Below, piece by piece: positions 1 through 35,891 of a DNA stretch of 35,891 nucleotides; position 1 is the stretch's first letter, and the number at the start of each line of letters is the position of its first letter. The notes beneath the pieces are model-generated. The model was not told the DNA's origin. It made no database searches and saw only the letters and a list, made by a program, of their open reading frames with translations. Position numbers and translations under genes: made by a program. The DNA comes from a virus, in IMG/VR virus record IMGVR_UViG_3300020471_000114, positions 1 to 35,891 of that record. One strand, written 5' to 3'.

Positions 1-209
1 TATTCTTCTTCTCCTTCTAGTTGTTCTAAGTGATAGTTATAATCTGTTACAAATTTATCCATTAAAAACCTAAGCTTTCCCATGTCAGGTTGTACTTTAA
101 ATGTATCACTACCACATGCTTTATTAAACTGCTGTGCCCATACTTTCATATACTTAGGGTGCGTAAAAATGTTTACACGATTTACATCAAATGGTTTATT
201 CCCACTCAA
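1..209 (-). CDS. Unknown protein, C-terminus cut by window edge
   Basis: An open frame of about 69 codons runs off the left edge. The only credible start is TTG at 209, preceded by GGAG ten bases upstream; an in-frame stop lies just beyond at 228-230. The visible part begins (M)SGNKPFDVNR and ends in an acidic run (LEGEEE). No family is recognised. The start overlaps the end of the upstream zinc-binding gene by 14 bases, the tight packing seen throughout this operon. The TTG start and short visible length make this moderately certain. Confidence 0.55.
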   Translation of the reverse strand, partial: MSGNKPFDVNRVNIFTHPKYMKVWAQQFNKACGSDTFKVQPDMGKLRFLMDKFVTDYNYHLEQLEGEEE

Positions 210-366
210 GATTATCCATCTCCGTTTCTAATTTTTCTATACAATCATTACAATACCTAACCAATGTAAAATCTGTCATGTAACTTACACCACATATTTC
301 GCATACAAGATTAAGTATTTTGTTTATTTCTTTTCTAAATATTTTGTTTATGTTAGACCATGTCAT
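196..366 (-). CDS. Small zinc-ribbon-like protein (56 aa)
   Basis: A 56-residue protein with two Cys pairs, CEIC (about residues 23-26) and CNDC (about 39-42), the usual four-Cys zinc ribbon or zinc knuckle. The N-terminus is basic (MTWSNINKIFRKEINK) and the tail acidic (ETEMDNLEWE). The start ATG at 366 overlaps the end of the preceding 34-codon gene. No specific function can be assigned; small zinc proteins of this type in phage early regions are often host-takeover or DNA/RNA-binding factors (inference). Confidence 0.6.
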   Translation of the reverse strand: MTWSNINKIFRKEINKILNLVCEICGVSYMTDFTLVRYCNDCIEKLETEMDNLEWE

Positions 367-457
367 CTACATGACCCCATACTTTCTCACAATAATCACA
401 ATATACTTGGTCAGTTACCACGCATACTGTGTCTAGTTTGTGTCCACAACAAATCAT
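353..457 (-). CDS. Very small Cys-rich protein (34 aa)
   Basis: A 34-codon frame from ATG 457, with a strong ribosome binding site (GGAAAGGAA) six to seven bases upstream. It carries CC (residues 3-4), a single Cys at 12 and CDYC (20-23), so a zinc site is possible. It overlaps the 3' end of the lysozyme gene by 47 bases, more than the usual 1-14 here, which lowers certainty. It overlaps the next zinc-binding gene by 14 bases. Confidence 0.45.
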   Translation of the reverse strand: MICCGHKLDTVCVVTDQVYCDYCEKVWGHVDDMV

Positions 458-863
458 TATCAGTTCCTTTCCAACAATGTTTACTACTGTTCCAATGATG
501 CCATCCATCATTATACACTAACCATGCTGCGACTGCAGTTGATACCTCTGGGTTAGTACGCTTACTTATTATACCAAGCTTAGGTTTTAACCAAGCCCAT
601 GTATCATCATTAAACTGCCAGAGTCCAACATCCCTAGTACCGTTAGTATTATTACCGATAGCATGCGGGCGGCCGCTACTCTCACAGTATATAATACCTA
701 ATGCACGAGGGATGTCTTCCTCTTTAAAATACCTGGATAACATTTCAGTATGTTCAGATACATGAATTATATTTTCTTGTACTTCTATACATTCACGATA
801 CTCAGGTATTATGTCAGTTGTTAGAACCATAGGGAAAAAACAACTGACTAATATTTCTATCAT
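411..863 (-). CDS. Lysozyme-like/transglycosylase endolysin
   Basis: A 150-aa protein with the look of the lysozyme/SLT superfamily: a catalytic Glu candidate at 61 in IIYCESSGRP, the substrate-groove motif GLWQF (80-84), and a helix plus aromatic stretch (NPEVSTAVAAWL then NDGWHHW, about 104-124). It should cut peptidoglycan glycan strands for lysis or entry. Residues 2-16 are hydrophobic (EILVSCFFPMVL) and could act as a signal or signal-arrest segment. The ATG at 863 overlaps the stop of the upstream HTH gene (TAATG). It sits far from the holin-like genes at the right end of the window, although ends of a circular or permuted map could bring them together. Confidence 0.8.
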   Translation of the reverse strand: MIEILVSCFFPMVLTTDIIPEYRECIEVQENIIHVSEHTEMLSRYFKEEDIPRALGIIYCESSGRPHAIGNNTNGTRDVGLWQFNDDTWAWLKPKLGIISKRTNPEVSTAVAAWLVYNDGWHHWNSSKHCWKGTDNDLLWTQTRHSMRGN

Positions 864-1132
864 TAGCTAATGGCAGAAGTTTTTGATGGAACTTCTGTAC
901 AAAAATAATGTACAAGTCCCTTCTTTTTACTAGGTAAAGTTGTTATCTTATAACCTTCCTGCCTAAGGTTATGTATAATACCACCAAATCTATGACAGTA
1001 TAACTCAGCTACAAACTCCCAGTTACTTATAGGACTTTCTCCCATGTATCTGGTTAATACATACGCAACTAACTGCGTCTTGCTTTTAATGTAAGCTGGT
1101 ATTGCTTCACCTCTGAATGATTCTGGAATCAT
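863..1132 (-). CDS. Winged-helix/HTH protein (89 aa)
   Basis: The start is placed at ATG 1132 (MIPESFRGEAIP), not at an upstream in-frame start, because AAAGGAG lies eight bases before it and its ATGA overlaps the stop of the preceding gene. The core (about residues 35-75) contains ISNWEFVAELYCHRFGGIIH followed by NLRQEGYKI. This matches the phage helix-turn-helix family in which a short winged helix ends with 'LRxxGYxI' (known for PF14090-type proteins). Probably a DNA-binding regulator or accessory factor; no operator could be identified. Confidence 0.65.
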   Translation of the reverse strand: MIPESFRGEAIPAYIKSKTQLVAYVLTRYMGESPISNWEFVAELYCHRFGGIIHNLRQEGYKITTLPSKKKGLVHYFCTEVPSKTSAIS

Positions 1133-1668
1133 ATGTTCCACTCCTTTGGTATATCGCTGTTGTCTAACCACCATGACTTACGCCACTTACCTGTATGACC
1201 TCCGCATTGTACAGGGTCATTAGTACTGCATGTAAAGTCTGGACTTTTATCTGACTTTTTACTGTTACGATTGTCATACACCATTGCTTGACAATATGGA
1301 CATTTTAAGTCATCACGATATTTGTTTTGTTGTTCCATGTCTTTTACGACCTCTCCGATAAGACCACCTGGTTGTTGTAATCCATCTGTTTTGTCTGTTG
1401 CTTCAAGACCTGCAGCCTTAAGTTTATCTTCTAATGATAACTCATCAAACTGCTCTTGTGTATATTCAACTGGCATATCAACAAGTCGTTCTATCATAGC
1501 AAAGTACTTGCTTACTTGTTCATCTGTCCAATCTGTTTTAGACATAGGGTATTTCATTGTACGTGCATACTCGTTAGCAGTACCTATAATACGCTGCAAT
1601 GTTTCTTTGTTCTGAATACCTTCAGTCATTGCATGTATAGTGCTAGCTATAAAGTTTACATCTTGCAT
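1129..1668 (-). CDS. Zinc-ribbon protein beside the annealing gene (179 aa)
   Basis: The N-terminal two-thirds (1-115) is helical and charged. The C-terminal third is a zinc ribbon with Cys at 123, 126, 147 and 155 (CPYC ... C ... C), followed by a Trp-rich basic segment GKWRKSWW (160-167). Such ribbons next to recombination genes often bind single-stranded DNA or a partner nuclease, but the exact role is unknown. Its start is separated by no spacer from the stop of the Rad52-like gene (TAATG at 1668), so the two are translationally coupled, which suggests a joint function. Confidence 0.7.
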   Translation of the reverse strand: MQDVNFIASTIHAMTEGIQNKETLQRIIGTANEYARTMKYPMSKTDWTDEQVSKYFAMIERLVDMPVEYTQEQFDELSLEDKLKAAGLEATDKTDGLQQPGGLIGEVVKDMEQQNKYRDDLKCPYCQAMVYDNRNSKKSDKSPDFTCSTNDPVQCGGHTGKWRKSWWLDNSDIPKEWNI

Positions 1669-2240
1669 TAGAAAGGTGCTTCGTCTTTAGGATAAGGTTG
1701 CATCTCATCATCTACTGTTGTACCTTCACCTACGATGCTGTCCATGATGTCATTCATACGTTTAATATCCTCTGGTGTAGGCTTATGCTCTTTCTTACGC
1801 ATGTCTACTTTAGTTACTTCTACCCTATCTTCTGGTTCAGTAGCTGCTGTAGCCTCTTCTTCTGATTGTTTACTGCCTGACCATAGCTCTACGCCAAGGC
1901 CAAATCTCATACATGCACGTTTAAATGCATCAGACTCTGCGTCTTTAAGATTGCTGCCATCATTAAACTTAGCATTGCTTAGCTTAAATGTATCTACATC
2001 ACCGAAGCCATCATAACTACCCATGCCTTCTATTGTTATAGTACCTTTAGCACCAACTATTCTTTTATCACCATTGTGTGTACCATATACAGGTTCACAT
2101 TGCCAGGTGTATTGTACTCCACTGTCCCTTAGGCGTTCTACATAATGTGCGTGTGGCACATAATCACCGAACTTTCCTGCGGGTGCTTTACGAACTAACT
2201 CCTGTGGAAATGGAGATAGTAAGTCAACGTTATTTGCCAT
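1668..2240 (-). CDS. Rad52-like single-strand annealing protein
   Basis: A 190-aa protein whose residues 98-120 (LKDAESDAFKRACMRFGLG, then VELW) carry the signature of the Rad52/Rad22 family, the ring-forming recombinases that anneal complementary single strands in phage recombination and end-joining. The N-terminal half supplies the expected beta-sheet region (HYVERLRDSGVQYTW, then GTITIEG). Residues 125-185 are an acidic, disordered tail ending DEAPF, which resembles the C-terminal tip of bacterial SSB (DDxPF) and may dock partners. The ribosome binding site GAAGGAAGGAA precedes ATG 2240. It is coupled to the zinc-ribbon gene downstream and preceded by a 12-bp hairpin. Confidence 0.8.
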   Translation of the reverse strand: MANNVDLLSPFPQELVRKAPAGKFGDYVPHAHYVERLRDSGVQYTWQCEPVYGTHNGDKRIVGAKGTITIEGMGSYDGFGDVDTFKLSNAKFNDGSNLKDAESDAFKRACMRFGLGVELWSGSKQSEEEATAATEPEDRVEVTKVDMRKKEHKPTPEDIKRMNDIMDSIVGEGTTVDDEMQPYPKDEAPF

Positions 2241-2257
2241 AACATTCCTTCCTTCTA

Positions 2258-2300
2258 TTATCTTCGTGTGAGAGTCAGTTAGTGACGAACACGAAGATAA
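2258..2300 (-). other. Intergenic hairpin before the Rad52-like gene
   Basis: A perfect 12-bp inverted repeat (ttatcttcgtgt at 2258-2269, acacgaagataa at 2289-2300) encloses a 19-base loop. It lies between the stop of the upstream 66-aa gene and the ribosome binding site of the annealing gene. There is no T-tract after it on either strand, so it is not a classical terminator; it could stabilise or set a processing point in the mRNA. Confidence 0.6.
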
Positions 2301-2302
2301 GT

Positions 2303-2503
2303 TTATTCTTCTTCTAAGCCTAACAGTTTCCTTAAATTATATATACCTATCTCAACAGGTACTAATTTAACGTTACCACTGTCATTCATTAGTATAAAGT
2401 GTGGCTTATTTCCTAAACCACTGTACTCTATACTCTGTAATTTCCAGTTAGACTTGACAATATTGTCTATCATATGTATATTATATGCCCTATATTTCCT
2501 CAT
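2303..2503 (-). CDS. Unknown small protein (about 66 aa)
   Basis: The frame is open from ATG 2503 (MRKYRAYNIH), with a TTG two codons earlier and another ATG at 2473 (MIDNIVKSNW); none has an ideal ribosome binding site, so the start is uncertain. The body reads as a compact alpha/beta protein (KPHFILMNDSGNVKLVPVEI) and ends KLLGLEEE. No family is recognised. The ATG at 2503 overlaps the end of the phosphoesterase gene, consistent with translational coupling. Confidence 0.55.
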   Translation of the reverse strand: MRKYRAYNIHMIDNIVKSNWKLQSIEYSGLGNKPHFILMNDSGNVKLVPVEIGIYNLRKLLGLEEE

Positions 2504-3560
2504 TTGCAAGCTTTACTAGGTATTCTGCAGTTACTCCTGCACCTGGTTTAGCAAACAATAACCATTGACATGGCCTTCCCATACTAGCTAACTGTTCTAA
2601 TGCATATGTATTGTATGATTCAGTAGAACCATTAACCCATAACCTTACGTCATTGACGTACATAGTTGTAGGTGTATGGAAATGACCAGCAATAGCGTAG
2701 TCAAAGTCGGGCATGAGGCCTCGACTAGCTAATGCTTTCCATCCTAACAGTTTCTTACCAAAGCCATACCAGGGAAAACCTGAATGACCTCGTATGTTAT
2801 CACCATGCCACACAAAAAACTTACATCCTTCACCTACATCAGCTATATCAAACCAGTGATTATCACCTGTACTATCAGGTATAGTCCATGTCATACGCTT
2901 TTCATCTTTGTATATCATAGACATAATCTTTCCAAGCATTCTATCTGCATTAGAATCTGGATGATAATCCTTACGTGCTCTACCACCAAGGCTACCATGA
3001 TTACCTATAACCCAATGAACATCTACTTCTTTGAAGTTTGCTAGCAATGTATCAAAAAATTTTGTTAATATTCTGGGACCGTCAATAGTTACCTGGTTAT
3101 ATAAGCTAGCGTCTATGAGATGTGTTTGACCTGGAAATATAAGCTCACCTTCTACTATATCACCAGCTGCTAGTACTACACATTTATTAACTGGATGTGC
3201 TGAACGTTGTACATTAGTAAGCTCTACTATTTTATTTGCATACTCAACTACACGTTCTTCTGCTACTTGTGTATTGTAATCTGGTGTTACTTTTGCTAAC
3301 TGTACATCACTTAATATAGCTACTGCTATTTCTTCGTTTTTAGTTTTTTTATGTAGTTTAGGTTTAGGTATTTTAGGTTTATCCCACGTCCGTAGGTTTG
3401 TAGAAACTGCCTGATATACAGCGTCAATCATATCAGCTTTTTTATTCTTAGCTTTTTCTAATTGTTTGAGTAAGCGTAAATTATCTTTTTTTAGTTCTTG
3501 AATTTTATGAGATTCAGCTTCAGCTATAAGCTTGTTAATTTCTTTATCTGATTTAGCCAT
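2490..3560 (-). CDS. Calcineurin-like metallophosphoesterase with coiled coil
   Basis: A 356-aa protein. Residues 1-45 are a Lys/Glu-rich coiled coil, 60-76 a basic Pro/Lys linker, and 78-300 a metallophosphoesterase fold with the motifs in order: SDVQ (84-87), GDIVEG (133-138), GNHG (186-189), WHGD (251-254) and GHFH (292-295). These residues bind two metals in the family that includes Mre11/SbcD nucleases and phosphatases. The first motif is DxQ where the family normally has DxH, which may change metal binding or substrate. Placed near the Rad52-like gene, a nuclease role in recombination is plausible, but a nucleotide or protein phosphatase cannot be excluded. The start overlaps the preceding gene by eight bases. 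Confidence 0.8.
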   Translation of the reverse strand: MAKSDKEINKLIAEAESHKIQELKKDNLRLLKQLEKAKNKKADMIDAVYQAVSTNLRTWDKPKIPKPKLHKKTKNEEIAVAILSDVQLAKVTPDYNTQVAEERVVEYANKIVELTNVQRSAHPVNKCVVLAAGDIVEGELIFPGQTHLIDASLYNQVTIDGPRILTKFFDTLLANFKEVDVHWVIGNHGSLGGRARKDYHPDSNADRMLGKIMSMIYKDEKRMTWTIPDSTGDNHWFDIADVGEGCKFFVWHGDNIRGHSGFPWYGFGKKLLGWKALASRGLMPDFDYAIAGHFHTPTTMYVNDVRLWVNGSTESYNTYALEQLASMGRPCQWLLFAKPGAGVTAEYLVKLANEEI

Positions 3561-3801
3561 GCGTTGCTATGTTTTCGAAATGATGTCGTACTGCTGACTC
3601 ACTTATCTTTATATTAAAATGTTCTTTAAGTAACCTAGATACAACGTAAGGTTTAATTGGTGTACCATTCTTTACACGCTCTTCGCAGCCATCCCAAAAG
3701 GGTTGTGCTTCAGGTGTAATCCTGGTTAAGATAGCACTACGTTTACCATTTTCTGCTTCGTATAGTAATTCATCTATATCCATTGTTGTCATTATACTCA
3801 T
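3553..3801 (-). CDS. Small HTH-like protein (82 aa)
   Basis: An 82-aa protein whose C-terminal half (about 50-80: IKPYVVSRLLKEHF, then ISESAVRHHF) looks like a helix-turn-helix with the second helix SESAVRHHFE. It may bind DNA or act as a small adaptor; no family name is certain. The start ATG 3801 lacks a strong ribosome binding site; internal ATGs at codons 4 and 7 are alternatives. Its end overlaps the phosphoesterase start by eight bases. It is the first gene after the 647-base noncoding stretch. Confidence 0.6.
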   Translation of the reverse strand: MSIMTTMDIDELLYEAENGKRSAILTRITPEAQPFWDGCEERVKNGTPIKPYVVSRLLKEHFNIKISESAVRHHFENIATHG

Positions 3802-4448
3802 GGTTATTTATATTACAAGGACCTAATCGTACAGTCTACGCCAACGTCTATACTTGCCTGTTGGAGGGCGTGCACATCTAGTGCATCTGAAGGTACCCCG
3901 TTGCTATGACGTACAACTCAGAGTTTATCTTAGTGTGCCAGGTCTGATAATTATTTGCATTAGCTTTTTACTACATTTTAAAACGCTATCAGTACCAACG
4001 TTTGCTCATCTCGCAGACTGTATTTATAGGTTGTTAATTGATATTACATGTTTATCCTTTCAAATGTTCTATCACTCGTGGCAACACTTGGCCTCACTGC
4101 GTCACCTACTCAATCAAATGTAAACCCCCTCCAGTGATACTTTCGGGGGGAGTGTCTCCTTGTTTCGTTGCTGCGTGTCACCACTCGCTACAGCTATCGG
4201 AACCCTCTGGCATTACGTATCCTCGCTGCCTCGCTAGGAGGTGCTAGCTTCGTTGCTTCGTCACTCCATGCCAACGGGTCCCTCAAGAATTGGTATGTGT
4301 AGCAGTGTTCACTATGGGTTGATTGTTGACATTCATGAGGTTATCACCTGTTGCAGGTTCTCCCTGCACTCTATTCTGCTACTAAATATAGCTTTGATTA
4401 GCGGAAAGGAACACTAACACACTTGCGTGTTTACTATATTCCATACCA
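3802..4448 (-). ncRNA. Candidate large structured noncoding RNA
   Basis: This 647-base gap inside a tightly packed minus-strand operon has no convincing gene, and its middle (about 4080-4290) is visibly richer in G and C than the rest. On the minus-strand RNA many pairings can be drawn: a 13-bp stem with a 2x2 internal loop (4268-4282 with 4199-4213) that encloses a GCTAG/CTAGC hairpin (4244-4248, 4233-4237); a C5/G5 hairpin (4145-4149, 4125-4129) whose loop (4133-4139) pairs over 7 bp with 4070-4076, a pseudoknot; a 6-bp stem (3987-3992, 3944-3949); and a CAACG/CGTTG stem (3899-3903, 3842-3846) enclosing a TGCAC/GTGCA hairpin (3881-3885, 3871-3875). Known large phage-associated RNAs such as GOLLD and ROOL are of this size class; membership is untested. 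Boundaries are the gene borders, not mapped ends. Confidence 0.5.
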
Positions 4449-5861
4449 CTATACTACATTCAGTTTTAATGCATGTTCTTTTACCTCGTCAATATCTTTG
4501 AGGTTAATAATTCTATTGGCTGTACATATATCGTAACAATCTTTAAGTAAATTGTAACCATTGCTATTTCTGCCTATACCAAATACTTTCATATCTGATA
4601 CCCATATTCTACGTGGTGGCATCTCTGCTAACCAGCGTAGTGCAGGACCGTCAATAACATTACCGCCACCACTATGGTCATCAAGATATGTATCATCAAC
4701 ACGCATACCATTTTTAGCAATAATACGTAGATTACCTCCATTGTGATAGCCATTGTACATAGCTATGTTTACAGCAGGTAACAACATCATAATATCTAGT
4801 ATGTCTTTGCCATAAAAATTCATACTACCTGATGCATCTATTAGTATTGTGCCACCTTTAACACGTTGTTTTTGTTTGAATATCTTTTTATCTATACAAT
4901 ATCTGTTGATATATTTAGGATTGTAACCATAGTCCATAGGTCTATATGCACGTCCATGATTAATTCGTGAACGTAAGTTAACAGACATAGGAGGTTCATG
5001 TATTTCCATTTTACCCCATTCACCTATACCACTACCAGAACGATATAACATATCTTCTTGTAATGATGTACGCATACGCTTTTCTAATTCATCTGCATTA
5101 CCTGCAGAAGCTATTTGTTCATCACCCTCACCTTCACCTTCATGTTCTGATTGTCCAGGTTGTGATTTTGGTGCGTGTATTTCATCTGGTTTAGGTTTAT
5201 CAATAAACTCATTGATAACATGAGATAATTTTTCTGCAAGTTTTTGCACTTTACGATAACTAGGCCATTGATTGTACCTATGATTAATAAGTTTAGCTGC
5301 ATAACTATTAGCTACTTGTATTGCAAATTTTAGTTCTGATTGTCTAATGATATGTAATGTTTCATCATCAGATGCTTTATCAAATGCATTTACAACATCT
5401 CTACTTATTTGTGCTTCTAGTACATAATGGTCATTGACGTATGTTTTACTAGCAAGTATATACAATATAATATCAGCAACACTAGCTGACTTTATCATAC
5501 GTAATATCATTGCTTCTACTTGTATCATACATAATACAGGTTCATCACATGGCAATTTTGCACGTGCTGCAAGTAAATAATTAATACGTACTTCTTCTAG
5601 TGCATGTATACAGTCAGCCCTAGTACCACGCATTAGTTTACCCATAGTTTTAGGGGACCATTTAGCGTGACCTAGTTCGTGTCTACGTATCATACGACCA
5701 TGGTTAACACCACATTCTTCACATTCCCTATTCATAGGTACATACATTTGTCTGTTTAAGTTGTCTGTCCTAGGTTGTGGGTCGTGCTCAGTATTTTCGT
5801 AAACATTCCAGTCTTCACCAGTAACTATTTGGGGATATGGATATGCTTTACTGTTATACAT
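4449..5861 (-). CDS. Zincin-VWA protein, partner of MoxR ATPase (CobT-like)
   Basis: A 470-aa protein with two recognisable parts. The N-terminal part has HELGH (61-65), an HExxH zinc-protease motif, followed by EEVR (89-92), where Glu could be the third zinc ligand. After an acidic Gly/Glu linker (235-250) comes a VWA domain with a MIDAS motif DASGS (342-346), a Gly-rich segment (398-405) and a later acidic site VSDMK (421-425). A Cys pair CEEC (47-50) precedes the HExxH motif. Paired with the MoxR AAA+ gene directly upstream (eight-base overlap), it resembles the MoxR-VWA and CobS-CobT partnerships, in which the ATPase loads or remodels a metal-dependent partner. The target here is unknown. 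Confidence 0.75.
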   Translation of the reverse strand: MYNSKAYPYPQIVTGEDWNVYENTEHDPQPRTDNLNRQMYVPMNRECEECGVNHGRMIRRHELGHAKWSPKTMGKLMRGTRADCIHALEEVRINYLLAARAKLPCDEPVLCMIQVEAMILRMIKSASVADIILYILASKTYVNDHYVLEAQISRDVVNAFDKASDDETLHIIRQSELKFAIQVANSYAAKLINHRYNQWPSYRKVQKLAEKLSHVINEFIDKPKPDEIHAPKSQPGQSEHEGEGEGDEQIASAGNADELEKRMRTSLQEDMLYRSGSGIGEWGKMEIHEPPMSVNLRSRINHGRAYRPMDYGYNPKYINRYCIDKKIFKQKQRVKGGTILIDASGSMNFYGKDILDIMMLLPAVNIAMYNGYHNGGNLRIIAKNGMRVDDTYLDDHSGGGNVIDGPALRWLAEMPPRRIWVSDMKVFGIGRNSNGYNLLKDCYDICTANRIINLKDIDEVKEHALKLNVV

Positions 5862-6570
5862 TTGCTTTAGATAATGTTATGGCATCTATTAATTCTTCTG
5901 CTTTATCACCGAATACTAGCTTAGCTGCAGTTTCTGGAGTAAATCCTTGTTCTTGTAAGCCGAAAAATTCTGACCATGCACGTACAGATATACGTTCTTC
6001 AGGGTCATCAACCATAGTTGTATCATGTATTACACCATGCCATTCTTCTGGGAATTGTTCCATTGCCATTGGATGTATACTATCGACATAGATTTTTACA
6101 GGAAATCTATCTTTAAGTGCAAGAGGTAAGCTCTCTGGTGGACTGTTAGTAGTAGCAACTACTTCGAACCCTTCAGAAGGTCTTACTGTTTCCTTACTAT
6201 CATTATTGAGTGTCAACATTGCTATGTCTTGGTCATCCAATATAGCATGCAAGAATGTCATAGCGTCTGGTGATGCGTGGTCTATCTCGTTGATAACCAA
6301 CCTACCGCCATTACGCCATGCTTGTATTGCAATACCGTCATGCCATTCGAACTGACCTGTACTTGAAGGCTTATAAAAACCTTCTAAGTTTGCAGATGCA
6401 GTATCTTCTGTCATTGTAACCTGATACACATTAGGTGTACCGTCTGCATTAAGTGGTGCAGTTTGTTTGACTGCACTGTATGTTTTACCTGTACCTGGTG
6501 GGCCGTATAATAATACACGTCTAGTCTTACCTAGTACAGCTTGTATTTGTTTCCAACAATCGTTTTCCAT
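5854..6570 (-). CDS. MoxR/CobS-type AAA+ ATPase
   Basis: A 238-aa AAA+ protein: Walker A GPPGTGKT (23-30), Walker B LVINEID (91-97), sensor 1 ATTN (139-142) and an arginine-finger candidate in ALKDRF (151-156). The order and the short C-terminal lid fit the MoxR/AAA_5 class, chaperone-like ATPases that act with VWA-domain partners. The gene starts at ATG 6570 overlapping the stop of the 152-aa gene (TAATG) and ends inside the start of the VWA gene, so the three are one translational unit. A role in activating or disassembling a protein complex during infection is inference. Confidence 0.85.
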   Translation of the reverse strand: MENDCWKQIQAVLGKTRRVLLYGPPGTGKTYSAVKQTAPLNADGTPNVYQVTMTEDTASANLEGFYKPSSTGQFEWHDGIAIQAWRNGGRLVINEIDHASPDAMTFLHAILDDQDIAMLTLNNDSKETVRPSEGFEVVATTNSPPESLPLALKDRFPVKIYVDSIHPMAMEQFPEEWHGVIHDTTMVDDPEERISVRAWSEFFGLQEQGFTPETAAKLVFGDKAEELIDAITLSKANV

Positions 6571-7028
6571 TAGTCGTTCCTTTCTATATTTTTGAGGAAA
6601 TCATCAGCTTCATCGCCAATGTTTTCCATCATATGGTTTATGTTTGTAGTAGTCATATCTAACAACTTACCTTCGTCCTGTGTAAGGTGGCATTGTATAG
6701 ATGTAGGTTCTATCTCTAACCATTGTCTAAATGTACCTGTTTCTTCGGCATGTTGTCTGATTTGTTCTATCTCATCAAGAGTAAATGTCTTATCTTTATC
6801 AGGATAACCTGACATAAAGTTAGTCATTATCTCTGCTTTAGCAGACATAACAATATGCATAGCTCTTGTAATAGCTTGTATATTATCAGCTGCATGTACC
6901 ATTATTTTCCATACATCTGGTTCATCATCTGGATAACCTTTCTTATCCCCATGACTATCGAACTCTGCATATGCTATTACAACTGTAAAGCATTTATGTT
7001 CTCTTGGTACTTCTTCTATTAAGTTCAT
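6570..7028 (-). CDS. Unknown protein upstream of MoxR (152 aa)
   Basis: The start is taken as ATG 7028 (MNLIEEVPREHKCF) because AGAAAGGAAG lies just before it; the frame stays open seven codons further up to a TTG that has no binding site. The protein begins with a beta-rich segment (KCFTVVIAYAEFDSHGD), is helical in the middle, and ends acidic (DEADDFLKNIERND). No family is recognised. Its own ribosome binding site is inside a 17-bp hairpin (7027-7073), so its translation, and by coupling that of MoxR and the VWA protein, could be switched. Confidence 0.65.
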   Translation of the reverse strand: MNLIEEVPREHKCFTVVIAYAEFDSHGDKKGYPDDEPDVWKIMVHAADNIQAITRAMHIVMSAKAEIMTNFMSGYPDKDKTFTLDEIEQIRQHAEETGTFRQWLEIEPTSIQCHLTQDEGKLLDMTTTNINHMMENIGDEADDFLKNIERND

Positions 7029-7073
7029 ATCTTCCTTTCTGTAAAGCAAAGGCAGTACAGAAAGGAAAGATAT
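7026..7073 (-). promoter_or_regulatory. Hairpin sequestering a ribosome binding site
   Basis: Positions 7027-7043 and 7056-7073 form an inverted repeat of 17 pairs with one bulged base and a 12-base loop. In the minus-strand RNA the 3' arm contains the Shine-Dalgarno sequence AAAGGAAG and touches the AUG at 7028; the 5' arm (CUUUCCUUUCU) is its exact anti-sequence. The folded form should block initiation unless melted by a ribosome, protein or other RNA. The alternative, a perfect transcription terminator, is unlikely because no U-tract follows. Confidence 0.6.
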
Positions 7074-7078
7074 CTTTA

Positions 7079-7334
7079 CCTATCCACACCTCTCTACACA
7101 GGACCGCACCTATGCACTCCTCGCCTTTAACTAAAACTAAATTATGTGTAACCTTACCAAGCCATTCCAATGCGAGGCTAACATGACCCCACCTATCCTG
7201 ACCGCAAATTAAAAACTTAAATGATGCTTGCCTTGCCTTTCACGACCTAACCTTACCCAAGCGGTTCATAACTTGCCAGGCCTCTATCCTCCTCACCACA
7301 AAAAAACTTTAATGTACCTTACCTTGCCTCTGCG
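7079..7334. repeat. Three degenerate repeats in a 360-base gene-free stretch
   Basis: Between the ParB-like gene and the 152-aa gene there is no convincing gene. On the plus strand three blocks share the same order of short motifs: CCTATCC, an ACCGCA/ACCACA element, an A-rich ACTTTAA or ACTTAAA element, then ACCTTACC. Copies lie at about 7079-7163, 7191-7264 and 7281-7334. The strand is strongly pyrimidine-skewed (purine on the minus-strand transcript). Possible roles are binding sites for the neighbouring ParB-like protein, a replication origin, or a repeated RNA element; nothing here decides. Confidence 0.45.
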
Positions 7335-7388
7335 TGCCCGTCCCAAGCAGACAGCACCTCAGCCTTGCAAGCCAGGGCAAGCCAATGG

Positions 7389-8129
7389 CTATAAGCCTTT
7401 ACGTATCTTTGACCATGTGTTAACAAGTTGGTCCATAAGTTTAATAAATGTTGTATCTTCATCTTTCATAGCACCAGCTTCTAAGTATTGATTAAGTAAT
7501 CTAGCATACACAGTAGCACTTTGACCTATCCATTTGTTGTTAAGTGCTTCTTGTTTCTTTGTTATTCTACTTTGATTTAGATGACCTAGACCTTTCTTTA
7601 ATGCTACAGTATTACCTGATGCAGTGATACCGAACCCTTTAATCATGGTCTGTACTTTCTTTTCAGGTTTATTTATATCGTCAGCAATTTGTTTGATAGA
7701 CATGCCTAGTTCTTCTGCTGTCTTAACATACTGTTTAATTTCTATTGATGAGTATGGTAAGCCATGTTCTACATTGAGTAGATATGATTGACGTACAGCA
7801 TCAAGCTCTGTATCACATTCTACTAACTTAACTGGTATTTGTTTTTTGTTAAGTTTAAGATGTGCTTCGTATCTGTGCCAACCATCTAGTATTCTACCTG
7901 TTGGTCGTTCGTTCTTGCTTTCTACTATAATTGCTGGGAATACTACGCCAACTTTGATTGCATCTGCATATGCATTGACTTTATTCTCTACAATATTACG
8001 TCTTGGATAGATACTTTTATCTTGTATTAATGTATCTAAGGGCAAATACATATCACCCTTAGATAACTTAAGTATCTTGTCTTTGTTAGCAGATACTCTC
8101 TGCTTTACTTTAGTTTGTCTGTTAGACAT
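7389..8129 (-). CDS. ParB-like domain protein
   Basis: A 246-aa protein with the ParB/Spo0J N-terminal fold: YPRRNI (41-46), the helix YADAIKVGVVFPAIIV (54-69) and GWHRYEAH (83-90), which stands where ParB has its GxRRxxA box. Residues 125-165 form the expected helix-turn-helix (SSIEIKQYVK, then MSIKQIADDIN). ParB-fold proteins in phages bind DNA as regulators, partition factors or nucleases; some use CTP. No ParA partner is present in the window, so partition is unlikely to be its only role. The ATG at 8129 overlaps the upstream stop (TAATG). Just downstream lies a repeat-bearing noncoding stretch that could hold its sites. Confidence 0.75.
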   Translation of the reverse strand: MSNRQTKVKQRVSANKDKILKLSKGDMYLPLDTLIQDKSIYPRRNIVENKVNAYADAIKVGVVFPAIIVESKNERPTGRILDGWHRYEAHLKLNKKQIPVKLVECDTELDAVRQSYLLNVEHGLPYSSIEIKQYVKTAEELGMSIKQIADDINKPEKKVQTMIKGFGITASGNTVALKKGLGHLNQSRITKKQEALNNKWIGQSATVYARLLNQYLEAGAMKDEDTTFIKLMDQLVNTWSKIRKGL

Positions 8130-8734
8130 TATAACTCCTTCGCATCTGTGATAACATACCTACCGAAGTTACCACCTTTTTGTGGACGATAGTCGCCTAT
8201 GCCTTGCTTCTTACCTGCATCTGCAAGTATGGATGTCAATGCATCTAGACCAGTGTCCTTGAAACTAGCTGTCATTAAACTTTCGTCAGCCACAATAGTA
8301 AATGTTAGTTGCCATTCTCTAACTACTGGACGAGTGCGTATAATACCAGCTCTTGATACTACGACCCTGCGTTCGTCTGTATCATATGTTTTAATAGGCC
8401 TGTTCTTATGTGACTTAAGTTCTATTAAGTCGAACGGTTCTATTTGTATGTGATTAAGTACAGTTTTAGCTGAACTTCTACCTAGCTTAAACATCTTAGA
8501 CGCTTCTAAGAATGAAGCTCTAATTTGTGTAGCAGGAACACAGAGATTACCTGCGTCATTTCTATATGTACGCATCTCTGCTTCGTCATCTTTGTTGTAC
8601 TGTTTCTTACCAACAGTCATAGTACCTGTGTCTAACGACATCATTGCTGGATTGTTAAACATAATACCTGGTTCTTTACCTTGTATTGTAAATTGGTACA
8701 TTACATCTGTTGATACATATGTAAGTGTTGCCAT
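8129..8734 (-). CDS. Unknown protein with RAMP-like glycine loop (201 aa)
   Basis: A 201-aa protein, mostly beta-strand by eye, with a helix at 68-83 (ATQIRASFLEASKMFK), two basic strands (about 121-147, with RTRPVVREWQLTF) and a Gly-rich stretch near the C-terminus (174-193: GKKQGIGDYRPQKGGNFGRY). A C-terminal G-rich loop on a ferredoxin-like fold is typical of RAMP (Cas7-like) RNA-binding proteins, so an RNA-binding fold is possible, but this rests on one motif. The ribosome binding site GAAAGGAAAGGAA precedes ATG 8734. It is coupled to the ParB-like gene and preceded by two long-range hairpins. Confidence 0.65.
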   Translation of the reverse strand: MATLTYVSTDVMYQFTIQGKEPGIMFNNPAMMSLDTGTMTVGKKQYNKDDEAEMRTYRNDAGNLCVPATQIRASFLEASKMFKLGRSSAKTVLNHIQIEPFDLIELKSHKNRPIKTYDTDERRVVVSRAGIIRTRPVVREWQLTFTIVADESLMTASFKDTGLDALTSILADAGKKQGIGDYRPQKGGNFGRYVITDAKEL

Positions 8735-8757
8735 TATATTTCCTTTCCTTTCTTATA

Positions 8758-8831
8758 TAGATAGCTTGATAAGTACCTCCACCTATCCACAGCACGCTAT
8801 GGCGTACAGTTCTTGATACCTATCAAGCTAC
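8758..8831 (-). promoter_or_regulatory. Leader hairpin II before the 201-aa gene
   Basis: TAGCTTGATA (8762-8771) pairs with TATCAAGCTA (8821-8830), a 10-bp stem enclosing about 50 bases that hold further small pairings. It ends about 25 bases before the start codon at 8734. One arm shares GATAGCTTG with the arm of the neighbouring hairpin at 8881-9003, so the four arms could pair in alternative ways, as in an attenuator. Confidence 0.5.
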
Positions 8832-8880
8832 CTACTTTCAGGTGTTAGGACAACAGGGGTTAACCTAACTCTTACTTATA

Positions 8881-9003
8881 GATAGCTTGTAACCTACTGT
8901 GTACGAATACTGTTTGTGCTACTGGTAATTATTGCTAATTACTTTCAACCGCACTCATATTTCTCAGTACTACTTTACCAAGCACAATAGGCTACAAGCT
9001 ACC
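8881..9003 (-). promoter_or_regulatory. Long-range nested hairpin I in a 358-base gene-free stretch
   Basis: Within 8735-9092, which has no gene, arms 8881-8897 and 8988-9003 pair over about 15 bp (GATAGCTTGTAACCTA against its near-perfect complement, one mismatch or wobble). Inside, TTGTGCT (8914-8920) pairs with AGCACAA (8981-8987) and TGGTAA (8923-8928) with TTACCA (8975-8980). The result is a folded unit of about 120 bases on either strand. It lies upstream of the 201-aa gene on the minus strand and may be a leader RNA. Confidence 0.5.
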
Positions 9004-9092
9004 TACAACAGGGACATGCAATGTATTAGCATGGCTAGCAATTATTGGGACTAGCATTGTAAGTAGCTTCGTTCATTACAGTGTGGCTGCAA

Positions 9093-9239
9093 TTAACTAA
9101 TCATGTATTCTATATTCTCTAGTGCTTCTAGTTTAGCTACAATAGCTTTGTTAAATTCGCCTTGAGTTTCTATAGCAGTCACTATGTTTTGTAGTGTACT
9201 CATTATATCATTCAATGCTTTGATTGTATCTTTATCCAT
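9093..9239 (-). CDS. Small coiled-coil-like protein (48 aa)
   Basis: A 48-codon frame starting at ATG 9239, overlapping the stop of the upstream gene as TAATG. It reads MDKDTIKALNDIMSTLQNIV and continues with heptad-like leucines and isoleucines to EALENIEYMIS, so a short amphipathic coiled coil is likely. No family is recognised. Its coupled start, clean codon pattern and position support it as real. It is the last gene before a 358-base gene-free stretch. Confidence 0.6.
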   Translation of the reverse strand: MDKDTIKALNDIMSTLQNIVTAIETQGEFNKAIVAKLEALENIEYMIS

Positions 9240-9499
9240 TATTCTTCCTCCATATAATCGTCATCAGTTGGATTGTCTTTCAACCACTGGTTCCAATTCC
9301 TATCTTCGTGAACAGTTTGTTTGAATGCTTTATCTATCTGATATCTGACAGCTTCAGCTAACATAGCACACCAACCCTTGATTTTATCGTCAAGTTTTTG
9401 GTAGTTGCTTGATGTAGCTGCATTATCTAAATCATTTAGCGTCCACACTATAATCTGTTTTAATTGATTTCTGTTTAATTCATCTAGTTTATCTATCAT
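9239..9499 (-). CDS. Unknown helical protein (86 aa)
   Basis: An 86-aa protein that appears all-helical (LNRNQLKQIIVWTLNDLDN, then LAEAVRYQIDKAFKQ) with an acidic tail ending DDDYMEEE. The ATG 9499 is preceded by GAAAGGAA. No conserved motif is recognised. It is followed without gap by the 48-aa gene and preceded by a strong intergenic hairpin at 9515-9554. Confidence 0.65.
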   Translation of the reverse strand: MIDKLDELNRNQLKQIIVWTLNDLDNAATSSNYQKLDDKIKGWCAMLAEAVRYQIDKAFKQTVHEDRNWNQWLKDNPTDDDYMEEE

Positions 9500-9514
9500 A
9501 TATTCCTTTCATAT

Positions 9515-9554
9515 GTTGGCTGTCGCTGATGTAAAAGTAACAGCGACAGACAAC
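9515..9554 (-). other. Intergenic hairpin
   Basis: GTTG (9515-9518) and TGTCGCTG (9521-9528) pair with CAGCGACA (9541-9548) and CAAC (9551-9554), a 12-bp stem interrupted by one symmetric 2x2 internal loop, with a 12-base loop. It sits between the stop of the 70-aa gene and the ribosome binding site of the 86-aa gene. No T-tract follows, so it is more likely an mRNA-stability or processing element than a terminator. Confidence 0.6.
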
Positions 9555-9564
9555 AACTAGGATT

Positions 9565-9777
9565 TTAGAAGGGCAAATCCTCATAGTCAGATTGGTCAAC
9601 ATCAAGCTTCATATCAATATTCAAATAACTTAGGTCATTTGTATATCGTTTTTCGCCTTCGTTTTGACGATAGTCTATGATTGCACTTCCAACAGTCCTT
9701 TTGACTTGTTCAAAGTCCATAGGTTCTAGTATGTCCTTGAGTGTTTCAAGTGCACACTTTACTTTATCTATGTCCAT
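9565..9777 (-). CDS. Small acidic protein with SSB-like C-terminal tip (70 aa)
   Basis: A 70-aa acidic protein. Residues 1-35 are helical (DIDKVKCALETLKDILEP), and the last 15 are acidic and end YEDLPF, close to the DDDIPF tip by which bacterial SSB recruits replication and repair proteins. No DNA-binding fold is visible, so it may be an SSB mimic or adaptor rather than an SSB. The ribosome binding site GAAAGGATAAACAA precedes ATG 9777. Family not recognised. Confidence 0.6.
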   Translation of the reverse strand: MDIDKVKCALETLKDILEPMDFEQVKRTVGSAIIDYRQNEGEKRYTNDLSYLNIDMKLDVDQSDYEDLPF

Positions 9778-10120
9778 TTGTTTATCCTTTCTTTAGACAA
9801 TTTCAGTACAGGCGTTAGCTAATTCCAGGAGTAAGCACTCCCCTGGGCTAATTCACTAACGCCCTGAGTTTATAGTTTACATCAATTCATACTGGTACTA
9901 TCACCTTTCTTGCTTCATTGATATCTCTTGCTACATCAGTCATTACCTACTAACCTACTTCATACTCCAATGGTATGGCTACTTAAGCGTTTGGTTCATG
10001 ATGTAGCACTCTCTTTTTATTAACGCAGTGTGCTATCTGCGAAAGTATGTAGCTATCATTATAGCAACAGACTTTACTCTCCCTACATTATACAATATAG
10101 GGAGTGTAAAACCTATCGGT
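9778..10120 (-). other. 343-base gene-free stretch with two hairpins
   Basis: No convincing gene is seen; the best frame is 18 codons long (MTDVARDINEAR...) without a proper binding site. Two inverted repeats stand out. GGCGTTAG (9811-9818) pairs with CTAACGCC (9856-9863), and inside them AATT/AATT and GGAGT/ACTCC extend the stem. CTCCCTA (10079-10085) pairs with TAGGGAG (10098-10104) just after the upstream 92-aa gene; no T-tract follows. The rest shows nothing I can interpret. Confidence 0.5.
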
Positions 10121-10399
10121 TTAAAAGGCTGCTGTACCTTCAAGCACATCAGTGCTTTTAGTTTCAGCAGTTTCTGATACTTCCTCAGTATCAGTTGCAG
10201 CTTCCGCTGCCTTAGCCTCTTTCTTGGCTAAGTATGTTTCGCTTTGCTTATGCAATGCGATTACCTCGTTGATATCGAGATAAAGTGGAATGGTTTGCAA
10301 AGAACCATTAATGTATCTTTGCACGAATGTGCGTTCACGCCATTCGGTAAGTGTTTTACCTGTAATTCCACACACTACAGGTTGCATTGGTTTTGACAT
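10121..10399 (-). CDS. Unknown protein with acidic Ala-rich tail (92 aa)
   Basis: A 92-aa protein. Residues 1-55 form a folded, possibly beta-rich part (VVCGITGKTLTEWRERTF, then INGSLQTIPLYLDI). Residues 56-92 are a low-complexity Ala/Glu/Thr tail (KKEAKAAEAATDTEEVSE) that is probably disordered. The ribosome binding site GAAAGGATACT precedes ATG 10399. No family is recognised. It is the largest gene of the hairpin-separated small-gene train. Confidence 0.65.
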   Translation of the reverse strand: MSKPMQPVVCGITGKTLTEWRERTFVQRYINGSLQTIPLYLDINEVIALHKQSETYLAKKEAKAAEAATDTEEVSETAETKSTDVLEGTAAF

Positions 10400-10455
10400 A
10401 GTATCCTTTCTATAATCGCTTATGTCTCATAATATATATTATTATCTTACATAAT

Positions 10456-10510
10456 ATATATCAGTCATCTTTCTGACTTCAAGAAGTCTGAAGAAAGATG
10501 AGTGATATAT
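10456..10510 (-). repeat. Composite CUUG hairpin, copy 1
   Basis: Minus-strand RNA: outer stem CAUCUUUC/GAAAGAUG (10493-10500, 10466-10473), extended by AUAUAUCA/UGAUAUAU; left internal loop UUCA, right A; inner stem GACUU/AAGUC closed by CUUG. It follows the 27-aa gene by two bases and is followed by UGACUGAUA, as in copies 3 and 4. A second AT-rich hairpin lies directly after it (10430-10455). Confidence 0.75.
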
Positions 10511-10511
10511 A

Positions 10512-10595
10512 CTATCCTGTGTGATACACATGATAGAAATAATCAGCAGTATGTTCTACGCCACATTCGTGGCAGTAAATTGTTTCAACAATCAA
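10512..10595 (-). CDS. Very small CxxC protein, TTG start (27 aa)
   Basis: A 27-codon frame starting at TTG 10595, with GAAAGG six bases upstream. It contains YCHECG (7-12) and His residues at 15, 22 and 25, giving a plausible zinc site (CHEC ... H). It follows the 26-aa gene after 14 bases and is followed two bases later by composite hairpin 1. The good binding site and the Cys pair shared with its neighbour argue for a real gene; the TTG start and tiny size argue for caution. Confidence 0.45.
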   Translation of the reverse strand: MIVETIYCHECGVEHTADYFYHVYHTG

Positions 10596-10609
10596 TTTAT
10601 ACCTTTCAG

Positions 10610-10690
10610 TTATTCATAGCAGTGGCAGTCTTTATCCCATTCGGGTAATTCACACCACATGCAATAGTTATCTACACCATACTTAATCAT
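10610..10690 (-). CDS. Very small zinc-knuckle-like protein (26 aa)
   Basis: A 26-codon frame from ATG 10690 with GAAAGGAA eight bases upstream. It has CMWC (10-13) and CHC (22-24), enough ligands for one zinc in a minimal knuckle. It lies between composite hairpin 2 and the 27-aa CHEC gene. The strong binding site, Cys pattern and fit to the gene-hairpin-gene spacing make it likely to be translated. Function unknown. Confidence 0.55.
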   Translation of the reverse strand: MIKYGVDNYCMWCELPEWDKDCHCYE

Positions 10691-10711
10691 ATATATTCCT
10701 TTCAATATATA

Positions 10712-10750
10712 ATTACTGTCCTGAACTCAAGAGTTCGGAAGGACAGTAAT
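10712..10750 (-). repeat. Composite CUUG hairpin, copy 2
   Basis: Minus-strand RNA: outer stem of 9-10 bp (10741-10750 with 10712-10721, UACUGUCC/GGACAGUA core), left internal loop UUCC, right A, inner stem GAACU/AGUUC, loop CUUG. It begins eight bases after the stop of the 74-aa gene and ends about 13 bases before the binding site of the 26-aa gene. Confidence 0.75.
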
Positions 10751-10758
10751 TTATTTGA

Positions 10759-10983
10759 TTATTTAAATAGTGCCAGCTTTAGCTGGTCTATCTTGGTTAG
10801 TTCCTGTTTAGAAACTTCCCAAGCATTATCCCCATTTAAATACACTTTGGTGCTACACGCACCATAATGTATATTAAGGGGATATGTCATACCATTTTTA
10901 GCTGGTTTCCAGTATGCATCTTTCTTAAAAACGATTTCGCTTTTACATACTCTACATACTTTTTTATTTTTAAATTTATCCAT
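10759..10983 (-). CDS. Small zinc-finger-like protein (74 aa)
   Basis: The start is taken as ATG 10983 (MDKFKNKKVCRVCKSE) because AAAGAAAGGAA precedes it; a longer in-frame start lacks a site and would run into the upstream hairpin. CRVC (10-13), with H31 and C34 (in NIHYGAC), can form a CCHC zinc site. The rest is a compact beta-rich body ending in a helix (LTKIDQLKLALFK). No family is recognised. It is flanked by composite hairpins 3 (upstream) and 2 (downstream). Confidence 0.7.
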   Translation of the reverse strand: MDKFKNKKVCRVCKSEIVFKKDAYWKPAKNGMTYPLNIHYGACSTKVYLNGDNAWEVSKQELTKIDQLKLALFK

Positions 10984-11019
10984 TTTTATTCCTTTCTTTA
11001 AATAGATAAGATACATAAG

Positions 11020-11068
11020 TATCAGTCAGTATTCTGACCACAAGTGGTCGGAAGAATACTGATTGATA
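11020..11068 (-). repeat. Composite CUUG hairpin, copy 3
   Basis: Minus-strand RNA: outer stem UCAGUAUUC/GAAUACUGA (11054-11062 with 11026-11034), extended by UAUCA/UGAUA; left internal loop UUCC, right A; inner stem GACCA/UGGUC; loop CUUG. Compared with copy 4, one outer pair changes on both sides (U-A to C-G), as a conserved RNA stem would. Confidence 0.75.
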
Positions 11069-11221
11069 ATTACACACTGCGACACTCTGGTCATGCTCAG
11101 CTTGTTGTGTCGCTGGGTTTGTACCGATGGTTGCCATACATACTCGTATCATGAACTCTCTACTTACTCGTATGTATCATTGCAACTAAATACTCATTAA
11201 GATTAACTCCTTTCTAATAAG

Positions 11222-11270
11222 TATCAGTCAGCATTCTGACTTCAAGAAGTCGGAAGAATGCTGAATGATA
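11222..11270 (-). repeat. Composite CUUG hairpin, copy 4
   Basis: Minus-strand RNA: outer stem UCAGCAUUC/GAAUGCUGA, extended by UAUCA/UGAUA; left internal loop UUCC, right A; inner stem GACUU/AAGUC; loop CUUG. It starts two bases after the stop of the 47-aa gene. It is followed by a perfect binding site (AAAGGAG) that serves only a three-codon frame (M-S-I-stop) at about 11197, and the 130 bases after that hold no convincing gene. Confidence 0.75.
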
Positions 11271-11271
11271 A

Positions 11272-11415
11272 TTACTTTTTAAGATATTTTTCCCTTAAAG
11301 TTGGAACCTCGCTATAAATATCTTTATTCCAATTACGCAAGGCTATATATCTTACACGCCATTTCCATACTTTATAAGTCTGGAATGGCACTAACCAATA
11401 TCTTAATTTATTCAT
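11272..11415 (-). CDS. Small basic aromatic protein (47 aa)
   Basis: A 47-codon frame from ATG 11415 with AGAAAGGAT upstream. It is strongly basic and rich in Trp and Tyr (MNKLRYWLVPFQTYKVWKWR), ending REKYLKK. It could bind nucleic acid or membrane; no family is recognised. Composite hairpin 4 begins two bases after its stop. Good binding site and coding character support it. Confidence 0.6.
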   Translation of the reverse strand: MNKLRYWLVPFQTYKVWKWRVRYIALRNWNKDIYSEVPTLREKYLKK

Positions 11416-11489
11416 ATAATATCCTTTCTGTCGGAAGGTTCGAACTCAGAAGTTCGAGAACCTTCTAGACATAAAGATATATAATTCAT
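11412..11489 (-). CDS. Possible 25-codon gene spanning hairpin 5
   Basis: A frame from ATG 11489 (MNYISLCLEGSRTS) to a TGA that overlaps the ATG of the 47-aa gene as ATGA. There is no clear binding site, and the frame runs through composite hairpin 5, whereas every other copy lies between genes. The ATGA coupling is the only positive sign. It may be a chance frame. Confidence 0.25.
   Translation of the reverse strand: MNYISLCLEGSRTSEFEPSDRKDII
11430..11470 (-). repeat. Composite hairpin, copy 5 (variant)
   Basis: Minus-strand RNA: outer stem GAAGGUU/AACCUUC (11459-11465 with 11434-11440), left internal loop CUC, right G; inner stem GAACU/AGUUC; loop UCUG. Same architecture as the other copies, but the internal loop and tetraloop differ. 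It lies directly before the binding site of the 47-aa gene. Confidence 0.65.
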
Positions 11490-11548
11490 AAGACTGTATA
11501 GGTATCTTAAATAACTATATATCTCTATATTTTAATGTACTAGGAAGC

Positions 11549-11585
11549 CAGACTGTCTGACTTCAGGAAGTCTGAAGACAGTCTG
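11549..11585 (-). repeat. Composite hairpin, copy 6
   Basis: Minus-strand RNA: outer stem CAGACUGUC/GACAGUCUG (11577-11585 with 11549-11557), left internal loop UUCA, right A; inner stem GACUU/AAGUC; loop CCUG. It begins two bases after the stop of the 23-aa gene. It is the first copy met by a transcript coming from the divergent promoter region. Confidence 0.75.
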
Positions 11586-11587
11586 TC

Positions 11588-11659
11588 TTACTCTGTACAA
11601 AAATTAGAGATACAGTATCTACGATACTGGTCATACAAGGTATGACTACCAGATGTCAA
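11588..11659 (-). CDS. Very small protein, TTG start (23 aa)
   Basis: A 23-codon frame from TTG 11659 with AGGA eight bases upstream, reading (M)TSGSHTLYDQYRRYCISN and ending FCTE. It overlaps the stop of the 30-codon frame upstream (ATTGA) and ends two bases before composite hairpin 6, the same placement as the other small genes. Plausible but unproven. Confidence 0.4.
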   Translation of the reverse strand: MTSGSHTLYDQYRRYCISNFCTE

Positions 11660-11748
11660 TCTGTATGTCCTACATATAGTACGTAAGGTTTATAAAATAT
11701 GCTGGTAATTCGGTAGGAAACCCAGTAAGAATGGGCGTTAGCGGGCAT
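11656..11748 (-). CDS. Very small aromatic protein (30 aa)
   Basis: A 30-codon frame from ATG 11748 reading MPANAHSYWVSYRITSIF and ending YVGHTD. It is rich in Tyr and Trp, as is the 47-aa protein. No good binding site precedes it (the upstream bases are AAAAAACCAT), so coupling to the 21-codon gene would be needed. Its stop overlaps the next TTG start. Confidence 0.35.
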   Translation of the reverse strand: MPANAHSYWVSYRITSIFYKPYVLYVGHTD

Positions 11749-11778
11749 ATGGTTTTTTAAAGCTAACTAAACCTTTTC

Positions 11779-11844
11779 TTAAGTCCTTGGGTACTGCCTT
11801 TGTCTTTCTAGTGTACTGTCTTGCCAGTCAGCAGCTTTCTGCAT
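11779..11844 (-). CDS. Very small protein, first of the minus-strand operon (21 aa)
   Basis: A 21-codon frame from ATG 11844 (MQKAADWQDSTLERQRQ, ending YPRT), with AAGGTG eight bases upstream. The frame is open and protein-like for nine more codons upstream (TGEGAIG), so it may instead be the tail of a decayed gene. It lies just downstream of the minus-strand promoter candidate and would be the first gene translated. Confidence 0.4.
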   Translation of the reverse strand: MQKAADWQDSTLERQRQYPRT

Positions 11845-11888
11845 CCCGATTGCACCTTCACCTGTAACAGATTACTTGTGTTTAGTGT

Positions 11889-11917
11889 TTGTAATTAACA
11901 TGACTATAGCATATAAT
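11889..11917 (+). promoter_or_regulatory. Plus-strand promoter before the terminase gene
   Basis: TTGTAA (11889-11894), a 17-base spacer and a perfect TATAAT (11912-11917) give a sigma70-type promoter. Transcription would start near 11924, about 30 bases before the terminase ATG at 11956. It overlaps the minus-strand candidate, so the two may exclude each other. Confidence 0.6.
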
Positions 11918-11930
11918 TCTCACTATACAA
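11903..11930 (-). promoter_or_regulatory. Minus-strand promoter candidate
   Basis: On the minus strand, TTGTAT (11930-11925), a 16-base spacer and TATAGT (11908-11903) resemble a sigma70 promoter. It is placed to drive the minus-strand operon and overlaps the plus-strand promoter. It is weaker than its partner. Confidence 0.4.
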
Positions 11931-11955
11931 ACATCTAAAGAAAGATAGTGAAATA

Positions 11956-13878
11956 ATGGTAGATACTACCAATAATGTTATCTGTATAGCAGAGGGCTGT
12001 AGGAAGAAACTTAAGGGCAAACAACGTAAATTCTGTTCTCCTACATGCCAAAAACGTCAATTTGCAAGAGATAAGTACTATAACAAGAAAGTTGACACAA
12101 AACCTATTAATATAGAACGTAAGTCTGACGAGGGCGACTACGCTTCCGTTAGGCGAGGACAGTATTACCGAGCTTTCGTAAGCGAAGGAATAGCTGAACA
12201 AGTGGCCACTGGCGATATGGCAGTAGCTGACGCAGCTTCACTCCTTGGTTGCACTTCGGCTACTGTCAGTCGCATGCTTGCTGCATTCAAAATAGATACA
12301 CGAAACGAAATAGCTGCAGAAGAATGGGAACTATCCAAAGAAGCAAAGGCTGCATTAGAAAATTTTTCAAACTTCCGACAAAGATACTTTAGAACAGAAC
12401 TAGGAGAAATATACGACACCGCAGATTTTCATACTAACTGGATAAATAACATTATAGATAGTATTGATAACGGTAAAGAATTACTGATACTGTCACCCCC
12501 ACGACATGGAAAGACTGAATTATTAATACACTTTGCTGTATATCAAATATGCAAAAACCCTAACACAAGAATTATGTGGGTAGGTGGTAACGAAGACATT
12601 GCTAAGAACGCACTATCTGCTGTACTTGATGTATTAGATACTAATGAAGAATTACAAGAAGACTTTTGTTTACCAGGTACATCTTTTAAGCCAGACAATA
12701 GGTCAGGAAAGAACTGGTCACAAAATCAATTTACTGTAGGTACTAGAACTGTTGCAGGTATTAAATCACCTACTATGGTTGCTGTAGGTAAAGGTGGCAA
12801 GATATTATCTCGTGACTGCGATATTATTATTGCTGACGACATTGAGGACCATCAAACAACTATGCAACCTGGTGCAAGAGAATCTACAAGACAATGGTGG
12901 ACTACAACATTATCAAGTCGTAAAGAGGAACATACAGCTGTTATTGTTATAGGTTCTAGACAACACCCTGATGATTTATATAATCATTTACTTGACTCAG
13001 ATAATTTTACAAGCATAGTAGAAACAGCACATGCTATTGAATGCGATAAACCAGAACATTTAGAAGATGAACATGTTGATTGTATGTTATGGCCTAAGAA
13101 AAGAACTTTTAAATGGTTACAATCTAGATTAAATTCTGCAGAGTCAACAGGTGGTAGACAAACTTTTGAAATGGTTTATTACAACCAAGCATATGTAGAA
13201 GGTACGCAAATATTTACTATGAACATAATTGACCAATGTATGCGTAGCGATTTAGTATTAGGACAGGTATACAAAAATCTTTACCTTGTTGCTGGTTTAG
13301 ACCCTGCATCAAGTGGTTACCAAGCAAGTGTATTGTGGGGTATAGACCAGTACAGGGGAGAGTTATATCTAGTAGATTTAGAAAATAGACGTGGAGGTGG
13401 AATTAGGGCTGCGTTAGACCAAATGGCTGATTGGTTACATACCTATGATTGTAGACATTGGATAGTAGAAGAAAATGGTTTTCAATCTGCTATTAGACAA
13501 GATGCAAGTATAAAAGAATTTACACTACGTACAGGTATAACAGTACAAGGTCACATGACAGGTAAAAACAAACATGACCCACTATATGGTGTAGGTGCTA
13601 TGGCTGATTTGTTTGAAGATAGAAGAATACATTTACCTACTGGTGATGGAGAATCTAATGCTAAAGTACAGAAATACAGACAACAACTGTTATACTTTGA
13701 TGGAAAACCTGTTTCTAAAAGAAACAAAGAGAAGACCGATATAGTTATGGCTAGTTGGTTTCCAATGAAAGTTTTTAGGCGTATGCAAAAAGAGCATGCT
13801 GCTGATATAGGGTTAGACTATAACCCTAGTTATGGAGATTACAAGATTACAGAAATGAATGAGGCACCGTGGGGATAG
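11956..13878 (+). CDS. terL: Terminase large subunit with N-terminal zinc finger and HTH
   Basis: A 640-aa packaging motor. The ATPase half has Walker A SPPRHGKT (180-187) and Walker B IIIADDIE (290-297); the nuclease half has GLDPAS (447-452), EEN (505-507) and KTDIV (593-597), supplying the metal-binding acidic residues. It pulls DNA into the prohead through the portal and cuts it. Unusually, the first 115 residues add a four-Cys finger (C10, C15, C27, C31) and a helix-turn-helix (MAVADAASLLGCTSATVSRM, 89-107), which look like DNA-recognition modules normally found in a separate small subunit. No separate small-terminase gene is seen nearby. It overlaps the portal gene by ten bases. Confidence 0.92.
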   Translation: MVDTTNNVICIAEGCRKKLKGKQRKFCSPTCQKRQFARDKYYNKKVDTKPINIERKSDEGDYASVRRGQYYRAFVSEGIAEQVATGDMAVADAASLLGCTSATVSRMLAAFKIDTRNEIAAEEWELSKEAKAALENFSNFRQRYFRTELGEIYDTADFHTNWINNIIDSIDNGKELLILSPPRHGKTELLIHFAVYQICKNPNTRIMWVGGNEDIAKNALSAVLDVLDTNEELQEDFCLPGTSFKPDNRSGKNWSQNQFTVGTRTVAGIKSPTMVAVGKGGKILSRDCDIIIADDIEDHQTTMQPGARESTRQWWTTTLSSRKEEHTAVIVIGSRQHPDDLYNHLLDSDNFTSIVETAHAIECDKPEHLEDEHVDCMLWPKKRTFKWLQSRLNSAESTGGRQTFEMVYYNQAYVEGTQIFTMNIIDQCMRSDLVLGQVYKNLYLVAGLDPASSGYQASVLWGIDQYRGELYLVDLENRRGGGIRAALDQMADWLHTYDCRHWIVEENGFQSAIRQDASIKEFTLRTGITVQGHMTGKNKHDPLYGVGAMADLFEDRRIHLPTGDGESNAKVQKYRQQLLYFDGKPVSKRNKEKTDIVMASWFPMKVFRRMQKEHAADIGLDYNPSYGDYKITEMNEAPWG

Positions 13879-15647
13879 AAAACCTAGACATTAAAAATTA
13901 TCAAGAGATAGTTAGAAACGCAGCTGAACTTACATCAGGTAAGTTAGTTCAAGAAAGACAAGTACAAAAAGCTAGAATCAAAGCAATTCTTAATGGTGGT
14001 GCTGATGGTATAAAAGCATTACTAGGTAATACAATGGAAACAAGTGATGCTGATTTATTACCAGCTCCAAACATGTTGCAGTCTGGTATTGACCGACTTG
14101 CACAAAAAGTATCTGGAATACCTCAAGTTAGAGTAGATGTACCTAACGATAATGATTCAAGTAGAAGTAAACAACGTGCAGAAAAACTAGAACGTATTGT
14201 TACTAGCTATGATGAAAAACAAAACCTACTAGGTCAATTACAACAAGCAGCTAGATGGCTACCTGGTTATGGTTTTTGTGCATGGGTAATTACAACTAAA
14301 CAAGATAAGAATGGTCATTACTATCCTAGTGCTGAACTACGTGACCCTTATGATACATTCCCAGGTAACTTTGGTCCTGACCAACAACCAAGAGAAATGG
14401 CAGTACTAAGACGTGTGCCTAGATATAAACTAGCTCAAATCTATCCTGAGTTTGCAAAAGAAATTTTAAAACAAGATGATGATGAAGAATCAACACCAGA
14501 TACTGCAACTCCATTTATGTCTTATGAAAATAACAGAGAACAAGGTTGGGAAGACAATACCTACTCTGGTGTAAGAATTATTGAATACTACGACATGGGT
14601 GGTACTTATGTAGTGTTCCCAGAAAAAAATATGATTCTTGACTTTATACCTAACGTATTATCTACACCACCTTTTGTATTCATGAAGAAAGTTTCTTTTG
14701 ACCAACTTAAAGGTCAATACGACCATGTCATAGGATTAATGGCTATGATGGCAAAAATTAATATAATGTCTGCGATTGCAATGGAAGATTCTGTTTTTAC
14801 AGAAACTAACATATCTGGAGAAATAGAATCAGGACAATATAGAAAAGGTAGATTTGCTGTTAACTATCTAGCTCCAGGTACACAAGTTTCTAAACCAATG
14901 AATAATATTCCGTATCAATTGTTTCAACAAATAGATAGGTTGGAAAGACAATTGCGTATGGTAGGTGGTTATCCTGTAACTGACGATAGTCAATCACCAA
15001 ACAGTTTTGTTACTGGTGCTGGATTATCAGAATTAAATAGCACAATGTCATTAATGATATCTGAATACAGAGATATTATAAAAACAGGCATGGTAGCTAT
15101 GGATGAGAAGCGTTTAGAAATGGACGTTGTATTATCTTATTCAACAGGTGTAACTAAGAAACCTATTGTAGGTTTTTATCAAGGCTCTGCATTTAGTGAG
15201 AATTATCAACCACTAAACGACATAGGTGGCGACTTTAGAACAAGACGTATCTATGGTGTTATGGCTGGTTTTGATGAACCACAGAAAATTGTAACTGGGT
15301 TGCAATTGTTACAAGCAGGTGTTATAGACGTAGAAACATTACAAGACAATATTGATGGTTTAGAAAATATAGCAAAAGTACAAGAACGCATTAGAAAGAA
15401 TAAAGCAGAAGGTGTTTTATTTGATAGTATTTTAGCTAGGTCTGCACAAGGTGACCCTGCAGCTACAATGGCTGCTATAGCTATTTACGAGTATCCAGGA
15501 GCTGTAACAGAAATTATGAAACAGTTCTATACTCCACAAGAGCCACAGATGTCACCAGAAGAAGAAGCTATGATACAACAACAAATGATGCAACAACAGT
15601 TAGGTGGTAACAATGTTCCAACAATGGCACAAGCATTCGGATTATAA
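13869..15647 (+). CDS. Portal protein
   Basis: A 592-aa protein directly after the large terminase, which is the standard place for the portal, the dodecamer ring through which DNA enters and leaves the head. Features fitting portals: the N-terminal helical region with LQSGIDRLAQKVSGIP (about 73-88), the RDPYDTFPG segment (about 157-165), a long helix-rich C-terminal half, and a Gln/Met-rich end (about 570-585). The start is GTG 13869 with GAGG upstream, inside the end of the terminase gene. No sign of a fused protease or MuF domain. Confidence 0.85.
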   Translation: MGIENLDIKNYQEIVRNAAELTSGKLVQERQVQKARIKAILNGGADGIKALLGNTMETSDADLLPAPNMLQSGIDRLAQKVSGIPQVRVDVPNDNDSSRSKQRAEKLERIVTSYDEKQNLLGQLQQAARWLPGYGFCAWVITTKQDKNGHYYPSAELRDPYDTFPGNFGPDQQPREMAVLRRVPRYKLAQIYPEFAKEILKQDDDEESTPDTATPFMSYENNREQGWEDNTYSGVRIIEYYDMGGTYVVFPEKNMILDFIPNVLSTPPFVFMKKVSFDQLKGQYDHVIGLMAMMAKINIMSAIAMEDSVFTETNISGEIESGQYRKGRFAVNYLAPGTQVSKPMNNIPYQLFQQIDRLERQLRMVGGYPVTDDSQSPNSFVTGAGLSELNSTMSLMISEYRDIIKTGMVAMDEKRLEMDVVLSYSTGVTKKPIVGFYQGSAFSENYQPLNDIGGDFRTRRIYGVMAGFDEPQKIVTGLQLLQAGVIDVETLQDNIDGLENIAKVQERIRKNKAEGVLFDSILARSAQGDPAATMAAIAIYEYPGAVTEIMKQFYTPQEPQMSPEEEAMIQQQMMQQQLGGNNVPTMAQAFGL

Positions 15648-15648
15648 T

Positions 15649-15810
15649 ATGCAAGATTATTTTGATTCAGAGTTTTGGGATTTGATGTACAACGAATATG
15701 GTGTAACAGATGAGATAGATATTCTATCTGAAGAAGTAACTGAAATTATTACTCCTATGCCAGGCATAATAGTTTTAATTACTAGGGAGTTTTATGGCAA
15801 AGAATCGTAG
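15649..15810 (+). CDS. Small acidic protein after portal (53 aa)
   Basis: The start is taken as ATG 15649 (MQDYFDSEFWDLMYNEYG), one base after the portal stop, rather than an earlier in-frame ATG within the portal gene. Very acidic N-terminal half, hydrophobic segment IITPMPGIIVLIT near 36-48. No family is recognised. Its 3' end overlaps the next gene by 17 bases. Confidence 0.6.
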   Translation: MQDYFDSEFWDLMYNEYGVTDEIDILSEEVTEIITPMPGIIVLITREFYGKES

Positions 15811-16180
15811 AGGTGGGTATAGACAACCAAAAAAACCTGCAGCTGTAGCTACACCGCAAGGAGGACAAAGAACTGATGGTGGCCCAGGAAGTAGTAAACA
15901 ACCTCTTAGAAGGCTACCTAACGCTGATTATGGTGCAAATAAAGCATTTGTAGAACAACAACAGGCTGCTCCGTTACCAAAACAAAATCCAATGCCTGTA
16001 GCACCCAATGTGTTTGCACCAACAGAAAGACCAGGGGAACCTGTTACACAAGGACAACCTATAGGAGCTGGTGCTGGACCAACTGTTATAGCTGATAATA
16101 CTGATGCTATACTGCAAGCTTTGTATCAAATTAATCCAACACCTACATTATTGGAGATTATTAACAATAGGAATATATAG
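15794..16180 (+). CDS. Disordered Pro/Gln-rich protein (128 aa)
   Basis: A 128-aa protein with a basic N-terminus (MAKNRRGGYRQPKK), a long low-complexity middle rich in Pro, Gln, Gly and Ala, and a short helix at the C-terminus (DAILQALYQINPTPTLLEII). GGGAG lies just before ATG 15794. Probably a minor virion component or assembly factor, judged by position between portal and the large virion proteins; the sequence itself shows no known domain. It shares its last base with the GTG of the next gene. Confidence 0.65.
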   Translation: MAKNRRGGYRQPKKPAAVATPQGGQRTDGGPGSSKQPLRRLPNADYGANKAFVEQQQAAPLPKQNPMPVAPNVFAPTERPGEPVTQGQPIGAGAGPTVIADNTDAILQALYQINPTPTLLEIINNRNI

Positions 16181-19100
16181 TGGCATTTATACTCAATGAT
16201 AGAAATGAGTATTATGACATACTTAATTCACGTAGACAACTAGAACAACAAGCAAGTCAATATAATGCTTTATTACAAACTAATCCAGAACAAGTATTAG
16301 AAAATCTAGAAAAATATCCTACTGAATTAGATACAGGTACTGCATTAGGTATGAGTATTTTAGGAATACCACCTGAATATCAAGCTGTTAAAGAAATAGC
16401 ACAGTCTAGTAGAACTAATAAACTTTATAACGAAGCTAAGTTATGGCAAGAATTACAACAAAGATATCAATATGACCATGTAGAAAACAATATGAAGATG
16501 ACATGGGGTGACTTATGGACAGGTGGACTAATGCCAGGAGGAGCTAAACCAGGAGATGTTCAGTATGGTGTATGGGCATTTGCTGCTTTAGATGCTTTCT
16601 TTCAAACAGTTGGTCCATCAGGTAAATGGTCTGTTATAGGTTCTGCTGTAAATGCATTATCACCTGGACAACCTATGAAAGTAGGTAGGTCACAAGCATA
16701 TCTAAGAGATTTAAGGTCATACGATAAATTACTTAAAAAAGGTTATACACCACAAAAAGCACAAGATATGTTGCAAATAGACCTTAGTGGCACTCAAGTA
16801 TCTGGATTAGGACAAGAACTTGGAACAATAGATGAACTTAGACAACAAATTGATATGATACAAGAAGCACATAAGATGGGTGGAGAACCTGTACTTGCTG
16901 CTATGTTTAGAGCTGTATCAGAAGGTAAACCATTAAACTTTGATAGAAGTACAAAAATTACATTAGAATCTGTAAAAGCAGAAAAAACACCTTACTATGT
17001 TGCATTAACTACAGATTATGGAATGTCACCTGACCAAGCTAGAGATTTTATTTATAGCAATATAGGAGCTCCATTAAAGAATTTTGATGAAAATGGCGAA
17101 ATACATTACACTTCTGCATTTAATCCTAATAAAATTAATTTCTTTGCAGGTAGAGCACAACAAAGATTCTTTTGGGCAGGACAATCAGAACAAGATTACT
17201 TTAGACCTGAGTGGGCAGATAGAGATATATTGCTTGAGTACTCACCAGGTAGAGTAACTGCAGCTGAAGTTTTCGCACCTGGCTCTAAAGCTTTTAATGT
17301 TATGTCAGGTTTAACTGATGCTGCATACCAAATTGCACCAGAATTATTAGCTGGTAAAGGTATTAAAGGAGTTAAAAACATTAGTAAAGGATTACGTAGA
17401 GTTAATCCTGCTATGGAACTATTAGATGAAGGTGCATTAGTTAAAGGTACTAAGTTTAGTAAAAAACGTGTACGAGTAAGTAGCAAAAACTTAGCAGATA
17501 ATATTTTAGAAGAAGTAGGACCAGAAATTGATGGAGCTACTGGTACAGGTAATTTAAGTAAATTAGTTAATAATGCAGGTCAATTGATAACAAATCAAAC
17601 AATTGGTAAAGATATAAGCACTACTAAGAAAGCTCTTAGAAAAATTAAAAAAGAACATACTTTATTTGGTAGAGTACCTAAATTCTTTCAAACTACAAAA
17701 GATGAGATATTAAACAACAATACTAATATTGAGTTCTTTAAAGCATTAGCAGAAGAAGATAACCTGTATTTAATTAGTAATAATCCAATTACTAGACATT
17801 TACCTGCACAAGTTCAGTCAGATATCGTAGCAGAAACTGATTGGAGAAAAGTACAAGGTATGTTTGATGACATGATTTCATCATCAGGTTATGCAATACG
17901 TAATGATGTAGGACAAATGGTACCTTATACATTACCTGGACGTATGTTACCTAAGACTGGTTCACTTGCAGTAAATAAATTTTTACAATCTACTGGTTTA
18001 AACCCTAATGCTAACTACAGAACATTTGGTAGTTGGGCTGGTGAAAAAACAAGAAAACTACGTGAAGGTGTATTTCCTATAAGAAAATCTAGAAAAGAAC
18101 CTACTAAGTTAGTAGAAGTTGGTAATGAAGCTGTTATTGACACTATGGATGCAGTATCTGATAAAGCATCAGCATTAGCTAAGTTAGAAAACGTTACACC
18201 ATCATATGCATTAGAAAAATTAGATTTAGCAGGTGCACCTAAGTTTGAAAGATATTTAGGTTTTAGTTCTAACTTTAACTCTACATACAATCCTTATTAC
18301 AGAAAGTTATTAGGAGTTGTTCCTGACATGGGAATACCTCTTAATAATTTAAATGTTGGGTATAAACAATTGTCATCTCATTTGCAAATTAATGGTTATG
18401 ACGCAGATACTGCTAATAAAATTATGAAAGATTTTATGGCAATTAATCCATTAGATAAACCTGCATATAGAGATTTTGCTTTTCAACAAGCTTCAAGAGA
18501 TTTAAAGATGGTAAGAGCTAGAGGTGGTAATCATGAATATATAGCAGACTATGCAGCTCAAATGTTTGAAGGTCTTAATAAAATGAAAATATATGCAACT
18601 GATGCAGACAAAAACATACTTCCTAATATTGGTTCTAACTATAGAGGATTTGAAATAAATGAATTAGGTTATGCAACAGATGAGTTAGGTAATGCTGTAA
18701 CTACTATGAGTGGTTCTATGTTTAGTGAAATGCAAGACAATATTGCACCATTGTTAGATTATAGATTGTTAGAACGTGCATTAGGACCTTTGTTTAAAGC
18801 ATATCCAGAAAATCAGTTTAAAGCTACAAGTATTCTTTCTGATACAAAAAAATATGTTAAATATAAAACACAACATTTGTCTTGGAATAAAGCAGAAGAT
18901 GCTATTCCTAATCCTTTTGATGATGGAATATTAAATGTTAAAAGATTAGAGAATAACTTTGTAAGCAATGTTATGTCTTTTTATACAAGAAATTTATTTA
19001 AACCTTTTGTATTAATGAGAGCTGCTTTCTTTACTCGTGTATTTATGGAAGAACAAGCACGTATAGCAGTTAAAGGATTATCTAGTATTTACAACAGACC

Positions 19101-21957
19101 ATACGAATACTTTCAATGGTTAGCTGCACATAATCCTAATTCACGTGTGGGTAAAATATTAGAATCTTTACCTTTTAGTAAATACAAAGGAGCACAATAC
19201 AATCCAGATGCTGTTAATTTCCTAATGCAAGAAGAAGTAATGGAAGCTATGCAAAAAACTATGCGATATGAAGATATAGCTGGTGGTGCAAATAAAACTA
19301 AAAATAATAAATACATTGAATATTTAGGTAGAAAAACATCAGAATTAACAGAACCACAAATAGTAGAATCTGTATATCACGAACTTAGATTATTAAGAAG
19401 TGACCCATTAGCAGTAGCAGTAGCTAGACATGGTTATGGTTCAGACGAATTAGCACAATGGATTGCTAGTCCTGCAGGTAGAGAAGCAAGATTACAATTT
19501 ATAAGATACAAAGGTAAAAAAGCTGCAAACTTTATAGATGATAACCATAGAGATTTAGACCAACATTTACAATACTTAGAATCTAGAATCAGAATTATAT
19601 CTGGTGGTACATTTGATATTGCTAAAGATGCAGTTAAAAATAAAAAAGGTGTATTTACATATGCATTACGTAAAGGTGGTAATGGTGGCAACTCTGCTAT
19701 AAGAACAATGATATCTGAAGGTAAACTTACAAAGTTTGGTACAACAGGTAGTAATAAAAAAGACATTGTAGAATTTTTTAGTACAGAAGATGTATTTCTT
19801 AAAAAGTTTAAAAAATCAAAAATTACTGATGAATTAGCTAAATACTATAACAAAACAGATGGTATTGACCCAGGTACTCTTACACAAATTGTAGATAAAG
19901 CTGAAGACATGACACCACAAAACTTTTTAGGACAAGTAGAAGATATGATGGATAATGCTTATCAAGCAATATTTGATAGATTAATGACAAAACCTATTGG
20001 TTATTTAAACCGTTCAACTACATTTAAACAATTTAGATGGATGTATATCCAAGATAGATTTAAAGATTTTGATAAAGGATTAAGAAGTAAATTTATAAAA
20101 GAAGCTAAAGAAGCTGGTGTACCTCAAGATATTATAGACGAAATGGTTGGACTTAATAAATTATATAAACCAGGAAAAATATCAAATTATGAAGTAATGA
20201 ATACAGAATCTAAAGCTTATGCATTAGCTGGTGTTAAAGAATTATTATACGATACAAAACAAAGACATACACTATCTGACAAGCTTGTGAATATATTTCC
20301 ATTTATTGAAGTATGGTTTGAGGTATTTCAAACATGGGGACAGCTATTTGGAGAAAACCCTTATGTATTAAGAAAAGCTCATTTAGGTGTACGTGGTGGT
20401 GGAGCAGCAGATGCTTTAGGTTCTAGCTCAGAAGATGGATTTATATCACCTGACCCTATGGACCCAACTAGAGATGTCTTTATATATCCATTTGGTGGCT
20501 TTATGTCTAACTTAATATTTGATGATGAGTTAACAGATGGAGAACAAAATGTACAAATATCACCTAGAGGACAATTACAAGGAGTTAACTTACTAGCACA
20601 AGGATTTGTACCTGGTCCTAACTCATTAGTTGCATTTGGTATAGACAAAGTATTACCAAAAATAGAAACAGCTTCAACAAAATTAGGTGCTAAATATGGT
20701 TGGGCAAATGATTTTGAAAAGTTTTTGTTTGGTGATTTTCCACCACCAGAAGAATTATCTGATGTATTTGCTGTATCTCCTGTTTATAAAAAAGGTAGAG
20801 CAATGTTATTAGACCCAGAAGACTTTGAATATATTACAGAAAATAGTAGCGAAGTAGAAAAAATGCGTGCTAAGAAAACTATTGATGTATTTAGATGGGG
20901 TGTGTCTGCAGGAGAACCTAAAAGATTATATGAAGCTGGTAAGTTAGATAAGTATTTAGATATAGTTGCACCTAATACAACTAAAGCTAACTTAAATCAA
21001 GGACAAATAGAACTTGCTTATTTAGAGTTTGCTAAAGAAAAATCAGGTACTTTGTTTGCATTTGAGTTTATGGTGCAGTTCTTTGGTCCTACTGGGTTTA
21101 AACCTGAGTTTTTTGTAGAAGATAAACAAGGACACTTGTGGGGACAAGCTGCTTTGTATGAAGAATATATAAGAATTAGGGAAAAAAATAATGGTAATGA
21201 TATAGCTACATACAATGAATATCTAGAACTATATGGATTAGAACATCCATACATGATGAGCCCTAGGTCACAATCAGAAGTAGGTAAACAACCTTCAAGT
21301 GTTAGAGTACAAACATTTCAAAAAGAAAATCCAGAAATATTTGATAGTTTAAAAATTAGTGGTTATTACTTAAACATAGATAATCCTTATGAAGAAAAAA
21401 ATTATGACGATATTGTTGTAGAAAAAACACTGCTAAGTCCTGACCAATATCGTAGAGCTGTCAATGATACATTAGGTTTCTTCAGATATAAAACATTTAC
21501 AAAAAAAATAGATGCATTAGAAACATTAACTGCACAACAAAAAACTATATTTAAACGTAGTTATAGAAACGAATTAAAACTTGCATTACCTGGTTTTCAA
21601 TCAGAAGAATATGGTCAAATGAATCCACCTTCTACACAAGATATATTTGATGAAATGAAAGAACAATGGTTGGTTAATCCAGCAATATTAGAGCTTAACT
21701 CTGGTAAAGGTTTTGCTGCTATAATGCAACATTGGGATTATGCAACAGCATTATCTACTGAATACTCTAGTACTAAGAATCCTGATTGGTGGTTACAATC
21801 AGATGACCCTAGAGCTAAAGCTTTAAGGATTTATGTTGCTAATGCAGCTAATGGAATAATTGAAGAATACCCTGAGTTCTGGGGTGTATGGACAGGAGTT
21901 CTGTTAAAGTTATATAGAGATGACCAGGAAGTATTAGACTACTTCCCAGAAGGATAA
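16180..21957 (+). CDS. Giant putative virion protein (1925 aa)
   Basis: A 1925-aa frame starting at GTG 16180 (overlapping the previous TAG by one base), occupying a sixth of the window. It is mostly helical and AT-rich in codon use. No known enzymatic motif is recognised: no lysozyme triad, no polymerase motif, no coiled-coil tape measure, no regular repeats. An amphipathic-hydrophobic stretch lies near residues 930-965 (FKPFVLMRAAFFTRVFM). By position between portal and scaffold and by size, it could be an internal or ejected protein of a short-tailed phage, like the large internal core proteins of T7-type phages, but homology is not shown. The four genes after it probably belong to the same structure. 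Confidence 0.7.
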   Translation: MAFILNDRNEYYDILNSRRQLEQQASQYNALLQTNPEQVLENLEKYPTELDTGTALGMSILGIPPEYQAVKEIAQSSRTNKLYNEAKLWQELQQRYQYDHVENNMKMTWGDLWTGGLMPGGAKPGDVQYGVWAFAALDAFFQTVGPSGKWSVIGSAVNALSPGQPMKVGRSQAYLRDLRSYDKLLKKGYTPQKAQDMLQIDLSGTQVSGLGQELGTIDELRQQIDMIQEAHKMGGEPVLAAMFRAVSEGKPLNFDRSTKITLESVKAEKTPYYVALTTDYGMSPDQARDFIYSNIGAPLKNFDENGEIHYTSAFNPNKINFFAGRAQQRFFWAGQSEQDYFRPEWADRDILLEYSPGRVTAAEVFAPGSKAFNVMSGLTDAAYQIAPELLAGKGIKGVKNISKGLRRVNPAMELLDEGALVKGTKFSKKRVRVSSKNLADNILEEVGPEIDGATGTGNLSKLVNNAGQLITNQTIGKDISTTKKALRKIKKEHTLFGRVPKFFQTTKDEILNNNTNIEFFKALAEEDNLYLISNNPITRHLPAQVQSDIVAETDWRKVQGMFDDMISSSGYAIRNDVGQMVPYTLPGRMLPKTGSLAVNKFLQSTGLNPNANYRTFGSWAGEKTRKLREGVFPIRKSRKEPTKLVEVGNEAVIDTMDAVSDKASALAKLENVTPSYALEKLDLAGAPKFERYLGFSSNFNSTYNPYYRKLLGVVPDMGIPLNNLNVGYKQLSSHLQINGYDADTANKIMKDFMAINPLDKPAYRDFAFQQASRDLKMVRARGGNHEYIADYAAQMFEGLNKMKIYATDADKNILPNIGSNYRGFEINELGYATDELGNAVTTMSGSMFSEMQDNIAPLLDYRLLERALGPLFKAYPENQFKATSILSDTKKYVKYKTQHLSWNKAEDAIPNPFDDGILNVKRLENNFVSNVMSFYTRNLFKPFVLMRAAFFTRVFMEEQARIAVKGLSSIYNRPYEYFQWLAAHNPNSRVGKILESLPFSKYKGAQYNPDAVNFLMQEEVMEAMQKTMRYEDIAGGANKTKNNKYIEYLGRKTSELTEPQIVESVYHELRLLRSDPLAVAVARHGYGSDELAQWIASPAGREARLQFIRYKGKKAANFIDDNHRDLDQHLQYLESRIRIISGGTFDIAKDAVKNKKGVFTYALRKGGNGGNSAIRTMISEGKLTKFGTTGSNKKDIVEFFSTEDVFLKKFKKSKITDELAKYYNKTDGIDPGTLTQIVDKAEDMTPQNFLGQVEDMMDNAYQAIFDRLMTKPIGYLNRSTTFKQFRWMYIQDRFKDFDKGLRSKFIKEAKEAGVPQDIIDEMVGLNKLYKPGKISNYEVMNTESKAYALAGVKELLYDTKQRHTLSDKLVNIFPFIEVWFEVFQTWGQLFGENPYVLRKAHLGVRGGGAADALGSSSEDGFISPDPMDPTRDVFIYPFGGFMSNLIFDDELTDGEQNVQISPRGQLQGVNLLAQGFVPGPNSLVAFGIDKVLPKIETASTKLGAKYGWANDFEKFLFGDFPPPEELSDVFAVSPVYKKGRAMLLDPEDFEYITENSSEVEKMRAKKTIDVFRWGVSAGEPKRLYEAGKLDKYLDIVAPNTTKANLNQGQIELAYLEFAKEKSGTLFAFEFMVQFFGPTGFKPEFFVEDKQGHLWGQAALYEEYIRIREKNNGNDIATYNEYLELYGLEHPYMMSPRSQSEVGKQPSSVRVQTFQKENPEIFDSLKISGYYLNIDNPYEEKNYDDIVVEKTLLSPDQYRRAVNDTLGFFRYKTFTKKIDALETLTAQQKTIFKRSYRNELKLALPGFQSEEYGQMNPPSTQDIFDEMKEQWLVNPAILELNSGKGFAAIMQHWDYATALSTEYSSTKNPDWWLQSDDPRAKALRIYVANAANGIIEEYPEFWGVWTGVLLKLYRDDQEVLDYFPEG

Positions 21958-21958
21958 A

Positions 21959-23341
21959 ATGAATTTAGCATTATTTAAAAGACTTTGGACATCATTACAA
22001 ATGGATAAAGCTGTTGGTGAAGATGCTCCTATATCTTTTTTAGAGTTTTTAGAAGTAGCTTTAAGAGATATGCCTGAACCACCATCATTAGGTGTATCTG
22101 ATGAAGAAGCACAAGAAATAGTAGATTGGTGGAATAGTAAACCATTTACTCAAAAAGCAGTTGCTTCAGAGGTTGTTGCTACTGTAGAAGAAAGAGTAGA
22201 AGCAGCTAAACCTATATCTAAACCAAGTAAACAAGAGTTTCAATCACAAGTTCCTGCAGCTGTATCTGGTAGAGATGCACAAACAAAAGATTTAGAAACA
22301 TATGGTATAGACCAAGCAATATATAACGAGTTAAATACAATATTTGGTTTTGCTCCTACAGAAGAAGATATATTTAATTGGGTTGCAAGTCAACCTGAAG
22401 ACGAACAATTAGAAGCAAACATACAAGCTTTGGCTTACTTTAACTTAATGACAGGTGAAACAGTACTTAGACCTGCATACAATGATGATGGTACTAAAGT
22501 TTTAATTAATGGTAAGCAACCTCTTATGCCATTTGCTGGTCACTTTAAAGGTACAAAAGTAAGTGACATACTTGATAATTATGCTACAACTGACGAAATA
22601 CTACAGTTTCAAAACTTTTTAACTAACAATAATTTAGTACCAAATAATTATTTTGCTGAAAGTCAAGGCGAAATGTCTGAGAAATTACGTGCATCAATAA
22701 TGTATGTAATGAACTGGGCAGATAAAAATATGCATGCTGTACCAGGCACTGAATTATATGAATCAATATCAGCAAAAGAACCTGTGTATTTTAGTGAATC
22801 GCAAAACCTTTATGGTGAATGGAATATACATAGAAATATATTTAACGAAGCATTAAAAGAACTTGCTAAGAAACAAGATACTTTAGATGAAGTACAAGAA
22901 GCAGAGATAGCTAGAGAGTTAGCTAAAGAATTTATACCACCTAGTAAATCTGCATTAGAAGATATGGTTGATGCATACTTTGAAAATAAACTAGGTAGAA
23001 GTGCAACTGAAGAAGAATTAGATGAATGGTCAACTAACTTTGCTGATAGTTACTCTATAGCTTTTGCACAAGCTAGGAGTAAAGCACAACAATTACAAGA
23101 TGCAAACTTTATGCAATCACAACCAGAATATTTAGAATTAGATTCAGATAGACAAGCATTAGCTAACCAATATGGTGCAGAAAAAGTAATAGACTTATCT
23201 ATGTTTAGTACAGATTCTCCACAAGAAATAATGGCCCAACAGGTAGAAGATGAATTTGGTAAGCAAATAGATGCTGTAGAACAGGGTAGAAAGGTTAGAC
23301 AAATGCAAAATGATATGGTTGCATATATGTTTGGAGGATAA
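21959..23341 (+). CDS. Putative internal virion protein (460 aa)
   Basis: A 460-aa protein starting at ATG 21959, two bases after the giant gene's stop. It is helical and acidic; the C-terminal third includes YFENKLGRSATEEELDEW (about 343-360), a segment of the type seen in large phage virion proteins, and ends in a charged helix (QGRKVRQMQNDMVAYM). No catalytic motif is recognised. It likely acts with the giant protein and the next three gene products. Confidence 0.6.
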   Translation: MNLALFKRLWTSLQMDKAVGEDAPISFLEFLEVALRDMPEPPSLGVSDEEAQEIVDWWNSKPFTQKAVASEVVATVEERVEAAKPISKPSKQEFQSQVPAAVSGRDAQTKDLETYGIDQAIYNELNTIFGFAPTEEDIFNWVASQPEDEQLEANIQALAYFNLMTGETVLRPAYNDDGTKVLINGKQPLMPFAGHFKGTKVSDILDNYATTDEILQFQNFLTNNNLVPNNYFAESQGEMSEKLRASIMYVMNWADKNMHAVPGTELYESISAKEPVYFSESQNLYGEWNIHRNIFNEALKELAKKQDTLDEVQEAEIARELAKEFIPPSKSALEDMVDAYFENKLGRSATEEELDEWSTNFADSYSIAFAQARSKAQQLQDANFMQSQPEYLELDSDRQALANQYGAEKVIDLSMFSTDSPQEIMAQQVEDEFGKQIDAVEQGRKVRQMQNDMVAYMFGG

Positions 23342-23397
23342 TGGAAGAAAATAATGTAGAGTACGCAGGTAATCCTAATTGGGCAGGTGATGATTGA
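23341..23397 (+). CDS. Very small acidic protein (18 aa)
   Basis: An 18-codon frame, MEENNVEYAGNPNWAGDD, starting at ATG 23341 that overlaps the previous stop (TAATG) and sits four bases after GGAGG. Its TGA overlaps the ATG of the next gene (TGATG). The perfect spacing on both sides and the strong binding site make translation likely; it may serve mainly to couple its neighbours. Confidence 0.5.
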   Translation: MEENNVEYAGNPNWAGDD

Positions 23398-24359
23398 TGG
23401 AAGAAGAAGCATTACATCCTTTAGACCAATTAATAGCAGCTGCACGTAAAGCTGACGCAGATAAATCTGAACCAGTATTTACTGTAGATGAAAAAGGTCG
23501 AATGACAGAAAATCGTGGCAAGCAAGAGTCTACAGCTACTACACGTAAAAAAAATACTGATGTTGTTTTTAAACAAACTTCTACTATGCCTGGTAAAGGA
23601 TATAGAAAAGTACCTGGAAAACAAGTATTAAGATTACTTGATGATGGTGTTACTTCATTTAATCCTAGAGTTGTTAATGAAAAAGGTAACTTTGTTAAAT
23701 CAAAACAAACTTTAGAAATAGACCCAAATGTTTTGTATTGGTGGAAAGATGATAAAAGAATGGTACACAGTATGGTTGATACTGACTTACAAGCTGCTTT
23801 GTTTGAAGCACAACGTTCTGATTTACAAGGAACTGGTAAAAATGTAAGTGCTACTGGTGCTGTAAGAGGTGAAGAAGGTATATTACCAAAAGGTGGTAAT
23901 GATATAGCTGCTGTTAAAGTTGTAGCAGATAAATACAATGTCCCTGTTAAAAGTGCTGTAAAAACTTTAGGTAATATGCTTGGTAAAATAATAGACCCTA
24001 TAGAAACAGCAATTGTAAGTACTTTAACAGCTCTTGGTTTAGGTGGTTTAGCACTTAATTATGCAAGATATGAAGCTGCAAACTTTGCTGGTAATATGAT
24101 TATAGGTGCAGGTAGAGCAAGTGCAAGAGCACAGTTAGCACAATCAGCTATTATTGGAGAAGGTCTTGGTCTTGATATAGATTCTAAAGATTATACAGAA
24201 GGTATGGAAATAGATATGTTAATAGATTTTGTAGACCAAATAGGAACTGCAACTACTATGTCACCTTCTATGCAAGGAGAAGAAGTAATTGTTAATTTTT
24301 ATCAACAATATCTTGCACCTAAATTAAAAGCAACTATGGGAGCATTTACAGATGGATGA
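23397..24359 (+). CDS. Putative virion protein with membrane-like segment (320 aa)
   Basis: The start is ATG 23397, one codon after a possible TTG. Residues 20-100 are polar and partly disordered; a hydrophobic Gly/Ala-rich helix lies at about 199-222 (IDPIETAIVSTLTALGLGG), long enough to cross or insert in a membrane. Together with its place among the large virion proteins, this suggests a role in DNA ejection through the cell envelope, which is inference. No enzymatic motif. Confidence 0.6.
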   Translation: MEEEALHPLDQLIAAARKADADKSEPVFTVDEKGRMTENRGKQESTATTRKKNTDVVFKQTSTMPGKGYRKVPGKQVLRLLDDGVTSFNPRVVNEKGNFVKSKQTLEIDPNVLYWWKDDKRMVHSMVDTDLQAALFEAQRSDLQGTGKNVSATGAVRGEEGILPKGGNDIAAVKVVADKYNVPVKSAVKTLGNMLGKIIDPIETAIVSTLTALGLGGLALNYARYEAANFAGNMIIGAGRASARAQLAQSAIIGEGLGLDIDSKDYTEGMEIDMLIDFVDQIGTATTMSPSMQGEEVIVNFYQQYLAPKLKATMGAFTDG

Positions 24360-25626
24360 GTTAACAGTAGATACAGTAGAAGAAGCTAAAACTGGTTTTG
24401 ATTATTCAAATTTTGCTAGTGATTATGATGGTCAAGAAATAATTTATGTAACTGGAGAAGGTTACAAGTTAGCTATAGATATGGGTAACTACACCTACAT
24501 ATTAGATTTACCAGATACATTTTTACTAGGAGATATATCTAACTCACCTAAAAGAGATACAGGTAAACATGGTGATGATACAGAAGCTAAAGCAAGAGTT
24601 GATGCAGGTATAAGACCTGACATATCACAAGAAGATTTTAATAAAGGTTTCTTAGATAGTGATATATTAGTTAGTGTTCCTGTTGGTGCATTAGATTTAC
24701 CTGAAGGTGCAGATGCAGTAGAAATAGCACAAAACTTTGCAGAATCTGTTAAAAGAAATAGAAAAAGAATTACTTCTAGGTTGTTATCTAATGATGAGTA
24801 TGTGTCATTATTAACTGCAGAATTAATTGGTACTGGTGGAGATATGAAAGCTGCTATATCTAATGTAGAAGATTTAAATGCATACGGTGTTATATTACGT
24901 GATTTAGGTGTAACACAGAATCAAATTGATTCTGAAAGAATGGAATATACTGACCCAGTACAATACCAAAAGAATTACAACAGTTACTATAATTTATTTA
25001 CAAAGACAGCTGCTAAATCTTATGGCAGTGAACTACCTGAATCTGTTATAGATTATTTAGCAACACAAACAAATAAAGGATATTTTTCACAAGCAGAAGC
25101 ATTAGAACAAATGAATGGAATATTTGACCCATCTGCAAATATTGTGTTAGATAATGGTGTATTAAATGCATTAGAAGGTATATCAGTAGCTACTACTAAA
25201 GTAGGAGAAAGTGATGTACAAGATTTATTAGACCAATATTTACCAGAACATTTACATTTTTCACAAGAAGATATAGCAAAAGAAGCTGGTAAGATACGTA
25301 ACAATGCTGGTGCAAGAGAAAGTTTAATTAAAAGATTAAAGAAAACTAGATTTCAATTTTACAATATGTATGATGAAGATATATCTTGGCAACAAATTAT
25401 ACAATCTAAACAACAAATGGCTAAATCTGTATTAGGACAAGACTTAAAATCTAATGACCCATTACTTGACGAGATTATAAAAATGAATGATAGTAGTAAA
25501 GAACTAGAACGTTTAAGAAATTATGGTTTAAAAACTGGTAATCAAAAAGTTAAAAATGATTTAGCAGGTGCAATGATGGATACATTTGGTAAAGGTATAG
25601 TAGCTAGTAGGAGTTATGTAGGATAA
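24352..25626 (+). CDS. Putative virion protein (424 aa)
   Basis: A 424-aa helical protein starting at ATG 24352, inside the end of the previous gene (eight-base overlap). The N-terminal 60 residues are beta-rich (GQEIIYVTGEGYKLAIDMGN); the remainder is helical and Gln/Asn-rich. No motif is recognised. Part of the five-gene block between portal and scaffold. Confidence 0.6.
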   Translation: MDELTVDTVEEAKTGFDYSNFASDYDGQEIIYVTGEGYKLAIDMGNYTYILDLPDTFLLGDISNSPKRDTGKHGDDTEAKARVDAGIRPDISQEDFNKGFLDSDILVSVPVGALDLPEGADAVEIAQNFAESVKRNRKRITSRLLSNDEYVSLLTAELIGTGGDMKAAISNVEDLNAYGVILRDLGVTQNQIDSERMEYTDPVQYQKNYNSYYNLFTKTAAKSYGSELPESVIDYLATQTNKGYFSQAEALEQMNGIFDPSANIVLDNGVLNALEGISVATTKVGESDVQDLLDQYLPEHLHFSQEDIAKEAGKIRNNAGARESLIKRLKKTRFQFYNMYDEDISWQQIIQSKQQMAKSVLGQDLKSNDPLLDEIIKMNDSSKELERLRNYGLKTGNQKVKNDLAGAMMDTFGKGIVASRSYVG

Positions 25627-26651
25627 TGGCGTTTGATACATTAGGAAGACCAACAAATAAATCAGTAGATAATGTTAATATCTTTAAATTAAGACCAGGA
25701 CAAATAGTAGAAAGTGATGTTTATTTAGACCCTGGTGATTACATTAACCCAGGACAAGATGCTAATGGTAATCCAGGTATTGCTAAACAATATACAGGAG
25801 AAACAGCTAATAATATGGCTAAACCAGAAGATAGTGGAAGGTCAATAGCAGAAGGTACTACTCTTGCACAATCTTTATATAATTTTTTACCTGATGAAGT
25901 TATAGATGAATTTGCAAAAGCATGGGTAAAATCAGGTGACCCTGACGTTGCTATAGGTACTACTAGACAAACTAAAGCTTGGAAAGATAATTTTGGTAAA
26001 TTAATGCGTGATGATGGAACATTAGTTATGGATGAAATGACATTTTTAAGTACTAAAGCTTCTTATAAACAAACATTAGCAGAAGTAGGTATAAATGATT
26101 TTTCAGATTTTGAAGATGAATTTGAAGATATGGCTACAGGTTTTGATACTAATGACCCTGTATCTGCTGAAGAGTTTCAAGCTAGAATTGATATGGTATA
26201 TGGTGGTGTTAAAGACCAAATACCTGAAGTAGAAAAACTATTTAGAGAAAGATTTAATATTAACCTTGATGCACCTACTATATTTGGTGCTTTAATTAAT
26301 CCTAAGATACAAGATAAAGTATTAGCTGGAGAAATAGCAACATTACAGTTACAAGCTGAAGCATCATCTAGAGGATTTACTACAACATTTGGTAGATTCC
26401 AAGAGCTAAGAAACCTTGGACTTACACAAGAACAAGCTAAAGGTGTTTACAGTTCAGCTTCTAGCTTTATATCACAAGCTTCATCTGTTGGTAGAGATTT
26501 AGATATAAGTACTCTAGAAGACGCTGCATTAGGTGATACATCTGCACAACAAAGATTACAACGTATACAAGCAGAAGTTCAATCTTCAGGTGGATTAGCA
26601 TTAGGTGCTGCTAAAAAAGGTGATGAAGTAATTGGACTTACAGCTGATTAG
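25626..26651 (+). CDS. Putative virion protein (341 aa)
   Basis: A 341-aa protein starting at ATG 25626 (TAATG overlap). Acidic and helical in the middle (FSDFEDEFEDMATGFD), with a repetitive Ala/Ser/Gln helix near the C-terminus (EQAKGVYSSASSFISQASS). No family is recognised. It ends the large-protein block; a promoter and a structured leader follow immediately. Confidence 0.6.
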   Translation: MAFDTLGRPTNKSVDNVNIFKLRPGQIVESDVYLDPGDYINPGQDANGNPGIAKQYTGETANNMAKPEDSGRSIAEGTTLAQSLYNFLPDEVIDEFAKAWVKSGDPDVAIGTTRQTKAWKDNFGKLMRDDGTLVMDEMTFLSTKASYKQTLAEVGINDFSDFEDEFEDMATGFDTNDPVSAEEFQARIDMVYGGVKDQIPEVEKLFRERFNINLDAPTIFGALINPKIQDKVLAGEIATLQLQAEASSRGFTTTFGRFQELRNLGLTQEQAKGVYSSASSFISQASSVGRDLDISTLEDAALGDTSAQQRLQRIQAEVQSSGGLALGAAKKGDEVIGLTAD

Positions 26652-26659
26652 TGTATAAT
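26632..26659 (+). promoter_or_regulatory. Promoter for the scaffold-capsid unit
   Basis: TTGGAC (26632-26637), a 16-base spacer and a perfect TATAAT (26654-26659) form a sigma70-type promoter that overlaps the end of the upstream gene. Transcription would start near 26666, giving a leader of about 190 bases before the scaffold ATG. Confidence 0.55.
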
Positions 26660-26671
26660 AAGTTTAAGCGT

Positions 26672-26820
26672 TGCGTGGTCCGCTAATAGACCTGCACTCA
26701 GCTTTCGAAGCCTACGTTGAAAGCTCGTATTAAAACCGTAGAGTAATGGACTTATAGCTTGTAGCTACCAGAGAGATAAGTCAAGTGTTTAAGGTAGCAC
26801 CACGGCAAGATGCCTATGGT
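26672..26820 (+). promoter_or_regulatory. Structured leader RNA with two predicted pseudoknots
   Basis: Between the promoter and the scaffold gene four elements follow each other. Hairpin 1: GGTC/GACC (26677-26680, 26689-26692) with TGC/GCA outside. Pseudoknot A: stem AGCTTTC/GAAAGCT (26700-26706, 26719-26725), whose loop CTACG (26712-26716) pairs with CGTAG (26737-26741). Pseudoknot B: stem GACTTAT/ATAAGTC (26749-26755, 26776-26782), whose loop GCTACC (26764-26769) pairs with GGTAGC (26793-26798). Hairpin 2: ACCA and GGC against GCC and TGGT (26799-26806, 26812-26820). A GGAGG site (26846-26850) follows. Likely a translational control or mRNA-stability element for the highly expressed head genes; no known riboswitch class is recognised. 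Confidence 0.55.
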
Positions 26821-26856
26821 CTTGTCTGATAGGTTAATACATAGTGGAGGTACAAA

Positions 26857-27324
26857 ATGAATGAATTTGATGCACCAGATAACGGTGTAAAACAAATGAG
26901 AGAAACAATTGATAGAAAAGATGATGCTATCAAAAAACTTGAGGCAGAACTAGCTTCTTATAAAGATAAGGAAATAGATAATGTCTTTGGTAGTTTAGGA
27001 TTATCTACTGACAAGGGTTTCGGTAAGGCGTTAAAACAAGTGTATGATGGGCCTGTTGATACAGAATCTATCTCACAGTTTGCTAAAGACGAGTATGGTT
27101 GGGAACCAACTGGTCAAGTACAGGAAGTAACACAACCTGAACCTGCACCACAAGTTCAAGATGATGCTAGGTCTAGAGTAGCTGCACTTGATGCAAATTC
27201 TAACTCAGATGTACCAATGAATATCAATGATGAATTAGTTGCTGCTTTAAAAGGAGCTTCAGTAAAAGATTCTCTTAGAGCTAAATTAGCCATCATGGAT
27301 AACGAAAAAAAACAAAATAAGTAA
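26857..27324 (+). CDS. Scaffolding protein
   Basis: A 155-aa protein directly before the major capsid gene. Residues 8-42 form a charged coiled coil (RETIDRKDDAIKKLEAELAS), the middle is Pro/Gln-rich (TQPEPAPQVQ), and the C-terminus is a basic helix (SLRAKLAIMDNEKKQNK), the usual plan of head scaffolds, whose C-terminal basic helix binds the capsid protein. GGAGG lies six bases before ATG 26857. The identification rests on layout and position, not on a conserved motif. Confidence 0.75.
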   Translation: MNEFDAPDNGVKQMRETIDRKDDAIKKLEAELASYKDKEIDNVFGSLGLSTDKGFGKALKQVYDGPVDTESISQFAKDEYGWEPTGQVQEVTQPEPAPQVQDDARSRVAALDANSNSDVPMNINDELVAALKGASVKDSLRAKLAIMDNEKKQNK

Positions 27325-27358
27325 AAGAATTTAATACGACAATACACGGAGGTAAATC

Positions 27359-28495
27359 ATGGCAGGTATATCCCTGACTGGTGACACACTTTACTCCCAA
27401 AAGATTAATAACTTTGCGGGAGAGCTATTTCGTGTAGGTGGTCAAAGAACTCCTTTCTTATCTGCAACAGGTGGCTTGAACGGAGGTAAGGTTTTACAAT
27501 CTACTTTCTGGCAAATCCAAGCTGCTGACGGACACACTGTAACTTCTAAACCAACTGCTGGTAAAGAAGGTGACGCACCAACTGAATATCTTGGAAGAGA
27601 TAGAGTTGCGTACACAGGTGTAACACAGATATTCCATAAAGGTGTCAAGATGACTTACACAGCTATGGCAACATATCAAAATCAGAATCCATTTTCTGTT
27701 AATGCAGCTGGCGGTCCAATTAATACCGTTAACTCATCTGATGGAGATGGAACAACTACTGCAGGAACTTTATTAGCTTCCTTTGGTAGCAACCCGATAG
27801 TTGATGAATTTGCAGAGCAAATGTCTTTAGCTCTTGAAAAAGTAGCTAGAGAAGTAGAATACTTTGCTTTCAAAGGTACTTTTGCAGATGGAGCTCACGC
27901 TACACCTGGACAAGGTACTAGAGAAATGCGTGGTATCTCTGAATACACATCATTGAATGCAAATGCAAACAACTCTGTTGCTCCTGACTTTATAGGTGGA
28001 AACATCTATTGGAACGGTACAACAGGTAACGGTGCTACAGGTTCAAACCAAGTTTTATCTTGGGATGCTATCGCTAACTCTCTTAAGAGATTGTATGATG
28101 CACATGCTCCAATGGTACAGCCTGTTCTTTGCGTAACTCCAAAACAACTTTTGGACCTTAACAAAGAACTATTAGCTGGTTCTGTTGGAATCACAGGTGC
28201 TATCTTACCTAGAGATAGAAACCTTGCAGGTATTGATATTGACGTAATTGTTACTCCATTCGGACAGATTGGAATGATGGTTATTGACCCTAATATCATG
28301 CCTGATAACAATGCATTTATTTTAGACTTTGCTTTTATACAGCCAGTCTTTACAAATATCCCTGGATACGGAACAGTATTCGTAAGAGATATTGACCAAA
28401 ATGCAGATGCAAAGGTTGCTAAAGGTATCTATATGGAAATGGGATACGACTTCGGTCCTCCTTCATACCATTTGAAGATAGCTAAAGTAGCTTAA
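27359..28495 (+). CDS. Major capsid protein (HK97-fold, SU10-like)
   Basis: A 378-aa protein between scaffold and an intrinsic terminator. Its sequence character, starting MAGISLTGDTLYSQKINNFA and including RGISEYTSL-type loops, a VLCVTPKQLLDLNKELLAG helix (about 258-276) and a C-terminal beta segment (IYMEMGYDFGPPSYHLKIA), fits the HK97-fold capsid proteins of the SU10-like group. Its codons end in C far more often than those of neighbouring genes (ATC, AAC, TTC, GAC), a mark of selection for high expression. GGAGG precedes ATG 27359. Confidence 0.85.
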   Translation: MAGISLTGDTLYSQKINNFAGELFRVGGQRTPFLSATGGLNGGKVLQSTFWQIQAADGHTVTSKPTAGKEGDAPTEYLGRDRVAYTGVTQIFHKGVKMTYTAMATYQNQNPFSVNAAGGPINTVNSSDGDGTTTAGTLLASFGSNPIVDEFAEQMSLALEKVAREVEYFAFKGTFADGAHATPGQGTREMRGISEYTSLNANANNSVAPDFIGGNIYWNGTTGNGATGSNQVLSWDAIANSLKRLYDAHAPMVQPVLCVTPKQLLDLNKELLAGSVGITGAILPRDRNLAGIDIDVIVTPFGQIGMMVIDPNIMPDNNAFILDFAFIQPVFTNIPGYGTVFVRDIDQNADAKVAKGIYMEMGYDFGPPSYHLKIAKVA

Positions 28496-28509
28496 CAAAT
28501 TTGAAGATT

Positions 28510-28540
28510 AGGGTGGGAATCCACCTCTCACCCTTTTCTT
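28510..28540 (+). terminator. Intrinsic terminator after the capsid gene
   Basis: GGGTGGGA (28511-28518) pairs with TCTCACCC (28526-28533), 8 bp with one wobble and a 7-base loop, followed directly by TTTTCTT (28534-28540). It lies 15 bases after the capsid stop and should end most transcripts of the scaffold-capsid unit. Confidence 0.85.
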
Positions 28541-28559
28541 CTGTTATAGTAAGGAAGAT

Positions 28560-28892
28560 ATGCAATTACAAAAAGAAGTTTTAATCGACATTTCAGATAA
28601 CGCAACTACATCATCTGCAGCACAATGTGATGGTTTATTACTATCTGGTATTGTATTTCCAGCAGCAATGACTGGAGCTACAATAACATTTGACTTTTCA
28701 TTTGATGGTACAAACTTTGTAGATGTAGTAGAAACTGATGGAACAGAAGTATCATACTCAGTTTCAGCAGGAAACGTAGTTAGAGTTGACCCTAGTGGTT
28801 GGGCTTTTGCTTCTACTGGTTTTTTAAGAGTAGTATCTGCTAGTTCTGAAGCAGCCGATAGAACAATAAATTTAATATTTAAACAAAGTTAG
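28560..28892 (+). CDS. Small beta-rich head protein (110 aa)
   Basis: A 110-aa, almost entirely beta protein (ITFDFSFDGTNFVDVVE, then FLRVVSASSEAADRTINLIF) just after the capsid terminator. Size, fold and place fit a capsid decoration or head-fibre protein, but no family is certain. AAGGAAG precedes ATG 28560. Confidence 0.6.
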   Translation: MQLQKEVLIDISDNATTSSAAQCDGLLLSGIVFPAAMTGATITFDFSFDGTNFVDVVETDGTEVSYSVSAGNVVRVDPSGWAFASTGFLRVVSASSEAADRTINLIFKQS

Positions 28893-28900
28893 GAGGCCTT

Positions 28901-29908
28901 GTGAGTAGCACAATAGGCAACCTAGTTGATAGGGTATATAGAGAATACCTAGAACCTGTAGATAAAGTAGAATCATATTCCTATTTATCTGCTGGTATTA
29001 ATGATTCTGTTGATTCAATTACATATGATGGTAATTTATTTTCAATTGAAGAAGAAGATGCATTAGATGCTGGTGCAATTGTAGAAGTAGGACAAGAACT
29101 TATGTATACAACAGCTTTAAATGCAACAACTAATACTATTACTGTTAAAAGAGGTCAAAGAGGTACTACTGCTGCTGCACATTCAGCAGGAGATTTAATT
29201 AAAATAGCACCTGCATTTCCTCGTAAGAATGTTTTTGAAGCTGTAGTTGACCAAGTTAAAAATTTATACCCTACTTTATTTGCTGTAGAAACTATAGAGC
29301 TTACTTCAAGTACTGGTTATAAATTATTAGGTACACATGGGACTGATGGAGATACATATAATTATTTAGTAACACCATTAAAAGCAATATCACAATATAC
29401 AGATTGGCAATCAGGTTCTGACCAAACAGGACTTAAATATAATGGTGTAGCTATAGAAATGATTGACCTTCCTAATCCATTTGTATATACAGATGATACA
29501 CAAACTGAAAGAACTAAAACATATACAACAGGACCTGATGTTGTACACGCAGTACAATTTGTAGGTATATCAGCAGGTCATACCGTATTTGTAACTTTTA
29601 AAAAGAAATTTGTAGCACCAACATCAGAAGCTACAACATTAACAAGTGTTGGTTTAGAAACAGAATATGAACCAATAATTATGACTGGAACAGCTGCACA
29701 ATTAATTGCTGGTAAAGATATATCTAAACTTAATGCTTCGTATATAACAGAACAATTAGAAGCATCTGTAAGTCCTATAGGTAGTTCTAATAGTATTGGA
29801 CAAAGTTTATTAAGATATCAACAGTTGTTAATACAACAAGCTCGTAGTAATTTAAGGTCTAAATATCCTGAACCAGTACAACTTAATAGCATACTTTATC
29901 CAACCTAA
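28901..29908 (+). CDS. Putative head-tail connector/adaptor (335 aa)
   Basis: Starts at GTG 28901 with AGGAGG eight bases before it. Residues 1-30 and 100-130 are helical (NLVDRVYREYLEPVDK; NVFEAVVDQVKNLYP), with an inserted beta domain between (about 45-102: QELMYTTALNATTNTITVKR, then GTTAAAHSAGDLI) and a helical C-terminus. Helical adaptor plus beta insertion just before the propeller protein resembles the adaptor/tail-tube protein A place in short-tailed phages; the name is by position and architecture. A similar beta domain occurs in the fibre-like protein at 32079. Confidence 0.6.
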   Translation: MSSTIGNLVDRVYREYLEPVDKVESYSYLSAGINDSVDSITYDGNLFSIEEEDALDAGAIVEVGQELMYTTALNATTNTITVKRGQRGTTAAAHSAGDLIKIAPAFPRKNVFEAVVDQVKNLYPTLFAVETIELTSSTGYKLLGTHGTDGDTYNYLVTPLKAISQYTDWQSGSDQTGLKYNGVAIEMIDLPNPFVYTDDTQTERTKTYTTGPDVVHAVQFVGISAGHTVFVTFKKKFVAPTSEATTLTSVGLETEYEPIIMTGTAAQLIAGKDISKLNASYITEQLEASVSPIGSSNSIGQSLLRYQQLLIQQARSNLRSKYPEPVQLNSILYPT

Positions 29909-31875
29909 TGCCAAGAATACCTACTACTGAATTTATTAGTAATCCTAAAAGATATGGATATGATGTACGTGTAGATAAATTATTATTGCGTGCTGCTATA
30001 AGCACTAATAATCCTATGACTATACAATCATCTGATGTATCAGCAGGACAGCAAGTAAATGTAAAACAAAATCCTGAAGATTTTACATCTAATTTAGGAC
30101 GTATATATTCAAGAAGTAATTTTTCTGCAGGACAAGGACTTGATACTGCACATAGAGCTAATGGACAACCTGATGATGTAAATAGATTCTGGGATAGTAA
30201 AGGTATTGATGTATTTCATGGAGATGATGAAGTATCTTATAATGTACATTTACTATATACAACATTGACACAAAACAAATCTTTTAGTGGTACAAATAAT
30301 TACATAACACAAACTACTAATGGTGATATTTATGTAACTGATACTACAAATATACATAAATATACTGCATCATCAACTAGCTGGAGTACTATAGCTGCTG
30401 GTACAAGTGGTGCTACACATAATTTTACAGGTATTGCTGCATTTGGTAATGGATTTTATGCTACTACGGCAAATGGTACATCTGGTTCACAATTAATTAA
30501 ATATGATGGTAGTTCTTATACTACATTAACTACTGCACAATCTAGTTCTGGTGGATTAACAGGCGTATGGTATGTAAAAAATAGATTATGGATTACAGGA
30601 AATGATGGTACAGCCGAATATATTTGGGAAAAAAGTCCATTTGATGCATGGTCTGTAAGTAATTTAGCTGATGCAGATAGCATAGTAGAAGTAGAACCAA
30701 CGCATAGTTTTACAGGTATTGTTGATGGTGGTGCTGCAGTATTAGCTGCAAGTACAGATGGTACTGTATATTCTTTTAAGTTAAGTTCTAATGTATTTGT
30801 TAATCAGGGACAAACAAAAATACCTTATGAAGAAGTACATTCTATAGCTGCAGCAGAAGGAATAATATTTTTAGGTACTAAAGAAGTATCTAGAAATGTA
30901 GGACGTTTATATAGATTAGAATTAGTTGCTGCAGATAATCTTTATGTATTAGCTAATAGACAATTAATAAAAGAATGGGTAACAGCTGTAGATACAACAC
31001 CTAAAGCAATGTTTGTGTCAAGAGATAGTGTTTATATAGGAATAAAAGAAGCAACTAATGAAACAAATTTGTGGCGATATTACTTACCTACTGGTGGTTT
31101 GGCTAGAGATTTGCAAACAGTTGGCAATGGTTTTGTACAAGGAATAGTACAAAGTAATGGTAAATTTGTTATATGTGTAGCAGGTTCTGATGTATATATA
31201 GAAACATCTACATATGAAAGTACAGGTTACCTTATAACATCTGCAGCAGATTTTTTTACTGCTGAGTCAAAACAATTTGTTGGTGCAGAAATATCTACAA
31301 AAGAATTGCCTGATAATACATCAGTAGAATTGTTATTTAGTAATAATTTTGAAGATTTAGATTCACCAGGTAGTAGTAATTATGAAAGAGCTATTAATCA
31401 AGTATCTGGTACAGGTGATAATGAAGTACAAATTAAACCTATTGCACGTTATATTATTGGAAAATTAATTTTAAATTCTGATGGAGTAGATACACCTAAA
31501 GTTAAATCTTTACAGTTTAGAGCATTAGCTAGACCAGAACTTGTAGTTGCACAAATACCTATCAACATTAGTGATAGAGTAGAAAGACCTGGTAGAACAC
31601 CTGTTAAAGTAAAAGAACTTGGTGATGCTTTATACAACGAACTTAGATTGTTAGAAGGTGATGCTGTTACATTAGAAATATTTGACCCTAATGAAGTAAT
31701 TAAAGGTGTTGTAGAGTCTATAAGTTATCCTGTTATATCTAATTCTGAACGTGGTTCTGTTACACAAATAGCAATATTAACTGTACGTGGTACTAGACAA
31801 CAAACAATTACTGAACCTACAAGTGTTCATTTGTTTGGTGGAGAAGTATTAGGTCGAATAAGATTTGGTGCATAA
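29908..31875 (+). CDS. Beta-propeller tail (nozzle-like) protein (655 aa)
   Basis: Residues about 130-440 contain seven repeats of a 'GxxYV/GxFYA/GxVYS' strand pattern (TNGDIYVTD, GNGFYATT, KNRLWITG, GAAVLAAS, GIIFLGT, RDSVYIGI, NGKFVICV), a seven-bladed propeller. The flanking parts (1-110 and 450-655) are beta-rich. In T7-like phages the nozzle (tail tubular protein B) is such a propeller ring attached to the adaptor. The gene starts at ATG 29908, overlapping the adaptor stop (TAATG). Confidence 0.7.
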   Translation: MPRIPTTEFISNPKRYGYDVRVDKLLLRAAISTNNPMTIQSSDVSAGQQVNVKQNPEDFTSNLGRIYSRSNFSAGQGLDTAHRANGQPDDVNRFWDSKGIDVFHGDDEVSYNVHLLYTTLTQNKSFSGTNNYITQTTNGDIYVTDTTNIHKYTASSTSWSTIAAGTSGATHNFTGIAAFGNGFYATTANGTSGSQLIKYDGSSYTTLTTAQSSSGGLTGVWYVKNRLWITGNDGTAEYIWEKSPFDAWSVSNLADADSIVEVEPTHSFTGIVDGGAAVLAASTDGTVYSFKLSSNVFVNQGQTKIPYEEVHSIAAAEGIIFLGTKEVSRNVGRLYRLELVAADNLYVLANRQLIKEWVTAVDTTPKAMFVSRDSVYIGIKEATNETNLWRYYLPTGGLARDLQTVGNGFVQGIVQSNGKFVICVAGSDVYIETSTYESTGYLITSAADFFTAESKQFVGAEISTKELPDNTSVELLFSNNFEDLDSPGSSNYERAINQVSGTGDNEVQIKPIARYIIGKLILNSDGVDTPKVKSLQFRALARPELVVAQIPINISDRVERPGRTPVKVKELGDALYNELRLLEGDAVTLEIFDPNEVIKGVVESISYPVISNSERGSVTQIAILTVRGTRQQTITEPTSVHLFGGEVLGRIRFGA

Positions 31876-31899
31876 ATAAAACATGTTAGGATATAGATT

Positions 31900-32079
31900 A
31901 TGTCAATACTAATAATGATGAAAGAAGGTGGTAGTTTACGTATTGATACTATTGGTAATTTACCTATAGATGAAGATTTAGATTTTACTGACGATGTTGA
32001 ATATTCTGCTATAATCGGACTAGCAAGTTTTGGATTTTCAACTCTTGGTAAAACAGTTAACACGGAGAAAATAGCTTAA
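31900..32079 (+). CDS. Small acidic protein (59 aa)
   Basis: A 59-codon frame from ATG 31900 with TTAGGAT upstream (MSILIMMKEGGSLRIDTIGN). The middle is acidic (IDEDLDFTDDVE), the end has a short Gly/Phe-rich hydrophobic segment. Its stop overlaps the ATG of the next gene (TAATG). No family is recognised; probably a tail component or assembly factor. Confidence 0.6.
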   Translation: MSILIMMKEGGSLRIDTIGNLPIDEDLDFTDDVEYSAIIGLASFGFSTLGKTVNTEKIA

Positions 32080-32696
32080 TGACAAATACACTAGCAAATT
32101 TTAGTAACTTTTTCGAAACAACATTAGATGGTGCTGTAGGTGCATCAGACACACAATTAGATTTATCAGCAGCTCCTACCAATGATGGTAGTGCTGCAAC
32201 ATCTGCACCTTTTTATTTAGTTATTAATCCTGATAGCACTACTAAAAGAGAAGTAGTATTAGTTACTGCATCATCTGGTACTAATATGCAGACAGTAACT
32301 AGAGATGTAGAAGGTAGACATTCACCAGACCCTACACATGATGATGGTGCAACAGTACGTATGGCTGTAGTTGCTGAAATGTTTGAAGATTTACACGATA
32401 GAATTAATGACGTAGCTTTAACAGGAGATGTTACAGGTTCACTTACAAATTCAACATCAGCTATAGCTACATCAATTGCAGCTGCTGCAATAACAGGACA
32501 AACAGAGTTAGCATCAGGTCTTGCATTAACAGATGAATTATTAGTATCAGATGCAGGAACTCTTAAAAGAATGGATATATCCTTGATAGCAGATGCTATT
32601 GCAGGAACAAATTTGACAGCAAGTGCTGGACAAATAAACGCAAGTGAAGGTTTTAAATTAAATAGTGCAAAGGCATTCTTTGCAATAAACGGATAG
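32079..32696 (+). CDS. Tail fibre-like protein (205 aa)
   Basis: A 205-aa protein. Residues 15-80 form a beta module (LVINPDSTTKREVVLVTASS, then RDVEGRHSPDPTHDDGATV) common at the base of phage fibres, followed by a helix (VAEMFEDLHDRINDV) and a repeated Gly/Ala/Thr part (LTGDVTGSLTNSTSAIATS) that fits a trimeric fibre shaft. It probably attaches receptor-binding proteins to the particle. The beta module resembles one in the 335-aa connector. Confidence 0.6.
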   Translation: MTNTLANFSNFFETTLDGAVGASDTQLDLSAAPTNDGSAATSAPFYLVINPDSTTKREVVLVTASSGTNMQTVTRDVEGRHSPDPTHDDGATVRMAVVAEMFEDLHDRINDVALTGDVTGSLTNSTSAIATSIAAAAITGQTELASGLALTDELLVSDAGTLKRMDISLIADAIAGTNLTASAGQINASEGFKLNSAKAFFAING

Positions 32697-32709
32697 TAGG
32701 AGATAAAAT

Positions 32710-33054
32710 ATGGCAAGTGGAGTATTAGGACAAAAAGTAGTTACATCAGGTTCTTCAGGAACAGGATTAGTTATTTATACAGTTCCTTCTAGCACGCTAG
32801 CTGTTTGCAATATAAGAGTTGTAAATATTTCATCGTCTGCTCAAACTGTAGATATAGCTATTCCAGATGAAACAGATGGAACATTTGATGCACTTGATGC
32901 TATAGAAGATGGTGCACCACTCGCAGTTGCAGCAGTACTTGAAAATACAAATATTGTGTTGGAAGCAGGTAGGTCTGTGGTAGTTCCAACTACAGGATTA
33001 GACAGTACAGGTGTCAATGTTGTAGTAACAGGCATAGAAGAAAGCACAAGCTAA
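32710..33054 (+). CDS. Small beta-rich tail/fibre protein (114 aa)
   Basis: A 114-aa beta-rich, Val/Ser/Thr-rich acidic protein (IRVVNISSSAQTVDIAIPDE) with AGTAGGAG before ATG 32710. The strand pattern suggests an Ig-like or jelly-roll fold. Position among fibre-like genes suggests a fibre tip or decoration role. Family not recognised. Confidence 0.55.
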   Translation: MASGVLGQKVVTSGSSGTGLVIYTVPSSTLAVCNIRVVNISSSAQTVDIAIPDETDGTFDALDAIEDGAPLAVAAVLENTNIVLEAGRSVVVPTTGLDSTGVNVVVTGIEESTS

Positions 33055-33395
33055 TGGGTAGATTTGGGATTGGAGAAACCTTATCAGGTACTGTTAAAAG
33101 CATTCAACATGTTACAGGTACTATAGGTTGTAGTTCTACTAATACTGTAGATATAACTATTAGTGCAGTAGATGAAACTAAATCTTATTGTATATATACA
33201 GGTTCTGCAGCAAGTTCTTATGGAGCTGAAGCTAATGACCAATCAGGATTTAGTTATGGACACGATAGTGTTCCAGGTGTTAACTTAACTTCATCAACTA
33301 ATGTTCGTTTATACATGAATGATTTAGATGCTGATGGACCTGTTTATAGTCGTAAAGATGCAGCAGCAAAAGTAACAGTAGTGGAGACGCAATAA
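33054..33395 (+). CDS. Small beta protein, paralogue A (113 aa)
   Basis: A 113-aa beta protein that shares its plan with the next gene: VKSIQHVTG near residue 14-22, VDITISAVDE (32-41), EANDQS (59-64), TSSTNVRLYMNDLD (77-90). The pair arose by tandem duplication and has diverged. Probably a virion surface or fibre component. Its start overlaps the previous stop (TAATG). Confidence 0.6.
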   Translation: MGRFGIGETLSGTVKSIQHVTGTIGCSSTNTVDITISAVDETKSYCIYTGSAASSYGAEANDQSGFSYGHDSVPGVNLTSSTNVRLYMNDLDADGPVYSRKDAAAKVTVVETQ

Positions 33396-33736
33396 TGCCT
33401 AGATTTTTAACAGGAGTTACACAAAAAGGATTAATAAAAAGTATCCAACATATTACTTCTTCTTCACTCAGTAACAATAACTTTACAGGTGTAACAATAT
33501 CTGCAGTAGTTGTAAATAATTCTGTAATTATTCCTAATGGACAATTTAATAGTTTTGCAGGAGCATCAGCTAATGACCAAGAAAATCATAGTGGTGGTTC
33601 AAGCTCTCCATTGACAGCAGAATTTACATCTACTACTAATGTTAAAATAGAAGCAACAAATAGAGATATGTTTGGGGCAAATTATGATAGTAAGACTGCC
33701 ACATTTTATGGCACAGTAATAGAGTACGATTTATAA
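33395..33736 (+). CDS. Small beta protein, paralogue B (113 aa)
   Basis: Equal in length to the preceding gene and alignable with it: IKSIQHITS, VTISAVVV, SANDQEN, TSTTNVKIEATNRD. The matching motifs sit at the same places, so this is the second copy of a tandem duplication. Loops between strands differ most, as expected if they face a variable receptor (inference). TAATG overlap with its neighbour. Confidence 0.6.
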   Translation: MPRFLTGVTQKGLIKSIQHITSSSLSNNNFTGVTISAVVVNNSVIIPNGQFNSFAGASANDQENHSGGSSSPLTAEFTSTTNVKIEATNRDMFGANYDSKTATFYGTVIEYDL

Positions 33737-34053
33737 TGAAATATGTAGGTTTATCAGAAGGTAATGTAGTAATATCTACAATTATTCCTAAGAGTGAAAA
33801 AATAGATGAAAGCAGAACATTCTTAGGTGAAGGATATATAGAAGTAGAAGAAACTCACGATAGTGATGAGTTGTTATATTATAAATATGACAGCACTGCA
33901 GAAGCTGATGGTATAAAAACAGCAGCAAGTTTTACTTCACCAGGACTAGATAGTTCAGGCAAAGATAGGTGGTTCGACACAACAAATGGTAAGTTAATGC
34001 AAAATACTTACTCTGAAGGTGGAGCAATCACGGGGTCTGAAGAAGTAACATAA
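33736..34053 (+). CDS. Small acidic tail-region protein (105 aa)
   Basis: A 105-aa protein with a beta N-terminus (MKYVGLSEGNVVISTIIP), an acidic middle and a Ser/Gly-rich end. It reads like the short fibre-associated or chaperone-like proteins that end many phage tail operons; no family is certain. Starts at ATG 33736, overlapping the previous stop. Confidence 0.55.
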   Translation: MKYVGLSEGNVVISTIIPKSEKIDESRTFLGEGYIEVEETHDSDELLYYKYDSTAEADGIKTAASFTSPGLDSSGKDRWFDTTNGKLMQNTYSEGGAITGSEEVT

Positions 34054-34059
34054 GTTACA

Positions 34060-34911
34060 TTGAAAATATTAAAGGTAAGACCCGATATACCTGACCCTAT
34101 GACTTATCTTGAAGTCGTAAAAAAATATCAACATTGGAACGAAATAGCAGCATTTGCTTCAAAAGAAGAAGCATTAGAAATAAGAAATAAACATGTATTT
34201 TTTGTAGATACTAATAGAGGTAGCCATACAGACATGTGTCAATTATGCACAGACAAACAAGATGTATCTTGTGATGTAATAATTGAAGAAGGTAGATTGT
34301 TAGAAGAAAGATATGAAAAAACAGATAATCAAATAGCTACTGTCAAAAGATGTCCTGCCTTAATAGATTTATTTAAAACAGGAGTTGTTATACCTGCATG
34401 GACAGACATGTGGTTTGAAAGCACCATGGTAGATAACAACCCAAATAAAATAACTATCATTGCTATGGATAGTGATAATAGACCCATATGCACTATGCAC
34501 TCAGAACCACAGATAGATTTAATTAAAATGAATTTTGATGTTACACATAATCATACAGTAAAATTTATATTGCCTTATAGAATATTTAGCAAAGAATACA
34601 TAATACATAAATCTTTATTTTGGTTAGGTGAACTACCTTTTAGAGTTGTAGAAGGAATACAAGATACTAATGGTTTGTCTAGTATAAATTTAAATACTAT
34701 ATGGAATTTACCACTAGGGCAAAGATGGGAAGTTTCAAAAGGTACGCCTCTGTTTCATATTATGGAAGTACCTAGACATAGTATTGGTGCAAAGCATGAC
34801 ATAGTTCAGTATGAAGATTTAGATTGGGATAGACTAAGAGAAATAGATATTAAAGATAGAAAAGTAAAATCTTTAGGTGGATATAGGAAGAACCAAAATC
34901 ATATGATATAA
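34060..34911 (+). CDS. Unknown conserved-looking protein with Cys cluster (283 aa)
   Basis: Starts at TTG 34060 (MKILKVRPDIPDPMTY). It has CQLC (60-63) and C71, then a block VKRCPALIDLFKTGVVIPAW (95-114) that looks strongly conserved, and a core of beta strands (KITIIAMDSDN, VKFILPYRIF). Proteins of this look occur in marine tailed phages near tail genes, but I cannot name the family with certainty. An enzymatic role is possible; no catalytic set is recognisable. Confidence 0.6.
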   Translation: MKILKVRPDIPDPMTYLEVVKKYQHWNEIAAFASKEEALEIRNKHVFFVDTNRGSHTDMCQLCTDKQDVSCDVIIEEGRLLEERYEKTDNQIATVKRCPALIDLFKTGVVIPAWTDMWFESTMVDNNPNKITIIAMDSDNRPICTMHSEPQIDLIKMNFDVTHNHTVKFILPYRIFSKEYIIHKSLFWLGELPFRVVEGIQDTNGLSSINLNTIWNLPLGQRWEVSKGTPLFHIMEVPRHSIGAKHDIVQYEDLDWDRLREIDIKDRKVKSLGGYRKNQNHMI

Positions 34912-34919
34912 TCCGATTT

Positions 34920-35081
34920 ATGGATTTGCTCATATTATTATTTTTAGTTGTTTTAGTTATTGAAAACTATGGTAATTTATATAATTTCTTAACTGGCAAA
35001 TCAGATAATACTCCTTATTATTATTACAAAAAGGATACTTGGAATTGGCAAGATGATTGGGATAGAGATGACATCTTATAA
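34920..35081 (+). CDS. Small membrane protein, holin-like (53 aa)
   Basis: A 53-codon frame from ATG 34920. Residues 2-15 (DLLILLFLVVLVIE) form one membrane segment; the rest is polar, Tyr/Trp/Asp-rich (TPYYYYKKDTWNWQDDWD). One N-terminal membrane segment with a charged tail, next to a coiled-coil membrane gene, suggests a lysis role. No binding site is obvious. Overlaps the next gene by 14 bases. Confidence 0.5.
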   Translation: MDLLILLFLVVLVIENYGNLYNFLTGKSDNTPYYYYKKDTWNWQDDWDRDDIL

Positions 35082-35262
35082 CGGAGGCAACGGTTTTACA
35101 CAAAAAGAAATGTTAAATTTGATACTAGAAGGACAACAGGATATAAACAAACGCATAGATGAATTACATGAAAAAGTTAATCAAAAAATATCAAGACAAG
35201 AGTTATCGGGCTGGTTAGTTGCAATCTCGGCATTGGTGGTGTTAATCAATAATTTAATGTGA
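35068..35262 (+). CDS. XhlA-like holin-associated membrane protein (64 aa)
   Basis: A coiled coil (about 12-43: KEMLNLILEGQQDINKRIDE) followed by a C-terminal membrane helix (48-63: GWLVAISALVVLINNL), the layout of XhlA-type haemolysin/holin-associated proteins that sit in the membrane at lysis. The start is taken as ATG 35068 with GGGATAGAG upstream; an earlier ATG at 35053 is possible. The stop overlaps the next GTG. Confidence 0.6.
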   Translation: MTSYNGGNGFTQKEMLNLILEGQQDINKRIDELHEKVNQKISRQELSGWLVAISALVVLINNLM

Positions 35263-35891
35263 AAAAACTAGCAGTATTAACTGCAGTTCTTTTACTAGCT
35301 GTGCCTATACATTCTATAGCAGAAGAAACTACAGTAACAGAAACTTTTGATAATCAAGAAATAAATACAGATATTACATTTGTATATGGAGCTAGTGACA
35401 CAGAGTTAACTGCTGCTACTTCACAAAGTCCTGATTGTACTAGTACAGAAGAAGCAGGCCTTATAGGTATAGAAGATATGGATTGTTTTCAAAGCGTATA
35501 TTTTGGTAATGATAGATATCAACTAGGTATAAGAGGTAGTTCTGACAATCTTACTATTGCATTTCCTAATGAACCTTACGAAGTAGGTTTTAATTATGCT
35601 GCTATAGACCAGGGTCCTGTATCTGGTACTGTGTATTACGATAACGGTGCATCTGAAACTTTTACATTAGATAACAATACTGATATAGAAGTAGCAGGTA
35701 GTAAAGTATTTGCAGTAGCTGAAGGTGTAGAAACATTTATTACAGAGATAGTTATAGAAGGAATTACTGATTGGTGGCTCATAGATAATGTATACTATAA
35801 GTATGATGTACCTAATAACACGCCACCTAGTACGACAACAACTAGCACAACCCTCCCCAAAGCAGAAGATGTCGTTGAAGATAATATTACA
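35259..35891 (+). CDS. Secreted beta-sandwich protein, cut by window edge
   Basis: A 211-codon open frame from GTG 35259 that runs off the right edge. It begins with a classic signal peptide (MKKLAVLTAVLLLAVP, likely cut after IHSIA at residue 21), continues as a beta-rich domain with two Cys (60 and 76) that could form a disulfide, and then has a Thr-rich linker (PPSTTTTSTT) near 193-202. Exported proteins are uncommon in phage structural operons; next to holin-like genes it may modify or guard the cell envelope, or be a carbohydrate-binding surface protein. The linker type is common in actinobacterial secreted proteins. Confidence 0.65.
   Translation, partial: MKKLAVLTAVLLLAVPIHSIAEETTVTETFDNQEINTDITFVYGASDTELTAATSQSPDCTSTEEAGLIGIEDMDCFQSVYFGNDRYQLGIRGSSDNLTIAFPNEPYEVGFNYAAIDQGPVSGTVYYDNGASETFTLDNNTDIEVAGSKVFAVAEGVETFITEIVIEGITDWWLIDNVYYKYDVPNNTPPSTTTTSTTLPKAEDVVEDNIT

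Follow-up and report, generated by a model that had tools for sequence, protein, structure and literature searches.

The window, a virus record of 35,891 bases analysed over its whole length, carries two gene sets of opposite direction (Table 1). In the early operon, an AAA ATPase and a VWA protein are encoded as a pair (4449-6570) in a MoxR/CobS-CobT-like arrangement. Between the VWA gene and a small gene annotated at 3553-3801, both on the minus strand, lies a gap of 647 bases (3802-4448), whose GC content rises to ~0.55 in the middle compared with ~0.35 in the adjacent genes. The gene found at the position of the small gene in phage DSL-LC01 is, by comparison, annotated as terminase small subunit. 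The annotated start of the small gene at 3801 is very probably wrong, and the gene would instead start at 3783 behind a leaderless promoter, an arrangement that a pattern search recovered in 32 of 47 distinct relatives; the untranslated interval therefore spans ~3784-4448. A search for intrinsic terminators between 3000 and 5000 found none on the minus strand, every match lying on the plus strand. The leaderless promoters, the best match of the window's exonuclease (Streptomyces phage Dagobah, 43%) and the occurrence of the RNA core described below, in a version of another lineage, in genomes of the Actinomarina family together hint at an actinobacterial host.

Table 1. Genes, RNA modules and helices at the locus, in positions of the window.
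Feature	Position	Strand	Remarks
Early gene set	1-11.9 kb	-	judged by content: exonuclease, annealing protein, ParB-like, AAA and VWA genes
Second gene set	11.9-35.9 kb	+	terminase onward
AAA ATPase gene	5854-6570		partner of the VWA gene
VWA-domain gene	4449-5861	-	5' of the RNA; putatively CobT-like
Module A	4291-4448	-	158-nt RNA; starts right after the VWA stop codon
Helix P1	4442-4448/4291-4297	-	outer helix, closes all of module A
Domain 1	4385-4440	-	
Helix P2	4434-4440/4385-4391	-	Domain 1
Hairpin P3	4427-4430/4419-4422	-	Domain 1, inside P2
Hairpin P4	4412-4417/4398-4403	-	Domain 1, inside P2
P4 loop UUCCUUUC	4404-4411	-	near-invariant in the VWA-gene family; predicted unpaired probability at least 0.99
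Domain 2 (widespread core)	4297-4384	-	covariance model R2, E 1.1e-14
Helix P5	4376-4382/4299-4305	-	core
Junction strand AAUAGAGU	4368-4375	-	core
Helix P6	4363-4367/4353-4357	-	core; GAGAA loop 4358-4362
RACA	4349-4352	-	core
Helix P7	4346-4348/4317-4319	-	core
GUGAACA	4306-4312	-	core
Module B	4187-4289	-	long rod-shaped hairpin with regular internal loops
Lineage-specific segment	4062-4186	-	conserved solely in the 7 nearest relatives
Module C	3816-4061	-	second structured RNA
Module C closing helix	4015-4022/3830-3837 and 4027-4030/3822-3825	-	
Module C start	GAAAGGA 4055-4061, AUG 4047-4049, UAA 4044-4046	-	early-type ribosome-binding site with start-stop mini-frame
Promoter TTGTAA-N16-TATAAT	3791-3818	-	leaderless; 7 nt 5' of the probable ATG 3781-3783
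Small gene and SbcD/Mre11-like exonuclease (phrog_284)	2490-3783	-	3' of the gap

The transcribed strand of the whole gap folds better than its shuffles (z -2.97), and in this, as in the raised GC content, the present results agree with the preliminary description of the locus. The same description had regarded the gap as one large noncoding RNA, which the relatives do not support. Among 80 viral loci gathered with the VWA protein, the gap following the VWA gene measures 182-786 nt; module A alone is retained by practically every relative with a contig extending beyond this gene, while modules B and C come and go and the remainder depends on the lineage. Comparison of the relatives thus indicates that the minus strand of the gap encodes an array of modules and not a single 647-nt RNA. 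Two structural details proposed earlier are likewise not borne out: the halves of a 7-bp pseudoknot (4133-4139 with 4070-4076), which fall in the lineage-specific segment, are complementary in the window, but the loop half is absent from all seven nearest relatives, and a CAACG/CGTTG closing pair is lost through substitution in three of the relatives (L002, L004 and L007). The conserved structure with the best support is the upstream end of the gap, 4291-4448, which had not been singled out before.

This upstream end, module A (covariance model R1, E 2.1e-35 in the window), is made of two three-way junctions, in which P1 encloses first P2 with the hairpins P3 and P4, and then P5 with the hairpin P6. 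In lineages with 71-76% identity in the DNA of the VWA gene, module A is 85-96% identical, a value that falls to 71-75% in the most distant lineages tested. When 58 members (55 distinct) are aligned on this six-helix structure, compensatory changes occur at 35 of 36 pairs, with 531 compensatory cells among the 55 distinct homologues; the fitting of the alignment to the model biases these values towards the model, though the compensations are also visible in the plain alignment. Paired cells amount to 94.7%, against 23.7-43% with slid partners, none of 500 shuffles matched the covariation values, and all 17 pairs of Domain 1 covary. The seventh helix, P7 (GGU with ACC, 5' of the conserved U(U/G)GAACA strand), was identified later via other lineages. 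An inner hairpin, AGGU/ACCU, which appears sporadically in some members, was dropped, the GGU/ACC-type pairing of P7 fitting other lineages better.

That the minus strand is the RNA follows from its better folding than the complement (z -3.8 versus -1.8 for module A alone) and from the excess of G-U over A-C among its paired cells (72 GU/UG versus 32 AC/CA). Protein coding on either strand was rejected for lack of a conserved open frame, as only 0-4 of the 55 homologues are free of stops in any one frame. Of the two observations that the preliminary description had set against an RNA, namely a lack of covariation and a reading frame conserved in relatives, neither was made for module A, and the interval almost certainly represents a conserved structured RNA.

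The window gave no match to Rfam 15 either at the gathering thresholds or at E up to 10, GOLLD, ROOL, tmRNA, introns, C4 and ribozymes included, and six core loci gave nothing at E up to 1. ARAGORN found no tRNA or tmRNA gene in the window, a record that may be a fragment. The massive covariation, the absence of an Rfam match and the lack of a conserved frame together support a structured noncoding RNA of a new class, which, within the scope of Rfam and the open-access literature, is likely to be undescribed. Thus, of the two possibilities offered previously, membership of GOLLD or ROOL and a new class, it is the second that stands. GOLLD and ROOL are structured RNAs of phages and prophages, found in metagenomes and of unknown function (PMC12286853), and a large structured phage RNA region from aquatic metagenomes would be in keeping with them. 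However, their architecture is different, their size far greater and their location often close to tRNA islands, whereas the core here has ~80 nt, is accompanied by no tRNA and lies in replication/recombination operons; at the sensitivity used, membership of GOLLD, ROOL, tmRNA or an intron family is refuted for practical purposes. Group I and II introns have no covariance-model match and the gap sits between intact genes, and the constant tie to one gene function expected of a riboswitch is not seen, the neighbouring genes differing widely.

The part of module A with the widest distribution is Domain 2. Its consensus runs from P5 through AAUAGAGU, P6 with a GAGAR loop, RACA, P7 of any length and a few nucleotides to UUGAACA and the second strand of P5; the junction strands (AAUAGAGU, the GAGAR loop, RACA and U(U/G)GAACA) are nearly invariant and the stems covary freely. 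A pattern search for P5-P6 matched at least 120 viral stretches, and in the covariance model built on the core by itself (R2, 84 positions) all 12 pairs show compensatory changes across 26 diverse sequences. R2 finds the core alone in ~20 phage contexts outside the VWA family at E ~1e-5 or better, mostly 1e-8 to 1e-16, values that are not independent since some of the matched sequences built the model, so that the evidence lies in the covariation. The contexts belong to unrelated groups, mostly aquatic phages, and the neighbouring genes encode exonuclease phrog_284, exonuclease VIII, SbcC-like protein, DNA polymerase, RuvC, SSB/DnaB, terminase, ParB/methyltransferase or antirestriction protein. 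A small, strictly conserved core in so many unrelated phage contexts, absent from Rfam, points to a function that phages often need, and its consensus enables annotation by others.

In 85k bacterial species genomes there were 87 pattern matches, only four of which passed the covariance model (L217, L219, L232 and L252); the core occurs in 2 of 42 genomes of the family of the Actinomarina MAG and in 1 of 289 of the phylum of the Opitutae MAG. Given this near absence from bacterial genomes, the core belongs essentially to phages. Among cultured phages, BLASTN gave no match to the gap and only chance-level fragments of module A, and R2 found nothing in the examined regions of Dagobah, DSL-LC01, three Roseobacter phages, ctOK67 and AmM-1, which were picked for homologues of neighbouring genes. 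Two natural variants were observed: in a 347-kb viral contig (L175, 2315-2652) the core is duplicated in tandem together with its upstream hairpin, and in L315 (3714-3772) a very short core with P7 almost absent forms a natural minimal version.

The architecture of the core recalls that of small self-cleaving ribozymes such as the hammerhead, which are likewise compact three-way junctions with conserved junction letters and variable stems, scattered in phages. The core could be such a ribozyme, or a fixed RNase-processing site, cutting phage transcripts between genes, with the extra domains as add-ons, and its GNRA-like GAGAR loop, the free variation of its stems and ~20 unpaired letters that hardly vary would suit this. 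So would its position: it has no constant gene neighbour, usually occurs once per contig, with two tandem copies in L083/L112/L176/L185, L175 and L111, and lies between stop and start codons, often beginning just past the upstream stop and in some cases reaching as far as the following start. However, the conserved letters differ from those of such ribozymes, the core has no Rfam match to any known ribozyme, and the conserved P4 loop of the VWA-gene family would have no role in cleavage, which makes this explanation unlikely.

Less likely again is that the core acts in cis as a leader, either a protein operator or a ligand-binding element, controlling translation of the next gene through a P5 that covers the start region. 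Such an arrangement is suggested by L232 and L331, in which the start codon of a RuvC-like gene directly follows the 3' strand of P5, by an AUG within P5 in L315, and by neighbours that are often replication or recombination genes; but nearly every lineage has a different gene downstream, and the next start in the window, which has a promoter of its own, lies ~500 nt further on. The neighbours (exonucleases, DNA polymerase, SSB/DnaB, RuvC and SbcC-like genes) and the usual single copy would also be expected if the RNA served phage DNA replication as a primer or origin RNA, or bound a replication or recombination protein. This we consider improbable, as the GC skew turns at ~11.5 kb, coinciding with the change of gene direction and not at the gap, and the RNA is oriented as the genes are, having the sense of the upstream gene in the lineages where such a gene could be read.

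The other two modules are less constant than module A and differ by lineage. Folding of 18 lineages predicted a rod of 80-150 nt like module B in every one (z -1.6 to -10, mostly strongly stable), and its sequence is not conserved among them. The closing helix of module C keeps 12 bp in eight aligned sequences with four compensatory pairs, which may represent a single evolutionary event. The ribosome-binding site of module C is nearly identical to that of the early gene at 9565-9777 and is followed by an immediate start and stop, in relatives AUG-UAA/UGA/UAG, UUG-UAA or AUG-CCA-UAA, a constancy that is overstated because the members were partly found by this very pattern. The start-stop frame is a possible decoy for ribosomes or RNA. 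In the gaps 3' of the VWA gene in four relatives (L020, L022, L025 and L027), an extra hairpin with the conserved arms GTAGCACAT...GTGTGTTAC forms another RNA-like module, doubled in tandem in L027.

Within Domain 1, the stem of P4 covaries freely while its loop stays fixed, which argues that the letters of the loop matter. They are the exact complement of the early-gene Shine-Dalgarno sequence GAAAGGA(A), and resemble the anti-Shine-Dalgarno end of 16S rRNA. GAAAGGA is the commonest Shine-Dalgarno word of the early genes of the window, with 13 copies on the early sense strand (1.2 expected) against zero on the late one (2.8 expected). Twelve minus-strand copies in the window resemble ribosome-binding sites, whereas no plus-strand copy does; apart from one stray at 27457 they lie in the early region, and these 11 include that of module C. 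In 51 related loci, GAAAGGA...ATG was counted 317 times in sense and 3 times in antisense orientation. The phage thus shows two Shine-Dalgarno spellings, the early genes (minus strand) favouring (A)GAAAGGA and the late genes (plus strand) leaning to the GGAGG type. Loops of the same kind, ACUCCUUUC, are carried by P7 in two other lineages (L097/L317/L320 and L168/L316), where the genes of L316 use AGAAAGGAG sites, and the P7 of a third lineage (L219/L313) carries UCACCUCCU.

Counted upstream of annotated starts, GAAAGGA precedes 5 of 16 early and 0 of 21 late genes (p 0.01); early and late genes do not differ in their mean energy of pairing with the loop (p 0.45), and two permuted loops with a closer likeness to the 16S end discriminate slightly better than the real one. 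This weak separation is partly due to the crude annotation of first starts. A test for co-change of loop and Shine-Dalgarno letters gave no clear signal. The complementarity may also reflect a common template instead of targeting, since the loop and the early Shine-Dalgarno sites both match the 16S rRNA 3' end, and pairing of this kind is not the function of the core itself, most other core lineages being without such a loop.

Based on the fixed P4 loop, the early/late bias of GAAAGGA and the equal loops in other lineages, we tentatively propose that module A may be a trans-acting antisense RNA on early ribosome-binding sites. First, module A would be part of the early-operon transcript, or form the 3' end of the VWA mRNA, and the junction core and the rod hairpin could keep it stable. 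Upon accumulation, its loop UUCCUUUC would pair in trans with the GAAAGGA(A) sites of early messages and damp early translation, while most late genes, with their GGAGG-type sites, would be spared, so that the outcome would be a translational switch from early to late. Module C, offering the same ribosome-binding site, could act as the decoy for module A or for ribosomes, and the core would be the shared scaffold, on whose P7 other lineages place other hairpins. The broader view, in which the core is a new and widespread class of functional phage RNA, be it a ribozyme or a regulatory scaffold, that in this phage bears an anti-Shine-Dalgarno loop switching off the early Shine-Dalgarno 'dialect' and adjoins a start-stop decoy, is possible but more doubtful.

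An antisense RNA on ribosome-binding sites would have known counterparts. The C-rich-loop (UCCC) small RNAs of Gram-positive bacteria pair with Shine-Dalgarno sequences through a pyrimidine hairpin loop, as the complementary P4 loop could do here; however, they are host-encoded and of unrelated folds, whereas module A is phage-encoded, with a junction core common across phages. The C4 RNA, itself an Rfam family, is processed from an operon transcript and pairs with the ribosome-binding region of its target. In phages P1 and P7, this antisense RNA has a role in ant repression (PMC8198154). Like module A it is an operon-encoded phage RNA, which represses a gene of its own operon, and the short stretch in which it is complementary to a ribosome-binding site there has a parallel in the complementarity of UUCCUUUC to GAAAGGA. 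However, C4 concerns one operon of a temperate phage, while the RNA here has a different fold, its site is common to many early genes, and the window has no match to the C4 family model. The claim of novelty concerns the RNA class, and the anti-Shine-Dalgarno mechanism, if it holds, resembles the way in which antisense RNAs such as C4 work. If this reading is true, the phage would separate early from late translation through the spelling of its Shine-Dalgarno sequences and a matching RNA, a way of timing lytic growth that to our knowledge is undescribed.

Apart from module A, a second UUCCUUUC is present on the early sense strand at 7060-7067, just 5' of a GAAAGGAA site (7039), with which it could form a hairpin in cis.

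Follow-up and report, generated by a model that had tools for sequence, protein, structure and literature searches.

Bulged RNA hairpins with a fast-changing core recur in the early operon of a clade of uncultivated phages and resemble the RNase III processing sites of T7 and T3

The DNA studied here, called the window, is a tailed-phage virus record of 35,891 bases with a GC content of 34.9%, in which the late genes run rightwards from the terminase gene at position 11956 and the early genes run leftwards. The source is an uncultivated, probably marine phage, and IMG/VR holds at least several hundred contigs with the terminase of this clade. The first 8 kb of the window have no match to named phages at the DNA level. 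The terminase shares less than 60% identity with all 44 matching named phage records (25 to 27% among the 20 matches listed), 29 of which are Streptomyces phages, and the capsid matches are led by phages of Mycobacterium (13 of 23) and Propionibacterium (8 of 23). The exonuclease is 43% identical to that of Streptomyces phage Dagobah, whereas the haloarchaeal viruses that make up 38 of its 48 matching records show a lower identity. MAG contigs holding relatives carry mixed labels, with Actinomycetota for two of five, both out of one MAG. Because the nearest protein matches overall are mostly phages of actinobacteria, with the MAG labels being mixed, we propose a low-GC marine actinobacterium as the putative host. 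The first actinomarinal phages are mentioned in passages of PMC7771536 that do not link them to the window phage.

Six hairpins lie on the minus strand early in the early operon, together with very small genes on the same strand. In the order of transcription, the first hairpin of the leftward transcript is copy 6 (11549 to 11585), with a 10-bp stem, a UCA bulge, the inner stem GACUU/AAGUC, and a CCUG loop, followed by copy 5 (11434 to 11465), which sits in the 5' leader and has a 2-nt UC bulge, the inner stem GAACU/AGUUC, and a UCUG loop. A basic, aromatic protein of 47 residues is encoded between hairpins 5 and 4 (11272 to 11415), and 7 nt past its gene follows copy 4 (11228 to 11264; 10-bp stem, UCC bulge, GACUU/AAGUC, CUUG). 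Copy 3 (11026 to 11062; 10-bp stem, UCC bulge, GACCA/UGGUC, CUUG) has the same outer TATCA/TGATA as copy 4. The gene between hairpins 3 and 2 (10759 to 10983) codes for a 74-residue protein with a zinc-type C-x2-C...H-x3-C pattern, and copy 2 (10711 to 10751; 12-bp stem, UCC bulge, GAACU/AGUUC, CUUG) begins 7 nt past it. A Cys-rich protein of 26 residues (10610 to 10690) comes after hairpin 2, and a protein of 27 residues with a TTG start and a CHEC...H pattern (10512 to 10595) ends 10 nt before copy 1 (10465 to 10501; 10-bp stem, 3-nt UCA bulge, inner stem of 5/6 bp, CUUG).

A descriptor scan of the window confirms the place and strand of these six elements as given in an earlier note on this DNA, and the same descriptor finds one further, weaker match in the 35,891 bases, at 6825 to 6855; the late operon of the window has no such hairpins. 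The statement that the elements start 2 to 9 bases after a tiny gene is roughly right for copies 4, 2, and 1, which lie 7, 7, and 10 nt past credible open reading frames (ORFs). Copy 6 is preceded at 2 nt only by a doubtful 23-residue ORF with a TTG start, and under our ORF rule no gene ends immediately before copy 3 or copy 5. The first two hairpins, copies 6 and 5, are leader elements without a credible gene between them. Across 90 hairpins from 21 genomes (a set that leaves out L047, L058, and L069, with 9 of the 99 hairpins from 24 genomes), the hairpin starts at a median of 10 nt past the stop codon where an ORF could be called, which is the case for 52 of the 90 under a loose rule that admits some ORFs that are not genes. 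The hairpins separate the proximal genes of the early operon, and several of the distal early genes overlap or abut. Far down the operon, at about 2258 to 2300 on the minus strand, lies another strong bulged hairpin with a TTATCTTCGTGT stem, also seen in G001 and L337. The window also codes for an AAA ATPase (5854 to 6570, minus strand; AAA_5, with a weak bpMoxR match), which adjoins a hypothetical 470-residue protein (4449 to 5861, minus strand) matching phrog_33218. An AAA ATPase with an adjoining partner gene often forms an AAA/VWA pair.

The six copies have folding energies of -14.1 to -18.6 kcal/mol, with z-scores of -4.9 to -6.5 against mononucleotide shuffles. The asymmetry described as an internal loop of UUCC or UUCA against a single A turns out to be a 3-nt 5' bulge (UCC or UCA), because the first U pairs with the lone right-hand A. 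In copy 5, the reported CUC/G loop folds instead into a C-G pair next to a UC bulge of 2 nt. Read on the transcribed strand, six of six copies have a 5' bulge. In the CUUG and CCUG copies, the first loop base can pair with the last (C-G), which lengthens the inner stem to 6 bp and leaves a loop of 2 nt. The outer stem exists and is longer than the 7 to 10 bp previously given: in folding, the helix runs on outwards, across a 1x1 mismatch or a small internal loop, to a total of 24 to 28 bp, as exemplified by TATCA/TGATA at copies 3 and 4. A kink-turn was rejected by eye: the inner-stem GA forms ordinary pairs with UC, so that tandem sheared pairs are absent.

The hairpins are conserved in structure rather than in sequence, as had been claimed from the window alone. 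In an alignment of 15 copies, 12 of them distinct, from the window and four relatives, all 180 of 180 cells are paired, and sliding the partner by 1 to 3 columns as a control lowers the pairing to 28 to 36%. Two-sided changes occur at 11 of the 15 base pairs and in 56 cells, compared with a mean of 18.5 in shuffles, and none of 500 shuffles reaches the covariation score; the copies are not independent events, because they are partly paralogous. A measure counting further pair types shows no excess (17 versus 18.4 in shuffles). The two-sided change between the outer stems of copies 3 and 4 (U-A versus C-G) is upheld. Four of the 15 pairs are invariant, two on either side of the bulge, and these would be where a protein reads the RNA or a nuclease is steered. 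The pattern of changes argues firmly for selection on the hairpins as base-paired structures, and they are a real, structure-conserved RNA element present in multiple copies. At the gathering score, Rfam 15 has no match in the window, L025, L043, or L077, and the sub-threshold matches at E values up to 10 are mostly microRNA models.

The earlier note suggested looking for the element between the small genes of related phages, where it does recur; the copies occupy corresponding positions in the leftward early operon and are rare outside it. Further copies and covariation beyond that of shuffles were both found, and the note's other ground for refutation, base-level conservation of these sequences as protein code, does not apply. 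By our reading of the descriptor list, 27 of the 58 relatives whose sequence extends upstream of the terminase have a core of the UUCC or UGCU type at corresponding distances, at about -370, -500, -650 to -700, and further out. A covariance model built from the 15 copies and run over 49 sources (721 kb) gives 56 matches at E < 0.01, representing some 44 places and counting twice those in G014, which is nearly identical to the window; all 56 lie 394 to 1671 bases upstream of the terminase start. The model scores higher on the transcribed strand for 44 of the 56, which is weak evidence of orientation as the model itself was built from that strand. Neither phage Dagobah nor L326 and L328, two distant MAG loci, contain a match to the model. 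At a score of at least 13, 65 of the 68 minus-strand hairpins in 17 records, again with G014 doubling the window, are on the early side of the terminase and 48 are within 2.5 kb of it, compared with 5 hairpins in total over 51 block shuffles. No hairpin reaches this score in G008, G009, G012, and G016, with weaker ones present below the cut in G009 and G016. The descriptor search upstream of the terminase finds nothing in L019, L032, L036, L059, L063, L065, and L071; L059 and L071 have fewer than 830 upstream bases, and some of the other descriptor-negative relatives show weaker hairpins. In one survey of relatives, 13 of the 22 loci had at most 550 upstream bases or started inside the terminase, so that most of these were unable to show hairpins. 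All matches of three exact-core scans of IMG/VR are contigs of this phage clade, and a broad, filtered IUPAC scan gave one look-alike among the matches listed, in records L256 and L280. A literature search, with most subscription journals outside its reach, found no description of these hairpins.

The apex of the hairpin differs widely among these relatives. The CUUG loop, previously taken as the defining feature, is joined by CCUG, UCUG, UUUG, UUCG, AUG, ACA, UAAA, UAUA, CUCG, and others; loops and cores vary by lineage, and CUUG is therefore no hallmark. Among the more divergent cores, L043 and L057 have a 3' bulge with UUUAU loops, L070 has AUAAAAA loops, L077 combines a single bulged A and UUAY loops, and L036, L038, and L078 have AUCC-UUGC-GG. 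The several L077 hairpins upstream of the terminase, with their single bulged A, short inner stem, and UUAY-type loop, recall the coat-protein operators of RNA phages. The asymmetry is on the 3' side in the first copy of L041, L042, L050, L047, L058, and L069 and in the third copy of L040, and its side is therefore not fixed across the clade.

Within a genome, the core is uniform. We compared 50 hairpins from 11 genomes, not including L047, L058, and L069. Over the 16 nt surrounding the apex, hairpins of the same genome are 4.97 edits apart, as against 9.02 for hairpins of different genomes, a contrast that none of 2000 permutations reaches. Over the first 9 nt of the outer stem, the two distances are 4.98 and 5.22 edits (reached by 60 of 2000 permutations), making the outer arms within a genome at most slightly alike. 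The TCAGTATT outer stem precedes the gene of the 74-residue protein in the window, G001, G011, and G003, and the core of G003 is a different one. Behind this gene, four core types are found across nine genomes, each being the type of its own genome. As outer stems follow position and cores follow the genome, the core is, by these sequence comparisons, a property of the genome and the outer stem a property of the site. The earlier proposal of gene-hairpin cassettes moving as units does not agree with this pattern, since orthologous genes carry whatever core their genome uses; an integron-like cassette, in which the hairpin type travels with the gene, was rejected on the same nine genomes. ORFs between the hairpins are gained and lost, and the flanking hairpin and ribosome binding site (RBS) remain. 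Core replacement is seen even among phages that share about 90% identity in the terminase. A core that is uniform genome-wide yet rapidly replaced between relatives is, as far as the sequences tell, the unusual trait of this element.

Upstream of the hairpins, the same operon begins with a second structured RNA at 11766 to 11886 on the minus strand. It is multibranched, with the closing helix ACUAAAC/GUUUAGU and a UGCA-AUCGGGA-UGCA hairpin, and it covaries: across 18 relatives, 98.5% of cells are paired and 15 of 37 pairs have two-sided changes (0 of 500 shuffles). Its folding is better than that of column shuffles (z = -12.4), as is, less so, that of the opposite strand (z = -5.5). The leader RNA is present in L019, where the descriptor found no hairpin, and is therefore a separate element; it matches no Rfam family and, by blastn, no named phage. 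Before it stands a promoter-like TTGTAT-16-TATAGT at 11903 to 11930 on the minus strand, present in 15 of 18 aligned relatives, from which we infer the start of the leftward transcript. Divergent promoter-like sequences overlap at 11889 to 11930, the plus-strand one being TTGTAA-17-TATAAT.

With their placement behind small early genes and in the leader of the early operon, and with one core per genome, the hairpins have their closest parallel in T7 and T3. The T7 early message of roughly 7,000 nt is cut at five RNase III sites (PMC4858673). The T7/T3 sites (R0.3, R0.5, R1, R1.1, and R1.3) are likewise repeated bulged or looped hairpins among the early genes and in the leader, with an asymmetric loop, a lower stem that varies while its pairing is kept, and a single core common to each genome; the T3 sites were compared as annotated and the T7 sites at coordinates that we take to be correct. 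There is no sequence relation: the T7/T3 core AAGGUC/GGCCUU is not present, the cores here being different ones. The asymmetry here is a 3-nt 5' bulge close to the loop, window-type hairpins occur almost exclusively in the early operon, and T7 and T3 have one common core, whereas the close relatives here swap cores. The annotated sites of phage gh-1, all putative, have no within-genome core (18.6 edits within gh-1 versus 16.9 to others). The six annotated T3 sites measure 18 to 22 bp in five cases and 11 bp in one. Genome means of rod length in the 21-genome set are 20.7 to 28 bp for 18 genomes and shorter in G004 (19.0), G007 (16.0, with one copy misfolded at 4 bp), and G015 (13.6); six further genomes have single copies with rods of 14 to 18 bp. 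Between early cistrons, the window copies thus form a bulged double-stranded rod of roughly two helical turns, which G015 (10 to 18 bp) lacks.

As the T3 and T7 sites share this plan, our working model is that the hairpins are RNase III-type elements with a fast-changing core that serve to process or stabilize the early mRNA between its cistrons, a reading by analogy that we hold tentatively, at a little under an even chance. The hairpins would act in cis on the polycistronic leftward early mRNA, where an endonuclease specific for double strands, either the RNase III of the host or an enzyme of equivalent function, may recognize the bulged rod of about 24 bp. Cutting between cistrons would leave short mRNAs that carry one or a few genes and have structured ends. 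At T7 sites, an asymmetric loop limits cleavage to one strand or sets the cut, and the bulge/loop core might do the same here. The outer stems could be free to vary because only their helix is read. RNase III by itself does not explain core replacement between near relatives.

Since fast core replacement fits a co-evolving partner better than RNase III alone, we also allow, as the main rival and a possible but rather unlikely explanation, that each core is bound by an RNA-binding protein of its own lineage, encoded by the phage or supplied by the host and co-evolving with the core as in lambda N/boxB or Tat/TAR, which would act on the transcription, translation, or decay of the early message. 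The single core per genome, different in near relatives and carried on outer stems that are barely alike, points in this direction, as do the invariant residues crowded around the bulge and the genome-specific cores behind the gene of the 74-residue protein. This zinc-type protein, itself encoded within the array and found in 10 of the 12 genomes compared, tracks core distance with a rho of 0.72 (n = 10), the best among gene families in at least 8 genomes, picked from about 70 families, uncorrected and with phylogeny uncontrolled, and exceeded by four families with n of 5 to 7; the terminase reaches 0.56 (n = 12). Its structure model (pLDDT of 91) has no Foldseek match at E values up to 0.001, and its sequence matches nothing among solved structures below an E value of 0.14. 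The best fold matches are very weak (Foldseek E value of 0.19; VIA-align Z of at most 3.3) and mostly ribosomal or pre-ribosomal proteins, presumably the RNA-binding L24e and its relatives. The protein is a weak candidate for a putative trans factor of the hairpins, and its absence from the matches in 2 of the 12 genomes argues against such a role. Lambda nut sites resemble the hairpins in being placed early in the early operon and common within the phage, and nut hairpins of lambdoid phages differ between relatives, as the cores do here. Nut sites are not known to be repeated behind every gene, which counts against the comparison, whereas here several copies of long bulged rods occur, one per small gene. 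A lambda nut site was rejected for its boxA, as no boxA-like GCTCTTTA with up to one mismatch is found between 8,678 and 12,921. Of 10 proteins compared with Pfam, none matches an N-protein family at E values up to 0.5, and the 74-residue protein is a weak candidate partner. The class I core, with a U-C-N bulge and then invariant G-C and A-U pairs, follows the residue order of the arginine-binding motif of HIV TAR in its bulge and the two pairs above, a likeness in residue pattern and not a claim of homology; the loop here has 2 to 4 nt, unlike that of TAR, and class II lacks the U-C order. In T4, the phage protein gp43 binds its translational operator, an RNA hairpin whose loop varies among related phages (PMC3014915). 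That operator lies at one start site, and window-type hairpins recur and follow stop codons.

Simpler roles are less probable. Strong hairpins just past stop codons and in the leader might merely stabilize mRNA ends or insulate the translation of cistrons, without a dedicated nuclease or binding protein; any stable stem would then suffice and a common bulge and core would be needless, making this improbable. We consider it highly improbable that the hairpins are short repeats for the recombinational exchange of early ORFs. The phage does encode a protein of a single-strand annealing family, and homology blocks between relatives stop near hairpins and RBSs, as between the window and G001 (1 to 554, 884 to 1271, and 1348 to 2000 upstream of the terminase start), which proves little because gene boundaries adjoin hairpins by construction. 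Against such exchange, in the G002/L020 comparison an ORF comes without its own hairpin, the cores stay with the genome and not with the ORF, and recombination does not explain compensatory changes. Cluster O mycobacteriophages have short inverted motifs, many of them intergenic and concentrated in the leftward operon; these are 17-bp symmetric DNA repeats of meaningless orientation, about a third of them inside coding regions, and not bulged RNA hairpins (PMC4351075). A role as terminators or attenuators, or as DNA-level sites such as cruciforms or protein-binding palindromes, would suit the stable stems, the perfect outer palindromes, and the varying side of the asymmetry across the clade. 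We disfavour it as very unlikely in view of the consistent 5' bulge on the transcribed strand in the window and the near restriction to early mRNA junctions. The flanks lack the U-tract of an intrinsic terminator, which was rejected on reading them and had already been doubted in the earlier note; a terminator scan gives a single weak match, which falls in copy 4 on the 3' arm.

To our knowledge, detailed descriptions of hairpins that divide early messages between cistrons come from few phages, most of them T7-like. The hairpins described here may work like RNase III processing sites, and a clade unrelated to T7-like phages has the same design, with several different cores, which allows one to ask what shapes such sites: a nuclease, helix length alone, or a co-evolving partner. 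Should there be a partner protein, orthogonal RNA-protein pairs would be available ready-made in this clade. It is a speculative idea, and one that we think more likely wrong than right by some distance, that early expression in the clade runs via multi-copy hairpins whose core and matching binding or cutting factor switch specificity together among relatives. If this is true, the phages would hold a natural series of orthogonal recognition pairs behind a new structured leader RNA.
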